NCBI RefSeq assembly: GCF_016756535.1
Contig: NZ_AP023247.1
Location: 4,836,501 to 4,900,500, forward strand
Direction of reading: 5' to 3'
DNA length: 64,000 bases
Origin: Mesorhizobium sp. 131-2-1
Lineage (GTDB): Bacteria > Pseudomonadota > Alphaproteobacteria > Rhizobiales > Rhizobiaceae
The notes beneath the pieces are model-generated. The model did no database searches. It saw nothing but the letters and a program-made list of their open reading frames with translations, and was not told where the DNA came from. Both the position numbers and the translations under genes were made by a program. The stretch's first letter is position 1. Each line of letters opens with the position of its first letter. Positions 1-64,000 of this stretch are shown here, in pieces.

Positions 1-2
1 CG

Positions 3-998
3 CACGACTTCTGGGGCGTCAACCAGGATGCCAGTTCGATCGGCGCCTTCATCCGGCTCTATCTGGCAAAGAACGGCCGCACCGGATCGCCGCTCTTCCT
101 CGCCGGCGAAAGCTATGGCGGCTTCCGCGCAGCGCTGCTTGCCCGCACGCTGCAGGAGGATATCGGCATCAGCCCCAGCGGCATCGTGCTGATCTCGCCG
201 GCGCTGGAATTCATGCTGGTGCAGCCGGACGAATTCGAGCCGCTGCACTGGGCGCTCGAACTGCCGTCGCTGGCGGCGGTGCGCCTCAGCAGCGAAGGCG
301 TCAGCGGCGATGCGTTGCGGCAAAAGCTCGCCGAGGTCGAGCATTATGCGATGGGCGACTACCTCACCGCTTTGGCCAGCGGGCTGGAGCAAGGCGGAAG
401 GTTGGCCAGCCAGCACGTGGCCGACATCACCGGGCTGCCGCTCGACCTCGTCCAGCGCAATTTCGCCCGCATCCCGACCAGCCTGTTCGCCAGGGAGTTT
501 CAGCGCGCCAAAGGAAAGGTGCTCAGCCCCTATGACGGCATGATCGGGACAGCCGACATCGCGCCCGAGAGCGCTCGCATCGCAGGCCCCGATCCGGTGC
601 TCGACCGCAGCGTGGCGGCGCTCACCTCGGCCTTCGTCGGCTATATCAGCGACGAGCTCAATTTCCACACCGATGTCAGCTACCGGCTGCTCAATGGCGA
701 GGTCACCCACAATTGGGACTACGGCACCACCCGGCAAGGCTATGCCGGCGTAATGGACGATCTGCAGCGGGCGCGCTCGCTGAACCCCGCTCTCGGCGTC
801 GTCATCGTCAACGGCTACACCGACCTGGTCACGCCGTATCTCGCCTCGCGCTATCTCGTGAACCAGGTTCCGCCGCTCGCCGATGCCAAACCCATCCGCC
901 TCGACGTCGTGGAGGGCGGGCATATGATGTATTTCAGGCCGGACGGAAGACGCGCGCTGAAGGAGGCGGCGGCGGAACTCTACCAGGCAACGCAGTAA
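3..998 (+). CDS. Serine carboxypeptidase-like protein (peptidase S10), 5' end missing
   Basis: The reading frame is open from the window edge to a TAA at 996-998, giving 331 residues of a longer protein. It contains the nucleophile motif GESYGG (Ser at residue 37 of the fragment), an Asp in NGYTDLVTPY (about 274) and a His in GGHMMYF (about 307). These occur in the order and spacing of the S10 Ser-Asp-His triad. S10 enzymes are usually secreted C-terminal exopeptidases. The signal peptide, if any, lies upstream of the window. The stop codon abuts the target duplication of the inserted element that follows, so the insertion left this gene intact. Family confidence is high; substrate unknown. 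Confidence 0.85.
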   Translation, partial: HDFWGVNQDASSIGAFIRLYLAKNGRTGSPLFLAGESYGGFRAALLARTLQEDIGISPSGIVLISPALEFMLVQPDEFEPLHWALELPSLAAVRLSSEGVSGDALRQKLAEVEHYAMGDYLTALASGLEQGGRLASQHVADITGLPLDLVQRNFARIPTSLFAREFQRAKGKVLSPYDGMIGTADIAPESARIAGPDPVLDRSVAALTSAFVGYISDELNFHTDVSYRLLNGEVTHNWDYGTTRQGYAGVMDDLQRARSLNPALGVVIVNGYTDLVTPYLASRYLVNQVPPLADAKPIRLDVVEGGHMMYFRPDGRRALKEAAAELYQATQ

Positions 999-1004
999 AC
1001 GTTA

Positions 1005-1027
1005 GGTAGTGTCTCAGTTTGAAATCT
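1005..1027 (+). repeat. Left terminal inverted repeat of the element
   Basis: A 23-bp sequence starting GGTAGTGTCTCAG is the exact reverse complement of 1870-1892. It is immediately preceded by the 8-bp duplication AAACGTTA (997-1004), whose first two bases are part of the TAA stop of the carboxypeptidase gene. Confidence 0.9.
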
Positions 1028-1202
1028 AGTTGCTGTCGCCGGCCTTGCCGGCCATGCGGTGCAGAACGCTACTGAGGATTTGGGCGATCTCTTGCATGCC
1101 CATCCGCTTCGCCAGCGGGATTAGAATCAATAGCTCCAAAACCAGCAAGGCAAGCGGCCCGCCGAACGTCGGCATGACGGTGAAGAACACCACGTCCAGC
1201 AA
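1026..1202 (-). CDS. Small hydrophobic ORF inside the element (58 aa), doubtful
   Basis: An open frame runs from TTG at 1202 to a TAG whose bases overlap the left terminal repeat. It encodes a hydrophobic stretch (about residues 15-30, rich in Leu/Ile/Val) followed by a basic, amphipathic tail. A TAG stop sits just before the TTG and there is no clear ribosome binding site. It may be the 3' end of a membrane protein truncated when the element lost its internal sequence, rather than a live gene. Confidence 0.3.
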   Translation of the reverse strand: MLDVVFFTVMPTFGGPLALLVLELLILIPLAKRMGMQEIAQILSSVLHRMAGKAGDSN

Positions 1203-1401
1203 CTAGCGATCTCGGCGCGCCGCTCCGGCGTCATGTTGGCGGCGCGCTTCTTTCCGCCCTTGGATCCAAGTTCTTTGGCGGCGGCGCTCTTGCCGTCGTC
1301 CTGCACTTCGTCGGTTCCTCGCCGGTAGCAATGCGCATCACGCGGACGGCATTGCCGATCACATCGGCGGGGCGCTTCTGGCCTTTAGGTCCGGTCGGCA
1401 C
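1197..1401 (-). pseudogene. Frameshifted, truncated small passenger gene
   Basis: From GTG at 1401, preceded by a GAGGGGAA ribosome binding site and overlapping the end of the NTF2-like gene by 17 nt, the frame reads KRPADVIGNAVRVMRIATGE. Sense then continues only after a one-base frame change near 1310-1314, as DDGKSAAAKELGSKGGKKRA and then MTPERRAEIA. It stops matching at about 1203. Small rhizobial proteins with this layout (KRPADVI at the N-terminus, GGK/R-rich middle, MTPERRAEIAKKA tail) are familiar to me as uncharacterised proteins. The copy here appears dead from a one-base deletion and loss of its C-terminus. Confidence 0.6.
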
Positions 1402-1801
1402 GTTCCCCTCGCTGGTCTTTCTCCGTCATTAGCTCTACCCATTGGGCGCGCCATGCGGGTGGTTCCCAAGGCTCATTGATATACAGCCGCTCCCGAAATA
1501 CTCTGCCATCGCGAAACTCCATGATCCCCACCACCTTGTGCGGCTTTTCCTTGTTGTAGCGGATCGTATACTCGTTCACCCACAGATGATCGCATCCAAT
1601 AATCCGGTGCATTTCGAAGGTCACATCGGCGGGGTAAGCGGTTCTGAACGCGATAATGTTTGCTTTCCCACGAAGCCGCTCGCCACTCTGGGGGAACTCA
1701 ATCACGGCATCGTCCGCATAGATTTCGGACGCGCGGACCTCATCCTTGCCGGCCCACTCGAAATGATCCTCGATCAGCGCTCGCGCGGTCGCCTCGTCCA
1801 T
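1385..1801 (-). CDS. NTF2-like / SnoaL-like domain protein, element cargo
   Basis: The 138-residue protein begins MDEATARALIEDHFEWAG and has the cone-shaped NTF2-like layout: helical N-terminus, a YADDAVIEFPQSGE strand segment, and a C-terminal sheet ending near EPWEPPAW. Family members are small enzymes or binding proteins (isomerases, hydratases, polyketide cyclases). No substrate can be read from the sequence. In-frame ATGs at 1816 and 1840 are alternative starts. The gene lies wholly within the inserted element and therefore probably moved with it. It overlaps the next, decayed gene by 17 nt. Confidence 0.7.
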   Translation of the reverse strand: MDEATARALIEDHFEWAGKDEVRASEIYADDAVIEFPQSGERLRGKANIIAFRTAYPADVTFEMHRIIGCDHLWVNEYTIRYNKEKPHKVVGIMEFRDGRVFRERLYINEPWEPPAWRAQWVELMTEKDQRGERADRT

Positions 1802-1869
1802 GGCGCTATCTCCCATGCTTTCCGGTAAGCATATAGGCATTCGGGCTGGATCGCGACAAGCGAGGCGTC

Positions 1870-1892
1870 AGATTTCAAACTGAGACACTACC
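1870..1892 (-). repeat. Right terminal inverted repeat of the element
   Basis: This 23-bp sequence is the exact reverse complement of 1005-1027 and is followed by the second copy of the target duplication AAACGTTA (1893-1900). Confidence 0.9.
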
Positions 1893-1923
1893 AAACGTTA
1901 TGTGCCCTTGCCTCGCAGGTATT

Positions 1924-2358
1924 CTACTTCCCATCAGCGAGCGAGCGTTGGAACTGCTCGTCGAGCCTTTGAAATTCCACAACCAGACTGTCGCAGGCAA
2001 TGCGGCCTGCCTCACAGCGCAGAGACCGTTTCGCGATCCAATGGCCCTGCCCATCCCTGTTGAGGCGCCTGCATGTTACGGCTGGATAGGCGTCCTCGGT
2101 GGGCCTTGTGAAAACCCACAGCGTAAGTCCGTCATCTGAAACGAACAATTCGAAGCGGGCCGAATCCTGTGTCCGATGAAGGGCTGTGGATGCCTTCACC
2201 TGCCTGAGAAAATCATGCGAGTCAGCACCGTGGAGACCGCACATTGTCGACGGTCCTCGTGCGTCACGATGAACGGCTGCGGCCTCCCCCTGAGCGTATA
2301 AGCTGCCAGTGCTTGCAAGCAGCACTGCGCCAGTCACGAGAAATCTTCTCACCCGCAC
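1924..2358 (-). CDS. Hypothetical secreted protein (144 aa)
   Basis: I chose the GTG at 2358 because a GAGGGA ribosome binding site precedes it. The frame also extends upstream to an ATG at 2391, without a signal-like start. The N-terminus VRVRRFLVTGAVLLAS followed by SLYAQ is a typical Sec signal peptide with probable cleavage after Ala. The mature part contains four cysteines (in STMCGLHG, VTCRR, SLRCEAG and IACDS) that could form disulfides in the periplasm. I recognise no family. Before the insertion of the element it lay just downstream of, and convergent to, the carboxypeptidase gene. Confidence 0.6.
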   Translation of the reverse strand: MRVRRFLVTGAVLLASTGSLYAQGEAAAVHRDARGPSTMCGLHGADSHDFLRQVKASTALHRTQDSARFELFVSDDGLTLWVFTRPTEDAYPAVTCRRLNRDGQGHWIAKRSLRCEAGRIACDSLVVEFQRLDEQFQRSLADGK

Positions 2359-2528
2359 TCCCTCAGAAGGGGCTTTCTCGTAGACTACCATCCGGCGGCA
2401 TCATTGCCAGCCCTGGCCTGATTTCGCGAGCCTGGGCCGAACGTGGCTTCACCTTTCAAAGCCAACCTACCCTTCCAAGTGCATAGCCCGGCGAAGCTGC
2501 CGGTCTCTGCCGCGGCGCGGTCGCGAGG

Positions 2529-2954
2529 TCACGAACCGGTGCCAGCCGTTGGCGGACGGCGCCCGGAGAGGGCCTCAACCGCGTCTTCGATGCCGACAAG
2601 CTGCCGCTCGACGTCTTCTAGATACAGTCGCCCGGCCACAATCTGATCGTCGACGATCTCGAACAGCGTGACCCCGCGCACCTCGAAGGGTTGCCCGTCG
2701 CCGCGGGTGCCGGACCAATGCCATTCCGTCCAGGTCGTGTCACCGTCCTGGACCGAGCGCGTGACGGTCGCGTGGAAGTCGGGTATTCCCGCGAACATGG
2801 CCTCCCAGTTGGCGCGCATCTGGTCGCGCCCGACGAAGGCTCTGCCCGGGTGCGCCGGCTGTACGCTGCGATAGTTCTCATGGATGAGCGCGGTGACAGC
2901 GTCGAGCTGATGCGCGTTCATCGCCGTCACCAGTCGATCGATCACGTCGGTCAT
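2529..2954 (-). CDS. SnoaL-like / nuclear transport factor 2 family protein
   Basis: This 141-residue protein starts MTDVIDRLVTAMNAHQLDA behind a GGGAG ribosome binding site. It carries the SnoaL pattern: N-terminal helices, HENYRSVQP, the central GRDQMRANWEAMFAGIPDF and a C-terminal sheet with WTEWHWSGT. Such proteins are ester cyclases or carrier proteins. The reading frame is open much further upstream (to 4379) but that extension runs antisense to the EamA gene and has no protein character, so I discard it. Substrate unknown. Confidence 0.75.
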   Translation of the reverse strand: MTDVIDRLVTAMNAHQLDAVTALIHENYRSVQPAHPGRAFVGRDQMRANWEAMFAGIPDFHATVTRSVQDGDTTWTEWHWSGTRGDGQPFEVRGVTLFEIVDDQIVAGRLYLEDVERQLVGIEDAVEALSGRRPPTAGTGS

Positions 2955-3281
2955 CGAAACTCCCGGACTTATGCAGCGCACACATTGGCGCGCCTCCCAG
3001 CAGCCCACTTGCGGGTGAGCCACGCCGATCAATCCGCGAGCCCCGAAATTAGCTGATTGGGCTGTGGCCGTCCAGCATTGCAGGACGCCGGACATGGGCG
3101 GCGCCACCTCGCGGGGTGCGCCAGCGACCACTGCAAGCGCTCTGTAGGCATCGGGCGAATGCAGGACGCCAGCCTGTGCCCTAACGCAAGCCTGGAGCTG
3201 GCGTAGCGCCGCGCGGGCTGTCGCCCGTGTAGGCTGATCCTGCTGGGCCAATTTCAAGCAATATCCGCAGACCGGTGCCGC
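2955..3281. other. Intergenic stretch, nothing recognised
   Basis: These 327 bp separate the divergent SnoaL-like gene and the first EamA gene. I see two imperfect copies of TGCAGGACGCC (near 3078 and 3161) but no convincing gene, hairpin or RNA. The promoters of both genes are presumably here. Confidence 0.5.
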
Positions 3282-4169
3282 ATGGCCGATGTCGCCATTC
3301 TCGATAGCCGCGAAAGGGTGCTTGCCGGCATCCTCTTGACCGGCGGCGCCTATTTCCTGTTTTCGGCGCAGGACGCGGCGATCAAGCTGCTGGTCGTCGG
3401 CATCAGCGTCTGGCAGATCATGTTCTTCCGCTCGATCACCATCCTTGCCGCCTGCGCGGCGATCGGCGGGCGGCGCCTGTTCACGGATACGGCGCGCTCG
3501 CCCATCATGCGGCCGATGCTGGTGCGCAGCGCCTTCACGCTGGCGGCCTGGCTTTGCTACTACAATGCCGCCCGAGCCCTGCAGCTCGCCGAGCTGACCA
3601 CCATCTACTATGCCGCCCCGATCATCGTCACCGTGCTGTCGGTGTTCATGCTTGGCGAGAAGGTGCCGCTGCTGCGCTGGCTGGCGGTGCTGATCGGCTT
3701 TGCGGGCGTGTTCGTCGCCTGCGATCCGACCCATCTCGGCGTCTCGCTGCCGATGCTGCTTGTGCTGGCCGCCGCCTTGCTTTGGGGTATCGCCGTGGTG
3801 CTGTTGCGCAAGACGGCGATGCAGGAGCGCACGACCATCCAGCTCGTGCTCAACAATTTCTACTTCCTGCTCTTCTCGGCGGTGCCGGCGCTGATCTGGT
3901 GGCAGACGCCCGATGGCGGCCAGTTGCTGCTTCTGGCCAGCGTCGGGGCGCTCGGCGGCATGGCGCAATATCTTTTGTTCGAAGGCATGAAACGGGCGCC
4001 GGTGTCGATCGTGGCGCCGTTCGAGTACACGTCGCTGGTCTGGGCGTTCGCGCTCGGCTTCGCCATCTGGGGCGACGTGCCACGCCGCGAGGTATTCCTG
4101 GGGGCGGTGCTGATCGTCGCCGCCGGCCTGCTCATCGTCGGCAATGAGCATTTCCGCAAACGGCTTTAG
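3282..4169 (+). CDS. DMT-superfamily EamA exporter
   Basis: The 295-residue protein is almost entirely hydrophobic, with about ten predicted membrane segments in two repeated EamA halves (roughly residues 14-145 and 155-290). Typical elements are the AYFLFSAQDAAIK opening helix and the second-half ending GEKVP. Drug/metabolite transporters of this kind export amino acids, nucleosides or toxic metabolites across the inner membrane. A paralogous gene follows 49 bp downstream on the same strand and the two are probably co-transcribed. Substrate cannot be inferred. Confidence 0.85.
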   Translation: MADVAILDSRERVLAGILLTGGAYFLFSAQDAAIKLLVVGISVWQIMFFRSITILAACAAIGGRRLFTDTARSPIMRPMLVRSAFTLAAWLCYYNAARALQLAELTTIYYAAPIIVTVLSVFMLGEKVPLLRWLAVLIGFAGVFVACDPTHLGVSLPMLLVLAAALLWGIAVVLLRKTAMQERTTIQLVLNNFYFLLFSAVPALIWWQTPDGGQLLLLASVGALGGMAQYLLFEGMKRAPVSIVAPFEYTSLVWAFALGFAIWGDVPRREVFLGAVLIVAAGLLIVGNEHFRKRL

Positions 4170-4218
4170 GGTAGCAACTGACAGAATGATGTCAGCAGGA
4201 GGACAATAGACTGGCGGC

Positions 4219-5139
4219 ATGACTGATTCCCTCGATCCGCCGGACACTTTCGCGCAGGGAGCGGCCAAGGCGGCTGCCGAGCGCACGCTGGGCATCATCC
4301 TGGTGTCGGCGTCGTCGGTCGTGTTCGGCCTCACCGGCGTGCTGACGAAATCGATCCATGCCGATCCGCTGACCATCACCTGCTGGCGCGGTTTCGTCGG
4401 GTCGATACTGATCGCGCTCTACGTTCTGTGGCGGCGCAGGCGCGCCAGCGGACGCGAAAGCCTGCGGCTTGGCTGGCGCGGCTGGCTGCTGGCGGTGGAA
4501 GGGGCGGCGGCCAGCATCGCCTTCATCGCCGCCTTCAAGTTCACCTATGTCGCCAATGTCGCGGTCATCTACGCGACCTCGCCCTTCATCGCCGCGTTGC
4601 TCGCCTTCCTGCTGGTGCGCGAAAAGGTCCGACTGCAGACGATGCTAGCCGCCGCCGTGTCGCTCTGCGGCGTCGGCGTCATGGTGTGGGCGGGCTTTGG
4701 CACCGGCCATCTCGTCGGTGATGGGCTGGCGCTGCTGATGACCGCCGGCAGCGCGCTCTACATGATCATGGTGCGCGCCTTCCGCGACACGCCAGTGGTG
4801 TGGGCGGGCGCGGTATCGGCCTTCCTGCTGTTCGTCTTAGGCTGGTTCGTCACCGATCCACTGGCGGTCTCGGCGCGGGATGCGCTGCTGCTTGCCACAT
4901 TCGGTGGATCCTTCGCGCTGGCATCGATACTGTGGACGGAGGGTTCGCGGCTGATCCCGGCGCCCGAATCCGGCCTGCTCGGCTCCGCCGAGGTGCCGTT
5001 CGCCATCCTGTTCGCCTTCCTGTTCCTGGGCGAGATCCCGCCGGCCGCCAGCATCATCGGCGGCGCGATCGTGCTTTGCGCGGTGTTTGCCCATGCCGGG
5101 CGCGACTGGCTCGTGGCTAGACGTTCAGCCGCCAACTGA
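4219..5139 (+). CDS. DMT-superfamily EamA exporter, second of a pair
   Basis: This 306-residue protein has ten predicted membrane helices and duplicated EamA domains. The first half includes SASSVVFGLTGVLTKSI and the second half ends with GEIPPAASIIGGAIV. It lies directly after a gene of the same superfamily. The divergence between the two suggests an old duplication or separate recruitment rather than a recent copy. An AGCAGGAGGACAATAG segment upstream of the ATG supplies a ribosome binding site. Transcription probably ends at the terminator at 5239-5269 unless that belongs to the small RNA candidate. Confidence 0.85.
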   Translation: MTDSLDPPDTFAQGAAKAAAERTLGIILVSASSVVFGLTGVLTKSIHADPLTITCWRGFVGSILIALYVLWRRRRASGRESLRLGWRGWLLAVEGAAASIAFIAAFKFTYVANVAVIYATSPFIAALLAFLLVREKVRLQTMLAAAVSLCGVGVMVWAGFGTGHLVGDGLALLMTAGSALYMIMVRAFRDTPVVWAGAVSAFLLFVLGWFVTDPLAVSARDALLLATFGGSFALASILWTEGSRLIPAPESGLLGSAEVPFAILFAFLFLGEIPPAASIIGGAIVLCAVFAHAGRDWLVARRSAAN

Positions 5140-5149
5140 AAAATATTTT

Positions 5150-5270
5150 GCCGGTCACGGAACCATCATCCGACTCAGGCATTGTTGCGATGGCGGGTCA
5201 CCCCCAAGTCCCCCCAAACCCCTCGACCCGCCCTACTTAAAGCCGACCCATTAGGTCGGCTTTTTCTTTG
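5150..5270 (+). ncRNA. Candidate C-rich small RNA ending in an intrinsic terminator
   Basis: An 8-bp stem, GGCGGGTC (5192-5199) paired with GACCCGCC (5225-5232), closes a 25-nt loop made almost only of C and A with three runs of 4-6 C. Six nucleotides later a perfect 10-bp terminator hairpin with a T-tract ends the unit (5239-5269). Two stem-loops with a C-rich loop and a Rho-independent end is the architecture of alphaproteobacterial trans-acting sRNAs whose loops can pair with Shine-Dalgarno sequences. The 5' end is not defined; a TTGCCG at 5151 is only a possible -35. Alternatively it is just the 3' UTR of the EamA gene. Confidence 0.4.
5239..5269 (+). terminator. Strong Rho-independent terminator
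   Basis: AAAGCCGACC (5239-5248), loop CATTA, GGTCGGCTTT (5254-5263) form a perfect 10-bp stem followed by TTCTTT. It terminates plus-strand transcription from the EamA pair or the sRNA candidate and sits just beyond the 3' end of the convergent LysR gene. Confidence 0.85.
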
Positions 5271-5280
5271 GCGCGAACGC

Positions 5281-6144
5281 TCAGCCCGGGATTGCCGACG
5301 GTGCAAGGCCCTCGCCGAACAACGCGGCCAGGTCCCGCGCCGGCCGGTCGGCGTCCGGGCGCAGCCGGATGGCGAATTCTGCCGTCGGAACCGGCGGCAG
5401 GCCAAGTTCGCGCGGCGCTTCGACAATGCCGGAATGGGCAAAGCGCGCCGTGCGCAAGGTAAGCGCGATGCCGGCATCGACCGCCGTACGCAAGCCGGCA
5501 AGGCTGGCGCTGCCGGCGGCGATGCGGTAGCGGCGGCCCGTAGCGTCGAGCGCCGCGAGCGCGGCTTCGCGAAAGCCGCAATGCGGATCGAGCAGCGCCA
5601 GCGGCAACTCCTCTTCGCGCGCAGCCAGCCCTCTTTGCGAGCAGAGCCACAGCATCGGCTCGCCGATCACCGCGACCTCGTCCGGCGTCGGGGCCTGGCG
5701 AATGGTGATCGCGAGATCGAGCTGGCCGGTTTGCAGCGCCTGCGCGAGCTCGGCGGAGCGGCCGACGCGCAATTCGATCCTGACGCGCGGATGGCTGACG
5801 GCGAAGGCGCGCAGCAGCTCCGGCAGGCCGCGATCGGCAAAATCCTGCGTGGTGCCGATGGCGACGCGGCCGCCGGCACGCGCGCCCTTCAGCGCCAGCC
5901 AGGCCTCGGTGTGGACGGCAAGGATGCGCCTGGCATGGCCGACCAGATCCTCGCCCGCCGGCGTCAGGGCGCGCCCGCGGCCCTGGGGAGCAAGCAGCGG
6001 CTCGCCGACGATCTCCTCCAGACGCTGCATCTGCGCCGTCACCGCCGACGGCGAGCGGCCGACGGCGGACGCCGCCTTCGCCAGCGAGCCGCCATCGACG
6101 AAAGCGAGGAAGGTCTTGAGGAGGTCGGGGTCGAGCGCCTGCAT
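5281..6144 (-). CDS. LysR-family transcriptional regulator
   Basis: The 287-residue protein opens with the winged helix-turn-helix MQALDPDLLKTFLAFVDGGS, with the recognition-helix region SLAKAASAVGRSPSAVTAQM at about residues 19-38. A periplasmic-binding-type effector domain covers about 90-285. I start at the ATG at 6144, which aligns with the family N-terminus; upstream frame extends but runs into the divergent promoter. It is divergent from the tautomerase gene, and the palindrome at 6146-6162 directly abuts its start codon. This suggests autoregulation and control of the tautomerase gene. Effector unknown. Confidence 0.9.
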   Translation of the reverse strand: MQALDPDLLKTFLAFVDGGSLAKAASAVGRSPSAVTAQMQRLEEIVGEPLLAPQGRGRALTPAGEDLVGHARRILAVHTEAWLALKGARAGGRVAIGTTQDFADRGLPELLRAFAVSHPRVRIELRVGRSAELAQALQTGQLDLAITIRQAPTPDEVAVIGEPMLWLCSQRGLAAREEELPLALLDPHCGFREAALAALDATGRRYRIAAGSASLAGLRTAVDAGIALTLRTARFAHSGIVEAPRELGLPPVPTAEFAIRLRPDADRPARDLAALFGEGLAPSAIPG

Positions 6145-6145
6145 A

Positions 6146-6197
6146 ATTCGATTGTATCGAATCTTTTCTTCAAAACAATTCGATTTTTTTGATTCGA
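6146..6197. promoter_or_regulatory. Probable LysR operator region
   Basis: The divergent promoter holds a perfect 17-bp palindrome ATTCGAT-TGT-ATCGAAT (6146-6162) of the T-N11-A LysR-box type, plus two further half-sites, ATTCGAT at 6178-6184 and ATTCGA at 6192-6197. The iterated half-sites resemble the recognition plus activation sites of LysR regulators. Assignment to the adjacent LysR is by position. Confidence 0.65.
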
Positions 6198-6258
6198 CGG
6201 TCATGACATGGTTTTTCCCAGCGGCGAGGAAGCGCCGCTCACAACGAGGAGAAAGAAA

Positions 6259-6666
6259 ATGCCGATCATCAATGTCAGCGTCACCGGCAAGCCCGACGTC
6301 GCTTTGTCGGCCACTATCGCCAAGGAGGTGACCGAGATCACCGCCACGCATCTGCGCAAGGACCCGACCATCACCGCGGTCGCCATCAACTACATCGATG
6401 CGCAGCACTGGTTCGCCGGCGGCAAGTCGCTGGCCGAACGCGGTTCCAATACTTTCTGGCTCGACATCAAGGTGGTCGACGGCACCAACACCAAGCTCGA
6501 GCTCGAAGCCTATCTCCAGGCGATCTTCGCCGCCTTCGGCCGCCTGCTGGGCGGCGTGCATGAGGAGAGCTACGCCTTCGTGCACGAGGTTCCGGCCGCC
6601 GCCTACGGCTATGGCGGCAAGACGCAGGAGTTCCGCTTCATCAGCGGGAGGCTGAAGGCGGCGTGA
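6259..6666 (+). CDS. Tautomerase-family protein
   Basis: Translation from the ATG at 6259, preceded by AGGAG, gives a 135-residue protein starting MPIINVSVTGKPD. After Met removal Pro1 would be the catalytic base of the 4-oxalocrotonate tautomerase/MIF superfamily. The length suggests a two-unit (about 60 + 60 residues) member. The N-terminal extension possible from 6208 would bury Pro1 and is rejected. The gene is divergent from a LysR regulator with an operator between them, a common arrangement for substrate-inducible catabolic enzymes. Natural substrate unknown. Confidence 0.85.
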   Translation: MPIINVSVTGKPDVALSATIAKEVTEITATHLRKDPTITAVAINYIDAQHWFAGGKSLAERGSNTFWLDIKVVDGTNTKLELEAYLQAIFAAFGRLLGGVHEESYAFVHEVPAAAYGYGGKTQEFRFISGRLKAA

Positions 6667-6773
6667 GGGGCGCTTGCACACCCACATTGACCTTCCCCCC
6701 ACTTCCGCTACCCTCTCCTCTCGAAGCGGCCGCCCAAGAGCCGCGACGTGGAGGACGTTGGGAGAGAGCGGCA

Positions 6774-8996
6774 ATGATCCTGATCCTGGCGCTGCTTGCA
6801 GGCCTCGTCGTGGCCTGGCTGCTGATCGGCGTACTCGAAACGGTGCGCCTTGGCCTGCGCTTCACGCAGGCGCTGCTCTATGTACCGTTCAAGCTCGCCT
6901 ACCGGATCGCCGACGAGCGAATCCGCGTCGCCCGCAATGCCAAGGCGCCGGTCATCTATGTGATCTCGCACCAGTCGCGCTTCGAGCCGGCGCTGATGCT
7001 GTCGCTGCTGCCGGACGACACGCTGCACATCCTCGACGATGCGTCGGCTCGCTCACCCTGGTTGGAGCCATGGCGCGAGCTCGGCCGCACCATCGCCTTC
7101 AACGCCGAGCATGTCTTCGTCAGCCGCCGGCTGGTCAGGGTGCTGAAGGGCAAGGGCCGGCTTGCCGTCTATCTGCCCGATGCGGTCGAGCCTGACGTCA
7201 AATCCTTTCGCCTGTTCCGCGCCATCACCCGCATCGCCATGCAGGCCGACGCCAGCATCGTGCCGATCTTCATCGCCGGCGCGCGCGACCTGCCGGTGTC
7301 GCTGACCCCGGCGGACCGGGCGCCGCGCCACTGGTTCCCGCGCCTCGCGATAAGCGTGCTGGAGCCGATGACAATTGCCGAGCTGGTGGCGCGCAACCCT
7401 GACCAGGCTTCCAACACCAACGCGCTGTTCGACCGCTTCGCGGAAGCCAGGCTCTTCGGCACCAATCTCGACCGCGGCCTGTTCCTCGCCATGCGCGACG
7501 CGGCTGATCGCGTCGGCGCCTCGCACCCGATCATCGAGGACGTCATCTCGGGCGCACTCAGCTATCGCAAGATGTTCATCGGCGCGCGCGTGCTCGGCCG
7601 TCGCATCGAGGCGGTGACGGCGCCGGGCGAAGCGGTCGGACTGCTCCTGCCCAACGCCAATGGCGTGGTGCTGTCCTTCGTCGGCCTTTTGTCCGCCGGC
7701 CGGGTGGCGGCGATGATCAACTACACGGCCGGGCCAGCAAGCGTCACCACCGCTGTCCGCACCGCCGTCATCCGAACCGTCGTCTCCTCCCGCGCCTTCA
7801 TCGAGAAGGCCGGGCTCGCCGACATCGTCGAGGCGGTCGAGGCGGGCGGCGCGAAAATGCTTTGGCTGGAGGATGCACGCCAGAGCGTGACAATGCTGGA
7901 CAAGCTGGCCGCCGCGCTGCTGTGGCGCTTCCCGCTGCGGCCACAGGATGCGGCAAAGCCGGCGGTGATCCTGTTTACCTCGGGCTCTGAAGGCACGCCC
8001 AAGGCGGTGGTGCTCTCACACAAGAGCCTGCTCGCCAATGCCATGCAGGCCGAGGCCCGCATCACCATTTCGCCCGCCGATATCCTGCTCAACGTGCTGC
8101 CGGTGTTCCATTCCTTCGGGCTTACCGGCGGCACAATCCTGCCGCTGGTCACCGGCGTGAAATTGTTCCTCTACCCGTCGCCTCTCCACTACAAGATCAT
8201 CCCCGAGATCGCGCGCAAGGTCAGGCCGACGATCATGTTCGGCACCGACACCTTCCTTGCCAATTATGCGCGCACGGCCAAGGACGGCGACTTCTCCAGC
8301 CTGCGCTTCGTCGTCGCCGGCGCCGAGGCGGTCAAGCCGGAGACGCGCCGCGTCTATCGCGAGCGCTTCGACGCGGCGATCATCGAAGGTTTCGGGCTGA
8401 CAGAGGCCGCCCCGGTCGTTGCCGTCAACACCGCCATCCATGGCCGCGACGGCACGGTTGGACGCCTCTTGCCGGCAATCCGCATGAAGCTCGAAGCCGT
8501 CGAGGGCATCGACGATGCCGGCCGGCTGTGGCTCGACGGGCCGAACATGATGATGGGCTACATGACGGCCGACCGGCCGGGCGAACTGCAGCCGCTCAAT
8601 GGCTGGCACGACACCGGCGACATCGTCTCGGTCGACCGCGACGGCTTCATCACCATCCGCGGCCGCGCCAAACGCTTCGCCAAGATCGCCGGCGAGATGG
8701 TGTCGCTGGGCGCGGTCGAGATGCTGGTGCAGTCACTGTGGCCGGAAGAGCGCCACGCCGCAGTCGCGGTGCCGGACAAAAGACGCGGCGAGCGCATCGT
8801 GCTGGTGACCACGGCCGACGACGCCAGCCCGGAGGAACTGCGCGCCTTCGGCAAGAAGGCGGGCGCGGCCGAGCTGATGGTGCCCAACGACATCATCAAG
8901 GTCGAGGAGATCCCGGTGCTGGGCTCTGGCAAGACCGACTACGTCTCGACCCGCAGGCTGGCGATCGACCGGCTGGGGCTGAGCGCCGCGGCGTAG
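6774..8996 (+). CDS. Acyltransferase / acyl-CoA (acyl-ACP) synthetase fusion, Aas-like
   Basis: The 740-residue protein starts with a membrane segment (residues 1-24). A PlsC-type lysophospholipid acyltransferase domain follows (about 40-215, motif SHQSRFEPA, i.e. H-X4-E instead of the usual H-X4-D). The C-terminal part is an AMP-forming ligase with the P-loop FTSGSEGTPKA near residue 403 and the ligase motif WHDTGD. E. coli Aas joins the same two domains to re-acylate lyso-phosphatidylethanolamine. The start was placed at the ATG at 6774 after GGGAGAG. It probably works in membrane lipid turnover, near psd-pssA downstream. Confidence 0.85.
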   Translation: MILILALLAGLVVAWLLIGVLETVRLGLRFTQALLYVPFKLAYRIADERIRVARNAKAPVIYVISHQSRFEPALMLSLLPDDTLHILDDASARSPWLEPWRELGRTIAFNAEHVFVSRRLVRVLKGKGRLAVYLPDAVEPDVKSFRLFRAITRIAMQADASIVPIFIAGARDLPVSLTPADRAPRHWFPRLAISVLEPMTIAELVARNPDQASNTNALFDRFAEARLFGTNLDRGLFLAMRDAADRVGASHPIIEDVISGALSYRKMFIGARVLGRRIEAVTAPGEAVGLLLPNANGVVLSFVGLLSAGRVAAMINYTAGPASVTTAVRTAVIRTVVSSRAFIEKAGLADIVEAVEAGGAKMLWLEDARQSVTMLDKLAAALLWRFPLRPQDAAKPAVILFTSGSEGTPKAVVLSHKSLLANAMQAEARITISPADILLNVLPVFHSFGLTGGTILPLVTGVKLFLYPSPLHYKIIPEIARKVRPTIMFGTDTFLANYARTAKDGDFSSLRFVVAGAEAVKPETRRVYRERFDAAIIEGFGLTEAAPVVAVNTAIHGRDGTVGRLLPAIRMKLEAVEGIDDAGRLWLDGPNMMMGYMTADRPGELQPLNGWHDTGDIVSVDRDGFITIRGRAKRFAKIAGEMVSLGAVEMLVQSLWPEERHAAVAVPDKRRGERIVLVTTADDASPEELRAFGKKAGAAELMVPNDIIKVEEIPVLGSGKTDYVSTRRLAIDRLGLSAAA

Positions 8997-9012
8997 GGTG
9001 GCGGGGTCCTCG

Positions 9013-9831
9013 TCACCCGATATCCGAAGGCGGCACCTTCTCGCCTTCGCGCATGGCGCGCTTCGAGTAGGCGCGCACTGAAAACGGCAGGAAGACGAGA
9101 TAGCCGGCGACGGAAGCCGTCAGCGTGTACCAGGGATAGGTCATCAAAAGCAGGACATAGAGCACCACGGCGAGGATCACCGGCAGCACCTTGTCGCCCG
9201 GAACCTTGATGCTCTTGCCGGAATAGACCGGCAGCCGGCTGACCAGCAGGAAGGCGACGAGCACGGTGAAGCCAGTGGCGACAAAGCCGGCGAGACGGGT
9301 CGGCTCAAGTCCCAGCCGCAGGAAATAGAGGTAGAGCGGCAGCATGACCAGCACCGCGCCGGCCGGCGCCGGCACGCCGACGAAATATTCGGTCTGCCAT
9401 ATCGGCCGGTCAGCCTTCTCGTCGTCAAGCACATTGAAGCGGGCGAGCCGCAAGCCGCAGGCGATGGTGAACAGCAGCGCCGCGATCCAGCCGAACGAGC
9501 CGGCCCGGTCGAGCAGGAAGGCATAGAGCACCAGCGCGGGCGCCACGCCGAAATTGACGATGTCGGCCAGCGAATCCATCTGCGCGCCGAATTTCGACGT
9601 CGCCTTCAGCATGCGCGCCAGGCGGCCGTCTATGCCGTCAAGGAAAGCGGCGAGCAGCACCATCACCACTGCCGGCTCGAAGCGGCCCTGGAAGCCGAAG
9701 CGGATGCCGGAGAGGCCGGCGCAGATGGCAAGCACGGTGACCAGATTGGGCAGCACCATGCGCATCGGGATTTCACGGATGCGCGGACCGCCGCTGGCAT
9801 GCGCCTCGAATTTTTTGAAGGGCGCGCCCAC
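9013..9831 (-). CDS. pssA: CDP-diacylglycerol-serine O-phosphatidyltransferase
   Basis: The 272-residue integral membrane protein has the CDP-alcohol phosphatidyltransferase signature DG-x2-AR-x8-G-x3-D-x3-D, visible as DGIDGRLARM then GAQMDSLAD (about residues 65-90), followed by five or six further membrane segments. It makes phosphatidylserine from CDP-diacylglycerol and serine, the first step to phosphatidylethanolamine. It begins 3 bp after the psd stop on the same strand, so the two consecutive pathway enzymes form an operon. Its 3' end converges on the Aas-like gene with a 16-bp gap. Confidence 0.93.
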   Translation of the reverse strand: MGAPFKKFEAHASGGPRIREIPMRMVLPNLVTVLAICAGLSGIRFGFQGRFEPAVVMVLLAAFLDGIDGRLARMLKATSKFGAQMDSLADIVNFGVAPALVLYAFLLDRAGSFGWIAALLFTIACGLRLARFNVLDDEKADRPIWQTEYFVGVPAPAGAVLVMLPLYLYFLRLGLEPTRLAGFVATGFTVLVAFLLVSRLPVYSGKSIKVPGDKVLPVILAVVLYVLLLMTYPWYTLTASVAGYLVFLPFSVRAYSKRAMREGEKVPPSDIG

Positions 9832-9834
9832 GGC

Positions 9835-10533
9835 TCAGGAAATCCTGACCAGCGGCGTCGCCGCCGCGCCGCCGAATTCGGCAAGCACGGTCTCGCCGCC
9901 GACCGCCGTCTGGCCGACGGCGACGCGCGGCACCGCATTCAGCGGTAGGAAGACGTCGACGCGCGAGCCGAAACGGATCAGGCCGAAACGCTCACCGATG
10001 GCGATCGAGCCGCCGGCCTCTGCCCAGCAGACGATGCGCCGCGCCACCAGGCCAGCGATCTGCACGGCGGCGACGGTGCCGTTGGGGCTGTCGATGACCA
10101 GCCCGTTGCGCTCGTTCTCCGAACTTGCCTTGTCGAGCTCGGCGTTGAGGAATTTGCCGGGCCGATGCTCGATCTTCGTGATGCGGCCGCGCACCGGGGC
10201 GCGGTTCACATGGCAGGAAAAGACGTTCATGAACACCGAGATGCGGGTCATCTCGCCACTGCCCAGGCCAAGCTCGCGCGGCGGCACGGCCGGCCCGACC
10301 GCCGAGATGACGCCATCGGCGGGGCTGACCACCAGCCGGTCGTCGACCGGCGTGACGCGCTCGGGATCACGGAAGAAATAGACGCACCAGGCGGTCAGGA
10401 TCAGACCGATCCAGAACAGGATCGAGGAGAAATAGCCCAGGAAAAGCGTGCCCGCGCCAAAGGCGGCAATGAACGGATAGCCCTCGCGATGGATCGGAAC
10501 GAGCGTATTCTTGATCGTATCGACGATGCTCAT
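9835..10533 (-). CDS. psd: Phosphatidylserine decarboxylase proenzyme
   Basis: The 232-residue protein is the short (archaetidylserine-decarboxylase-like) Psd form. An N-terminal membrane segment (about residues 17-45) is followed by [19 protein letters not shown], the histidine-bearing [11 protein letters not shown] and, near residue 192, the self-cleavage site FGSRVDVF. There the Ser would become the pyruvoyl group. It decarboxylates phosphatidylserine to phosphatidylethanolamine. The gene is first in a psd-pssA operon; the upstream intergenic region to 10771 separates it from the divergent SMP-30 gene. Confidence 0.93.
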
Positions 10534-10771
10534 GGGCTGGGGGCGGTCCCTGTTTCAGGTCCGGCCTCAATAGCGGAAAGCCCCCCTCGCCGCAACGCAA
10601 CATTGGGAGAGGAAGGGGCGACAGGTGGCTCCCCTTTGTGCTGGTGGGACAGCAGGGGCGCGAAGTGATGCAACGGCTCCGGTTTCTGGCAAACGATTTT
10701 TCCGTGCCGGCTGTCGGAAACCGGTCCGCTCGCGCGTCCTTGGCGAGACGGTCAAACCATGGAGCCAGCCG

Positions 10772-11665
10772 ATGCCATCGCCGAAATCCGCAACCAAGGC
10801 CGCCAGGGTCATCACAGAAGGCCTCGCCTTCGGCGAGTCGCCGCGTTGGCGTGAGGGGCGGCTTTGGCTCTGCAACTGGGGCACCGGCGAGATCGTCGCC
10901 ATCGATGCCCAAGGCAACAGCCAGATCATGCTCACAATACCGGCCACCTTGCCCTATTCGATCGACTGGCTGCCGGACGGACGCCTGCTGGTGGTTTCGG
11001 GCCGTGAAGGCCTGCTACTGCGGCAGGAGCGGGACGGGACGCTCGTCACCCATGCCGACCTCAGGCTGCTGTCGAAGAGCCCCTGGAACGAGATCGTCGT
11101 CGACGAGCGCGGCAATGCCTATGTCAATGGCGGCGGACCGGCGCCGGCGCCGGGCGAGCATTTCGGGCCAGGCACCATCGTGCTGATCCAGCCAGACGGC
11201 ACGATCCGCCAGGTGGCCGAAGACATCGCCTTCGCCAACGGCATGGCGGTCACACCCGACAACAGGACGCTGATCGTGGCGGAGTCGCACGCCAACCGGC
11301 TGACCGCCTTCGACATCGCCGAAGACGGCAGCCTTGCCAACCGCCGTGTCTGGGCCGACCTCGGCGACGATTATCCCGATGGCATCTGCATCGATGCCGA
11401 GGGCTGCATCTGGTATGCCGACGTGCCCAACCGGCATTGCGTGCGGGTGCGCGAAGGCGGCGCGAAAATCGACAGGGTCGAGGCCGATCGCGGCTGCTTT
11501 GCCTGCATGCTCGGCGGGCCGGACGGCAGGACGCTCTACATCGCCGCCGCCGAATGGCGCGGCTTCGAGCATATGGTCAGCGACGCCCGCACCGGCCAGG
11601 TGCTCAGCGTCGAAGCGCCGGCACCTGGCGTTGGCTATCCTTCCTATAGTTCGGGCAAGCGCTGA
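10772..11665 (+). CDS. SMP-30/gluconolactonase/LRE-like protein
   Basis: From the ATG at 10772 (GGAG 8 bp upstream) the product is 297 residues. It shows the six-bladed beta-propeller pattern of the SMP-30 family: EGLAFGESPRW with the metal-ligand Glu near residue 19, NEIVVDERGNAYV with the Asn ligand, and SHANRLTAF and YPDGICIDAEG with the Asp ligand (about 207). These are Ca/Zn-dependent lactonases, often gluconolactonases. Its last 22 bp overlap the convergent monooxygenase gene. Substrate is inferred only to family level. Confidence 0.85.
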   Translation: MPSPKSATKAARVITEGLAFGESPRWREGRLWLCNWGTGEIVAIDAQGNSQIMLTIPATLPYSIDWLPDGRLLVVSGREGLLLRQERDGTLVTHADLRLLSKSPWNEIVVDERGNAYVNGGGPAPAPGEHFGPGTIVLIQPDGTIRQVAEDIAFANGMAVTPDNRTLIVAESHANRLTAFDIAEDGSLANRRVWADLGDDYPDGICIDAEGCIWYADVPNRHCVRVREGGAKIDRVEADRGCFACMLGGPDGRTLYIAAAEWRGFEHMVSDARTGQVLSVEAPAPGVGYPSYSSGKR

Positions 11666-11991
11666 TAGTTGGCGATATCGGCGCGGACACCGAGCCGGGC
11701 GATCGTCTCCTGCGGATTGAAGGCGACGCGTTCATGCGCTGCCTTGACGATCGGCACCACTTTGTCGACCGCCGCCTGGTTTTCCCATTCGACGATGGTC
11801 ACGAGGTTGAATTCGCCAGGCCCCGAGAACTGCTCGAGCAGGAAATCCTGCACAAAGCCGTCCTGCCGGCGCAGCAGTTCATGAGTCGCCTTGACCTTGC
11901 CGATGATCTCCTCGCGGGCCGCCGCCGGCACGACGAACTTGTCGACCCGGAACACGCTGTCCTTGCCATGCTGTTGATTTGTCTTGCTCAT
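11644..11991 (-). CDS. Antibiotic biosynthesis monooxygenase (ABM)-domain protein
   Basis: Translation from the ATG at 11991 gives 115 residues. The ferredoxin-like ABM fold is suggested by FRVDKFVVPAAAREEI, by LLRRQDGFVQDFLLEQF and by FNLVTIVEWENQAAVD. Homologues are small dimeric quinol or heme-type monooxygenases, and many have no known substrate. The frame is open to 12072 but the downstream ATG follows a GGA-rich sequence and fits the family N-terminus. It is convergent with, and overlaps by 22 bp, the SMP-30 gene. Confidence 0.75.
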   Translation of the reverse strand: MSKTNQQHGKDSVFRVDKFVVPAAAREEIIGKVKATHELLRRQDGFVQDFLLEQFSGPGEFNLVTIVEWENQAAVDKVVPIVKAAHERVAFNPQETIARLGVRADIANYQRLPEL

Positions 11992-12100
11992 TTCGATCCG
12001 TCTCCGTGTTGGACGATGTGCTTCGCAGGGGCTCGGAGACGGTTTTGCAATCTCAAGGTAAGTTGAGGTCAAGGGGATTTTTTGGCACCCTCTGCTTCTG

Positions 12101-12233
12101 CCCTTGTGGGAGAAGGCGGCCGAGCGAAGCTCGGTCGGATGAGGGGTGTTCCAGATGACACCAACGTCTCATTCCTTCCAGCACCCCTCAACCGTCTCGG
12201 CGCTGCGCGCCGATCCACCTTCTCCCACAAGGG
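12101..12233. repeat. Rhizobial intergenic palindromic element (RIME-like)
   Basis: The arm CCCTTGTGGGAGAAGG (12101-12116) is repeated perfectly and inverted at 12218-12233, and the inner sequences (GAGGGGTG near 12141, CACCCCTC at 12182) continue the pairing. Size, sequence style and position between genes match the Rhizobium intergenic mosaic elements. It lies at the 3' side of the ABC transporter gene (minus strand) and could act in mRNA stability or termination. Confidence 0.7.
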
Positions 12234-12248
12234 GAGAAGGGAGAGGCG

Positions 12249-14132
12249 CTAGCTCACCTCCGACGTCCTCCGGCGCACGATCACGCCAAGCTCGTCGCCC
12301 TCGCGTGCGATGCGCAGCCGCTCCTCGGCTTCGGTCGCCTCGCGCTGGCGGTCCCACATCGAGGCGTAGAGGCCGTGCTTGCTCAACAGCGCGGCGTGGG
12401 TGCCGCGTTCCGCGATCTGGCCGTCCTTGAGCACGATGATCTCGTCGGCCGAGATCACCGTCGACAGGCGATGGGCAATGACGATGGTCGTGCGGCCCTG
12501 GCTGACCAGGTCGAGGGCCGCCTGGATCTCCTGCTCGGTCTGGGTGTCCAGCGCCGAGGTCGCCTCGTCCAACATCAGGATCGGCGGCGCCTTCAGGATG
12601 GTGCGGGCGATCGCCACGCGCTGCTTCTCGCCGCCGGAGAGCTTCAGCCCGCGCTCGCCGACCATAGAGCGGTAGCCGTCGGGCAGCTTCTCGATAAAGG
12701 GGCCGATCTGGGCGAGCTCGGCCGCCTTGCGCACCTCGTCCTCGCTGGCGCCGACGCGGCCATAGCGGATGTTGTAGGCGATGGTATCGTTGAACAGCAC
12801 GGTGTCCTGCGGCACCATGCCGAGCGCCGCGCGCAGGCTCTTCTGGGTGACGTCCCTGATGTCCTGGCCGTCGATCAGCACCTGTCCGGACTGAACGTCG
12901 TAGAAGCGGAACAGAAGCCTGGAGATCGTCGACTTGCCAGCGCCGGACGGGCCGACGATGGCAACCGTCTTGCCGGCCGGCACTTCGAAAGAGACACCCT
13001 TCAGGATCTTGCGGTTGGGATCGTAGGAGAAATGCACGTCGCGGAACTCGACCTTGCCGGAGCTGACGACCAACGGCCTCGCGTCGGGCTTGTCGACGAT
13101 CTCCTGAGGCACGTCTAGCAGGTCGAACATGTGCTCGATGTCGGTCAGCCCCTGGCGGATCTCGCGGTAGATGAAGCCGATGAAGTTGAGCGGCACGGAA
13201 AGCTGCATCAGCATGGCGTTGATGAAGACGAAATCGCCGACGCTCTGCGTGCCGGCCTGCACCTCCAGCGCCGACATGCACATGACGATGACGGTGCCCA
13301 GGCCGAAGATGACACCCTGGCCGAAGTTCAGCCAGCCGAGCGAGGTCCAGGTGCGGGTGGCGGCGATCTCATAGCGCGCCATCGAGCGATCGAAGCGCTC
13401 GGCCTCCATGGCCTCATTGGTGAAGTACTTGACCGTCTCGAAGTTGAGCAGCGAGTCGATCGCCTTGGTGTTGGCGTCGGTGTCGCTGTCGTTCATGTCG
13501 CGACGGATCGAGATGCGCCAGTCGCTGGCCTTGACCGTGAACCAGACATAGATCCAGACGGTGACAGCGACCACGGCCACGTATTTCCAGCCATAGGTGA
13601 AAGCGAAGATGCCGGCGGTGAGCGCGAATTCAAGGATGGTCGGCGCCGTGTTCAGCATGATGAAGCGCACGATCGTCTCGATGCCCTTGGTGCCACGCTC
13701 AATGATGCGCGACAGGCCGCCGGTGCGGCGCTCGAGATGGAAACGCAGCGACAGCTGGTGCATGTGGACGAAGGTGCGGAAGGCAAGCTGGCGCACCGCA
13801 TATTGGCCGACGCGGGCAAACAGCGCGTCGCGCAGCTGGTTGAAGCCGAGCTGCACCAGCCTCAGTACGTTGTAGGCGACGACGAGCATCACCGGCGCCA
13901 GCAGGAAGGACGGCAGCGGCGGCGGTGTCTTCGCGGCGCCGGCCAGCGCATCGGTCGCCCATTTGAAGAAATAGGGGCCGGCCACCAGCGTCACCTTGGC
14001 GACAACCAGGAGCAGCGTCGCCCAGGTGACCCGCGCCCTCAAGTCGGCGCGGTCGGCCGGCCACATATAGGGCCACAGATTGCGCAACGTCGCGAAGGTC
14101 GAGGACTCGGCGGAGACGGTCTTTTCGGCCAT
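12249..14132 (-). CDS. ATM1/HMT1-type ABC exporter (permease fused to ATPase)
   Basis: From the ATG at 14132 the product is 627 residues. A six-helix ABC exporter domain (about residues 40-330) is followed by a nucleotide-binding domain. The latter has Walker A GPSGAGKST (near 400), signature LSGGEKQRVAIAR, Walker B ILMLDEATSALD and the H-loop VIAHRLSTV. Segments such as MHQLSLRFHLERRTGGLSR are typical of the ATM1/HMT1 subgroup. That subgroup exports glutathione-linked sulfur or heavy-metal conjugates and supports Fe-S biogenesis or metal tolerance. It follows an ArsR regulator by 20 bp, probably in one operon. Confidence 0.88.
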   Translation of the reverse strand: MAEKTVSAESSTFATLRNLWPYMWPADRADLRARVTWATLLLVVAKVTLVAGPYFFKWATDALAGAAKTPPPLPSFLLAPVMLVVAYNVLRLVQLGFNQLRDALFARVGQYAVRQLAFRTFVHMHQLSLRFHLERRTGGLSRIIERGTKGIETIVRFIMLNTAPTILEFALTAGIFAFTYGWKYVAVVAVTVWIYVWFTVKASDWRISIRRDMNDSDTDANTKAIDSLLNFETVKYFTNEAMEAERFDRSMARYEIAATRTWTSLGWLNFGQGVIFGLGTVIVMCMSALEVQAGTQSVGDFVFINAMLMQLSVPLNFIGFIYREIRQGLTDIEHMFDLLDVPQEIVDKPDARPLVVSSGKVEFRDVHFSYDPNRKILKGVSFEVPAGKTVAIVGPSGAGKSTISRLLFRFYDVQSGQVLIDGQDIRDVTQKSLRAALGMVPQDTVLFNDTIAYNIRYGRVGASEDEVRKAAELAQIGPFIEKLPDGYRSMVGERGLKLSGGEKQRVAIARTILKAPPILMLDEATSALDTQTEQEIQAALDLVSQGRTTIVIAHRLSTVISADEIIVLKDGQIAERGTHAALLSKHGLYASMWDRQREATEAEERLRIAREGDELGVIVRRRTSEVS

Positions 14133-14152
14133 TTTTTCTTTGCCTTCTTTTT

Positions 14153-14500
14153 TCAGCCGGCGGAGCAGCAAGATTTGACCAGGGCCGAAAGCGATGCCGA
14201 GACATCGGCAAGCGCCACATGGTCGATCTCATAGCGCGAGCGCTGGCGGTCCGGCTCGAAGCGCACCAGGCCGGCCTCGACCAGGATCTTCAAATGCTGC
14301 GAGACGGTGGATTGGGCGAGATCGAGATGGTCGACCACCTCGCGGCAGCAGCAGGAACGGCTGGCGGCGAGATGCCTGAGTATCTCGATGCGCGCAGGAT
14401 GCGACAGAGCCGCGAACCGCGCCGCGACAGCGCGGCTGTCGAGGACGCGGCCAGGCGGCGCGTTGTTTGCGCGAGTGGGTTCAGCCAGGGATTCGGTCAT
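14153..14500 (-). CDS. ArsR-family regulator with a CCC metal-site-like motif
   Basis: The 115-residue winged-helix protein contains RFAALSHPARIEILRHL, the motif SRSCCCREVVDHL in the helix where ArsR/CadC proteins carry their CxC metal ligands, the recognition helix AQSTVSQHLKIL, and a C-terminal SCCSAG. Five cysteines in 115 residues suggest metal, metalloid or thiol/persulfide sensing. It sits 20 bp upstream of the ATM1-type exporter on the same strand, so it very likely represses that operon and itself. Ligand unknown. Confidence 0.85.
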   Translation of the reverse strand: MTESLAEPTRANNAPPGRVLDSRAVAARFAALSHPARIEILRHLAASRSCCCREVVDHLDLAQSTVSQHLKILVEAGLVRFEPDRQRSRYEIDHVALADVSASLSALVKSCCSAG

Positions 14501-14594
14501 CGTTGATCGGCGATAGACGATGAACGATGAGAGGGCAAGCTAGGCCGATGGGTAGATGGCATTGCTGAAGCGAGCGCAACGCCGAAGCTGCCAG

Positions 14595-14614
14595 TCTCCC
14601 CCTCGTGGGGGAGA
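14595..14614. repeat. Short perfect hairpin, repeat-type
   Basis: TCTCCCCC (14595-14602) and GGGGGAGA (14607-14614) form an 8-bp stem with a TCGT loop just past the 3' end of the LysM gene. There is no T-tract. The same TCTCCCCC/GGGGGAGA core recurs in the large inverted repeat at 28453-28606, so this is probably a fragment of that intergenic repeat family that may serve as a terminator. Confidence 0.5.
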
Positions 14615-14632
14615 TCAGCCAATCGCCGAACC

Positions 14633-16129
14633 CTACTGCGTCTTGGTCGGCGCCGTGGTCATCTGGTCGCCGAGCGCCTTCATGTCGGCGTCCTCGCCTT
14701 CCTTCGACTTTTGCGGGACCTTGAACACCTGGCCCGGCCAGATGCGGTCGGGATTGCTGATCTGGTCCTGGTTGGCGAGATAGATGGTGGAATAGCGCAC
14801 GCCGTGGCCATAGACGCGCCGCGAGATCCGCCACAGCGTATCGTTGCGCCGGATGATGACGGCGCTGTCGGCATGCTCGAGCTTGGGCGCCACCGTCTCG
14901 GGGGCGTCGGGCGTCGCGGCAGCCACCTTGGCCGGGGCTTCGGCGGCAGGAGCAGCAGCAGGCGCTTCGCCTGCTGTCGCGGGCGCGGCTGGCTTGGCTT
15001 CGGCGGGCTTTGCCTCTGCCGGCTTGGTCTCGGCCGGCGCCACGGCGGCGACCGACTCGCCCGGCTCGCGCTCGAACGGCACGGCGGCGCGGGCCACCAC
15101 CTTCACCCCGTCGGCATCGAGCGCATCGACATGGATGGTGTAGCTGCCGACCGGAATGTCGCGCGCCGCTTCGACCAGGAAATGGCCGTCAGGCGAGGTC
15201 TGGGCATCGCCGAGCAGGATGTCGTTGGCATAGGCGCGCACCTTGCGGCCGGGGTCGGCGGTGCCGGCGACGAAAATCTTGTTGCCGTCAATCTCGACCG
15301 CCTCGACCACGATCTTGGGCTCGCCCGCCGGTGCTGCCGGCGGGGTAGCCGGCGTGGCGGGCGCCGGTGCTGGCGCGGCTTCAACCGCGGCCGGCGCCGG
15401 TGCGGCCGGGGCCGTCGCAGCGGGCGCTTCGGCCGCCGGAGCGGCCGCCTGGTCGCCAGTGGCGGGTGCCGCGGGCTTCGCCTCGGGCGCCGGAACAGTG
15501 AGCAGTTCTGACGGCTTGCCCGGCTCCTCGACCATGGCCAGCACCTGGCCGGCTGGGCTCTGCGGGATCGAGACGACGGCGGTCTGCACCGAGGCGGTCA
15601 CGACGTCGCCGGTCGCCGAGCGCAGCGTGATGGTGTAGTCGCCGGGCTTCAGCGGATCGTCGAGGACGATGGCGAAGGCGCCGTCCGGACCGGCGATGGT
15701 CGAGCCGAGCACCGTCGTGCCGTTGAGGATCTCGACCTTGGAATTGGGCGCCGCGTTGCCGGCGACGACGATCGAGCCATTGCTTTCGACGCGCACGACA
15801 TCGAATGTCGGCGCAACCGGCCCGGCCGCGGCGGATGCTGCCGCTGGCGCGGCCGGAGCGGCAGGAGCTTCCGCCGCCGGGGCCGCAGGCGCAGCCGGGG
15901 CCGCCGCATCAGTGGCTGGCGCTGGCGCGGCCGGCAGCCGCCCCTCGGTGCCCGGCTCGGCCGGCTTGGTTTCCGCTGGCTTGGTGTCGCCCGGCTCCAG
16001 CGCCGCGACCTGTGCCGGCGGCGTGCGGTTGAGATACGGATCGAGCGCGCCCGAAACATAGGCGGTTCCCGCCGCGGCGACGGCGCCGCCCGCGGTAAAC
16101 AACAACGCCTTCAACGGATTAATTGCCAT
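14633..16129 (-). CDS. LysM-domain cell-envelope protein, Ala/Pro-rich
   Basis: The 498-residue product from the ATG at 16129 (AAGGGG upstream) begins with a membrane anchor or signal segment (ALLFTAGGAVAAAGTAYVSG). It contains long Ala/Pro-rich linkers and two Ig-like modules (for example GNAAPNSKVEILNGTTVLGS and AGTADPGRKVRAYANDIL). It ends with a LysM domain (about residues 430-485: RRNDTLWRISRRVYGHG, then PDRIWPGQVFKVP). LysM binds peptidoglycan, so the protein is probably periplasmic and wall-bound. LysM proteins with this layout are conserved in Rhizobiales without a defined role. Confidence 0.82.
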   Translation of the reverse strand: MAINPLKALLFTAGGAVAAAGTAYVSGALDPYLNRTPPAQVAALEPGDTKPAETKPAEPGTEGRLPAAPAPATDAAAPAAPAAPAAEAPAAPAAPAAASAAAGPVAPTFDVVRVESNGSIVVAGNAAPNSKVEILNGTTVLGSTIAGPDGAFAIVLDDPLKPGDYTITLRSATGDVVTASVQTAVVSIPQSPAGQVLAMVEEPGKPSELLTVPAPEAKPAAPATGDQAAAPAAEAPAATAPAAPAPAAVEAAPAPAPATPATPPAAPAGEPKIVVEAVEIDGNKIFVAGTADPGRKVRAYANDILLGDAQTSPDGHFLVEAARDIPVGSYTIHVDALDADGVKVVARAAVPFEREPGESVAAVAPAETKPAEAKPAEAKPAAPATAGEAPAAAPAAEAPAKVAAATPDAPETVAPKLEHADSAVIIRRNDTLWRISRRVYGHGVRYSTIYLANQDQISNPDRIWPGQVFKVPQKSKEGEDADMKALGDQMTTAPTKTQ

Positions 16130-16205
16130 ATTTGACTGCCCCTTAGCCACCTAACGCCGGTCTAGCGTGTTTTAGCGAGTCCCACAAGAAAAACGGCCCT
16201 GCAAG

Positions 16206-16225
16206 AAAAAGCCCGTGCCGGGCTT
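16206..16225 (-). terminator. Intrinsic terminator-like hairpin, minus strand, in a divergent promoter region
   Basis: AAGCCCG (16209-16215), loop TGC and CGGGCTT (16219-16225) form a perfect 7-bp stem. Read on the minus strand it is followed by five T residues (16210-16206). It sits between the divergent LysM and LOG genes, upstream of LysM, where a terminator is unexpected unless it is an attenuator or ends an antisense transcript. Confidence 0.55.
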
Positions 16226-16260
16226 GACCATGTCTGCCGTCGCTATCACCAATCATCGGC

Positions 16261-16872
16261 ATGAACACGATTCGATCCGTCTGCGTCTATTGCGGCTCGT
16301 CTCCGGGCCGCGATGAAACCTACATCAAGGCCGGCCATCTGCTCGGCCGCTCGCTCGCCAAATCCGGCCTCAGGCTGGTCTATGGAGGCGGCACCAAGGG
16401 CATCATGGGCGCCGTCGCCGAGGGCGCACTCAAGGCCGGCGGCAAGGTGACGGGCATCATCCCCCGCTTCCTCATCAACAGGGAAGCAACCGAGACCGCA
16501 CTTGACCGGCTCGACGAGCTCGTGATCACCGACAACATGCACGAGCGCAAGCACAGGATGTTCGAAAAATCCGACGCCTTTGTGGCGCTGCCGGGCGGCA
16601 TCGGCACGGTCGAGGAGATCGTCGAGATCATGACCTGGGGCCAGCTCGGCCACCATCGCAAGCCGATCGTCTTCGCCAACATCAAGGGGTTCTGGGATCC
16701 GATGCTGGCGCTGCTCGACCATATGGGCAGTGAAGGCTTCATCCATACCGCCCACCGGGTGAAGCCGCTGGTGGTCGAGGACCCCGAAGCGATCGTCGCC
16801 GCCATCATGGTGGCCGGCTCGTCCGTCGATGCCCCGACGGAAGGCGTGCAGTCGGTGATAGACAAGATGTAG
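16261..16872 (+). CDS. LOG-family protein (TIGR00730), cytokinin-riboside phosphoribohydrolase type
   Basis: The 203-residue Rossmann-fold protein has the N-terminal VCVYCGSSPG, the GGGTKGIMG segment and the family motif PGGIGTVEE with EIVEIMTWGQLG (about residues 108-130). Conserved Arg and Glu residues of the active site lie in these motifs. LOG proteins hydrolyse nucleoside 5'-monophosphates, releasing bases such as cytokinins; in bacteria many act in general nucleotide salvage. A link to plant hormone signalling would be speculative here. Downstream lies the 7-bp repeat tract. Confidence 0.88.
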   Translation: MNTIRSVCVYCGSSPGRDETYIKAGHLLGRSLAKSGLRLVYGGGTKGIMGAVAEGALKAGGKVTGIIPRFLINREATETALDRLDELVITDNMHERKHRMFEKSDAFVALPGGIGTVEEIVEIMTWGQLGHHRKPIVFANIKGFWDPMLALLDHMGSEGFIHTAHRVKPLVVEDPEAIVAAIMVAGSSVDAPTEGVQSVIDKM

Positions 16873-16923
16873 GGCAGTAGGGAATAGGCAGTAGGCAGTG
16901 TGTAGACTGCCGGGAACGGCAAG

Positions 16924-17873
<950 letters not shown>

Positions 17874-17990
17874 TCTTGCTCCGAGAATTAGTCCTTGAAG
17901 GTCTCAACTTTAGCCTAATCAGTCTTGGACTGTCTGGCCAGTGGCGACGACAATCCCGCCATTCCAACCAGGACGCCTCAGGAGACCGAC

Positions 17991-18281
17991 ATGCAATTCT
18001 TTGCCCTTCTCACCCGCAACACCCAGAAGTTCAGCGATGCCGATTTCGTACCGCTGCTGCCCGGCGAGGCCGAGCAGCGCCGCACGCTCTATGTGGATGG
18101 CGCGGTCCGCCAGGTTTGGAACCGGGGCGACATTCCCGGCAGCGGCATGATGTTCGAGGCGGCCGACGACGCCGAAGTGCGCAGTCATCTTGGCACGCTG
18201 CCGCTGGTCAAGGCCGGCATGATGGAGATTTCGGCGGTCGTGCCGCTCAATCCCTACCCCGGCTTCGGACCGAAGCGCTGA
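17991..18281 (+). CDS. Small muconolactone isomerase / YciI-like protein
   Basis: Translation from the ATG at 17991, 7 bp after AGGAG, gives 96 residues starting MQFFALLTRNTQKFSD. The layout (beta-alpha-beta-beta ferredoxin-like, with VRQVWNRGD and a C-terminal PLNPYPGFGPKR) resembles muconolactone delta-isomerase and YciI-like proteins. It is transcribed away from the adjacent LysR gene. A catabolic role is plausible but the catalytic residues cannot be confirmed from the sequence alone. Confidence 0.6.
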   Translation: MQFFALLTRNTQKFSDADFVPLLPGEAEQRRTLYVDGAVRQVWNRGDIPGSGMMFEAADDAEVRSHLGTLPLVKAGMMEISAVVPLNPYPGFGPKR

Positions 18282-18327
18282 GGCGACCAAATGTTGGAGA
18301 TGAGTGCTGCCGTGAAATCGGCGGCGC

Positions 18328-19185
18328 TCATGAACCTCCGCGACCGAACAAGCGACGGAAAATGCTTGCCCGAGGTGCGGTGTAGCGCTCAGGCAAAGGG
18401 TTGGTGAGCAAGAACTGCTCGTGCCCCTCGACCGTCTCGGTGCCGCGATAGCTGCATTGCAGCGACCGAGCCAGGGGAACAATCTCCTTCAGCACCGACC
18501 CGAACCCCTCACCGTCGATCGGCACATCCTTGACCATGTGCAATTCGCGCGCGAACGCCTCGATGCCGAGGAAGCGATAGCCGCGCTTTTCGAGCTCGGC
18601 GCGCAGCCTTGCCAGGGAAGGCTCCGCGCCCCAGAACTCGAAGCGTGTCGGCCGGATGCGGGCGCTCGCGGCGATTTCCAGATTGAGGTCGCCAATCGCC
18701 TCGGCAGGAAGAATAAGCGGCGCCAGCGCGCCAAGCGAATGCTGTTCGACGGCGAGCGGAAAGGCCGACGCCCCGGCGGCAGCGCGGGCTATCTGCTCGA
18801 AGCCGACGACATCCTCGGTCGTAAAGTAAAAGTCGCGGCGCCCATCGCCATGCTGCTCCGCGATGTAGCATGCGGGGCAGTTCGCGGTCACCAGATCCTC
18901 GCACAATCGTTCGAGAAACGCATAGTTCCGGCTCGACCCCTTGGGTGTCAGCAGGGCATCCCGCGGCATCACTTCGTTTGCGCGCGGGGTGAGCTTCAGG
19001 AGCAAGATCGGAAACGACGCGGCAGCGCGCAGAAGCGCCATGTTCACCCTCACCCGGACGAACAGCCCACTGCCGTCGGGGCGGTAGCGCATCAGGTCGC
19101 GATGCGGCTCGGCCTTGCGGATGACCTCTTCCGTTTCATCGTTCGATACCTGTTCACCGGTGACATCGAACTGAAGCAAAGCCAT
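18328..19185 (-). CDS. Conserved hypothetical protein, possible DUF695/RraB-like layout
   Basis: The 285-residue soluble protein has no signal peptide. Its C-terminal portion (ELEKRGYRFLGIEAFARELH, then LPERYTAPRA at the end) recalls the RraB/DUF695 group, and segments such as FYFTTEDVVGFEQIA fit DUF695-like proteins. The resemblance is weak and I would not assign a function. A CPACYIAEQHGDG segment has a Cys-x2-Cys. It is followed (minus strand) by nothing co-directional within 300 bp and is likely monocistronic. Confidence 0.55.
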   Translation of the reverse strand: MALLQFDVTGEQVSNDETEEVIRKAEPHRDLMRYRPDGSGLFVRVRVNMALLRAAASFPILLLKLTPRANEVMPRDALLTPKGSSRNYAFLERLCEDLVTANCPACYIAEQHGDGRRDFYFTTEDVVGFEQIARAAAGASAFPLAVEQHSLGALAPLILPAEAIGDLNLEIAASARIRPTRFEFWGAEPSLARLRAELEKRGYRFLGIEAFARELHMVKDVPIDGEGFGSVLKEIVPLARSLQCSYRGTETVEGHEQFLLTNPLPERYTAPRASIFRRLFGRGGS

Positions 19186-19276
19186 CGCCTAACCCTCGCC
19201 TCCCGGACCACGTCCGATCGGCGGCATCTTGCCAGTTCGCAGCGGCTCAGCCCAGACTCTCTCGGCCAGGCATTCT

Positions 19277-19450
19277 TCATTGCGTTACGGAGAACCAGGC
19301 AATGCAAGGCAGCGCGACCAGCAGCGCCAACCGCAGCACGGCCGATCGCGCCTGGTCGGTCTCCTTGCGCTGCAGCCGGCGCCATATCTGAAGGGTCGCG
19401 GCGAGAACGAGCAACGCATAGAGGCCGCCCAGCACCCCGCTCGCCGGCAT
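19277..19450 (-). CDS. Small two-helix membrane protein (57 aa)
   Basis: From the ATG at 19450, preceded by GGAGAAAG, the frame reads MPASGVLGGLYALLVLAATL, then a basic segment WRRLQRKETDQARSA, then a second hydrophobic helix ending FSVTQ. Two short membrane spans joined by a charged loop, a proper ribosome binding site and rhizobial codon use support a real gene. I recognise no family. Confidence 0.55.
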   Translation of the reverse strand: MPASGVLGGLYALLVLAATLQIWRRLQRKETDQARSAVLRLALLVALPCIAWFSVTQ

Positions 19451-19502
19451 ACCGGCTTTCTCCAGCGATGCGCAAAGCCCTTCCGCCGCTATTTCCTCGA
19501 CG

Positions 19503-19682
19503 TTAGCGGCCGGACCGCAGCGACAGGACGAAGCCCACGATCAGGCCAAGGACGAAGCCAAGCGGCCCGGTGATGAAGATGCCGAGCAGCGGACCCTGGT
19601 TTGCCTCGGGCGTGAAGATGACCGGCCCGACGAAACCGCCGAGAAAGCCGATGATGCCCAGTATCGCGCCCCATTTGAGCAT
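19503..19682 (-). CDS. Small membrane protein (59 aa)
   Basis: The ATG at 19682 follows GGGGGA; an alternative ATG lies at 19694. The product MLKWGAILGIIGFLGGFVGP has two glycine-rich membrane spans with GxxxG-type packing motifs (second span FITGPLGFVLGLIVGFVL) and a basic end LRSGR. It is 52 bp upstream of another two-helix small protein on the same strand, so the two may be an operon. Function unknown. Confidence 0.6.
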   Translation of the reverse strand: MLKWGAILGIIGFLGGFVGPVIFTPEANQGPLLGIFITGPLGFVLGLIVGFVLSLRSGR

Positions 19683-19784
19683 CGGTTCCCCCATCGCCTG
19701 CCGAGCCACTGCAGCAGATTCCCGTCTCGGAACCAAGCCCTCGCATTGGCGTTGCCTCAGTGAACAGCAACTCAGGAGATCGTC

Positions 19785-19868
19785 ATGCTGCGAGGCGCAC
19801 TGCTCTGGATCATCGGGATTCCGCTGCCCATCATCCTCATCCTCTGGCTGCTCGGCTATCTGCACTGA
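19785..19868 (+). CDS. Very small hydrophobic protein (27 aa)
   Basis: AGGAG at 19774-19778 precedes an ATG at 19785; the frame reads MLRGALLWIIGIPLPIILI and ends LWLLGYLH before a TGA at 19866. It is a single membrane helix with a proline kink, the size of known bacterial single-span microproteins. It is divergent from the 59-aa membrane protein 102 bp away. The ribosome binding site and the coherent hydrophobic helix support translation. Confidence 0.5.
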   Translation: MLRGALLWIIGIPLPIILILWLLGYLH

Positions 19869-20048
19869 CGACCGGGATGTCCCACGCACGTCCGGCGGAG
19901 ATGGTCATGAGCCAATCATCACAGGCGGCGTTTGCGTGCACGGCGTCCAACGTCACGGAACCGTCACACGCAATGGAGGCGACCATGCTAGAAACCTGGC
20001 TTGGCCGTCCCTGCGACCTGGACCGTATCAAGACCCGGCGAAGCCACC

Positions 20049-21047
20049 ATGAATATTGCCCTCGCCCCGGAAGAGAACGCCCTCTCGCCCTATCTGCCCG
20101 ATGAACACGGGCTGTTCTTTCTCTATCATTTCACCGCCGAAGGCCTGCGCACGAAGGATGCGGCGCAGGCGCACTGGACCTGGCGCAGCTACCAGATCTC
20201 CGACTTGCGCGCCCGCCGCGAGATCGCCGCCGAGACGGCGTTGCCCGGACCGGTGCGCGAAGCGTTCCTCGGAGCAAGCCAGGGCTGTCATATCGACCTC
20301 GAGGACGACTGGCTCTATGGCGACCTGCCGGACCTGCGCCACGACTATTCGGCCGAGGCGCGCGGGCTCGGCCATTTCCGCTTCGCGCTCAACGACCGGA
20401 TGCTGATCGGTGCCCGCAAGCAGCCGCTGCAGTCGGTCGACACGATCCGCAAGGCGGTCGAGAACGGCACGCGGAAATTCCGCTCGCCGGCGGAACTGAT
20501 CGAGGCCGTCATGGGCCAGTCCCTGGACGGCATGGCGGCCGAGCTCGGCGGCCTTTCCGCGACGCTCGACGGCATCGAGGACCGCATCGTGTGCGATGCA
20601 TGGCACAGCGAGCGGCAGTCACTGGTCGACGCGCGCCGGCAGCTGGTGGTGATCCACCGGCAGATGGCGACGTTGACCAGCCTGTTTCGGCATCTGGACC
20701 ATTCGCACCGCAACGACCTGCCCGATCCGGTCAACGACATGGCCGCGCGGCTCTCGCACCGGGCGCACACGCTCTATCACGACAGCGAGCAATTGCAGGC
20801 GCGCACAAGGCTGCTGCAGGACGAGATGATGGCCAAGCTGACGATGCAGTCCAATCAGCTGCTCTATATCCTGTCCGTCATGACAGCGGTGCTGTTGCCT
20901 ATGACCATCATCTCGGGCCTGTTCGGCATGAATGTGGGCGGCCTGCCGCTGCTCGACTCGCCGATCGGCTTCTGGGTGGTGACGGCGGTGTCGCTGCTCG
21001 TCGCTTGCGCTGTCTATCTGTTCGTCAGGCGCCTCGGGCGAGTGTAG
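20049..21047 (+). CDS. zntB: CorA/ZntB-family divalent cation transporter
   Basis: The 332-residue product from the ATG at 20049 has the CorA layout. A large cytoplasmic N-terminal domain (about 1-265) ends in a long helix ([20 protein letters not shown]). Two C-terminal membrane helices follow, with the pore signature GMN in [10 protein letters not shown]. The N-terminal [11 protein letters not shown] and the [10 protein letters not shown] segment fit the ZntB branch, which transports zinc by a proton-coupled mechanism. An earlier ATG at 20001 gives no family match. It is probably monocistronic. Confidence 0.85.
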
Positions 21048-21154
21048 GACCGGATCCTTCCGGGAGACCATACTCCGGGATTTTGGGTTGTGGTACACAA
21101 CTCGGAATCGCGGATGCTTCGACCAGCATCCCGTTGCTTTCGACGAGGATGCGC

Positions 21155-21787
21155 ATGGGGTTCGCCAGGAAGCTCAGAACATGGCTCGGGCTCCGCCGAG
21201 ACAAGAGCGCGCTGCCGCCATTTGCGTCCGTTGGCCGTTGGACTTATGGCGTCGAGTCAAGAATGATTTACGGCTGTGGAGAGCACTGCTCGCTCAGGAT
21301 CGGCGCCTTTTGCTCGATCGCCAATGAGGCGCTTTTCATGTGCAGCGCCAATCACCCGACATCATTTGTTTCCACCTATCCGTTCAAGGTTCGTGTGACG
21401 CGGGAGGAGCCGGATGGATCGGACCTGCTCACGAATGGCCCCATCGAGATCGGCAATGACGTGTGGATCGGACGCCGTGCCACGATCATGCCTGGTGTCA
21501 GGATAGGCGACGGTGCCGTCGTTGGCGCCGGAGCCATCGTCACCAAGGACGTCGCTCCCTACGCGATCGTGGCCGGCAATCCGGCCAGACTTATCCGCTA
21601 CAGGTTCGACGGGCGCCAGATCGAAAGCCTGCTTGCGATCCGGTGGTGGGATTGGAGCGACGAGAAAATCCGCGCCGAACAGCCGGCGTTCTTCGGTTCC
21701 ATCGACGCCTTCATTGCGGCCCACGCAGCGCCCGAAGCCGCTCGCGCGGCCTTGGAGCCTACGCTGTCGCCCGCCGATCCTCGATGA
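21155..21787 (+). CDS. CatB-related O-acetyltransferase (left-handed beta-helix)
   Basis: The ATG at 21155, 6 bp after GAGG, gives 210 residues. Hexapeptide repeats form the left-handed helix: [20 protein letters not shown], then [15 protein letters not shown] and the terminal [15 protein letters not shown]. The catalytic His is probably in SANHPTSF (about residue 73). Members acetylate hydroxyl groups on sugars, polysaccharide units or xenobiotics such as chloramphenicol. The last 29 bp overlap the convergent GST gene. Substrate cannot be assigned. Confidence 0.85.
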
Positions 21788-22445
21788 TGGTGCCGGCGGC
21801 GGCGATTTCGGCCTCGTGGTCCGGTTCGCGCCAGGTCTCGGCGAGGGCCGCGGCGTACCATTCGCGCATCGCCGGCAGGTCGAGCAGCTGCTTCGGATAG
21901 GCAGCGGCGGCGCCTTCGAAAGCCAGCCCATAGGACTGCGCGCGAAACGCCACCGGAGCAAAGAAGGCATCGGCGGCGGTGAAGCGCTCGCCGGCCAGGA
22001 ACGGACCGCCGAAGCGGCCAAGGCCATCGTTCCAGAGGTCGCCGAGGCGGAAGAGATCGTGCTTCAGCGCATCGGACATCGGATACGGCTCAACGCCGAG
22101 GCCGCAGCTCATCGGGCACAACGAACGCAGGGCTGTGAAGCTCGAATGCATCTCGGCGGCGGCCGATCGCGCCCAGGCCCTTGCCTTCGGGTCCGTCGGC
22201 CATACGCCCTGATGGCGCTCGGCCAGATATTCGACAATGCTGAGCGAATCCCAGACCGCCCAGCCGTCATCGACCAGGCAAGGCACGCGGCCACTCGGCG
22301 AAAACTGCCGGTAGAGGCTAAAGCTCGATCCGGTCGGGAACGGGGTCAGCCGCTCCTCGAACGGGATGCCCAGCGTTCGCATCAGTAGCCAGGGCCGCAG
22401 CGACCAGGAGGAATAGTTCTTGTTGGCGATATGCAGCAAATACAC
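21759..22445 (-). CDS. Glutathione S-transferase family protein
   Basis: The 228-residue protein has a thioredoxin-like N-terminal domain starting [20 protein letters not shown], where the YSSWSLRP segment holds the probable catalytic Ser. It continues with [11 protein letters not shown] (cis-Pro) and [12 protein letters not shown] (glutathione-binding Glu/Asp-Ser). The C-terminal domain is alpha-helical with the N-capping motif [11 protein letters not shown]. This pattern is typical of bacterial GSTs resembling maleylacetoacetate isomerase/zeta class. It is convergent with the acetyltransferase gene and overlaps it by 29 bp. Confidence 0.88.
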
Positions 22446-22516
22446 CGGGCGCTCCCCTCCTTGTTTTGACGCAGTCCCGAACGGAAAACCGCTTCACACT
22501 TTTCCTGGAATTGCTT

Positions 22517-23446
22517 TTATCGCGTGGCCGGCGCCGCCGGGCGGACTTCGCGGCCACGAAACATCGACCAGGAATACATCGCCAGCGCCACCCAGATCAG
22601 AGCAAAGGCGATCGCCTGCGTCCTGCCGAAAGGCTCGTCGAATATAAGCACGGCGATCAGGAACACTATGGTCGGCGCGATGTACTGCATGATGCCGATG
22701 GTGGAGAGGCGCAGCAGCCTGGCGCCGAAGGCAAAGAGCAGGAGCGGCACGGCAGTCACCGGACCGCAGCCGACGAGCAGCGCCGTGTCGGTGGCGGTGC
22801 TGGAGATGAAATGATCCTGGCCGGTGGCGATCAGGAAGGCAATGTAGCAAAGCGCCGGTACCGAAAGCAAAAGCACCTCGAGCAAGAAACCCTGGCTGGG
22901 GCCGATCGGCAGCGTCTTGCGGAAGAAGCCGTAGGCGGCGAAGGAGAAGGCCAACGCCAGCGACACCCATGGCAGCTTGCCGCCCTCGACCGTCAACACC
23001 GCTACCGCGATCGCCGCCAGCGCCACCGCCGCGATCTGCAGCCGGTCGAGCCTTTCGCCAAGCAGCGCGGCGCCGACGACGACGCTGACCAGCGGGTTGA
23101 TGTAATAGCCGAGCGCTGTCTCGACGGTGCGGTCGACCGCGATCGCCCAGACATAGATGCCCCAGTTGACCGAGATCAGCGTCGCCGTCAGCGCCGCCAT
23201 GGCGATGCTCTTGGGCGAGCGGATCGCGGCCTTGAAATCGGCGGTGCGGCCGGCCCAGACCAGCACGCATGCTGCGATCGGCACCGACCAGACGATGCGG
23301 TGCGAGATCACTTCGATCAGCGGCAGATGCGCCACCGCCTTCATGTAGAAGGGCAGCATCCCCCACAGCAGATAGGCGCCCAGCGCCAGGAGGAAGCCGC
23401 GGCGGGCCTTGGCGTCTGAATCGAGGAGAGCGGTTTCGGTGACCAT
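22517..23446 (-). CDS. rarD: EamA-family transporter RarD
   Basis: The 309-residue protein has ten predicted membrane spans and the RarD hallmarks: GAYLLWGMLPFYMK near residue 24, ISHRIVWSVP, NWGIYVWA and GYYINPLVSVVVGAALLGER. RarD proteins are DMT exporters first named for chloramphenicol sensitivity; the physiological substrate is unsettled. It is transcribed from about 23446 with a short AT-rich region upstream (near 23490) and is probably monocistronic. Confidence 0.9.
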   Translation of the reverse strand: MVTETALLDSDAKARRGFLLALGAYLLWGMLPFYMKAVAHLPLIEVISHRIVWSVPIAACVLVWAGRTADFKAAIRSPKSIAMAALTATLISVNWGIYVWAIAVDRTVETALGYYINPLVSVVVGAALLGERLDRLQIAAVALAAIAVAVLTVEGGKLPWVSLALAFSFAAYGFFRKTLPIGPSQGFLLEVLLLSVPALCYIAFLIATGQDHFISSTATDTALLVGCGPVTAVPLLLFAFGARLLRLSTIGIMQYIAPTIVFLIAVLIFDEPFGRTQAIAFALIWVALAMYSWSMFRGREVRPAAPATR

Positions 23447-23568
23447 GGCCCAACGCTATGGCCCAGCCGGCCATCCAAGACCATCACAAAATTATGATGG
23501 ATCAATGGACTTCCGCTGATGGGTCAAGCGGTTGACTTCGCGACATGCGCCTGAACTGCGATGTCTGC

Positions 23569-24096
23569 TCAACGCTGGGCGGGTTTTTCTACAAGCTCGA
23601 AGAAAAGCCTGTCGGGTGCCCCCTCGTCATGCCTGAAGCCCGTCAACTGCGCCGCCAGATCGAGAGGAATGTCGAAAACATAATCGACATCAGCTTCCTT
23701 GTCCTGCTGTGAAAACGCTTGCTGCCTCAGGGATTCAAAGGCGGATGGCAGATCGCCCGTGGTGTGGAGATCCGTGACCTCGTTGTCGCCGTTGTGCCAA
23801 ACCCTCCAGATATTCTTGCCGGCGCTCCAGAGCTCGGCGCGAGAAAACATCGTGTGTTCCTCTATGTGCACGACGACCATTTCCCTGCCTTGCGAGAACG
23901 CCGACAGATAGCTGTCAGGAGGATTGGGAAAGCTGCAGTAGCCGAGGATGATGATAGCCCAGTTCTTGTCGCTGCGATAAGCATTCACCGGCGCATCGAA
24001 ATCCTCCGATGAGCCGCCGACTTCCCTGCCGAACAAGGCTGCGGCTTCCTTGACTCCGTAGCCCCGGAAGCCAAACCAGCTGATCGAGAATCCCAC
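23569..24096 (-). CDS. Hypothetical protein (175 aa)
   Basis: The product starts MGFSISWFGFRGYGVKEAAA and is soluble, with no signal peptide. Two acidic/aromatic stretches (SFPNPPDSYLSAFSQGREMV, VWHNGDNEV) and a C-terminal RLFFELVEKPAQR suggest a compact alpha/beta fold. No family recognised. It starts 4 bp after the cimA stop on the same strand and may be a distal part of that operon, although the link to leucine-pathway chemistry is unclear. Its AT content is somewhat higher than that of its neighbours. Confidence 0.6.
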   Translation of the reverse strand: MGFSISWFGFRGYGVKEAAALFGREVGGSSEDFDAPVNAYRSDKNWAIIILGYCSFPNPPDSYLSAFSQGREMVVVHIEEHTMFSRAELWSAGKNIWRVWHNGDNEVTDLHTTGDLPSAFESLRQQAFSQQDKEADVDYVFDIPLDLAAQLTGFRHDEGAPDRLFFELVEKPAQR

Positions 24097-24100
24097 GCGT

Positions 24101-27154
<3,054 letters not shown>

Positions 27155-27158
<4 letters not shown>

Positions 27159-27646
27159 GGTCTCTCCTCTGGCGGCCATTGGTCGGTGTCGTGGTCGGGA
27201 TGCTGATAGGAGATGAGCTCGGCGAGATAAGGCGCCGAGCCGATGTCGGCCATCGTATCCTCGGACGGCAGTTTCGGGATGCCATCGACATAGGGAAGCT
27301 TCGCCTCGACGCCCCATTGGATGGTCGGCGCGATGCCGGCCGGGTCGTCGAAGGCGGCGATCGCCAGCGCCATGCCGTCGGGCGCCTCGAAGGTCAGCGG
27401 CGTGCCGCATTCCGCGCAGAAGCCGCGCCATGCTGCGCTGGAAGAACGGAAGCGCTTGGGCTCGCCGCGCGTCCAGTCAACCTTGGCGCCGCGCACCGAG
27501 ACCAGCGGCAGGTAGAAATTGCCGCTTGCCTTCTGGCACATGCGGCAGTGGCAGATCGAGGCATCGCCGAGCGTGCCCTCGACGCGGAAGCGCACCGCGC
27601 CGCACTGGCAGCCGCCTGTGTAGACCGGCCGGTTGTCGAGGCTCAT
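27155..27646 (-). CDS. GFA-domain protein, paralogue of the next gene
   Basis: This 163-residue member shows GGCQCGAVRFRVEG, ICHCRMCQKASGNFY and GFCAECGTPLTF as zinc ligand clusters, with a C-terminal ISYQHPDHDTDQWP almost the same as in the following gene. The tandem arrangement with 4-bp overlaps and the clear divergence outside the motifs indicate a duplicated but specialised pair. Substrate unknown. Confidence 0.85.
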
Positions 27647-27652
27647 GGCGGG

Positions 27653-28039
27653 CTACTCCGGATCATGGCAGACCGCCTCGACATTGTTGCCGTCGGGATC
27701 GAAGACGAAGGCGCCGTAGTAGTTCGGATGATAGTGAGGACGCAGGCCCGGTCCGCCATTGTCCCTGCCGCCGGCGGCAAGCGCTGCGGCATGGAAGGCG
27801 TCGACCTCGGCACGGCTGCGCGCGGTGAACGCGACGTGCTGATGGTCCTTCGGCTTGTCCTTGCCGGAACTCAGCCAGAACACCGGCCTTTCGCGGCCGT
27901 AGCCGCCGACCTTGGCGCCGCCGGTATATTCGAGAGGCACCATGTAAAGCAGCGAAGCGCCGAGCGGCGCCATCGCCTTGTCGTAGAAGGCCTTCGAGGC
28001 GTCGAAATCGGAAACGGTGATGCCGAGATGGTCGATCAT
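27653..28039 (-). CDS. VOC-superfamily (glyoxalase/bleomycin-resistance fold) protein
   Basis: The 128-residue protein begins MIDHLGITVSDFDASKAFYD with His3-type and later HQHVAFTA and DPDGNNVEAVCH metal-ligand positions of a VOC domain. Such proteins include glyoxalase I, dioxygenases and resistance proteins. It overlaps the DUF559 gene by 4 bp upstream and is 6 bp from the GFA gene downstream. Its occurrence next to two thiol/aldehyde-type GFA proteins hints at a shared role in electrophile handling, which is inference. Confidence 0.82.
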   Translation of the reverse strand: MIDHLGITVSDFDASKAFYDKAMAPLGASLLYMVPLEYTGGAKVGGYGRERPVFWLSSGKDKPKDHQHVAFTARSRAEVDAFHAAALAAGGRDNGGPGLRPHYHPNYYGAFVFDPDGNNVEAVCHDPE

Positions 28040-28443
28040 GGAACTGCCTCCCTTACTGGTTCACGTGCTGGCATTTCAGGGCCGGCCAGGCCGGCCGCGA
28101 TCACGATGTGCTGGCAGACATTGTCGATATCGCGGATGACGTCGTCGTTCCAGAAGCGCAGGATTGTCCAGCCCAACGCTTCAAGCTTGGCTGTTCGCAT
28201 GGCATCAGACGCCGAAACCTCATGAGAAGCGTGCTGGGAACCATCCAGCTCAACGATCAGCTTCTTGTTGGGGCAAGCAAAATCGACGATGTAGCCAGCT
28301 ATCGGCATTTGACGTCGAAACGCCAGGCCCATGAGTCGGTGCGCGCGTATCTCATTCCAAAGCTTCAGCTCGGCGTCGGTCATGGCTTTGCGCATCTTGC
28401 GAGCGTTGCCGCGATTGACGGGAGATACGGGATGATGGGTCAT
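28036..28443 (-). CDS. DUF559 domain protein (Vsr/restriction-endonuclease-like fold)
   Basis: The 135-residue protein has RKMRKAMTDAELKLWNEIRA, FRRQMPIAGYIVDFACPNKK, LIVELDGSQHAS and GWTILRFWNDDV. These are the conserved blocks of DUF559, a PD-(D/E)xK-type nuclease fold with D and E-x-D residues in IVDFAC and VELDG. DUF559 proteins are widespread in Rhizobiales without known substrate. The start codon lies 9 bp from a long inverted repeat (28453-28606) that separates it from cysS. It begins the overlapping gene run that ends with cimA. Confidence 0.85.
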   Translation of the reverse strand: MTHHPVSPVNRGNARKMRKAMTDAELKLWNEIRAHRLMGLAFRRQMPIAGYIVDFACPNKKLIVELDGSQHASHEVSASDAMRTAKLEALGWTILRFWNDDVIRDIDNVCQHIVIAAGLAGPEMPAREPVREAVP

Positions 28444-28452
28444 CGCGAGGCG

Positions 28453-28606
28453 CCCCCCTCTGTCCTGCCGGACATCTCCCCCTCAAGGGGGGAGATCAGC
28501 AGGTTCGCCGACGGCGCCCAATCATCGACGTCTGCGATTGGCGAAAGCGGAAGTGAAGGCCAATCTCCCCCCTTGAGGGGGAGATGCCCGGCAGGGCAGA
28601 GGGGGG
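28453..28606. repeat. Long inverted repeat between cysS and DUF559 gene
   Basis: The arm 28453-28496 (starting CCCCCCTCTGTCCTGCCGG) is repeated inverted, with a few mismatches, at 28563-28606. Each arm itself contains a TCTCCCCC...GGGGGAGAT hairpin, and the spacer is about 66 bp. This is a rhizobial intergenic mosaic-type element, probably the 3' end of the cysS message and the leader of the DUF559 operon at once. The short hairpin at 14595-14614 shares its core. Confidence 0.75.
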
Positions 28607-28621
28607 TACTTGGCGCCACCC

Positions 28622-30124
28622 TCACCGCTTCACCTCCCACGTCGTCACGCGCTCGCCGGTGGCGGGGTCCTTGCCGTCCTTGAGCTGCACGCCTTGCGCC
28701 AAGAGCTCGTCGCGGATGCGGTCGGCCTCGGCCCAGTTCTTCGCCGCGATCAACGTGAGGCGTTCAGTGATCAGCGCTTGTATGTTCGCGCCCTCTGTTG
28801 CCTCTATGACAGCCGCAACGTCAGCCCTCGCAACTACACCCTCCAAGGTAAAGCCAAGCAAGCTCCAGCCGCTAAGAAGCTGAAATGCTGCTTCTTCGTC
28901 GCCCTCTTCCGCCTTCTTTGAAAGCCGGTGCAATTCCGAAATCGCCGCTGCCAAATTTAGATCATCAGACAGGGCTGCAATCAGACCAGTGCTGGGCAGA
29001 GGATCCACCATTCTATTGGCGACAGCCCTCCAATTCAGGTTCGAAGCATCTCTGCGGAGATCCGCCCATCTCTGCAGAGTTCGCTCGGCCTCTTCGAGTT
29101 TCGCCTTCGTGAAATCAATTGGCTGCCGGTAGTGCGTCATCAGCATCGCCAGCCGCAACACCTCGCCCGGCCATTTGCGGCCGCCGAAGGTCTCGGTCTC
29201 CAGCAACTCGTGGATCGAGTAGAAATTGCCGAGACTCTTCGACATCTTCTGCCCCTCGACCTGCAGGAAGCCATTGTGCATCCACACATTGGCCATCACC
29301 TTCGTGCCGTGGGCGCAGCGCGACTGGGCGATCTCGTTCTCGTGGTGCGGGAAGATCAGGTCGAGGCCGCCGCCATGGATGTCGAAGACCTCGCCGAGAT
29401 AGGCGGCCGACATCGCCGAGCATTCGATGTGCCAGCCAGGCCGACCCCTGCCCCAGGGGCTTTCCCAGCCCGGCTCTTCAGGCGAGGACAGTTTCCAAAG
29501 GACAAAGTCGCCGGAATTCTTCTTGTGGGCGTCGACGGCGATGCGGGCGCCTGCCTGCTGCTCGTCGAGATTGCGCTTCGACAGCTCGCCATAATCGGGC
29601 ATCGAGGCGGTATCGAACAGCACCTCGCCCTCGGCCTGATAGGCATGGCCGCGCTCTATGAGTTGCCCGATCAACGACAGCATGTCGGCTTTGCCGTCGG
29701 CACGGGGGGCGACGAACTCGGTGGCGCGTGGCTCGAAGGTCGGTTCCAGGCAGCCAAGGGCGGCGACATCCTTGTGGTACTGGTCGGCGGTCTTTTCCGT
29801 CACCAGCCGGATGGCGTCGTTGAGCGACAGCTTTCCCCCGGCAATTTCGCCGCCGAAATCGCGCAGCGCCCGGGCGTTAATCTTGTCGTCGACATCCGTG
29901 ATGTTGCGCACATATGTGACGTGGCTTTCGCCGTAGAGTTGGCGCAGCAGACGGAACAGCACGTCGAAGACGATCGCCGGCCGCGCATTGCCGATATGGG
30001 CAAAGTCGTAGACCGTCGGGCCGCAGACATACATGCGCACATTCAGCGGATCGATGGGGACGAAATCGTCCTTGGTCCGCGTCAGCGTGTTGTAGAGGCT
30101 GAGGCCCTTCGATGCGTCAGACAT
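28622..30124 (-). CDS. cysS: Cysteinyl-tRNA synthetase
   Basis: The 500-residue class I synthetase starts at the ATG at 30124 ([16 protein letters not shown]). It shows [19 protein letters not shown] with the zinc Cys and HIGH motif, WHIECSAMS, the zinc ligands [11 protein letters not shown], and KMSKSLGN (near residue 300). The C-terminal DALR-type anticodon-binding region, encoded around 28790-29110, is visibly richer in A/T and uses codons such as CTA, TTG and AAA that are rare elsewhere in the gene, suggesting a recombined segment. It charges tRNA-Cys. Confidence 0.95.
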
Positions 30125-30514
30125 GCGGTCCCGGTCCTTTGATCTGGGTTGGTTGGAACCAGGCCTGCGCCGAAACGCAAATCGGGCTCCAGCCTGCTGG
30201 CCGGGGCGTTTGTCCAATCTGGGAAAAGATGAGGCGAAAACGTCCGGACCAGCGCGAGGCTAGCCAATAATGCAAATGCCACAAATGGCGAAAAACGTTT
30301 TCATGCGCGGCTTTATCGCCTTGCCGTGTGTTGCCGTCAAGTCGCAACTTTGAGCAAACGAGCGACCGGGTCACGGCTTATGAGGCTGTGAAACATTTTA
30401 TTAAACATGTCGGCACAGTGATGAAACATTCGCCGGCTAGACCGCCCGGCGTCACGATTTGGTCGGAATCGGCCATCAAACGCGGACACGGAAATGTTAC
30501 CAGGGAAGAGACTA
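30125..30514. other. 390-bp intergenic region between divergent cysS and small gene
   Basis: It holds the cysS promoter and that of the 51-aa gene. I see an AT-rich stretch around 30380-30440 with TGAAACATT occurring twice (30389, 30432), but no convincing RNA gene, palindrome or sigma-factor motif. Confidence 0.5.
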
Positions 30515-30670
30515 ATGCAACGAAGCAAGCAGGAATCGAGCCGCGCCAAGCAACCGGCGCTCGCCAACCACTACAGGGCGATCGGACCGGCCGCGATCGT
30601 CGCCGCCCTTCTTCACACCGCGAAGAAGAAGAAGCCGGCGCAGAAGATCATCTCGCCGCGCGCTGCCTGA
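30515..30670 (+). CDS. Small basic protein (51 aa)
   Basis: The ATG at 30515 follows AGGGAAGAG. The product opens MQRSKQESSRAKQPALANHY, continues RAIGPAAIVAALLHTAKKKK and ends PRAA. It is strongly basic at both ends with a short hydrophobic centre, suggesting a membrane-associated or nucleic-acid-binding small protein. I believe similar proteins (ALANHYRAIGPAA core) exist in other Rhizobiales, but that is from memory and unchecked. It has no co-directional neighbour within 950 bp. Confidence 0.65.
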   Translation: MQRSKQESSRAKQPALANHYRAIGPAAIVAALLHTAKKKKPAQKIISPRAA

Positions 30671-30749
30671 ACAGGCATGCAGCCGGCGCCGGCGCCGGCG
30701 ATGAGGGCGCGCACAAGCGCCCTGGAAATGAAGGCCTCGACAGGGTTCG

Positions 30750-31517
30750 CTAGAATAGCGTCATCTGACTGTCATCCGCGCCGGGCTTCTGGCGCCTGAC
30801 CTTCTCGGGTTGCGGCCCGACGATGCCCCGCTCCTGAATTTCCGGCCCGGTGTTGGCGACCTTGTTGACAAGGTCGGAAACCGGAATTGCCTCGAAGAAA
30901 TCAGGGTGAGCCGGCCGTAACAGGTCGTGCACATCGCGCGGCTCCTGCGTGCGGCAATCCAGCCAGCGGGCGAAGTCGCGCTCGTCGATCACCACCGGCA
31001 TGCGGTCATGGATATGGGCGATGCCCGAACTGGCACGGGTGGTGAGGATGGCGCCGGTGTCCATCTCGGAGCCGCCCGGCTCGGCGTAGGTCTCGATCAG
31101 TCCGGCAAAGGCGATGAGCCCGCCATGCCTGGGACGGATCCAGAAAGGCTGCCCCTTCGCGGCACCCGCCCCGGCCTGCTGCCATTCATAGAAGCCGGAG
31201 GCCGGCACCAAAGCGCGGCGATGGCGCATGGCGGTCTTGAACGAAGCCTTTTCCGCCGCCGCTTCCGAGCGGGCGTTGAACAGCAGCGGAAATTCCCTCG
31301 TGTCCTTGACCCAGGCCGGGATCAGCCCCCAGCGCACCAGCATCGCCTGCCGGTCCGGCAGGTTGGAGCCCGGCGCCCGTGGCGGACCTGCGAACGCCAT
31401 CAGCACCGGCTGCGTCGGCGCAATGTTATAGCGGGCCGGAAATGCCTCCAGCTCCGCCAGGCCGAGCAAGGCAGCGGTCTGGTCGGGCGTCGCGGTCAGG
31501 GCAAAGCGTCCGCACAT
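30750..31517 (-). CDS. SOS response-associated peptidase (SRAP; HMCES/YedK family)
   Basis: Translation from the ATG at 31517 gives 255 residues starting MCGRFAL, so Cys2 is exposed after Met removal. Cys2 forms the covalent thiazolidine link to abasic sites in single-stranded DNA. Further conserved blocks are RYNIAPTQPV, RWGLIPAW, NARSEAAAEKASFK, RRALVPASGFYEW (active Glu) and HDRMPVVI (active His). It shields abasic sites at replication forks. The upstream extension to 31595 would block Cys2 and is rejected. Confidence 0.93.
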   Translation of the reverse strand: MCGRFALTATPDQTAALLGLAELEAFPARYNIAPTQPVLMAFAGPPRAPGSNLPDRQAMLVRWGLIPAWVKDTREFPLLFNARSEAAAEKASFKTAMRHRRALVPASGFYEWQQAGAGAAKGQPFWIRPRHGGLIAFAGLIETYAEPGGSEMDTGAILTTRASSGIAHIHDRMPVVIDERDFARWLDCRTQEPRDVHDLLRPAHPDFFEAIPVSDLVNKVANTGPEIQERGIVGPQPEKVRRQKPGADDSQMTLF

Positions 31518-31628
31518 GGATTTGGCTCTTCGATCGGGATCGTGAAAGTGGCGATGGAACCGCGGCACTGCAACCGCTAAAGTTGTGCGGTCCACACCTC
31601 AGCCAGCAACTGACGCGATTCGAGGCGC

Positions 31629-32057
31629 ATGAACGAGGCTCGCAAGGTCATCCCGGCCGTTTCCGTCGCGGTCGTCCGCGGCAGGACAGTGCTTCTGGTC
31701 AAGCGGGCGCGCCCGCCGTCGCAAGGGCTCTATGCCTATCCGGGCGGCAAGGTGGAAGCGGACGAGACTCTGACGCAAGCGGCGGCGCGCGAATTGCTTG
31801 AAGAAACCGGATTGGAAGCAAGCGGCTACCGCCCGCTGCGCGACATCCATATCGACGGCCGTGCTGAGAACCACGCGGTCGACTATCTGCTGACGGTGTT
31901 CGGTGCGGCTTACGCCGGCGGCGAGCCCGTGGCCAGCGACGACGCGGAGACGGCGGCGTTCTATACGCTGGCCGAGATGGCCACCATGCCGCTGGCGGGA
32001 GACGTTTTCGAGGTGGCCGAGGAATTGCTCGGGGATCAGGCAAAGGCAGGACCGTAA
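31629..32057 (+). CDS. NUDIX hydrolase
   Basis: The 142-residue protein contains a complete Nudix box, GGKVEADETLTQAAARELLE then ETGLEA (about residues 39-64), matching G-x5-E-x7-R-E-U-x-E-E-x-G-U. Members hydrolyse nucleoside diphosphates linked to another moiety. The alternation KRARPPSQGLYAYPGG just before the box resembles ADP-ribose/NADH-type pyrophosphatases. It is transcribed from a start near the divergent SRAP gene (111 bp apart). Substrate not predictable. Confidence 0.85.
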   Translation: MNEARKVIPAVSVAVVRGRTVLLVKRARPPSQGLYAYPGGKVEADETLTQAAARELLEETGLEASGYRPLRDIHIDGRAENHAVDYLLTVFGAAYAGGEPVASDDAETAAFYTLAEMATMPLAGDVFEVAEELLGDQAKAGP

Positions 32058-32131
32058 GGTCGGTGAAAATCGCCTTGCAGGCGACAAAATGATTCGCCAC
32101 AAAGCCTGATCCTCGCCACGACAAGGTCCTG

Positions 32132-32509
32132 ATGACCCGCGCCTCACCTCTCCTTGCCGTATGCCTTGCCGCCAGCATGATGCTGCCGGCGCGGCCGGCG
32201 CTGGCGGCCGAAGCGCCGTTCGAGCCGGGGCTGATGCGGTTGGCGGAAGTGCTGGGATCGCTCCACTTCCTGCGCAACCTCTGTGGCGAGAAGGGCGACC
32301 AGTGGCGCGTCGAGATGGAAAAACTGCTCGCGTCGGAAAACCCCGACCCGGAGCGGCGCGCCCGCTTCATCGCCTCCTTCAACCGCGGCTACCGCTCTTT
32401 CGGCGGCACCTATACGCAATGCACGGCCTCGGCGACGGAAGCCATCAGCCGCTATATGAAGGAAGGCGAGACGCTGTCGCGCGACATCGCCTCGCGCTAC
32501 GGCAACTGA
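32132..32509 (+). CDS. TIGR02301-type secreted protein
   Basis: The 125-residue product has a signal peptide (TRASPLLAVCLAASMMLPAR, cleavage after ALAA). The mature part contains FLRNLCGEKGDQWR, ARFIASFNRGYRSFGGTY and TQCTASATEAISRYMKEG. These match my memory of the alphaproteobacterial TIGR02301 family of unknown function, with two conserved cysteines that probably form a disulfide in the periplasm. It follows the NUDIX gene by 74 bp and may be co-transcribed. Confidence 0.75.
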   Translation: MTRASPLLAVCLAASMMLPARPALAAEAPFEPGLMRLAEVLGSLHFLRNLCGEKGDQWRVEMEKLLASENPDPERRARFIASFNRGYRSFGGTYTQCTASATEAISRYMKEGETLSRDIASRYGN

Positions 32510-32862
32510 CGGCTTCCGGCCTGCCGCAACCTCCTCTCCGCTAACAGGGTTTTCAGAGCCGGCGCTTGTGCGGGCCGGCATATTGGTGCAATCCTGATGT
32601 TGCACTTCTGCAACAGCGTTAACGAAACGTTAGCGCGCGGATGTGAAATTAACTCAAACTGAAGGTTTTGGTGCCGCTCGCCAGCCTAATCGGCTAAGTT
32701 TGAAAACTATCGAACGCAGGCTTTTGCAACGCGACGGATTTTGCCGGGGATGACCCCAAAAATGTCGTATTTACAAATGGTTACTCAAGCCTGCGTGTGA
32801 AACGGACAGCCCAGGCCCGATCCGCACCCACGGATCGCCGCTTGAACAGGGTGGACATCGCA
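32510..32862. other. 353-bp intergenic region with two inverted repeats
   Basis: A perfect hairpin, TGTTGCA-CTTC-TGCAACA, lies at 32598-32615. Right after it comes an imperfect palindrome, GCGTTAACG-AAA-CGTTAGCGC (32617-32637). The region is AT-rich (about 32640-32790) and leads to a small hypothetical gene, so it may be a regulated leader or hold operators. I see no clear terminator T-tract or tRNA. Confidence 0.55.
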
Positions 32863-33120
32863 ATGGAACATGCCGTCAACGACATCGACGCGTTGGTCAG
32901 GGAAGAAAAGCGCCTGACCGCCGTGGAAAGCCACAGCGAGGCATGGGCGGAAGGGTTGTCGGCCGGCATTGAGCCGGAAATCATCGCCGAGGCGGCGCTG
33001 GAAACCGCGTTCGGCGAAATGCTGCGCGCCAATGGCGAGACCTCGGCTCTTGCCCTGCTCGACCGCATGCGTGAAAAGGTGGTCGCCGGCGCCTTCGAAC
33101 CGGAACGGCTGAAGCACTGA
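32863..33120 (+). CDS. Small helical hypothetical protein (85 aa)
   Basis: I use the ATG at 32863, 85 residues; the frame opens at 32797 and a GTG lies at 32851. The product is acidic and predicted helical (MEHAVNDIDALVREEKRLTA, ALETAFGEMLRANGETSALA, LLDRMREKV). Alphaproteobacteria encode many such short helical proteins of unknown function. The neighbour downstream is a secreted hypothetical protein 100 bp away. Function unknown. Confidence 0.6.
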   Translation: MEHAVNDIDALVREEKRLTAVESHSEAWAEGLSAGIEPEIIAEAALETAFGEMLRANGETSALALLDRMREKVVAGAFEPERLKH

Positions 33121-33223
33121 AGCACGTTCTTTGACGGCGGCGCGGTGTCTTTGGGCATCATTGCCCCAGGCACCTAACGGGCTCGAGCAATTTGATCGGC
33201 TTGGGCACATGGAGAGGCAGGCG

Positions 33224-34021
33224 GTGAATTTCTCGACCTCAGGCCAGCCGCGTGGCCTGGTTATCAGCATCTGGCTTGCCGCTTTCTGTGCCGCGGTTCC
33301 GCTGGCGCTCAGCCTCACGATCAGTCCTGCCCATGCGTTGAGCGAGATCAAGCGCGAGGATCTGCCCTCCCCAGTCACGCCGTCGGCCGACGACGACATG
33401 GCGCCGCCGGGAAGTGCTGTGCCGATGCCCGATCCGCTCGGCACGACTCCGCCCGCCACCAGTCAGCCCGGCAACGAGCCCGAAGAGAGCCAGCCGGAAG
33501 GGCCGGCGAACGATGGCGGCTCCGTCAGCCCGAACTCCGACCCGGACGCGCCGCCGCCTGAAGTCGTCTACGACCTCAGCAAGCTGCCGGAACCGGTCAA
33601 GCGCATGCACGACCTGATCGTCGAGGCCTGCCGGAGCGGCGACATCGAGAAGCTGAGGCCGCTGATCGGCAAAGGTGATTCGATGACGCAACTGTCGCTG
33701 GGCGACATCGAGGGCGACCCGATCACCTTCCTGAAGGGGCTGGCCGGCGACTCGGAAGGCCAGGAGATTCTCGCCATCATGGAAGAGGTGCTGAGTGCCG
33801 GCTATGTGCACGTCGATGCCGGCACGCCACAGGAGCTCTATGTTTGGCCGTATTTCTTCGCCCTGCCGCTCGACAAGCTCGACGCCAAGCAGCGGGTCGA
33901 GCTGTTCAAGATCGTCACCGCCGGCGACTATAACGACATGAAGCAGTTCGGCGCCTACATCTTCTACCGCGTCGGCATCACGCCGGCCGGCCAGTGGATG
34001 TTCTTCGTCGCCGGGGATTGA
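33224..34021 (+). CDS. Hypothetical secreted protein with Pro-rich linker
   Basis: A GTG at 33224 follows GGAGAGG by 6 bp; an ATG at 33209 is the alternative start. The product (265 residues) has a signal/anchor segment (LVISIWLAAFCAAVPLALSL), then a Pro/Asp/Ser-rich linker of about 90 residues. It ends in a soluble domain from VVYDLSKLPEPVKRMHDLIV with EACRSGDIEKLRPLIGKGD and a C-terminal WPYFFALPLDKLDAKQRVEL. The latter resembles a periplasmic protein module found across Rhizobiales, function unknown. Confidence 0.7.
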   Translation: MNFSTSGQPRGLVISIWLAAFCAAVPLALSLTISPAHALSEIKREDLPSPVTPSADDDMAPPGSAVPMPDPLGTTPPATSQPGNEPEESQPEGPANDGGSVSPNSDPDAPPPEVVYDLSKLPEPVKRMHDLIVEACRSGDIEKLRPLIGKGDSMTQLSLGDIEGDPITFLKGLAGDSEGQEILAIMEEVLSAGYVHVDAGTPQELYVWPYFFALPLDKLDAKQRVELFKIVTAGDYNDMKQFGAYIFYRVGITPAGQWMFFVAGD

Positions 34022-34036
34022 TCGGGACGCAGGCTC

Positions 34037-35368
34037 CTAGCCCGGCAGCGCCTCGGAGAACTCCACCGCTCTGCCCTGTCCAGGCGTGACGATCTCGCCC
34101 TCCCACATGATCCGCCTACCGCGCACCACGGTGCCGACCGGCCAGCCGGTCACTTCCTTCCCGTCATAGGGCGTCCAGCCGGCCTTGGAGCCGGACTGCG
34201 CATTGGTGATGGTCTCGCGGCGCTTGAGATCGACGACGGTGAAGTCGGCGTCGTAGCCGGCGGCGATGCGGCCCTTTCGCGCCATGCCGAAAATGCGCTG
34301 CGGACCGTGGCTGGAGAGATCGACAAAGCGCTGCAGCGTCAGCCTTCCGGCGTTGATGTGGTCGAGCATGATCGGCACCAGCGTCTGCACGCCGGTCATG
34401 CCCGACGGCGAGGCCGGATAGGGCTTTGCCTTTTCGGCCAGTGTGTGCGGAGCATGGTCCGAGCCCAGCACGTCGACGATGCCTTGCGAAATGCCATGCC
34501 AGACGCCGTCGCGGTGGCGCGCGGCGCGCACCGGCGGGTTCATCTGGATCAGCGTGCCCAGCCGCGCATAGTCGTCGGCCGACAGCGTCAGATGATGCGG
34601 CGTCGCCTCGCAGGTCGCGACATCCTTGTGCTGTTCGAGAAAGAGGATCTCCTCCGCGGTCGAGATGTGCAGCACATGGATGCGGGCGCGCGTTTGCCTG
34701 GCTATGCGCACCAGCCGCTCGGTGCAGCGCAATGCGGCGATCTCGTCGCGCCAGACCGGATGCGAGGACGGGTCGCCCTCGATGCGCTCGCCCAGCCGCT
34801 CGCGCAGGCGGAATTCGTCCTCGGAGTGAAAGGCGGCGCGGCGGCGCGTGTTGCGCAGGATCGAGGCGACGCCCTCGTCGTCCTCGACCAGCAGATCGCC
34901 AGTGGAGGAGCCCATGAAAACCTTGATGCCGGCCGCACCCGGCAGCCGTTCGAGGTCGCCGACGTCGCCGGCATTGTCGCGGGTGCCGCCGACCCAGAAG
35001 GCGAAGTCGCAATGCATGCGGCCGCTGGCGCGCCGCACCTTGTCGGCAAGGGCCGCCTCGCTGGTGGTCAGTGGGTTGGTGTTGGGCATCTCGAAGACGG
35101 CGGTGACTCCGCCCAGCACCGCCGCGCGCGAACCGGTCTCCAGATCCTCCTTGTGCTCCAGCCCCGGCTCGCGGAAATGCACCTGGCTGTCAACGACGCC
35201 GGGCAGGATGTGCAGGCCCTTACAGTCGATAGTCTCTGCGGCTGACGCCTGGCCGAGATCGCCTATCGCCGCGATGCGCCCCTCCTTCACGCCGACGTCG
35301 CGAAGACCTTCGCCGTCATGGTTGACCACGGTGCCGCCTGTCAGGATGAGGTCGTAGGTAGTGGCCAT
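34037..35368 (-). CDS. Dihydroorotase-like amidohydrolase (class I type)
   Basis: The 443-residue TIM-barrel amidohydrolase has LPGVVDSQVHFREPGLEHKE at the metal site, where Gln replaces the first His of the usual HxH. It also has FEMPNTNPLT, AGIKVFMGSS with the carboxylatable Lys, ATPHHLTLS with metal-ligand His and VLGSDHAPH with the catalytic Asp. The overall type matches the dihydroorotase/allantoinase/hydantoinase family, and a dihydroorotase role (pyrC class I) is most likely. The substitution means metal binding differs from PyrC of E. coli. It is divergent from ygfZ. Confidence 0.82.
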   Translation of the reverse strand: MATTYDLILTGGTVVNHDGEGLRDVGVKEGRIAAIGDLGQASAAETIDCKGLHILPGVVDSQVHFREPGLEHKEDLETGSRAAVLGGVTAVFEMPNTNPLTTSEAALADKVRRASGRMHCDFAFWVGGTRDNAGDVGDLERLPGAAGIKVFMGSSTGDLLVEDDEGVASILRNTRRRAAFHSEDEFRLRERLGERIEGDPSSHPVWRDEIAALRCTERLVRIARQTRARIHVLHISTAEEILFLEQHKDVATCEATPHHLTLSADDYARLGTLIQMNPPVRAARHRDGVWHGISQGIVDVLGSDHAPHTLAEKAKPYPASPSGMTGVQTLVPIMLDHINAGRLTLQRFVDLSSHGPQRIFGMARKGRIAAGYDADFTVVDLKRRETITNAQSGSKAGWTPYDGKEVTGWPVGTVVRGRRIMWEGEIVTPGQGRAVEFSEALPG

Positions 35369-35451
35369 GGGCGTCCGGTCTCTTGCGGGGGGAGTGTCGT
35401 CGGCTTACGTAAAGGCCGACCGTTTTGCAAGATCAGGCTCAATTTCCATCC

Positions 35452-36312
35452 ATGCCCTTTGCCCTGCTGAAAGACCGAGCGCTCATTTCCGTGTCAGGCC
35501 CGGATGCCGAGCATTTCCTGCAGAACATCCTGACCACCGATCTCGACGCGCTCGCCACCGGCGAGGCGAAGCCCGGCGCCCTGCTGGCGCCGCAAGGCAA
35601 GATCCTGTTCGACTTCCTGATCTCGCGGGAGGGCGACAACGGCTTCCGGCTGGAGTGCCGCGCCGACATAGCGGATGATTTCCTGCGCCGGCTGACGTTG
35701 TACCGGCTAAGGGCCAAGGCCGAGATTGCCAAGCAGGATCAGGTGCTTGTTACCGTCGCGTGGGGCGATGATTCAACCGCCTCAGATTCCGATTCAATGA
35801 CGCTCGCCGATACCCGCTTCCGCGACCTCGCGGTCAAGCGCAGCTATGGCGCCGCGGCGGATGGTGGCGACGTCGCCGCATGGCAGGCCCTGCGCATTGC
35901 CAACGGCATTGCCGAAAGTGGAACCGACTATCCGCTCGGCGATGCCTTCCCGCATGATGTGCTGCTCGACGAGACCGGTGGCGTCGGCTTCAGGAAGGGC
36001 TGCTATGTCGGCCAGGAAGTGGTCTCGCGCATGCAGCATCGCGGCACCGCCAGGCGGCGCGTTCTGATCGCTTCCGCGCAAGCCCCCCTGCCCGGCCCGG
36101 GCACGGAATTGACGGTCGCCGGAAGACCGGTCGGCACGCTCGGTTCGACCGCCGGCGCGACTGGCCTTGCGATTGCCCGCATCGACCGCGTCAAGGCGGC
36201 GCTCGACGCCGGCCACCCGATCATGGCCGGCGACGTCACTGTCTCGCTCGCCATCCCGCCATTCGCCAAATTCGGCTTTCCCAAGGAAGCCGCCGGCGTG
36301 GAGGAGGCCTGA
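35452..36312 (+). CDS. ygfZ: Folate-binding protein YgfZ
   Basis: The 286-residue protein starts at the ATG at 35452 (MPFALLKDRALISVSG) and has the GcvT-like aminomethyltransferase fold. The family signature K-G-C-Y-x-G-Q-E is present as FRKGCYVGQEVVSRMQHRG (around residue 185). YgfZ uses tetrahydrofolate and supports Fe-S cluster assembly or repair. Its stop (TGA at 36310-36312) overlaps the start of the HD-domain gene in a TGATG, so the two are translationally coupled. Confidence 0.92.
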   Translation: MPFALLKDRALISVSGPDAEHFLQNILTTDLDALATGEAKPGALLAPQGKILFDFLISREGDNGFRLECRADIADDFLRRLTLYRLRAKAEIAKQDQVLVTVAWGDDSTASDSDSMTLADTRFRDLAVKRSYGAAADGGDVAAWQALRIANGIAESGTDYPLGDAFPHDVLLDETGGVGFRKGCYVGQEVVSRMQHRGTARRRVLIASAQAPLPGPGTELTVAGRPVGTLGSTAGATGLAIARIDRVKAALDAGHPIMAGDVTVSLAIPPFAKFGFPKEAAGVEEA

Positions 36313-36950
36313 TGGCGGCCGATCGCGCCGGGGCGCCGCCGCGCGCCTGGCAGCGCATGCTGTCCGGCCGTCGGCTCGACCTGCTCGACCCCTCACCGCT
36401 CGACATCGAAATTGTCGACATCGCGCACGGGCTTGCCCGTGTGGCACGCTGGAACGGCCAGACCAGCGGCGAACATGCGTTTTCGGTCGCGCAGCACTCG
36501 CTGCTGGTCGAGGCGCTGTTTTCCGAACTGGTGCCGGCGGCCTCCGCCGACGCGCGGCTGGCGGCGCTGCTGCACGATGCGCCGGAATATGTCATCGGCG
36601 ACATGATCTCACCGTTCAAGTCGGTGATGGGCGGCTCCTACAAGGAGTGCGAGCTGCGCCTGCAGCACGCCATCCATCTGCGCTTTTCGCTGCCGGCGGA
36701 CCTGGGGGCGACGTTACGCAAGGAAATCAAGCGCGCCGACCAGATCGCCGCCTACTACGAGGCGACGCTGCTGGCCGGCTTCTCAACCGCGGAAGCGACC
36801 GAGTATTTCGGCCGCCCGCGCGGGTTTTCCGCCGAGCGCTTCGATTTCACCCCGCGCTCGGTGACCTGGGCGCAGGCGGCTTTCCTCAAGCGCTTCACGG
36901 CGATCGAGGCAAAGCGTCAGGCACCGGTTGCGCTGCATTCGGCCAGTTGA
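36312..36950 (+). CDS. HD-domain hydrolase (YfbR-like 5'-nucleotidase type)
   Basis: The 212-residue protein has the HD metal-binding pattern: SGEHAFSVAQHSLLVEAL, then LLHDAPEYVIGDM with the HD pair, and KRADQIAAYYEATL. The EYVIGDMISPFK motif and the length match the YfbR/YfbR-like dNMP phosphohydrolase group. It starts within the ygfZ stop codon. Nucleotide sanitation beside an Fe-S repair gene has no obvious functional link. Confidence 0.85.
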   Translation: MAADRAGAPPRAWQRMLSGRRLDLLDPSPLDIEIVDIAHGLARVARWNGQTSGEHAFSVAQHSLLVEALFSELVPAASADARLAALLHDAPEYVIGDMISPFKSVMGGSYKECELRLQHAIHLRFSLPADLGATLRKEIKRADQIAAYYEATLLAGFSTAEATEYFGRPRGFSAERFDFTPRSVTWAQAAFLKRFTAIEAKRQAPVALHSAS

Positions 36951-37015
36951 ACAAACGCTAAATTAACCGGAGACTACCACAGTAGCCGGTCAGGTCACGG
37001 TTCGCAGGCGCGTAT

Positions 37016-39154
37016 ATGCCCTTCGCTCACGTCAAGGCTGGTTCGCCCGCGCGCAGGCGCAGAGCGGCAGACATCGGCCCGGCGCGGCGCATCGAGGACG
37101 AATTGCGCCAGCAGAATGAGCGCTTCTCGGCCGCTGTCGAAAACATGTCGCATGGGCTGTGCATGTTCGACGCCGACGAGCGGATGATCATCTGCAACCG
37201 CAATTACCTCGACATCTTCTGCCTGGATCCCGCGATCGTGCGGCCAGGCATACGCTTCTTCGACATCCTCCAGCACAGCGTCGACATCGGTGTCGCGTCA
37301 CATAGCGCGGCGGATCTCTATGCCATCCGCAAGCCCTATATCGACGGAGCGAAGCCCTCGACCTATGAGGAAGGGCTGTCGGACGGACGCATCATCGACA
37401 TCTCGCACCGGCCGCTGGCTTCGGGCGGCTGGGTGTCGATCTACGAGGACATCACCGTGCAGCGGCGCGCCGAGCTGGAGCTGAAGGAGCAGCACCGCCG
37501 TTTCGACGCCGCGCTGGCCAACATGTCGCAAGGCCTGTTGATGTATGACGCGGACGGCAAGATGATCGTCCGCAATGAGCGTTTCCTGGAGCTCTACAAC
37601 GTAACCGCCGCCGACTTTCCGCTGGGGACGACGCATCGCGATGCGCTCGAACGGCTGGTGGAACTCGGGATCTACACGAAGATCGATGTCGACAGCGAGG
37701 TCGCCAAGACCGAGGCCTGCCGCAAGGCGGCGAAAATACACTCGACATACCGCCATCTTGCCGACGGCAGGACGCTTCTGGTCACAAGACGGCCGATGAG
37801 GGGCGGCTGGGTGGCGACGTTCGACGACGTCACCGAGCGCCAGCTCGTCGAAGAGCGCATGACGCATCTGGCGCATCACGACACGCTGACCAACCTGCCC
37901 AACCGCTCGATGTTCCGCGAGCGCCTCGATCAGGCCTTGGGCGAGGCGACGGTCGCGCCGATGGCGATCTTCTCGCTAGACCTCGACCGCTTCAAGGCGG
38001 TCAACGACACGTTCGGGCATCCTGCCGGCGACTGGCTGCTGAAATGCGTGGCCGAACGGCTGCAGCGCTGCCTGCGCAATGAGACGGATGTCGTCGCCCG
38101 CTTCGGCGGCGACGAATTCGCCATCATCCAGTTCAACGTCAAGGGCGCCGACGACGCCGAAAGGCTGGCCAAGCGTATTGTCGAGGTGATCGGAAAACCC
38201 TATCGCGACAAGAGCCGCGACATGCATGTCGGCATCAGCCTTGGCATCGCGCTCTATCCCGACGATGGCAAGGATGCCGACACGCTGCTGAAGAATGCCG
38301 ACATGGCGCTTTATCGGGGCAAGAGCGAGGGCCGCAACGTCTACCGCTTCTTCGAGCCCGGCATGGATGCCATGGTGCTGGCGCGGCAGGCGCTCGAAAC
38401 CGACCTCGAGGCCGCGCTGCCGCGGCAAGAGTTCGAGCTGGAGTTCCAGCCGATCATGAACATCGCCTCCGGCGAGGTCGTCGGTGCGGAAGCCCTGATG
38501 CGCTGGCATTCGCCGACGCGCGGCCGGGTGTCGCCCGATGATTTCATACCGGCCGCCGAGGAAACCGGGCTGATCGTGCAATTGGGCGACTGGGCGCTGC
38601 GGAAGGCCTGCACGGCGGCGGCGGGCTGGCCACATGCGATGCGCATCGCGGTCAACGTCTCGGCCGTGCAGATCAAGAGCGGCACGTTCGCGCGCAGCGT
38701 GATCTCGGCGCTGGCCTTTTCCGGCGTGCCGGCCAACCGGTTGGAGCTCGAAATCACCGAGACGGTGCTGATGGACGAGAGCGACACGGTGCTGAAGACG
38801 CTCCGCCTGCTGCGCGATCTCGGCATCCGCATCGCACTCGACGATTTCGGCACCGGTTACTCCTCGCTGGGCTATCTCCGGCGCTTCCCAGTCGACAAGA
38901 TCAAGATCGACCGCTCCTTCATCCGCGACATCGACAACCGCGACACCGCGGCGATCGTGCGCGCGGTGATCGGGCTTGGCGCGCAGCTCGGCATCACCGT
39001 CACCGCCGAAGGCGTCGAGACCGAAGCGCAGCTCGACATGCTGCGCGAGGCCGGCTGCGTGGAGGCGCAGGGCTATCTGATCGGCGTGCCATCGAAAGCG
39101 GCGGAGATCAACCGGCTGCTGAGAACGGGGACGGCGCTGCGCCAGTCGGGATAA
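37016..39154 (+). CDS. PAS-PAS-GGDEF-EAL cyclic-di-GMP signalling protein
   Basis: The 712-residue cytoplasmic protein has two PAS_7-type sensor domains (about 35-145 and 165-275; both contain a MSHGLCMFDADERM/MSQGLLMYDADGKM motif). A GGDEF domain follows with intact RFGGDEFAII (near 362), then an EAL domain with VGAEALMRWH (near 490), LDDFGTGYSSLGYL and KIKIDRSFI. Both catalytic motifs look intact, so it may make and degrade c-di-GMP in response to a PAS-detected signal. No transmembrane segment is seen. It ends 10 bp from the convergent desaturase gene. Confidence 0.92.
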   Translation: MPFAHVKAGSPARRRRAADIGPARRIEDELRQQNERFSAAVENMSHGLCMFDADERMIICNRNYLDIFCLDPAIVRPGIRFFDILQHSVDIGVASHSAADLYAIRKPYIDGAKPSTYEEGLSDGRIIDISHRPLASGGWVSIYEDITVQRRAELELKEQHRRFDAALANMSQGLLMYDADGKMIVRNERFLELYNVTAADFPLGTTHRDALERLVELGIYTKIDVDSEVAKTEACRKAAKIHSTYRHLADGRTLLVTRRPMRGGWVATFDDVTERQLVEERMTHLAHHDTLTNLPNRSMFRERLDQALGEATVAPMAIFSLDLDRFKAVNDTFGHPAGDWLLKCVAERLQRCLRNETDVVARFGGDEFAIIQFNVKGADDAERLAKRIVEVIGKPYRDKSRDMHVGISLGIALYPDDGKDADTLLKNADMALYRGKSEGRNVYRFFEPGMDAMVLARQALETDLEAALPRQEFELEFQPIMNIASGEVVGAEALMRWHSPTRGRVSPDDFIPAAEETGLIVQLGDWALRKACTAAAGWPHAMRIAVNVSAVQIKSGTFARSVISALAFSGVPANRLELEITETVLMDESDTVLKTLRLLRDLGIRIALDDFGTGYSSLGYLRRFPVDKIKIDRSFIRDIDNRDTAAIVRAVIGLGAQLGITVTAEGVETEAQLDMLREAGCVEAQGYLIGVPSKAAEINRLLRTGTALRQSG

Positions 39155-39164
39155 GCGGGAGCGC

Positions 39165-40055
39165 TCAGTGCAGCGTCTCGATGTACTTTTCGTGGAAGCG
39201 GACATAGCCGGGCTCGATCACCTTGAGATGGCGCTCGATCAGCCTGTGGAACTCCGGCAGTTGATGGAACGGCACGCCGGGATAGGCGTGATGCTCGGCA
39301 TGAAAGGGCATGTTCCAGGCGACCTTGCGCACCAGCCAGTTGGTCAGCGTCGTCCTGGTGTTCTCCAGCATGTTGGCAACCATCGGGCAACGGCCGTGCT
39401 CGGCCAGCAGATAGAGCCTGAGGAACGGCTGTCCGAGCAACGCCGGCACGATCCAGACATAAAGCAGCACCGTTGCCTTGAACCAGAACGCGAGCAGCAG
39501 CACGGCGGCGTATAAGGCGATCATAGCGCGTGCCTCGGCGCGCACCTTCGGCCGCCCCTTCGGCGGCACGTAGCTCTCCTGGCTGCCGCCACTCGCGTTT
39601 GAGTAGAGCGTCTTGAAATGGGCCCACCACACCGGCAGGCCCGAGACGTGGACAACGTATTGCCGCAAAGTCTCGGGCTTCGGGAAGGCGAGTTCCGGAT
39701 CGTTGTCCGGGTCCTGGGTGAAGCGGTGATGGGCGAAATGGAAATAGCGGAACCAGTCGGCAGGCAACGCGATCGCCAGGCTGCAGAGACGCGCGACGGC
39801 ATCGTTCAGTCGCTGCGTCTCGAAGGCGGTGCGATGCACCGTCTCATGCAGCAGCGTGAACAGGAAGACGATCAAAATGCCTTGCGGCAGCATCAACAAC
39901 GGCCAGAACGGCACCTTGGCGGCGATCAGGCCGCCGAGCAGCAGGATCGCGCCGAAATGGGCAGCGAACTGGATGAGGCCCGGCCCGTCCGACTTGCCGG
40001 TCAGGCGACTGCGCTCCTCGTTCGTCAGCGAAGCGATGACGTCGCGATGATCCAT
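39165..40055 (-). CDS. Membrane fatty-acid desaturase-type protein
   Basis: The 296-residue protein has the three histidine boxes of the membrane desaturase superfamily: HETVH (near 70), HFAHH (near 107) and HAEHH (near 255), plus four or five membrane spans. Such enzymes desaturate or hydroxylate acyl chains or carotenoid-type substrates with a di-iron centre. It is divergent from a LysR gene and 110 bp of AT-rich DNA with a palindrome lie between them, so it is likely regulated by that LysR. Confidence 0.88.
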   Translation of the reverse strand: MDHRDVIASLTNEERSRLTGKSDGPGLIQFAAHFGAILLLGGLIAAKVPFWPLLMLPQGILIVFLFTLLHETVHRTAFETQRLNDAVARLCSLAIALPADWFRYFHFAHHRFTQDPDNDPELAFPKPETLRQYVVHVSGLPVWWAHFKTLYSNASGGSQESYVPPKGRPKVRAEARAMIALYAAVLLLAFWFKATVLLYVWIVPALLGQPFLRLYLLAEHGRCPMVANMLENTRTTLTNWLVRKVAWNMPFHAEHHAYPGVPFHQLPEFHRLIERHLKVIEPGYVRFHEKYIETLH

Positions 40056-40133
40056 TGCTCATTCCAGTTGCTTGAGTTCGGTGAGTCACAATAACCAACA
40101 AGAAACCTTTCTTAAAACGAGGATTTATGCAAA

Positions 40134-40156
40134 ATAGATAAGCTGACCTTATCTAT
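40134..40156. promoter_or_regulatory. Perfect 23-bp palindrome, probable LysR operator
   Basis: Nine-bp arms ATAGATAAG (40134-40142) and CTTATCTAT (40148-40156) flank the centre CTGAC. The site ends 9 bp before the LysR start codon, so binding would block the LysR ribosome binding region, and it lies 79 bp upstream of the desaturase start. Symmetry, position between divergent genes and an AT-rich setting point to an operator. Confidence 0.7.
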
Positions 40157-40165
40157 CGGATCATC

Positions 40166-41098
40166 ATGGCCGCGCTACCGTCGCTGAAAGGACTGCAGGC
40201 CTTCGAGGCTGCGGCGCGCACGGGCAGCTTTGCCGCGGCGGCGGAAGAGCTGTCGATCTCGGCGGCCGCAGTCAGCCAGCTCATCCGCACCGTCGAGGAG
40301 CAGATGGGCCGCAAGCTGTTCCATCGCGTCAACCGGCGCGTCGTGCTGAGCGAAGCCGGCGTGGAGATGCTGCCGAGGCTGAGCATGGCCTTCCAGGAGA
40401 TCGGCAGCGTCGCGCGCGAAGTCGGCGGCGACGCATTCCGCCCCAGGCTCGTCGTGTCGGTGCCGCCATCCATGGCGATGGGCTGGCTTTCCGAGCGCCT
40501 TGCAGGCTTCGTCGCCGGCCACGGCGCCGTCGACATCTCGCTCAGAGGCGACGACGATCCGGTACCGTTCGAGCGCGAGCTGATCGACATCAGGCTCTCC
40601 TACGGCCCACACTATCGCGAGCATCCGACCGAGGACATCGTCAGGGACGCCGTCTACCCTGTCTGCGCGCCGGCGCTCGCCGTAGCGATCAAGCGTGAAG
40701 GCCTCGCTAGCCTGCCGCTGGTCCACACGGACTGGGGCCCGACCGGCGCCTCCTTTCCGTCCTGGCGCAACTGGTTCGAGGCGGCGGGGATCGATCCAGG
40801 CCGGTCGGTGCGGCGCGGCCTTTCGGCAAACTCGTCGCGGGCCGCGCTCGATCTCGCCGTTTCAGGGCTGGGCGTGGCGCTCAGCCAGGGCGTCTACTGC
40901 GCCGCGGCACTGGAGGACGGCAGGCTGGTCCGGCCCGTCGCCCACGCGATCGAGCTGCGCCAACCCTATTGCCTGACGATACCGGAGCGAAGCGCCAGGC
41001 GAGACGTGGTGGCCGCGTTTCGCGAATGGCTGATCGCGGAATGCGTCCGCGCCGTCAAATCGCCGGCGCTGACCGCTACGGCATCCAACGGTCGGTGA
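40166..41098 (+). CDS. LysR-family regulator (GcvA-like group)
   Basis: The 310-residue protein starts MAALPSLKGLQAFEAAARTG and has the HTH segment FAAAAEELSISAAAVSQLIR at about 22-41, which is the GcvA/AmpR-type opening. An effector domain follows, including HTDWGPTGASFPSW and GVALSQGVYC. The start codon follows the palindrome directly. It is divergent from the desaturase, an arrangement typical of LysR control of a single target plus autorepression. Confidence 0.9.
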   Translation: MAALPSLKGLQAFEAAARTGSFAAAAEELSISAAAVSQLIRTVEEQMGRKLFHRVNRRVVLSEAGVEMLPRLSMAFQEIGSVAREVGGDAFRPRLVVSVPPSMAMGWLSERLAGFVAGHGAVDISLRGDDDPVPFERELIDIRLSYGPHYREHPTEDIVRDAVYPVCAPALAVAIKREGLASLPLVHTDWGPTGASFPSWRNWFEAAGIDPGRSVRRGLSANSSRAALDLAVSGLGVALSQGVYCAAALEDGRLVRPVAHAIELRQPYCLTIPERSARRDVVAAFREWLIAECVRAVKSPALTATASNGR

Positions 41099-41111
41099 CG
41101 GCAGGCGCCGC

Positions 41112-41384
41112 TCAGAGGTGCCCGCTCAATGCCGCGACCATGTCCTTGCTGGTCGCCACGGGAACGATCTCGAACTCCACCAGGTCCGCCCATTCGACGA
41201 CCCAGCGCTGCAGAAGCGTGACGTCGTCGGCCTCCACCAGCAGGAAGCAGCGGCTCATATCGGCAGGGATCCAGCTGTGGTGGACGACAAGCTCGTCCGG
41301 CTTCAGCCGGCCGCGGTCGCGGAAGCGGCGGTAGATCTCCTTGCGGTCGCAGCCGTGAAAATCCTCGATCACGAAAAACAGCAT
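41112..41384 (-). CDS. DUF3303-type small protein
   Basis: From the ATG at 41384, preceded by GAGGATAG, the 90-residue product begins MLFFVIEDFHGCDRKEIYRR and contains VVHHSWIPADMSRCFLLVEA and LLQRWVVEWADLVEFEIVPV. This is the layout of DUF3303, a dimeric alpha/beta barrel domain of unknown function. It starts 19 bp after the ATP-grasp stop on the same strand and therefore looks like the third gene of that operon. An upstream TTG at 41396 is a less likely start. Confidence 0.75.
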   Translation of the reverse strand: MLFFVIEDFHGCDRKEIYRRFRDRGRLKPDELVVHHSWIPADMSRCFLLVEADDVTLLQRWVVEWADLVEFEIVPVATSKDMVAALSGHL

Positions 41385-41403
41385 GCCTATCCTCAATTCG
41401 GAT

Positions 41404-42867
41404 CTATCGCCCCGGCCGCTCCAGTCGGTCCAGGAACCACTGCGTCAGCCGCACCCAGACCTCGTCCTTCTCGCCGGAATCCTCCCAGCCGTGGTCGAGA
41501 TTGGGATTGTCGTTGACCTCGATGACGAAGACGCCGTCCTTGGTCTCCTTGAGGTCGACGCCGTAGAGGCCGTCGCCGATGCAGCGCGCCGCCCTCACCG
41601 CCGTCTCGACGACATGGGGCGGCGTCTCCTTCAGCGTGAAGGTCTTGATGCCGCCCTGGTCGGGCTTGCCGTTGGCCTTGTGGTTGACGATCTGCCAGTG
41701 CTTCTTGGCCATCAGATAGTGGACGGCAAACAGCGGCTGGCCGCCGAGGACGCCGACGCGCCAGTCATATTCGGTCGGGATGAATTTCTGCGCGATCAGG
41801 AGGTCGGAATCCTCCAGCCACTCCGTCGCGAGCCGCGTCAATTCCTGGAGGTTCTCGCATTTCTTGACGCCGCGCGAGAAGGAGGAATCGGGGATTTTCA
41901 GCACCAGCGGGAAGCCCAGCGTCTGCGCCGCGACTTCGAGATCCGAAGTGCCGGCGATCATCACCGTCGGCGGCACCGGCACCTTGTTGTAGGTCATCAG
42001 CTCGTTGAGATAGACCTTGTTGGTGCAGCGGATCATCGACAAAGGATCGTCGATGACGGGCATGCCTTCCTGTTGCGCCCGACGGGCGAAGCGGTAGGTG
42101 TGGTTGGAGATCGAGGTGGTCTCGCGAATGAACAGCGCGTCGTAGTTGGCGAGCTTGGCCAGGTCCTTCCTGGTGATCGGCTCGATTTCGACCCCCATCT
42201 TCTCGGCGATCCGCGCCCAGTAGCGCAGCGAGGAAATCTCGGACGGCGGCAGTTCCTCATGCGGGTCGACCAGCGTCGCGAAGGTGTAGCGCGCCGGCGT
42301 GCGGCCCTTTGTGTCGCGCCATTCGCGGTTGGTGTAGGTCTCCAGGCACTGCAGGAAGAAGGCATCCTCCTCGTCGGTCATGCGGGCGAGCGGCAGGAAG
42401 CCGATCTTGCGGATCGAGGCCCATTCGGCGCTGTCCTTGATGTGGACTTCCAGCGCCGGCGCGCGGAACCAGTCGAAGAGCAGCTTGGCGAAACGGTCCC
42501 ACACCTTGGAGGGGCCAATGCCGAAGAAGATGGCGACCTTGGCCGGGAAGACGCCGCCGAGATCCTTGCGGCATTTGTTGAGCGCAAGCTCCAGCTCGGG
42601 CAGCGCATGCTCATAGAGCTTGCGCTCCGACAGGTCGATCATGGTCTCGACCGTCGGGATCACCTTGTGGCCGCGCGAGCCGGCGAGCAGCGAGGCATAG
42701 TAGCCGCGGCTCTGGTAGCCGTAATTGTTCGAAAGGTTGATGACCTTCGGCCGCTGGCCGCGAAACAGCGAGGGATGGGCAAGATAATCACGGTTGGTGA
42801 TGATCTTGTGCGGCGTCGCCACCTGGTCGAGGTCGTTCTGCCTTCCGGTAAGGATGACCCAGGTCAT
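41404..42867 (-). CDS. RimK-like ATP-grasp ligase with N-terminal RLAN-type domain
   Basis: The 487-residue product starts at the ATG at 42867 (MTWVILTGRQNDLDQ). An N-terminal region (about 1-200, VIPTVETMIDLSERKLYEHA) precedes an ATP-grasp domain with IDDPLSMIRCTNKVYLNEL, PLVLKIPDSSFSRGV and the metal-binding end IEVNDNPNLDHGW. RimK-type enzymes ligate amino acids to a carboxylate, forming peptide or poly-glutamate tails. The gene follows the GNAT/C39 gene with only a 4-bp gap. Together they look like a peptide-synthesis and -release module; substrate unknown. Confidence 0.85.
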   Translation of the reverse strand: MTWVILTGRQNDLDQVATPHKIITNRDYLAHPSLFRGQRPKVINLSNNYGYQSRGYYASLLAGSRGHKVIPTVETMIDLSERKLYEHALPELELALNKCRKDLGGVFPAKVAIFFGIGPSKVWDRFAKLLFDWFRAPALEVHIKDSAEWASIRKIGFLPLARMTDEEDAFFLQCLETYTNREWRDTKGRTPARYTFATLVDPHEELPPSEISSLRYWARIAEKMGVEIEPITRKDLAKLANYDALFIRETTSISNHTYRFARRAQQEGMPVIDDPLSMIRCTNKVYLNELMTYNKVPVPPTVMIAGTSDLEVAAQTLGFPLVLKIPDSSFSRGVKKCENLQELTRLATEWLEDSDLLIAQKFIPTEYDWRVGVLGGQPLFAVHYLMAKKHWQIVNHKANGKPDQGGIKTFTLKETPPHVVETAVRAARCIGDGLYGVDLKETKDGVFVIEVNDNPNLDHGWEDSGEKDEVWVRLTQWFLDRLERPGR

Positions 42868-42871
42868 GTCT

Positions 42872-43969
42872 TCAGCGCTTCCCCAGAATGATGGCCGCAC
42901 GCAGTCCGTCACGGCCGAACTGCGCCATGTTCATGAAGATGCCGTAAGGCACGGGAATATTGGCCGCATCAAGGATCGTCTCCTGCCGCTCGTCCTCGAC
43001 CCAGGGATCGTGGATCAGGATATGGTCGCCGTCGTCGCCGATCGCCAGCACCCAGTGCGGAACCTTCTTGCCGAACATCAGGAAGCCGCTGATCAGCACC
43101 AGCACCAGCTTGCCTCCGGCGAGCGCGTCGCGGATGTCGTCGAGGGCGAATGGACGGTAATTCACCGGGATGCCGTAAAGTTCCGCGCGGCGGCGGAAGT
43201 CGACCTGGGCAAGCTCCATCACCCGGCGCTTGTCCTGGCTGCGCACCGACTGCAGGAACAGCGCGCCATAGAAGGAGACGAATATCTCCGCAGCGAGCCC
43301 GCTCTCATAGCCGGCCACAGCCAGGCCGAACGGCTCGCAGCCGCCGGGCCCCGACATCATGAAGACGGTGGTGGCCTCGCGCCACAGGCGGATTTCCATA
43401 ACCGGGTCGGGCACGAAGCCATGGTCGAAATTGGCCATCGCCATCATCAGGCAGCATGGGCCGCAGGTGAACTCGCAGGTCTGCGGATAGAACGGGACCA
43501 TGGTGGCGATCGGAACGTCGCCGCGCAAGGTCTTCTCGTAGCGCAGCGCGGTGGCGCCGTCCTCGTAGTAGTCCGGCTCGCGGCCAATCTTGCGGTAGCC
43601 GGCCTGCTCGTAGACGCGGATGGCGCGATGATTGTCCTCGCGCACTTCGAGGCGCAGCATCATGCGGTCGTGCTCGAAGGCCGCCTCCTCCGCGGCCGCC
43701 AGGAGCTGGCGGCCGATGCCGAGCTGGCCGAAGAAGGGACCGACGGCGATGGAATAGAGACGGGCGACGCCGCTGCCCTTGCGGAACAGCACCACGGCAT
43801 AGCCGGCGACGCGGCCATCGCTTTCGGCGACCAGCATCTCGGCGGTCTCGCGCTCGATCAGCTGGCGGAAGGAGCGGCGCGACATGCGGTCGCTTGAAAA
43901 GACGGCCTTCTCGATGGCGGCGAGGTCATCGACGTCGGACACGCGGGCCTTGCGGATCTCGGCAGGCAT
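42872..43969 (-). CDS. GNAT acetyltransferase fused to C39-like cysteine peptidase
   Basis: The 365-residue protein starts at the ATG at 43969. Residues about 1-155 form a RimI-like GNAT domain (RLYSIAVGPFFGQLGIGRQL is the acetyl-CoA loop). Residues about 165-360 form a papain-like C39 domain with an oxyanion Gln and nucleophile Cys in PQTCEFTCGPCC, the His in VPHWVLAIGDDGD and an Asp in HDPW, i.e. a full Cys-His-Asp triad. C39 peptidases cleave leader peptides. The neighbour ligase suggests a modification and cleavage system with an unidentified peptide. Confidence 0.85.
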   Translation of the reverse strand: MPAEIRKARVSDVDDLAAIEKAVFSSDRMSRRSFRQLIERETAEMLVAESDGRVAGYAVVLFRKGSGVARLYSIAVGPFFGQLGIGRQLLAAAEEAAFEHDRMMLRLEVREDNHRAIRVYEQAGYRKIGREPDYYEDGATALRYEKTLRGDVPIATMVPFYPQTCEFTCGPCCLMMAMANFDHGFVPDPVMEIRLWREATTVFMMSGPGGCEPFGLAVAGYESGLAAEIFVSFYGALFLQSVRSQDKRRVMELAQVDFRRRAELYGIPVNYRPFALDDIRDALAGGKLVLVLISGFLMFGKKVPHWVLAIGDDGDHILIHDPWVEDERQETILDAANIPVPYGIFMNMAQFGRDGLRAAIILGKR

Positions 43970-44176
43970 GCGGGCTTCAGAAAACCTCGATTGGGTTGTG
44001 GAAACGGCCCCGGTCGAAACATCGGTATACCGGCGCAATCACCGGTATTCGTCAAGCGCTATCGCACCTCGATTAGGGCCGAATTGTGACAGGTTGAATA
44101 GTGGTCCAATGCTGAAAGAGCTCTGTACTGGCCCGCTGTTTTCGCAATGGCGCCGATGTCAGAAAAACGCAGGTTT

Positions 44177-44968
44177 TCAACTGGCAAGGCCGGCCAGAAG
44201 TTGGCCGTAGGCGCTCTTGGCGACGGCGGCCAGGCGCTCGCGCGGCAGCGAGCCGACGACGGCGCAGCCATAGCCCTTGTCCAGCCAGTAGACGGCTTCG
44301 GGACCATCGGCCTCGGCCGTGTAGGTGCCCTTGGACTTGCCGGCCGATTCGGCGGTGACGAACAGCGAGATGCGCTCGCCGCTGGCGTCCTCGTAGAGCA
44401 GCATCGCCGCTTTGCCCTGGCCGGCCGGCAGCAACCGGCCGCCGACGAGCTGGAAGCCCTCGGCCTCCAGATCGGGCGCGACCAGCCTCAGGCCGACGCG
44501 GTTGGAGAGCCAGGTCTGCAGATGGTCCTTGTCGCTGGCCGGCACCTCGACCGCATGGCGCTTCTCGGCGGCATAGATGACGTGGGCGGCGATCGCCTGT
44601 TCGGCCAGCAGGTCCTCGCTTTCATTTCCCCTGCCGATACCATCAATGCCGGCGACATAGCCGGCAAGCCCGCCGATCACCAGCACGGCGGCGGCCGCCG
44701 CCGAAAGCCACCAGCGTGAACGCAAGGCGGATGCCCTCACCGTCGTCTCGCCAAACACGGCCTGCTTGAGGCGCGCCGGCACCGGTTCGTCGAGCACGCC
44801 GGCAAAGGCGGCGCGAAGGGCCGCCCGGTCGGCGACGAAGCGGGCGCTCCTTGCCTTCATTTCGGGATTGGCCTCGAGCCAGGCGTCATAGGCCATGCGC
44901 TCCTCGCCAGGCAGCTCGCCGTCGAGGGCCATGTGGATGTCGCGTTCGGTGAAGTCGCGCCGGGTCAT
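44177..44968 (-). CDS. Membrane anti-sigma factor
   Basis: The 263-residue protein starts by overlapping the sigma gene stop in an ATGA at 44968. It has an N-terminal cytoplasmic anti-sigma domain (TERDIHMALDGELPGEER, no HxxxCxxC zinc motif), a membrane span at about 85-105 (WWLSAAAAAVLVIGGLAGYVAG) and a periplasmic domain (about 110-260). Proximity and layout are those of RskA-type anti-sigma factors. It should hold the preceding ECF sigma factor inactive until a signal in the envelope releases it. Confidence 0.85.
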   Translation of the reverse strand: MTRRDFTERDIHMALDGELPGEERMAYDAWLEANPEMKARSARFVADRAALRAAFAGVLDEPVPARLKQAVFGETTVRASALRSRWWLSAAAAAVLVIGGLAGYVAGIDGIGRGNESEDLLAEQAIAAHVIYAAEKRHAVEVPASDKDHLQTWLSNRVGLRLVAPDLEAEGFQLVGGRLLPAGQGKAAMLLYEDASGERISLFVTAESAGKSKGTYTAEADGPEAVYWLDKGYGCAVVGSLPRERLAAVAKSAYGQLLAGLAS

Positions 44969-45483
44969 TTCTCGACGATCCTTATCGAGCGGCGGCGTGC
45001 CGTGTCGTCGAGCAGCCCGCGCAGTTCCTCGCGCCCGCGCGCGATGCGTGACATGAGCGTGCCGGCCGGCACGCCGAGGATGTTGGCCGCCTCGGCATAG
45101 GAGAAGCCTTCGATCGCCACCATGACCAGGGCCGCGCGGCGATCGGGGCTGATCGCCTGCAAGGCATCGATGATCTCGCGCGAGGCGATGCTCTCGACCT
45201 GGTCGGCGGGAGCGGCCTGCGCCTCGCCTGCCTCGAGCGGCAGCATTGCCGCCTCGCCGCGTCGGTTCACCTTGCGCATCTGGTCGATGAACAGATGATG
45301 CATGATCGTAAACAGCCACCTCCTGGGGCTTTCTCCCGTCTGCCAGTTGTCGAGCCTGACCAGAGCCCGCTCGAGGCAGTCCTGGACGAGATCGTCGGCG
45401 GAATCACGGTCGCGCAACAGCGAGCGCGCGTAGCGGCGCAAACGCGGTATTTCGCCAAGGATCGCTGCCTTCTTTTCGTCCAT
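44965..45483 (-). CDS. ECF-family RNA polymerase sigma factor
   Basis: The 172-residue product from the ATG at 45483 has region 2 (LLRDRDSADDLVQDCLERAL, NWQTGESPRRWLFTIMHHLF) and region 4 (GFSYAEAANILGVPAGTLMS, with the helix-turn-helix). A GEAQAAPADQVES linker joins them. It is followed by its anti-sigma factor. The upstream region (45484-45660) is not conserved enough for me to identify a cognate promoter. It is a separate unit from the GNAT/ATP-grasp operon but adjacent to it. Confidence 0.9.
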   Translation of the reverse strand: MDEKKAAILGEIPRLRRYARSLLRDRDSADDLVQDCLERALVRLDNWQTGESPRRWLFTIMHHLFIDQMRKVNRRGEAAMLPLEAGEAQAAPADQVESIASREIIDALQAISPDRRAALVMVAIEGFSYAEAANILGVPAGTLMSRIARGREELRGLLDDTARRRSIRIVEK

Positions 45484-45654
45484 GACCGCTGGTTTCGAGG
45501 TCGTTTCCCATTCCGATTGAACGCGCCTTTCCGGCGCGGCGCAAGCAGCCAGCGCGAAGCGGCCTACCGCTCCGGTTACCCAAGCAGAGGTATAACGCAC
45601 GCGGGTGCCGGTTTATTCCCGGATCCGCGGCAGAGAGCAAATCGATTGCTCAAT

Positions 45655-45687
45655 TACGTAAAATATGCACAGTATGTAAAATACGTA
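45655..45687. promoter_or_regulatory. Iterated operator/promoter of the toxin-antitoxin module
   Basis: TACGTAAAATATG (45655-45667) recurs as TATGTAAAATACG (45673-45685), an 18-bp step, and TACGTA borders both ends (45655-45660, 45682-45687). The region is very AT-rich, just 13 bp before the antitoxin start, so it can serve as both promoter and cooperative operator for autoregulation. Confidence 0.65.
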
Positions 45688-45700
45688 CGAGGATCGTTCG

Positions 45701-45952
45701 ATGAAGCAATTCACCTTTTCAGACATGAACCGGGCGTCCGGCGAAATTCTCGAAACGGCAATGATCGAGCCTGTCGCTCTCACAAAGCGCGGCAAGGAGA
45801 AGCTGATCATCCTGTCAGCTACCCAATATCGGCAACTCGTCGGTTCGCCCCATGCCGTCGCCTACACGCTTGAGGACGCGCCGGACGATATCCACGACGA
45901 ACTCATGTCCGGGTTGGAGGCCATCACAACTGACGACGAGTCGGATGCTTAA
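45701..45952 (+). CDS. Phd/YefM-type antitoxin
   Basis: The 83-residue protein has the Phd/YefM N-terminal DNA-binding and dimerisation pattern: FSDMNRASGEILETAMIEPV, ALTKRGKEKLIILSATQYRQ. The C-terminal tail is acidic (DAPDDIHDELMSGLEAITTDDES) and would wrap the toxin. It overlaps the following toxin gene by 8 bp and its promoter holds two operator repeats. Its A/T content is higher than the surrounding chromosome, typical of a transferable module. Confidence 0.8.
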   Translation: MKQFTFSDMNRASGEILETAMIEPVALTKRGKEKLIILSATQYRQLVGSPHAVAYTLEDAPDDIHDELMSGLEAITTDDESDA

Positions 45953-46340
45953 GCCCGGCGATTTGCTCCGGTATTATTATCTGTGGGCACGGCAGGCTGA
46001 CACAGGCGAGGAATCCGGTCGCAAAGCGCGGCCTGTCTGCATTGTGGTCCGAACGCCGGCAACGCCTGCCGCGCTATTCTTGTTCCCACTCACCTCGCAA
46101 AAGCCCGACCTGTCCCGCGCGAATATTGCCATCAGCGAAATCGAATGCCGAAGGGGTGGGCTCGATTTTCCGTCATGGTTGATCCTCGACGAGTACAACC
46201 GGGTACAGGTTGATGAAGCCTATGATCTCGTGACCACGAAGCCAATCGGCTCTTTCAGCCCGGCATTTGTCCGCAAGATCGCGGTCCTCATCAAAGAGGC
46301 AGTAGCGCAACGCCGCGTGCGTGGCGTCGTCCGAAAATAG
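45945..46340 (+). CDS. Putative toxin of the type II TA pair (PemK/MazF-like)
   Basis: The 131-residue product starts MLKPGDLLRYYYLWARQADT inside the antitoxin stop. It includes ARPVCIVVRTPATPAALFLF and PLTSQKPDLSRANIAISEIE, in the order of PemK/MazF-type beta-barrel endoribonucleases (PGD start, R-P-V-x-I-V core, L-F-P-L-T). The active-site assignment is not certain from sequence. Overlap with a Phd-type antitoxin gene is the stronger evidence. The convergent DUF2339 gene ends 10 bp away. Confidence 0.72.
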   Translation: MLKPGDLLRYYYLWARQADTGEESGRKARPVCIVVRTPATPAALFLFPLTSQKPDLSRANIAISEIECRRGGLDFPSWLILDEYNRVQVDEAYDLVTTKPIGSFSPAFVRKIAVLIKEAVAQRRVRGVVRK

Positions 46341-46350
46341 CAAGCGATCG

Positions 46351-49098
46351 TCAGCTCTCCTTCGCCGCCCGCGTCAAGAGCCGCTGGTAGAACAGGCCGA
46401 TGCCGATCAGCACGGCGCCGAGGCCGATGAAGGAGAGCGCCCGCAGCACCCCTTCTAGCTCCGACATGTCGAACAGGAAGACCTTGAGCACCGCGACGGC
46501 GATCAGCACGGCCGAGGCGATGCGCAGCACCTGCGATTTCAGCCAGACGCCGGCGGTAAGCAGTGCCACGCCGATGGCCAGCCAGAGCGCCGAATAGGTG
46601 TAGGTCTCCACCTGGCCGAGCCCGCTCCACAGACCGATGAACTCGCCCTTGAACAGCCGCCTGACCGACAGCGTCGCGTAGGCGAAGGCGAGCAGGGACG
46701 CGACCAGCGCCAGCATCTGCGCATACCATTTCGGCCGCTTATCCCTCGCGTAAAGTGCCAGTCCCCCGGCGGCGACGGCCGGCAGGAGATAGGCGAGGAA
46801 CAGGAGGTTGAACACTGGGATCGCCCCGGTCGATTCGTCGGTGAACAGCGGGTTCAGCACCACGAAATGCCGCACGGCGATGAAAGCGACGGAGAGCACG
46901 CCGACTGCCATCGAGCCGTAGCGCAGCACCGAGCTTGGCGAGCGCATGTCGATCGCGACCAGGATGGCGCCGGCACCTATGGCGATCAGGGTGTAGATCG
47001 CCTGCTCGGCGAGCGTGACCGTGCCGGTGTCCAACACACCGCCATGCATGGCGTGGCGCACCAATATGGCGAGCGTGAGCAGCGCGAAAAGCGCTGCTCC
47101 CGCTTCCATGGCAAGGCGCGGTCGGCCATCGGTGGTACGGGCAAGCTGCCAGGCGGCGAAGCCGAAGGCCAGCGCCGGCACGCCGTAGCCCGGCAGCAGC
47201 CAGTTGAAGACCGGCGTCGTCGACAGGGCCGTGGCGCCGACGATGGTCGGGTCGTAAGCGACGCGGCCAAGCGTTGCGATGACGGCGCCGACCGAAATCC
47301 AGCCGAGCACCGGATAGGAGCGCTGGCGCGTGGCGAGCGCCGGCACCATGGCCGCGGCGCCGACAAGCACCGTCGTCCAGCCGGAGCCGAACGCCATGTG
47401 CAGCATCAACAGGCCGGCGATGGCCGCGCCGCCGAGCGCGAAGGAGACGGCGGCGTCGCCCTTGAGTGGCGGCTGTTCAGCGCGCGCAATCCATTCGCCG
47501 CCCGCGGCGAAAGCCACGACCAGAAGCGCCGCGGCTGCGGCGTAAAGGAAGTCGCGGTCGAGATTGCCGAAGGTGAACCACAGCGCCGTGAGCACGACCA
47601 GCGGCACAATCACGCCCCAGGCCGCCCAGGACGCCGACCGGATCCGCGCGGTTGCCACCCATTTGCGCGCGGCCCAGAAGCCGGCGGCGATGAAAAGCAG
47701 GCCGAGCCCGATACCGATGTTGCGCGTCAATTGATCGGACACCACCACCGGCTGGCCGTCGAAGCCGAGGCTGCCACCGACGATATCGGAGCCAATGGAG
47801 GTCGGCGGAATGATGCCTAGATAGATCATCGCCGTCACCAGGCCGGCGGCATGGAGAAGCGGCAGCGCGCGGGGGCGATAAAGCGCCACTGCCAGCATCG
47901 CTGCAAGGACGGCGGCGCCCGCCAGGGCGTCCCCGGCGACAGTGAAGGCCGGGTCGACCGAAAGCCCCAGCGCCGAAAGCCCGATGAAGACGGCTGGCGC
48001 GATCGACGGCCAGTCGAAACCGCCGGCGGATTCCGTCTCGGCGCCACGAACGCCCAGCCAAATGAAGGCGAGCACGGCCAGGGTCGCGGCATCGATGAAC
48101 AGGATGGCCGAGAGGTTCGCTGCGGGCGCGTTGGCCATGTAGAGGATGGTCCAGATGCCGGTGCCGACGAAGGCCGCCGCGACGAGCGCCTTCCAGTCGC
48201 GCAGGCGGGCAATCGCCGCGGTGGCGGCCAGCACGATAGCCAGATAGACGAACAAGGCCCAGGGATTGGGCGCCTGCGAGGAGACGAGCGCCGGGGTCAC
48301 CATGGCGCCGACGAGGCCGATGCCGGCCAGGGCCAGGCCGTGGACCAGGCTCGCAGCGATCGTGGCAACGCCGATGGCGCCAAGAAGCGTGAAGGCCAGG
48401 GCCGGACCGATGAAGCCGTAAATGCCATACGCGGCATAGACGGTACCAAACAGGATGAAGGCGCCGGCCGCCGTCAGGATCGCCGGGATATAGGCGCCGG
48501 CGGCGCCCTGCACCGGCACCTTGAAGCCGGTGCGGCGGATGAATTCGCCGCCGCCGACCAGCACCAGGCCGAGGACGCCGGCCATGGTGAGGCGCACGCC
48601 AGGGCCGAAAATGCCAGCCTCGATCGTGTAGCGGATGAGGAACAGGCCGCCCAGCGCCAGAGCGATGCCGCCGACCCAGACTGCCCAGCGAGTGCCGAGC
48701 GCGGTCTCGACGTCGGTCTGCCTGGCGGCCTTCGCCGGTTGCGCCGCCTCGGCCGGGCCGGCCGCAGGCTCTGCCGCTTGCGGCGGCGCCTCATCCTTGG
48801 CCCACGGTCCGGACACCACTTCACCGCTGGCAGCCGCGGCCTCGGCCGGCGCTTCGGCGGCCGCTTCGCCCGTTGCCGGAGGAGCCACGCCGGCGACTTC
48901 CGCCGTTTCTGCCTCGGCCGGCTTGCCGTCGGCTGTCGCCTGCTCCAAGGGTTTTGCGGCAAATGGCGAGGCGCCGGAAAGCACGAGGCTGCGCAGAGCG
49001 CCAAGCTCGCGCTCGATCAGGCCGATGCGGCTCTGCTGGCGCGAGATGATGACGAACAGGGCGATGATGGCGGCAAGGCCGATCAGGCTCTCAAACAT
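46351..49098 (-). CDS. DUF2339 large multi-pass membrane protein
   Basis: The 915-residue protein begins with a membrane segment and coiled stretch (MFESLIGLAAIIALFVIISR, then RIGLIERELGALRS). A roughly 80-residue Ala/Glu/Pro-rich linker follows, then some twenty-odd membrane helices beginning LGTRWAVWVGGIALALGGLF. This is the DUF2339 layout, a family of unknown function in proteobacteria. Large helical membrane proteins of this kind are possible transport or envelope factors. It is monocistronic between the TA module and a NUDIX gene. Confidence 0.85.
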   Translation of the reverse strand: MFESLIGLAAIIALFVIISRQQSRIGLIERELGALRSLVLSGASPFAAKPLEQATADGKPAEAETAEVAGVAPPATGEAAAEAPAEAAAASGEVVSGPWAKDEAPPQAAEPAAGPAEAAQPAKAARQTDVETALGTRWAVWVGGIALALGGLFLIRYTIEAGIFGPGVRLTMAGVLGLVLVGGGEFIRRTGFKVPVQGAAGAYIPAILTAAGAFILFGTVYAAYGIYGFIGPALAFTLLGAIGVATIAASLVHGLALAGIGLVGAMVTPALVSSQAPNPWALFVYLAIVLAATAAIARLRDWKALVAAAFVGTGIWTILYMANAPAANLSAILFIDAATLAVLAFIWLGVRGAETESAGGFDWPSIAPAVFIGLSALGLSVDPAFTVAGDALAGAAVLAAMLAVALYRPRALPLLHAAGLVTAMIYLGIIPPTSIGSDIVGGSLGFDGQPVVVSDQLTRNIGIGLGLLFIAAGFWAARKWVATARIRSASWAAWGVIVPLVVLTALWFTFGNLDRDFLYAAAAALLVVAFAAGGEWIARAEQPPLKGDAAVSFALGGAAIAGLLMLHMAFGSGWTTVLVGAAAMVPALATRQRSYPVLGWISVGAVIATLGRVAYDPTIVGATALSTTPVFNWLLPGYGVPALAFGFAAWQLARTTDGRPRLAMEAGAALFALLTLAILVRHAMHGGVLDTGTVTLAEQAIYTLIAIGAGAILVAIDMRSPSSVLRYGSMAVGVLSVAFIAVRHFVVLNPLFTDESTGAIPVFNLLFLAYLLPAVAAGGLALYARDKRPKWYAQMLALVASLLAFAYATLSVRRLFKGEFIGLWSGLGQVETYTYSALWLAIGVALLTAGVWLKSQVLRIASAVLIAVAVLKVFLFDMSELEGVLRALSFIGLGAVLIGIGLFYQRLLTRAAKES

Positions 49099-49352
49099 GG
49101 CGGTTCCCCCAAACCAGGCCGGTTGTCACTGACAATTGCGGCGGCCAGACGGCCGGTTCCTCCAGGCAAACGCGCCGCCGGATCGGCGACAGCAAAGATC
49201 GAGCATGTTTCAGGACCAAATGCCAGCAACTTGCAGCCTTTATCCAATGCCGCGGTGTCTAAGCGGCCAATAATGGGCTTGCACGGCGAGGTCGCGTGCC
49301 ACGTGCCGAAAGTACTCGTGCTATCCTAAGCCGAATTTGATGAGGATGATCG

Positions 49353-49817
49353 ATGCCGCAACGAAGCGCGGGCCTGCTGATCTACAGGCTCACCAGCGGT
49401 TTTTTCGAATTTCTGCTGGTCCATCCCGGCGGGCCGTTCTGGGCAAGGAAGGACGAAGGGGCGTGGTCGATCCCCAAGGGGCTCATCGACGAGAACGAGG
49501 ACGAATTGGCGGCCGCGCGGCGCGAGGCCGAGGAGGAACTCGGCGTCGCCATCGACGGAGATTTCCAGCCGCTCGGCAGCTACCGGCAACCGGGCGGCAA
49601 GATCGTGACGGCGTGGAGCGTTGAATCGGACGTCGATACGGACGCCGTCAAAAGCAATTTTTTTACCATGGAATGGCCGCCCAGGTCAGGCTCCAGGAAG
49701 GAATTTCCTGAAGTCGACAAAGCCGGCTGGTTTTCATTGTCCGAGGCCAGGCTGAAGATCCTCAAAGGCCAGCGCGCCATGCTCGACGATTTCATGGAGC
49801 GGAGAAACGCCGGTTAG
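49353..49817 (+). CDS. NUDIX hydrolase
   Basis: The 154-residue protein has SIPKGLIDENEDELAAARRE followed by AEEELGVAI, a full Nudix box (about residues 48-71). It also has FLLVHPGGPFWARKDEGAWS before it, a pattern resembling bacterial Ap4A/dATP-type hydrolases (MutT family). The frame at 49353 is preceded by a purine-rich GGATGATCG. It is divergent from DUF2339 and convergent with recO (9 bp apart). Confidence 0.85.
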   Translation: MPQRSAGLLIYRLTSGFFEFLLVHPGGPFWARKDEGAWSIPKGLIDENEDELAAARREAEEELGVAIDGDFQPLGSYRQPGGKIVTAWSVESDVDTDAVKSNFFTMEWPPRSGSRKEFPEVDKAGWFSLSEARLKILKGQRAMLDDFMERRNAG

Positions 49818-49826
49818 CTGCCAGCG

Positions 49827-50576
49827 CTACCCTCCGCCGATTTCTTTGAGCGAGGCATGATGCCGGCGCAGCGCGGCGAGAAAGCCGGCGCGGGCATCGG
49901 GCGGCTCGATGCCGCGTGGCTCATAGACATGGCGGGTGAAGAAGAAGCCAGTCAGCCGGAAGGCATCCTCGAGCGCCGCCTGGTCGGCGCGGGGGCCCGA
50001 ACGCTGCAGGAAGGCCGGCAACGCCAGCATCTTGTCGTGCCAGGGGGCGCCCGCCTCGCGCGATACGGCGCGGCCGGATTTCGGCGAGACATAGGCGAGG
50101 TCCTGCCTGGAGCCGGTCGCCGCGCACTGGCTGAGATCGAGGCCGAAGCCGAGCTCGTCGAGGATCAGCAGCTCGAAGCGCGCCACCAGCTCGCCCGCCG
50201 CATCGGCATCGTCGAGATGGGCGATCATCACTGCAAGCGTCTCGTAAAGCGCGCCATGGGCGTCGCGCTCGGGCAAAAGCCGGAGATGCGCGGCCATGGT
50301 TTGCAGGCCGTAGACGGCGACGGCGCTGTCCATCAGCCGGGCGGCGTTCATCTCGATCGCCTCGGCCTGGAAGGTGCCGAGATGCTCGTCGAGGCGCGCC
50401 CGCCATAAAAGATCGACGCGGTTGCCCGGCTGCAGCACCGGCTGCTGCTTGCGCGAGCGGCCGCCGCGCACCAGACCGAGATGGCGGCCATGGGCGCGCG
50501 TCATCACCTCGAGGATGGCGCTGGTTTCGCCATGCTTTCGGGTGCCGAGAATGATTCCCTCGTCGCGCCATTCCAT
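49827..50576 (-). CDS. recO: DNA repair protein RecO
   Basis: The 249-residue protein has the OB-fold N-terminus [24 protein letters not shown]-type start, [20 protein letters not shown] and a helical C-terminal domain with [20 protein letters not shown]. RecO loads RecA with RecR at gaps. In alphaproteobacteria recO normally follows era. Here a CPBP gene on the opposite strand (50833-51633) separates the two. The family match is strong from the N-terminal motif and length. Confidence 0.9.
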
Positions 50577-50832
50577 GATGGGAGCTTTTCACCGGTTGGG
50601 TGGCGAAATCAAGCTTGGACCGGGCCGGGCACGCAGAGTGCTGCCAACAGCAAATATCGGAAAACCTTCAGAAAGCGATCGGGATTCTTGGACCGAACAG
50701 GCGCCATGTAGGGGCGCGTTGACCGGTGGCCGGCGTTATCAGCCGGAACGGTCCGGCCGGTCTTATGCTGATGTGTCGACCTCCCGGGCAGGCGGCCTCT
50801 CGCAACCAATCAGCCCGACGAGAGGACCTGAC

Positions 50833-51633
50833 ATGACTTCCTTCCTGAGCCTGGTGCGGACGCACCAGCTGCCCGCGTTCTTTTCGCTGGCGCTCGGCCT
50901 GACCTGGCTGGCGTTCATCCCCTTCTGGCTCTCCGGCGGCGACAGCATTCCCTGGTTCACTTTCGGGCCGATGGTCGCCGGTTTCACTGTCGCGGCGATC
51001 GCCGGAGGCTGGGGATCGGTCAAGCCTATCCTCGCCTCCATGGTGAGATGGCGGGTCCGCGCGTTCTGGTATCTGGTGGCGTTCGGACTGCCTTTCGGGG
51101 CACAGCTTGCCTCGATCCTGATCAATCCGCTGTTCGGCGCGGCCGCACCCGCCTGGGGCAATATTCCGCCGTTCTCTGAGATACTGCCGATCATCGGCCT
51201 CTATGCGATCTTCAGCGGACCGCTCGGCGAGGAACCCGGCTGGCGCGGTTTTGCAACGCCGCGCCTGCTCGCCGGTCACTCGGCGCTGGCCGGCAGCCTG
51301 ATCCTCGGCGTGATCTGGGCGATCTGGCATTTCCCGCTCGGTCTGGTCGGCGACCTCAGCCTCTACAGCACGATCAACGTCGTCCTGGCCGGCATCGTCT
51401 TCACCTGGCTCTACCAGAACACCGGCAGCGTGCTTCTCGCCATTCTGATGCACGTCACGCACCAGAACAGTGTGCGCTTCCTTGGCAAGGTGTTCCTCGA
51501 CGACGATTACATCCAGCAGCAGTGGATCGGGGTCGCGATCTGGGCTGTCATTGCGGTGGCGATTGTCGCCTACTACGGCACCGAGAGCTTCGTGCGCCGA
51601 CCCAAGGCAGAGCTTTCCGTCGCCGCTGCCTGA
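50833..51633 (+). CDS. CPBP-family intramembrane metalloprotease (CAAX-type)
   Basis: The 266-residue product starts at the ATG at 50833 after AGAGGA. Its eight or so membrane helices include the CPBP motifs GEEPGWRGF (Glu-Glu-x3-Arg, near residue 137), AIWHFPLGL (His near 175) and MHVTHQNS (His near 217). CPBP proteins act as CAAX-type proteases or self-immunity proteins for bacteriocins. The gene interrupts the usual era-recO adjacency on the opposite strand, so it is an insertion in that cluster. Substrate unknown. Confidence 0.85.
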   Translation: MTSFLSLVRTHQLPAFFSLALGLTWLAFIPFWLSGGDSIPWFTFGPMVAGFTVAAIAGGWGSVKPILASMVRWRVRAFWYLVAFGLPFGAQLASILINPLFGAAAPAWGNIPPFSEILPIIGLYAIFSGPLGEEPGWRGFATPRLLAGHSALAGSLILGVIWAIWHFPLGLVGDLSLYSTINVVLAGIVFTWLYQNTGSVLLAILMHVTHQNSVRFLGKVFLDDDYIQQQWIGVAIWAVIAVAIVAYYGTESFVRRPKAELSVAAA

Positions 51634-51649
51634 GGCAGATAAGCAAACA

Positions 51650-51679
51650 AACGCGGCGCCCTCCCCGGGGCGCCGCGTT
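51650..51679. terminator. Bidirectional terminator between CPBP and era
   Basis: A 12-bp perfect stem AACGCGGCGCCC (51650-51661) / GGGCGCCGCGTT (51668-51679) closes a 6-nt loop. T-rich sequence follows on both strands (TTCTTGCTT on plus, TTTGTTTGCTT on minus), so it can terminate both the CPBP gene and the convergent era gene. Confidence 0.8.
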
Positions 51680-51685
51680 CTTGCT

Positions 51686-52612
51686 TCAGTGCGGAAATTC
51701 CAGGCCCATCTCGCGATAGCGCTCTGGGTCGTCGCCCCAGTTCTCGCGGACTTTGACGAACAAGAAGAGATGCACCTTCTGCTCGAGGATGCCTGCGATC
51801 TCCATGCGCGCGGCCTGGCCGATAGCGCGGATCGTTTCGCCCTTGTGGCCGAGAACGATCTTCTTCTGGCTGTCGCGCTCGACATAGATGACCTGTTCGA
51901 TGCGCACCGAACCGTCCTTCTTCTCTTCCCATTTCTCGGTCTCGATATGGGAAGAATAGGGAAGTTCCTGATGCAGCCGCAGGTAAAGTTTCTCGCGGGT
52001 GATCTCGGCCGCTAGCTGGCGCATCGGCAGGTCGGAGATCTGGTCTTCCGGGTAGTACCAGGGCCCGGCCGGCAAGGTCTCGGCGAGGTAGTCGAGCAGA
52101 TCCTTGCAGCCGGAGCCGGTCAGCGCCGAGACCATGAAGGTGCGCTTGAACGGCACGCGCTCATTCGCTGTCGCCGCCAACGCCAGGAGAGTCTCCGGCT
52201 TGACGCGGTCGACCTTGTTGAGGACCAGAAGCATCGGCTGCCGCACATCCTTCAGTCTGTCGAGGATGGCATCGGCGTCGCCGCGGATACCACGCTCGGC
52301 ATCGATCAGGAGCACCACGACATCGGCGTCCTTGGCGCCGCCCCAGGCGGTCGTCACCATCGCCGTGTCAAGCCGCCGCTTCGGCTTGAAGATGCCGGGC
52401 GTGTCGACGAAGACGATCTGCGCATTCTCATGCGTGGCGATGCCGCGCACGATGGCGCGGGTGGTCTGCACCTTGTGGGTGACGATCGACACCTTGGCGC
52501 CGACCAGCTGGTTGACCAGCGTCGACTTGCCGGCATTGGGCGCGCCGATCAGCGCAACGAAGCCGGAATGCGTCGCGGAGGCCTCGCCCGCCGGTGCCGC
52601 GTCTTCGCTCAT
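51686..52612 (-). CDS. era: GTPase Era
   Basis: The 308-residue protein has the G1 motif GAPNAGKSTL, G3 FVDTPGIF, G4 NKVDRVKP and the C-terminal KH domain with VIYVERDSQKKIVLGHKGET. Era binds the 3' end of 16S rRNA and helps assemble the small ribosomal subunit. Its start overlaps the end of rnc (ATGA at 52612-52609), so it is co-translated with RNase III, as in most alphaproteobacteria. Confidence 0.95.
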   Translation of the reverse strand: MSEDAAPAGEASATHSGFVALIGAPNAGKSTLVNQLVGAKVSIVTHKVQTTRAIVRGIATHENAQIVFVDTPGIFKPKRRLDTAMVTTAWGGAKDADVVVLLIDAERGIRGDADAILDRLKDVRQPMLLVLNKVDRVKPETLLALAATANERVPFKRTFMVSALTGSGCKDLLDYLAETLPAGPWYYPEDQISDLPMRQLAAEITREKLYLRLHQELPYSSHIETEKWEEKKDGSVRIEQVIYVERDSQKKIVLGHKGETIRAIGQAARMEIAGILEQKVHLFLFVKVRENWGDDPERYREMGLEFPH

Positions 52613-53340
52613 GCCGCACTTCCTTCATTCAGCCAGATACCTTCGCGCAGCAGCAGCGCCGCAGCCGCTGCCTGCTCGGCCTCGCGCTTGGAGCGGCCGC
52701 TGCCGATGGCAGGAGCGAACTGGCCGACCTTGACGCTGACAGTGAACAGCGGATCGTGGTCCGGCCCCTCGCGGCCGTCGATGCGATAGGCCGGCGTGGC
52801 GCCCGCCGCTGCCTGGTGCGCCCATTCCTGCAACTCGGTCTTGGCGTCGCGGCGGGCGGCGCCTATCGCCTGCGAGCGCGGCCGCCAATAGCGGTCGATG
52901 AAAGCGCGGGCCACCGCCAGGCCGCCGTCGAGATAGAGCACGGCGATCAGCGATTCCAGCGCGTCGGCGCGCAGGTTGACGCGCTTGCGCCCCTCGAGGC
53001 CGCGCACATCCGAGCCGGCGCGGATCAATTCCGGAAGGCCGATCTCCTCGGCGATCTCGGACAGCGCCTCCGCATTGACCAGGGCGTTCAGCCGCAGCGA
53101 CAGCTCGCCCTCGGCCGCGTTCGGGAATGCCGCGAGCAGCATGTCGGCCACGACGAGGCCAAGCACGCGGTCGCCGAGGAATTCGAAGCGTTCATAGTCG
53201 ACGCCGGCATGGCTCGAGCGGGCGCTGGCATGGGTCAGCGCCCGCTGCAGGCGCTGGCGGTCGGCAAAGGCATGGCCGGTGCGCTGCATGAGCGCCTCGG
53301 CGAGCGCATCGGCGGTAAGCCGCTTGGTTGTCGCCATCAC
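52609..53340 (-). CDS. rnc: Ribonuclease III
   Basis: The 243-residue protein has the RNase III signature YERFEFLGDRVLGLVVADML (near 48-67), a second catalytic region with ADALESLIAVLYLDGGL, and a C-terminal double-stranded RNA-binding domain (ELQEWAHQAAAGATPAYRID, with GSGRSKREAEQAAA). It processes rRNA and sRNA duplexes. An ATG one codon later (53337) is an equal start candidate. It begins directly at the end of lepB and overlaps the era start. Confidence 0.95.
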   Translation of the reverse strand: MMATTKRLTADALAEALMQRTGHAFADRQRLQRALTHASARSSHAGVDYERFEFLGDRVLGLVVADMLLAAFPNAAEGELSLRLNALVNAEALSEIAEEIGLPELIRAGSDVRGLEGRKRVNLRADALESLIAVLYLDGGLAVARAFIDRYWRPRSQAIGAARRDAKTELQEWAHQAAAGATPAYRIDGREGPDHDPLFTVSVKVGQFAPAIGSGRSKREAEQAAAAALLLREGIWLNEGSAA

Positions 53341-54090
53341 CTAGCTGACGAAATGGAACAGGCGCGCGGCCCGCATCAGCGACGGCCACTTCCAGATCTC
53401 GAGCGGGCTGGCGCCATCGGCGATCGAGAAGAAGATGATGTTGGCGCGGCCGACCAGATTCTCTTCCGGCACGAAGCCGACGGTGAAACGGCTGTCGGAG
53501 GAATTGTCGCGGTTGTCGCCCATCATGAAATAATGGCCGGGCGGCACGTCGAACTCGCGCGTGTTGTCGCCGATCGAGTTCGGCGTCAGGTCGAGCGTGT
53601 CATAGGTGATGCCGTTGGGCAGCGTCTCACGATAGACATCGACCGGACGATCCACCTCGGTGATGTCGGGGTTGTCGATCTGGCCGACCTTTGCGCGCGG
53701 CACGCCGACACCGTTGATGAAGAGCTGGCCGTCCTTGACCTGGATCTTGTCGCCGGGCAGGCCGATGACGCGCTTGATGTAGTCGATGGACGGGTCCGGC
53801 GGGAACTTGAACACGACGACGTCGCCGCGCTTCGGCTCGGAGCCCCAGATGCGGCCCGAGAAGATGTCGGGGCCGAACGGCAGCGAATAGCGCGAATAGC
53901 CATAGGACCATTTGGTGACGAAGAGATAGTCGCCCTCGAGCAAGGTCGGACGCATCGAACCGGACGGGATTGAGAAGGGCTGGAACAGGAAGGTTCGGAT
54001 GACCAGCGCGAGCAGCAGCGCCTGAATGATGACGCTGACGGTTTCGCCAAGCCCGCCGGATTTCTTCTCGGATTTTTCAGCCACGCTCAT
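53341..54090 (-). CDS. lepB: Signal peptidase I
   Basis: The 249-residue membrane protein has an N-terminal span (about 18-38), the catalytic Ser in IPSGSMRPTLLEGDYLFVTK, the Lys dyad in YIKRVIGLPGDKIQ and the MMGDNRDNSSDSR block. It cleaves signal peptides on the periplasmic side. Its stop adjoins the rnc start, giving the standard lepB-rnc-era order. An ATG at 54090 with GACGAC spacing is the start; no better alternative is near. Confidence 0.95.
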   Translation of the reverse strand: MSVAEKSEKKSGGLGETVSVIIQALLLALVIRTFLFQPFSIPSGSMRPTLLEGDYLFVTKWSYGYSRYSLPFGPDIFSGRIWGSEPKRGDVVVFKFPPDPSIDYIKRVIGLPGDKIQVKDGQLFINGVGVPRAKVGQIDNPDITEVDRPVDVYRETLPNGITYDTLDLTPNSIGDNTREFDVPPGHYFMMGDNRDNSSDSRFTVGFVPEENLVGRANIIFFSIADGASPLEIWKWPSLMRAARLFHFVS

Positions 54091-54166
54091 GTCGTCCTCG
54101 ATTGTGCGTTGGTTGGTATAGAGTCTCGGCGCGCGCTGGGCAACGTCAGCCGGAGGTCAGAAGCAA

Positions 54167-54580
54167 TCAATGTGGCGCTTCTTCGGCGGGCAACGCCTCG
54201 ATGATCACAAAGGCTTGAGCGAGCGGGAAATCGTCGGTGATGGTGAGGTGGATCGCCGCCTTGTGTCCCTTCGGCAGAATCTTGTCCAGCCGCGCCGCTG
54301 CGCCGCCGGTCAAGGCCATGGTCGGCTTGCCGCCCGGTAGGTTGACGACGCCCATGTCGCGCCAGAAGACGCCATGCGCCAGACCGGTGCCCAGCGCCTT
54401 GGCGCAGGCCTCCTTGGCGGCGAAGCGCTTGGCATAGGAGGCCGCGCGTGCCGCGCGGTTCTCCGAGCGCGCCTGCTCGACCTCGGTGTAGATGCGCTGG
54501 ATAAAGCGCTGGCCGTGCCGCTCCAGCGACTTCTCGATGCGTCTGATGTCGATCAGGTCGCTGCCAATGCCGATGATCAT
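54167..54580 (-). CDS. acpS: Holo-[acyl-carrier-protein] synthase
   Basis: From the ATG at 54580 the product has 137 residues. It begins [20 protein letters not shown] (magnesium-binding Asp in SDLID) and has [16 protein letters not shown] (second metal site Glu) and [18 protein letters not shown]. It transfers phosphopantetheine to acyl carrier protein. The start overlaps the DUF2062 stop in an ATGA. The longer upstream frame is antisense to other reading and is rejected. Confidence 0.94.
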
Positions 54581-55170
54581 TCCGCGGGGACTTCCCGTCC
54601 GCCGTGTCCAGCGTGCGTGGCCTTGCGCGCCCTTTCGGCCATGCGCTTCTTGCGCCGCTCGCGAAAGACGGTCATGCCCCATCGGGTGATGCCGTAGAAG
54701 AACAGGCCGAAGACGAGGCCGAGCGGCACCGCGCCAATCAGCATCGGCTCCAGCACCGGATGCCACAATTTCGCGAACGAAAGCGTGTGCATCATTTCCC
54801 CAAGGTGCTCAGGCGGCCCATTCTTGGGCAGGCGCTCATGCAGGATGAGCTTGCCGGTCTCCCAAGACGCACCCCAGAGCAGCGGAAAGGTGAGCGGATT
54901 GCCGAAGAACACCGCGCCGAGGGCGGCAGCCACCAGATTGCCGGCGATGACCCAGCACAACACGGCGGCAATGATGAAGTGGAAGCCGAGCGGGAAAAAC
55001 GAAGCAAACACGCCGGCCGCGACGCCAGCGGCGACGGCATGCGGAGTGGCCTTCAGCCGCAGGATACGCTTCGAAAAATACTGCACCGAGCGCGAGAACG
55101 AGCGGCGCGGCCACAAATAGGTACGCACCCGCTCGAAAAGGCCATCAGGCTTGCGGCGTCGAAAAAGCAC
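54577..55170 (-). CDS. DUF2062 membrane protein
   Basis: The 197-residue protein has three or four membrane segments ([60 protein letters not shown] and [20 protein letters not shown]). The [13 protein letters not shown] and FFGNPLTFP motifs match the DUF2062 family of unknown function. It often lies next to acpS or lepB in alphaproteobacteria. Its stop overlaps the acpS start by 4 bp. Confidence 0.88.
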
Positions 55171-55414
55171 TCAGTTCCGGTTCCTAGTACCCAACATCAG
55201 CTGTTCCGGCGACCCTGAGCCGGCAGGCGAAAGCCATATCTTGCGCTTCGAGGCCGGCTGAAGGCAACAGCGACTTTGATATAGCGACGCGCCAGCCTAA
55301 GGACAACGCTGGCGATGCCACATGCGTCGCACCCGCCATACGGCCAGCGTCTCGGGACATCGAGCATATTAGAAACACGGCGGATTTGTGGAGGCGGCGC
55401 CTTCACACTTCGGC

Positions 55415-55813
55415 TCAAGCCCCTCCGGTCTTGCCGGAACCGTATTCACTGACCTCGACCAGGTTGCCGTCCGGATCGCGGAAATAGACCGACAGCATCG
55501 GCCCGCGCGCGCCGATGCGCTCGACCGGCCCGACCTCGATGACGACATCGTTGGCCGCAAGGCTGGCGCAGATCTCGGCGAGCGGCCTTGCCGCGACGAG
55601 ACAGAAGTCGCCGGAGCCCGGCGTCGGCGCCTTGGCCTTCGGCTCGAAGGTGCGGCCGACCTCGTGCAGGTTGATCTTCTGCGATCCAAACAAAAGCGCC
55701 GTCGGCCGGTTCGACTGGTCCAAGCGTCGCAGACCGAGCACACGCTCGTAGAAGGCGCAGGTCGCTTCCACCGAGCGGACCGTCAGCACGAAATGGTCGA
55801 TGCCGGCGATCAT
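55415..55813 (-). CDS. VOC-superfamily protein
   Basis: The 132-residue protein begins MIAGIDHFVLTVRSVEATCA and has a VOC beta-alpha-beta-beta-beta layout, with metal-ligand candidates in IDHF, KINLHEVG and FRDPDGNLVEVSEY. Such proteins include glyoxalases and fosfomycin or bleomycin resistance proteins. It lies between pyrE and DUF2062 as an insert in the conserved block. Substrate unknown. Confidence 0.82.
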   Translation of the reverse strand: MIAGIDHFVLTVRSVEATCAFYERVLGLRRLDQSNRPTALLFGSQKINLHEVGRTFEPKAKAPTPGSGDFCLVAARPLAEICASLAANDVVIEVGPVERIGARGPMLSVYFRDPDGNLVEVSEYGSGKTGGA

Positions 55814-55894
55814 CGCAGCGCCGCGGTCAGCGGACGTCGCTGCCGACGAGAGTCAAGCGACGCGCCCAACTGCTTGTTTCCATGCATGGCGAGA

Positions 55895-56473
55895 TCAGAT
55901 GTTGCGGCTGCCGGGCTTGACGGCCGGGATTGCGGCAAGCTCGGGTGGCAGCCGGTCGGCCGGATAGGCCGGAACCTCATATTCGGCGAGCGCAACCAGC
56001 GGCACGCCGACATCAGTCTTGCCGGCCGAGCGGTCGATGATGCAGGCGGCCGCCGCCACCTCGGCGCCGAGCTCGCGCAGGCATTCGATTGTCTCTCGGA
56101 TCGACAGCCCGGTGGTGACGATGTCCTCGACGATGACGACACGCGAGCCCTTTGCGATCTCGAAACGGCGCAGCCTGAACTCGCCCCCTTCCCGCTCGAC
56201 CCAGATTGCCGGCACGCCGAGATGGCGCGAGGTCTCGTAGGCGGGGATCAGGCCGCCGATGGCCGGGCCGACGACATAATCGATCCGGCCGGGCACCGCC
56301 TTGCGGATCTTCTCGGCCAGCGCCTTGCACAGGCGTTCGGTCTTGTCGGCGTGCATGAAGACCCTCGCCTTCTGCAGGAAGACCGGACTGCGCAAGCCCG
56401 ACGTCAGGATGAAATGCCCTTCCAGGACGGCGCCCGCCTCGCGGAAAATGCCCAGCACTTCATCGGTGTTCAT
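55895..56473 (-). CDS. pyrE: Orotate phosphoribosyltransferase
   Basis: The 192-residue type I phosphoribosyltransferase has the PRPP-binding motif [14 protein letters not shown] (near 111-124), the [18 protein letters not shown] segment and the N-terminal [20 protein letters not shown]. It makes orotidine 5'-monophosphate in pyrimidine biosynthesis. It is 19 bp downstream of rsh on the same strand. A dihydroorotase-like gene is found elsewhere in the window (34037-35368), so both steps are present. Confidence 0.94.
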
Positions 56474-56492
56474 TCCATCCCCCAGCGGTAGC

Positions 56493-58721
56493 TTAACCGT
56501 TCACGCGTCGCGCATCGCTGACGCTCGAATTGTCCTTGAGCTGCGACAGCAGCCGGTTGAGATGCTTCAGATCCCAGACCTCAAGATCGATCAGCATTTC
56601 GGTGAAGTCGGGCGCGGTGCGCACCATCGACAGCGTATGGATGTTGGCATCGTTCGCGGCTACGACCTGGGCGATGTCGGCGAGCGAACCCGGCGCGTTG
56701 ATGGCAGTGACCGAAATGCGTGCCGGGAAGCGCTCCTTGGTCCGCTCGTCAATGTCCCAGCGCACATCGATCCAGCGCTCAGGCTGGTCGTCGAAGGCCT
56801 GCAGAGCTGGCGACTGGATCGGGTAGATGGTGATGCCGGTGCCCGGCTGGATGATGCCGACGATGCGGTCGCCAGGCACGGCGCCCTCCGGCGCGAAGCG
56901 AACCGGCAGATCGCCACGCACGCCGCGGATCGGAACTGCGCCATCGCGCGGCTGGTCCTTGTCCTTGCGCGCGGCGCGGCCCGGCATCTGGAACAGCATG
57001 CCAGCGGCGTTGCGGATCTTCGACCAGCCTTCCTCGCGCTGTTTGGGAGCGGCGACGGTGACGCGCTCGTCCTTGTAGTCGGGGAACACCGCCTTCATGA
57101 CATCGGTCGAGGCTAGTTCGCCACGCCCGACAGAGGCCAGCACGTCTTCTATGTCCTTGCGCGCCAGCCGGTGAAGCACCGGCTTCAGGCTCTCCTTGGT
57201 GAAGTTCTTGCCGGCGCGCTCGAAGGCGCGCTCCAGGATGCGGGCGCCAAGCCCGGAATACTGCTTGCGGATCGCATTCTTGGTGGCGCGGCGAATGGCG
57301 GCCCGCGCCTTGCCGGTGACGACCACCGATTCCCAGGCCGCCGGCGGCACCTGCGCCTTGGAGCGGATGATCTCGACCTCATCGCCGTTCTTCAACTCCG
57401 TCATCAGCGGCATGATGCGGCCATTGACCTTGGCGCCGACGCAAGTGTCGCCGACATCGGTGTGGACGGCATAGGCGAAGTCGATGGGGGTGGCGCCGCG
57501 CGGCAGCGCGATCAGCATGCCCTTGGGCGTGAAGCAGAACACCTGGTCCTGGAAGAGCTCCAGCTTGGTGTTTTCGAGGAAGTCTTCCGGGTTGTCGCCC
57601 TCGGCCAGCTGCTCGATGGTGCGCCGCAGCCAGGCATAGGCGTTGGTCTCCTTCGAAATGGCATGGCCGGCGCCATTCGTCTTGCCACCGGTGTCCTTGT
57701 AGATCGAATGGGCGGCGACGCCGTATTCAGCGATCTTGTTCATCTCGCGGGTGCGGATCTGCAATTCGACGCGCTGGCGCGACGGGCCGACGATGGTGGT
57801 GTGGATCGAGCGATAGTCGTTCTGCTTCGGCGTCGAGATGTAGTCCTTGAAGCGGCCTGGCACCATCGACCAGGTGGTGTGGATGGCGCCGAGCGCGCGG
57901 TAGCAGTCCTCGACCGAGTCGACGACGACGCGGAAGCCGAAGATGTCGGAAAGCTGCTCGAAGGACAGCGCCTTGGCCTCCATCTTGCGGAACACCGACC
58001 ACGGCTTCTTCTGCCGGCTCTTCACGCCGGCCTTGATCGCATGCTTTTCGAACAGCGCCGACAACGACTTCTCGATCTCCGAGAGAACACCCTTGTTGCG
58101 CTCGAAGATCTCGGCCAGCCTCGCGGTGACGGCGCGATAGGCTTCCGGATTGATGTAGCGGAAGGCGATCTCCTCCAGCTCCTCGCGCATGCCCTGCATG
58201 CCCATGCGGCCGGCGAGCGGCGCATAGATGTCCATCGTCTCCTCGGCGATGCGCAGGCGCTTGGCTTCCGGCACATGGTCGAGGGTGCGCATGTTGTGAA
58301 GGCGGTCAGCAAGCTTGACGAGCAGCACGCGCACGTCCTCGGAGATCGCCAGCAGGAGCTTGCGCAGGTTCTCCGCCTGCTCGGCTTTCTTGGACACGAG
58401 GTCGAGCTTCTTGAGTTTCGTCAGACCCTCGACCAGCTTGCCCATTTCCGGGCCGAACAATTCGTCGATCTCGGCCCTGGTCGCGGTGGTGTCCTCGATC
58501 GTGTCATGCAGCAGGGCGACGGCGATCGTCGCCTCGTCCATGTGCATCTCGGTGAGGATGGCGGCGACTTCGAGCGGGTGCGAGAAATAGGGATCGCCGG
58601 AGGCGCGCTTCTGGTGACCATGCTTCTGCATGGCGTAGACATAGGCCTTGTTGAGCAGCGCCTCGTTGACGTCAGGCTTGTAGCGCTGGACGCGCTCGAC
58701 AAGCTCATACTGACGCATCAT
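56493..58721 (-). CDS. rsh: Bifunctional (p)ppGpp synthetase/hydrolase (Rsh, RelA/SpoT)
   Basis: The 742-residue protein has the HD hydrolase domain ([30 protein letters not shown] and [12 protein letters not shown], about residues 48-160). A synthetase domain follows with [20 protein letters not shown] and [20 protein letters not shown] (about 260-370), then a TGS domain ([20 protein letters not shown]) and a C-terminal ACT domain. Intact HD and synthetase motifs support both activities. It controls the stringent response. The gene lies 123 bp downstream of rpoZ, with a hairpin between them. Confidence 0.95.
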
Positions 58722-58750
58722 GGGCGGGATCTCGCGGTGCTGAAATGAAT

Positions 58751-58778
58751 CATGCGCCGCACTGGCGTGCGGCGCATG
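58751..58778. terminator. Perfect 12-bp hairpin between rpoZ and rsh
   Basis: CATGCGCCGCAC (58751-58762) and GTGCGGCGCATG (58767-58778) form a 12-bp stem with loop TGGC. On the minus strand it lies after rpoZ (ends at 58845) and before rsh (starts at 58721). No U-tract follows on the minus strand, so it may be a pause, processing site or partial terminator rather than a full stop. Confidence 0.55.
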
Positions 58779-58844
58779 TCATAGATAGCCACGAAACTGC
58801 CGATACGGAAGTGCCGGATGCTTGATCCAGGCAATTCCAAGAGC

Positions 58845-59246
58845 TTAGTAGTCGTCGCTCTTTTCCGGCGGCACCAGGCCTTCGATGCCGGCCAGAAGGT
58901 CTTCCTCGGTCATGCGGTCGAAAGCGATGTTGTCCTCGGCATCGTCGGCATCGGTCGCCGCGACGGCAACACCGGTCTGGTCCGCGATCACCTCGCCGTC
59001 AGCTTCCGGCTCGTCGACCTCGACATGCTTCTGCAGCGAGTGGATCAGGTCTTCCTTGAGATCGTCGGGCGACAGCGTCTCGTCGGCGATCTCGCGCAGC
59101 GCGATCACCGGGTTCTTGTCGTTGTCGCGCGGGACGGTGATCTGCGCGCCCTGGCTGATCTGACGGGCGCGGTGGCCGGCCAGAAGCACCAGTTCGAAGC
59201 GGTTGTCGACCTTGTCGATGCAATCTTCAACGGTTACGCGGGCCAT
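58845..59246 (-). CDS. rpoZ: RNA polymerase omega subunit
   Basis: The 133-residue protein begins [20 protein letters not shown] with [20 protein letters not shown] and [20 protein letters not shown], the canonical omega sequence (about residues 1-68). A rhizobial-type acidic C-terminal extension follows. It stabilises RNA polymerase assembly and lies in the classic rpoZ-rsh pairing. Its promoter is in the 306-bp region up to the NYN gene. Confidence 0.95.
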
Positions 59247-59552
59247 GAATTGCCCCTTTCATGCGATGGATTTGATGGAAAACAGGCGCGGTCCATAACC
59301 TGAACGCCGCCAAAACACAAGCTTCTTGGCAAGGCGGGTGCGGCTCCACGGGTTATCCCGGCTCGGTGCGGGACAAGACCCGCGACGATGGCACCGCCGA
59401 TCACAATTGCTTGCGAGGCGCCGACACTGCTTGGATTGCCGTAAAACTGGCGCTATCTCGGATGATACAGGCCGTATGGTCCTTTATGGGGCCGCGGGCA
59501 TGGTCGCCGACGCATTTAGACGACCGCCTATTTTGAAAAAGGACATTTTTCC
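59247..59552. other. 306-bp region between rpoZ and the NYN gene
   Basis: The region holds divergent promoters. A CTTGGA about 16-17 bp before GCTATC (59430-59460) is a possible sigma-70 promoter for the NYN gene, weakly supported. I see no hairpin of note and no small ORF with a convincing ribosome binding site. Confidence 0.4.
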
Positions 59553-60134
59553 ATGTTCGACCCTCGTGAGAAAATCGCTCTTTTCATCGACGGCGCCAAT
59601 CTCTACGCCACCTCGCGAGCGCTTGGTTTCGACATCGACTATCGCAAGCTTCTGTCGAGCTTCCAGAAGCGCGGCTATCTGCTGCGCGCCTACTACTACA
59701 CCGCGCTGGTCGAGGATCAGGAATATTCCTCGATCCGGCCGCTGATCGACTGGCTCGACTATAACGGCTTCAAGGTGGTGACCAAGCCGGCCAAGGAGTT
59801 CACCGACTCGACGGGCCGCCGCAAGATCAAGGGCAATATGGACATCGAGCTGACCGTCGATGCGCTCGAACTCGCCGACGTCGTCGACCACTATGTGATC
59901 TTCTCCGGCGACGGCGATTTCCGCACGCTGGTCGAGGCGCTGCAGCGGCGCGGTCGCAAGGTCTCGATCGTCTCCACCATGGCCTCGCAGCCGCCGATGA
60001 TCTCGGACGATCTGCGCCGGCAGGCCGACCACTTCATCGACCTGATGAGCTTGAAGAACGAAGTCGGCCGAGATCCGTCCGAGCGGCCGGTGCGCCGGCC
60101 CGAGCCGGCCGAGGCCGACGAGGGCGACTATTGA
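59553..60134 (+). CDS. NYN-domain (LabA/DUF88-like) protein
   Basis: The 193-residue protein begins MFDPREKIALFIDGANLYAT with the NYN/PIN acidic site (FIDGANL Asp), KGNMDIELTVDALELADV (Asp) and VIFSGDGDFRTLVEALQRRG (Asp-x-Asp). A disordered charged tail ends EADEGDY. NYN domains are predicted metal-dependent RNases. It precedes a uracil-DNA glycosylase gene whose start overlaps its stop (TTGA), so the two are co-translated. Confidence 0.85.
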   Translation: MFDPREKIALFIDGANLYATSRALGFDIDYRKLLSSFQKRGYLLRAYYYTALVEDQEYSSIRPLIDWLDYNGFKVVTKPAKEFTDSTGRRKIKGNMDIELTVDALELADVVDHYVIFSGDGDFRTLVEALQRRGRKVSIVSTMASQPPMISDDLRRQADHFIDLMSLKNEVGRDPSERPVRRPEPAEADEGDY

Positions 60135-60802
60135 CTGCGGCGGCCCAGGTGGCCGCGCCCTCCCCTGAACCCAGCCGCGACTGCCCGCTCTGCCCGCGGC
60201 TGCATGATTTCATCGCCGACTGGCGGCGGCGCGAGCCGTCCTGGTTCAACGCGCCGGTGCCGACCTTCGTGCCGCCGGAAGGCGAAGACGCGGTGCGGCT
60301 GCTCATCGTCGGGCTGGCGCCCGGGCTGCGCGGTGCCAACCGCACCGGGCGGCCGTTCACCGGCGACTATGCCGGCGACCTGCTCTACGGCACGCTGATC
60401 GCGCAGGGTCTTGCGCGCGGTGAATTCAAAGCAAGGCCCGACGACGGGCTGGAGCTGGTGCAGACCGCCATCACCAATGCCGTGCGTTGCGTGCCGCCGG
60501 AGAACAAACCGGTGGGCGGTGAGATCGCCACCTGCAGGAGCTTCCTGGTGCCGACGATCGGGCGCTTTCCCAATCTGCGCGCCGTGCTGGCGCTGGGCTC
60601 GATCGCGCATCAGTCTACCGTGCGGGCGCTTGGGCAACGCGTCGCCGCCTATCCATTCCGCCATGGCGGACGGCAGCAGGCCGGCGGCATCACGCTGTTC
60701 TCAAGCTATCACTGCTCGCGCTACAACACCAATACGGGCGTGCTGACGGAAGCAATGTTCGTCAACGTCTTCAAGGAGATCGCGGCGTTTCTGCAGGAAT
60801 AG
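60131..60802 (+). CDS. Family-5 uracil-DNA glycosylase (UdgB type)
   Basis: The 223-residue protein starts with a TTG at 60131 overlapping the NYN gene stop; other starts are poor. It has GLAPGLRGANRTGRPFTGD (motif 1 of family-5 UDG, about 60-78) and the terminal-motif block SYHCSRYNTNTG (about 198-209). Four cysteines (DCPLCPR near 17-23, TNAVRCVPP and ATCRSF) suit an iron-sulfur cluster. It removes uracil and deaminated bases from DNA. Coupling to an RNase-like gene is noteworthy. Confidence 0.87.
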   Translation: MTAAAQVAAPSPEPSRDCPLCPRLHDFIADWRRREPSWFNAPVPTFVPPEGEDAVRLLIVGLAPGLRGANRTGRPFTGDYAGDLLYGTLIAQGLARGEFKARPDDGLELVQTAITNAVRCVPPENKPVGGEIATCRSFLVPTIGRFPNLRAVLALGSIAHQSTVRALGQRVAAYPFRHGGRQQAGGITLFSSYHCSRYNTNTGVLTEAMFVNVFKEIAAFLQE

Positions 60803-61517
60803 AATCGGGAGCCGTCGCCGCGAACAACTCGGCCAACTTCTCCGGCCCGCCCTTGAGCACGTTGAGATCGACATCGCCTTCGATGCCGTCGACGCGGCCC
60901 CGATTGTGGTACTGCCAGTAGATCCAGTCGTCCTCGCCGGGCAGCATCGCCAGCGAGCGCAGCCAGCGCGGGCGAGCGGCGATATGCGCCGAATAGGCCT
61001 CGGCCGCCTCGTCGGTCAGATAGACGATCGCCGGTTTGCCGAAGGCCGCCTCGACCGGGCCAAGGAATGCCCCGAGCTCGGCGCTCAATTGCTCGGGCGA
61101 CGGGCGCTGCGGGCAGTTGCCTCCGAATTCGATGTCGACCACCGGCGGCAACAGCGGCTCGCCGCGCGGCACCACCGAGATGAAATTCCTCGCCTGGTCG
61201 GCGCCCGGCCGGCAGAAGGTGAAGAAGTGGTAGGCGCCGACCGCCAGGCCCGCCGCCCGCGCCTCGCGCAGGTTGGCGGCAAAGGCATCGTCGACATGAT
61301 CACCGCCCTCGGTCGCCTTGATGACGGCGAAAGCGACATCGTCGGCGGCGACACGCCGCCAGTCGATCCGGCCTTGGTGGTGGGAGACGTCGATGCCGCG
61401 GACCGGGAACCGGCCGCGGTCGGGCGAGAAAGTGTGGAAATAGATGAGCCCGCCCACGACGACGACGCACGCCAGAACAAGGCAGGCCAAGGTCCAGAGG
61501 ACGATCCGCTTCTTCAA
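60771..61517 (-). CDS. Glycoside hydrolase family 25 lysozyme-like protein
   Basis: The 248-residue protein has an N-terminal membrane span (IVLWTLACLVLACVVVVGGL) and a GH25 barrel: FPVRGIDVSHHQGRIDWRRV (catalytic Asp), FAVIKATEGGDHVDD, AYHFFTFCRPG and VVDIEFGGNCP (Asp-x-Glu). The last part has WQYHNRGRVDGIEGDVDLNV. GH25 enzymes cleave the beta-1,4 bonds of peptidoglycan. It should act outside the inner membrane on the host's own wall or be an anchored amidase-like factor. Its end overlaps the convergent UDG gene by 32 bp. Confidence 0.88.
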   Translation of the reverse strand: MKKRIVLWTLACLVLACVVVVGGLIYFHTFSPDRGRFPVRGIDVSHHQGRIDWRRVAADDVAFAVIKATEGGDHVDDAFAANLREARAAGLAVGAYHFFTFCRPGADQARNFISVVPRGEPLLPPVVDIEFGGNCPQRPSPEQLSAELGAFLGPVEAAFGKPAIVYLTDEAAEAYSAHIAARPRWLRSLAMLPGEDDWIYWQYHNRGRVDGIEGDVDLNVLKGGPEKLAELFAATAPDSIPAETPRSP

Positions 61518-61630
61518 GACTATCCCCGCTGTCTGCTCCGCGTTTCCGGAAGCTGAAGGCCGACTGTAGGCTTTTTTCAGGCCGCCGCCGGATGGCCTGC
61601 CCTACGCTATGGCTCCGGGCGTTCGTCGCT

Positions 61631-61656
61631 CGAAAAGCCAAATCGTTGGCTTTTCG
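61631..61656 (-). terminator. Perfect 11-bp hairpin downstream of smpB
   Basis: CGAAAAGCCAA (61631-61641), loop ATCG and TTGGCTTTTCG (61646-61656) form a perfect stem on the minus strand 21 bp after the smpB stop. The 3' side is T-rich within the stem (GGCTTTTCG). It is a probable smpB terminator although a clear T-tract beyond it is missing. Confidence 0.55.
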
Positions 61657-61676
61657 TCCGCTACGCGGACCACTCC

Positions 61677-62156
61677 TCACCCACGTTGCTTGAGCAGCCG
61701 GCCCTTCTCGCGCGACCAGTCGCGCTGCTTCTCGGTCTCGCGCTTGTCGTGCAGCTTCTTGCCGCGAGCGATCGCAAGCAAAAGCTTGGCGCGGCCGCGA
61801 TCGTTGAAATAGATCTTAAGGGGCACCAGCGTCATGCCTTCGCGATCGACGCTCTGCGACAGTTTCGCCATCTCGCGCTTGGACAGCAGAAGCTTGCGGC
61901 GCCGGCGCGGCTCATGGTTGAAGCGGTTGGCCTGCAGATATTCCGGCAGATAGGAATTGATCAGCCAGATCTCGCCACCCTCGGCCGACGCGTAGGATTC
62001 CTGGATGTTGGCCTGGCCCTGGCGCAGCGACTTGACCTCGGTGCCGGTCAGCACCAGGCCGGCCTCGACCGTGTCGAGCACCTCATAGGAGAACCGCGCC
62101 TTGCGGTTCTCCGCAACGGTCCTGTTGTTGGGATCGGCTTTCTTGACTTGATTCAT
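61677..62156 (-). CDS. smpB: SsrA-binding protein
   Basis: The 159-residue basic protein has [20 protein letters not shown], the OB-fold motif [20 protein letters not shown], and [20 protein letters not shown] with the C-terminal tail [20 protein letters not shown]. It brings tmRNA to stalled ribosomes. It lies 25 bp downstream of dapA on the same strand. The ssrA gene is not in the window. Confidence 0.95.
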
Positions 62157-62181
62157 AATGCGGAGAGGTGGCGCCTCATCC

Positions 62182-63063
62182 TCAGTTTATCAAGCCGGCG
62201 TGCTTCATCGCCTGGTCGATCTTTTCGGCGGTCGAGGCCTCGATCGTGACCAGCGGCGAGCGGACGACATTCTCGACCTTGCCAAGCTTGGACAGCGCGT
62301 ATTTGGCGCCGCACAGGCCTGGCTCAACGAAGATCGCCTTGTGCAGCGGCAGCAGGCGGTCCTGCAATTCGAGCGCCTGGGCGCTGTCGCCGGACAGCGT
62401 CGCTTCCTGGAACTCCGAGCAGAGACGCGGCGCGACGTTCGAGGTCACCGAGATGCAGCCGACGCCGCCATGCGCGTTGAAGCCCAGCGCCGAGGCATCC
62501 TCGCCGGAAAGCTGGATGAAGTCCTTGCCGCAGGTGGCGCGCTGTTCGGAGACCCGCTCGACCTTGCCGGTGGCATCCTTGACGCCGACGATGTTCTTGA
62601 AGTCGTGCGCCAGCCGACCCATCGTCTCGGGCATCATGTCGATGACCGAGCGCGGCGGGATGTTGTAGATGATGATCGGCAGCTTGGTCGCGCGGGCGAC
62701 GGCTGCGAAATGCTCATAGAGCCCGCGCTGCGTCGGCTTGTTGTAATATGGCGTGACGACGAGGGCCGCATCGGCGCCGGCCTTCTCGGCAAACTGCACC
62801 AGGCCTACCGCCTCTTCGGTGTTGTTGGAGCCGGCGCCGGCAACGACCGGAGCGCGACCCTTGGCGACCTCGATGCAGACCTTGACCACCTGGCGATGCT
62901 CGTCATGCGACAGCGTCGGCGACTCGCCGGTGGTGCCTACCGGAACCAGCCCCTTGGTGCCTTCGGCGAGCTGCCATTCGATGAACGCGCGAAAGGCTTT
63001 CTCGTCGAAACGCCCGCTCTTGTCGAACGGTGTAACGAGCGCGGTCAGCGAGCCTCTCAGCAT
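62182..63063 (-). CDS. dapA: 4-hydroxy-tetrahydrodipicolinate synthase
   Basis: The 293-residue TIM-barrel protein has [75 protein letters not shown] with the catalytic Tyr, and [16 protein letters not shown] with the Schiff-base Lys (near 160). It makes the first lysine/diaminopimelate intermediate from pyruvate and aspartate semialdehyde. The ATG at 63063 follows AAGGAG, better than a TTG 9 bp upstream. Its promoter region holds three copies of a 58-bp palindrome. Confidence 0.94.
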
Positions 63064-63460
63064 ATCGTCCAAACTCCTTGGGACTTCGTTGGTTTATGCA
63101 CGTCGTTGTTCCCAAAACCGGTATCCACTTTTGGGCGACATGCGTTGTTGGTCTATGCATGTCGTTACCCCAAAACCGGTATCCACTTTTGGGCGACATG
63201 CATTGTTGGTCTATGCATGTCGTCACCCCAAAACCGGTATCCGCTTTTGGGCGACATGCATCGGTCGGTCTATCGTGCGCGCCTTCTAGCCGAAAGCGAA
63301 GCCGCGCACCATAGTCTCGACACTGTTCAGCGGCAAGCATTGCAATGGTGCCAGCAAGGGCAATTCGAACGACCTCGATAACCTTTTGTTTACGGGCTTT
63401 TCACGACCTGCGCTTAGCTTCGAGGCGCCTTGCCCTGCTGGTAGTGTGCACGAACAGGAA
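63064..63460. other. 397-bp divergent region between dapA and the transglycosylase gene
   Basis: It contains the three palindromes, then AT-richer DNA (63370-63420: AACCTTTTGTTTACGGGC) that probably holds the promoter of the downstream gene. Reading frames through the palindromes are repeat translations without protein character. Confidence 0.6.
63096..63261. repeat. Three tandem copies of a 58-bp palindromic unit upstream of dapA
   Basis: Each copy (63096-63145, 63155-63203, 63213-63261) is a palindrome beginning ATGCATGTCG and ending CGACATGCAT (variants at the first copy ends). An inner pair CCCAAAAccgg...ACTTTTGGG lies within. The period is 58-59 bp and the copies differ at a few positions. 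The same element type is a known dispersed palindrome in Rhizobiales. Three in a row right before the dapA start is less usual. Confidence 0.85.
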
Positions 63461-64000
63461 ATGACGAAACCCATGTCAGGCCGGCGGCCACGTCTTTTCG
63501 CGCTTCTCGGCACAACTCTTGTGCTGATGCCGGCCGCGGCTATCGGCGGCGTCGACGTGCAGACGACGTCGGCCGTTCCGATACCCCCTTTGGCCTACCA
63601 GGGCCGGCCGGACGCACCCGCGTCGCCTTCGACGGATGTTGCCCTTTTGAAGAGCGGCCTCGACAGGCTGGCTGCCAACGACATTACCGGCGCGCGCCAG
63701 GTGCGCGAGGCGCTGCCAGCCAATTCGCTCGACCGCCACATCCTGGCCTGGGCGATCGCGCTCTATGGTGGCGACCAGGTTCCGAGCGGCGATATCGCCG
63801 ACGCCGCGCAGATGCTGCCGAACTGGCCGGGCACGATCGCCCTGCGCAAGAACAGCGAGCGCGCGCTTTACCGCGAGAACCCCTCGCCGCAGGTCGTGGT
63901 GCAGGCGTTCAAGGGCAGCCAGCCGCTGACCCCGGAAGGGGTGATCATCCTTGCCCGCTCCTATGTCGCGCTGGGCAACGCCAATGCGGCGCGCTCGGTG
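63461..64000 (+). CDS. Lytic murein transglycosylase-like protein, 3' end beyond the window
   Basis: From the ATG at 63461 (AGGAA just upstream; a second ATG at 63473) 180 codons are visible. They begin MTKPMSGRRPRLFALLGTTL, a signal peptide with cleavage near AAAIGG. They continue with SGLDRLAANDITGARQVREA and helical repeat segments like VVVQAFKGSQPLTPEGVIIL, which match the superhelical N-terminal U-domain of Slt70-type soluble lytic transglycosylases. The catalytic SLT domain would lie past the window. It is divergent from dapA across the repeat array, an arrangement I associate with rhizobia. Confidence 0.75.
   Translation, partial: MTKPMSGRRPRLFALLGTTLVLMPAAAIGGVDVQTTSAVPIPPLAYQGRPDAPASPSTDVALLKSGLDRLAANDITGARQVREALPANSLDRHILAWAIALYGGDQVPSGDIADAAQMLPNWPGTIALRKNSERALYRENPSPQVVVQAFKGSQPLTPEGVIILARSYVALGNANAARSV

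Follow-up and report, generated by a model that had tools for sequence, protein, structure and literature searches.

The window analyzed here is a 64,000-nucleotide stretch of the 7.1 Mb genome of Mesorhizobium sp. 131-2-1 (G000:C1:4836501-4900500), in which three genes are arranged head to tail on the minus strand. The first (42872..43969) encodes a 365 amino acid protein, identified through Pfam and its homologues as a fusion of a RimI/Ard1-like GNAT domain (43526..43909; Acetyltransf_1, E = 2e-18) and a papain-like, or C39-like, DUF3335 domain (residues 158-362, 42884..43498; PF11814, E = 1.5e-74). The second (41404..42867), assigned from Pfam matches, alignment and fold, encodes a 487 amino acid RimK-like ligase that combines an RLAN domain (PF14401; residues 26-172, 42352..42792; E = 8e-38) with an ATP-grasp domain (residues 283-459, 41491..42021; RimK/PF08443, E = 1e-10). 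The third (41112..41384) encodes a 90 amino acid DUF3303 protein (E = 4e-27), for which we adopted the ATG start that yields this length, the length of most listed relatives. Every one of these domains passes its Pfam cut-off, and the coordinates bear out the gene order, the strand and the gaps of 4 bp (fusion to ligase) and 19 bp (ligase to DUF3303) given in the initial annotation.

Among the matches listed, the closest homologues of these genes come from Mesorhizobium. At least 2993 proteins, single-domain relatives possibly included, match the fusion protein at E<=1e-3 (7998 scored candidates), and the DUF3303 protein is matched by 750 of 751 candidates. Compared with M. caraganae (L055), dN/dS is 0.15 for the GNAT domain, 0.08 for the C39-like domain, 0.12 for the first 180 residues of the ligase, 0.05 for its ATP-grasp part, and 0.17 for DUF3303. 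Because of the many homologues and the low dN/dS values, we consider all three to be genes rather than chance open reading frames. In fusions that carry it, the DUF3335 part is under stronger constraint than the GNAT part (dN/dS, two pairs).

Acetyltransferase, papain-like and ligase domains

Related loci were collected by a ligase-alignment scan of contigs from one genome per species, and the best 80 of 584 confirmed loci were named. The papain-like domain was aligned in 32 fusion proteins, all picked for carrying DUF3335: that of the window, those from 28 of the 53 named loci with the domain, and three database proteins. Gln163, Cys169, His305 and Asp321 are identical in all 32, in agreement with the earlier description of an intact Cys/His/Asp peptidase; a protein that has lost the cysteine was not seen in this set. 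The domain scores 250.4 bits against DUF3335 (gathering score 25) and carries the papain-type residues, whereas its score against Peptidase_C39 (PF03412) is 13.7 bits, under the cut-off of 22. Leader-removing C39 peptidases are described as fused to an ABC transporter in a passage of PMC10318531, and a Pfam scan detected no transporter domain in the fusion protein. The identification of this half as a leader-removing C39 peptidase was rejected, the analogy having been drawn from true C39 enzymes, a family that the DUF3335 domain does not join. Since fold matches for the fusion protein hardly covered this domain, its assignment to the papain-like fold relies on Pfam and the conserved residues.

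In the GNAT half, Gly84, Glu108, Asn113 and Tyr135 are identical in the same 32 proteins, and the nearest folds are the N-terminal-amine-acetylating enzymes RimI and Ard1. Two scans against RimI (TIGR01575) gave 85.2 and 87.9 bits, on either side of the cut-off of 86.4.

The ligase scores 129.9 bits against RLAN (cut-off 25), fused to a PF08443 ATP-grasp domain that is itself over cut-off. We aligned it with the ligases of 41 of the 80 named loci (best 80 of 584). Lys284, Lys324, Asp438, Glu450 and Asn452 of the ATP-grasp domain are identical in 42 of 42 proteins, the last three aligning with the D...E.N of LysX, and so is His390-Trp391-Gln392. The His-Trp is common to RLAN ligases and Thermus thermophilus LysX, but the conserved residues that follow it differ (Gln392 and, mostly, His396), a sequence change that hints at a substrate other than that of LysX. 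The nearest folds are the peptide-ligating enzymes LysX, ArgX and RimK, and the fold matches are filled by ATP-grasp chains. The protein is below the LysX cut-off and, with 86.1 bits, below that of the RimK family (TIGR00768, rimK_fam; 143.4); no protein in the genome matches RimK better, and none passes the RimK cut-off.

These likenesses are also the case for the main rival to the interpretation developed below, namely, that the proteins modify protein termini in the manner of RimI and RimK: the GNAT would acetylate an N-terminus, the ligase would attach amino acids to the C-terminal carboxylate of a protein, ribosomal or otherwise, and the papain-like domain would remove the tag. The RimI/Ard1 and RimK/LysX folds, the borderline RimI score and the lack of any protein in the genome above the RimK cut-off all fit such a role. 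However, another protein of this genome (C1:37230-37637) exceeds the RimI cut-off with 90.3 bits, the ligase falls well short of rimK_fam, and the distribution of RLAN is patchy, at about 13% of the genomes in a class sample (18/142) and 19% in a phylum sample (56/299), in contrast to the universality of ribosomal targets. We consider protein-terminal modification the less likely of the two readings.

A conserved acetyltransferase-ligase core

Among the best 80 of 584 loci, 79 have a GNAT within 1.3 kb of the ligase. It lies upstream on the same strand in 76 of these, is divergent in two (L127, and L126 with one gene between) and is cut by the contig end in one (L052); around the remaining ligase, that of Sulfuricurvum (L128), no GNAT is present in the stretch examined. 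The two genome samples, which partly overlap, agree with this picture. In the class sample, 12 genomes have DUF3335 and 18 have RLAN; the 10 that have both carry them adjacent to each other, the only two with DUF3335 alone (G037, G050) have the domain without a GNAT, and all 17 RLAN loci other than that of Mesorhizobium sp. 131-2-1 itself carry a GNAT. The phylum sample has 47 genomes with DUF3335, 56 with RLAN and 46 with both (Fisher p = 4e-43, a value that ignores relatedness). In each of the 10 genomes with RLAN alone, the partner is a GNAT-only protein (L046, L194, L195, L207, L208, L212-L216). In 44 of the 46 genomes with both, the two domains are encoded within 3 kb of each other, in four arrangements (27 in tandem with DUF3335 first, 13 divergent, three in tandem with RLAN first, one convergent), and in two they are apart.

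Such proximity, maintained through rearrangement, is strong evidence of a shared function. The conserved core is the pair of GNAT and RLAN ligase, and the locus has the composition of an RLAN ligase/GNAT neighborhood, with a GNAT, often papain-fused, near the ligase. The proposal that the genes form a real unit thus holds, with RLAN in 46 of 47 DUF3335 genomes and not the dispersal that would have spoken against it. The same evidence bears on a possible role in detoxification or resistance, with an external amino compound as the molecule to be acetylated and conjugated. A patchy distribution and a weak similarity of the GNAT to antibiotic-acting acetyltransferases are in line with this idea, but the scores are far under the cut-offs for those enzymes, and purifying selection and linkage through rearrangement are better suited to metabolism or stress physiology, which makes detoxification improbable.

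DUF3303, which had been counted as a third member of the set, was rejected as a component of the system: it lies downstream in only 14 of the 80 loci (best 80 of 584), a count that may miss a few copies beyond contig ends and in which the DUF3303 genes of Aminobacter are left unplaced. These 14 comprise 13 of the 20 loci titled Mesorhizobium and one metagenome-assembled genome (L052) with a 96% identical ligase, and the gene is better described as a Mesorhizobium-type addition.

Several further observations concern the surroundings of the core. Directly upstream of the operon (44177-45483, minus strand) are genes that, by reading, resemble an ECF sigma factor and an anti-sigma factor, a pair that is possibly a stress regulator. 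The sigma gene occupies this position in 20 of the 80 loci (best 80 of 584), all Mesorhizobium-type, and three Azospirillum loci (L113, L115, L116) have a related gene on the 3' side of the ligase. Some genomes keep both GNAT-only and GNAT-DUF3335 proteins (L190/L191 in G196, L218 in G376, L205/L206 in G146), and in G196 each of the two proteins has an RLAN ligase of its own next to it. Two genomes of the genus Mesorhizobium encode extra DUF3335 paralogues (L210, 5133-6194 (-) and 14189-15397 (+); L211, 8245-9339 (-)); over roughly the first 150 residues of the L210 5133-6194 and L211 proteins, Pfam gives no match at E<=1e-5, and the L210 paralogues sit, by reading, among ABC-transporter and binding-protein-like genes. 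Members of one gene cluster adjoin GNAT-DUF3335, or are one gene away from it, at L206 (8792-9961 (+), a DUF2817 gene), L217 (10225-11472 (+)) and L126 (8713-9846 (-)). Finally, two records titled Acidobacteria or Sulfopaludibacter (L104, L117) have RLAN/GNAT loci with a Hyphomonas-like gene order and position in the tree, which suggests binning errors.

Optional peptidase and search for a precursor

The C39-like domain is present in 53 and missing from 27 of the 80 loci (best 80 of 584), and its occurrence was compared with a tree of 109 ligases, from which 13 near-identical Mesorhizobium loci, L036 and L039 were left out; the tree was made by a quick method and has some long branches and one join that drew a warning. 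Presence of the domain within 3.5 kb changes 22 times on this tree, or 16 times if only starred branches are counted, with gains and losses not told apart, named loci judged from the local stretch, and 'absent' covering at least three loci with a DUF3335 protein elsewhere in the genome (L191, L192, L205). The label is nonetheless clustered, shuffled labels requiring 35.6 changes on average and reaching a value as low in none of 500 trials. The alternation extends to close relatives: in Mesorhizobium, Nitratireductor, Chelativorans and their close kin, ligases 75-87% identical to that of strain 131-2-1 stand beside GNAT-only proteins (L063, L069, L070, L072, L073, L077, L089, L112). Decayed remnants of the peptidase were sought at the 27 peptidase-less loci by tblastn (E<=1) with eight domain sequences, and none was clear; there were 12 matches over the 27 loci (E 0.17-0.94), three of which (L069, L072, L111) fall partly on, or directly next to, the GNAT end, and the queries may include the last GNAT residues. 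With GNAT and ligase found without the peptidase in many lineages, trimming as an obligatory step is not upheld. The peptidase looks useful but dispensable, and turnover or editing of the product is therefore a better fit than an obligatory maturation step.

The initial annotation had also proposed a search for short open reading frames within 3 kb in relatives. Among 50 loci, no open reading frame of 15-80 amino acids within 3 kb of the core genes is conserved across clades (blastp, E 1e-3). Ten clusters among 3113 short frames reach three or more loci, and these are confined to close relatives: eight occur in an Azospirillum trio, the other two in a trio of Rhizobiales, with L035 as an outlier in one of these two. 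They look like shadow frames, and a precursor within 3 kb was rejected for the 50 loci on account of this restriction. Nor does any third gene family (>=60 aa) recur in more than 9 of 65 or more than 9 of 44 loci; judged by reading of the sequences, the most frequent neighbors are ABC or signaling genes, or reflect local synteny.

These results weigh on a RiPP-type pathway, in which the ligase and GNAT would modify a short ribosomal precursor and the C39-like domain would cut its leader. The analogy goes back to the initial annotation, and leader peptidases do share the papain-like fold, but the domain belongs to DUF3335 with PF03412 under cut-off, the peptidase is so often missing, and neither a cross-clade short frame nor a recurrent third family is found in the loci compared. 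Already disfavored, such a pathway appears to be highly improbable.

Proposed function and known systems

The analysis shows how the domains are arranged, which residues are conserved, that the genes are linked, and that the peptidase comes and goes independently; the chemistry, its direction and the substrate are inferred. In the best-supported reading, to which we give something close to an even chance, two enzymes form a peptide-conjugating module and the hydrolase is a detachable part of it. The RLAN-ATP-grasp protein would activate a carboxylate as an acyl phosphate and couple it to an amino acid through the amine of the latter, as suggested by the LysX/ArgX/RimK fold and the intact ATP/Mg residues. 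The RimI-like GNAT, given its fold and near-obligate linkage, would acetylate the free alpha-amine of the molecule handled by the ligase, yielding an N-acetylated peptide or amino-acyl conjugate. Where present, the fused papain-like domain would hydrolyze an amide bond of this product, for recycling or control. A small peptide has a slight edge as the substrate over a carrier or a protein, since genes for a carrier or a precursor do not recur in the neighborhood. In a more specific form, which we put forward tentatively as possible rather than probable, a RimI-like acetyltransferase and an RLAN ligase of new specificity make an N-acetylated peptide or terminal tag, and a papain-like hydrolase has been plugged in or out as a regulatory or recycling module at least 16 times by parsimony. 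Peptide or terminal modification, as first suggested, remains a fair reading of the peptide-ligating and amine-acetylating folds, shorn of DUF3303, leader removal and obligatory trimming.

With LysX, ArgX and the RimK L-glutamate and aminoadipate ligases, the RLAN ligase has the ATP-grasp fold and the ATP/Mg residues in common, and differs in its additional N-terminal RLAN domain. RimB-RimK and RloABC likewise pair an ATP-grasp enzyme with a protease; in the passages of PMC12239564 that deal with them, the protease is retropepsin-like, rlo adds an inactive transglutaminase, and no GNAT is described. The N-acetylglutaminylglutamine (NAGGN) synthetase (TIGR03103) also combines a GNAT and an ATP-grasp domain and makes an N-acetyl dipeptide, and its cluster has a dedicated M42 peptidase; however, it is a single polypeptide with a different ATP-grasp domain and belongs to another family than the GNAT/RLAN pair. 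The GNAT part of our locus scores 23.6 bits against this model, for which 569 are needed, and the synthetase was found at E<=1e-100 in none of nine genomes of the genus, Mesorhizobium sp. 131-2-1 included. A link to the NAGGN osmolyte was rejected, and only the analogy retained, with RLAN in 7 of 27 NAGGN genomes versus 56 of 299 overall (phylum sample) and thus no overall genomic association. In one genome, G146 (L206), the three NAGGN genes are followed on their 3' side by a GNAT-DUF3335 gene and this in turn by the DUF2817 gene.

An enzyme pair conserved in records of Mesorhizobium, Azospirillum and Pseudomonas, among others, is a tractable starting point for finding a new metabolite or protein modification, and because nature provides loci both with and without the peptidase domain, the role of this domain is directly testable. 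In the open-licence papers searched, we found no experimental account of the GNAT/RLAN-ligase pair. RLAN-ATP-grasp neighborhoods were reportedly described by Iyer, Abhiman, Burroughs and Aravind in 2009, and the Pfam entry for RLAN links this domain to a GNAT-papain protein. Citing Iyer et al. 2009, a passage of PMC10318531 describes frequent fusions of DUF3335 to GNAT domains, for which it suggests peptide ligation or acetylation; by that passage, the 2009 fusions have the same domains as ours and the same suggested activities. The idea of peptide ligation or acetylation is accordingly not new, and the system belongs to a kind predicted rather than proven. What the present analysis adds to that of Iyer et al. 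are the counts that define the GNAT and ligase core, the peptidase as a module that comes and goes, and the exclusion of DUF3303.
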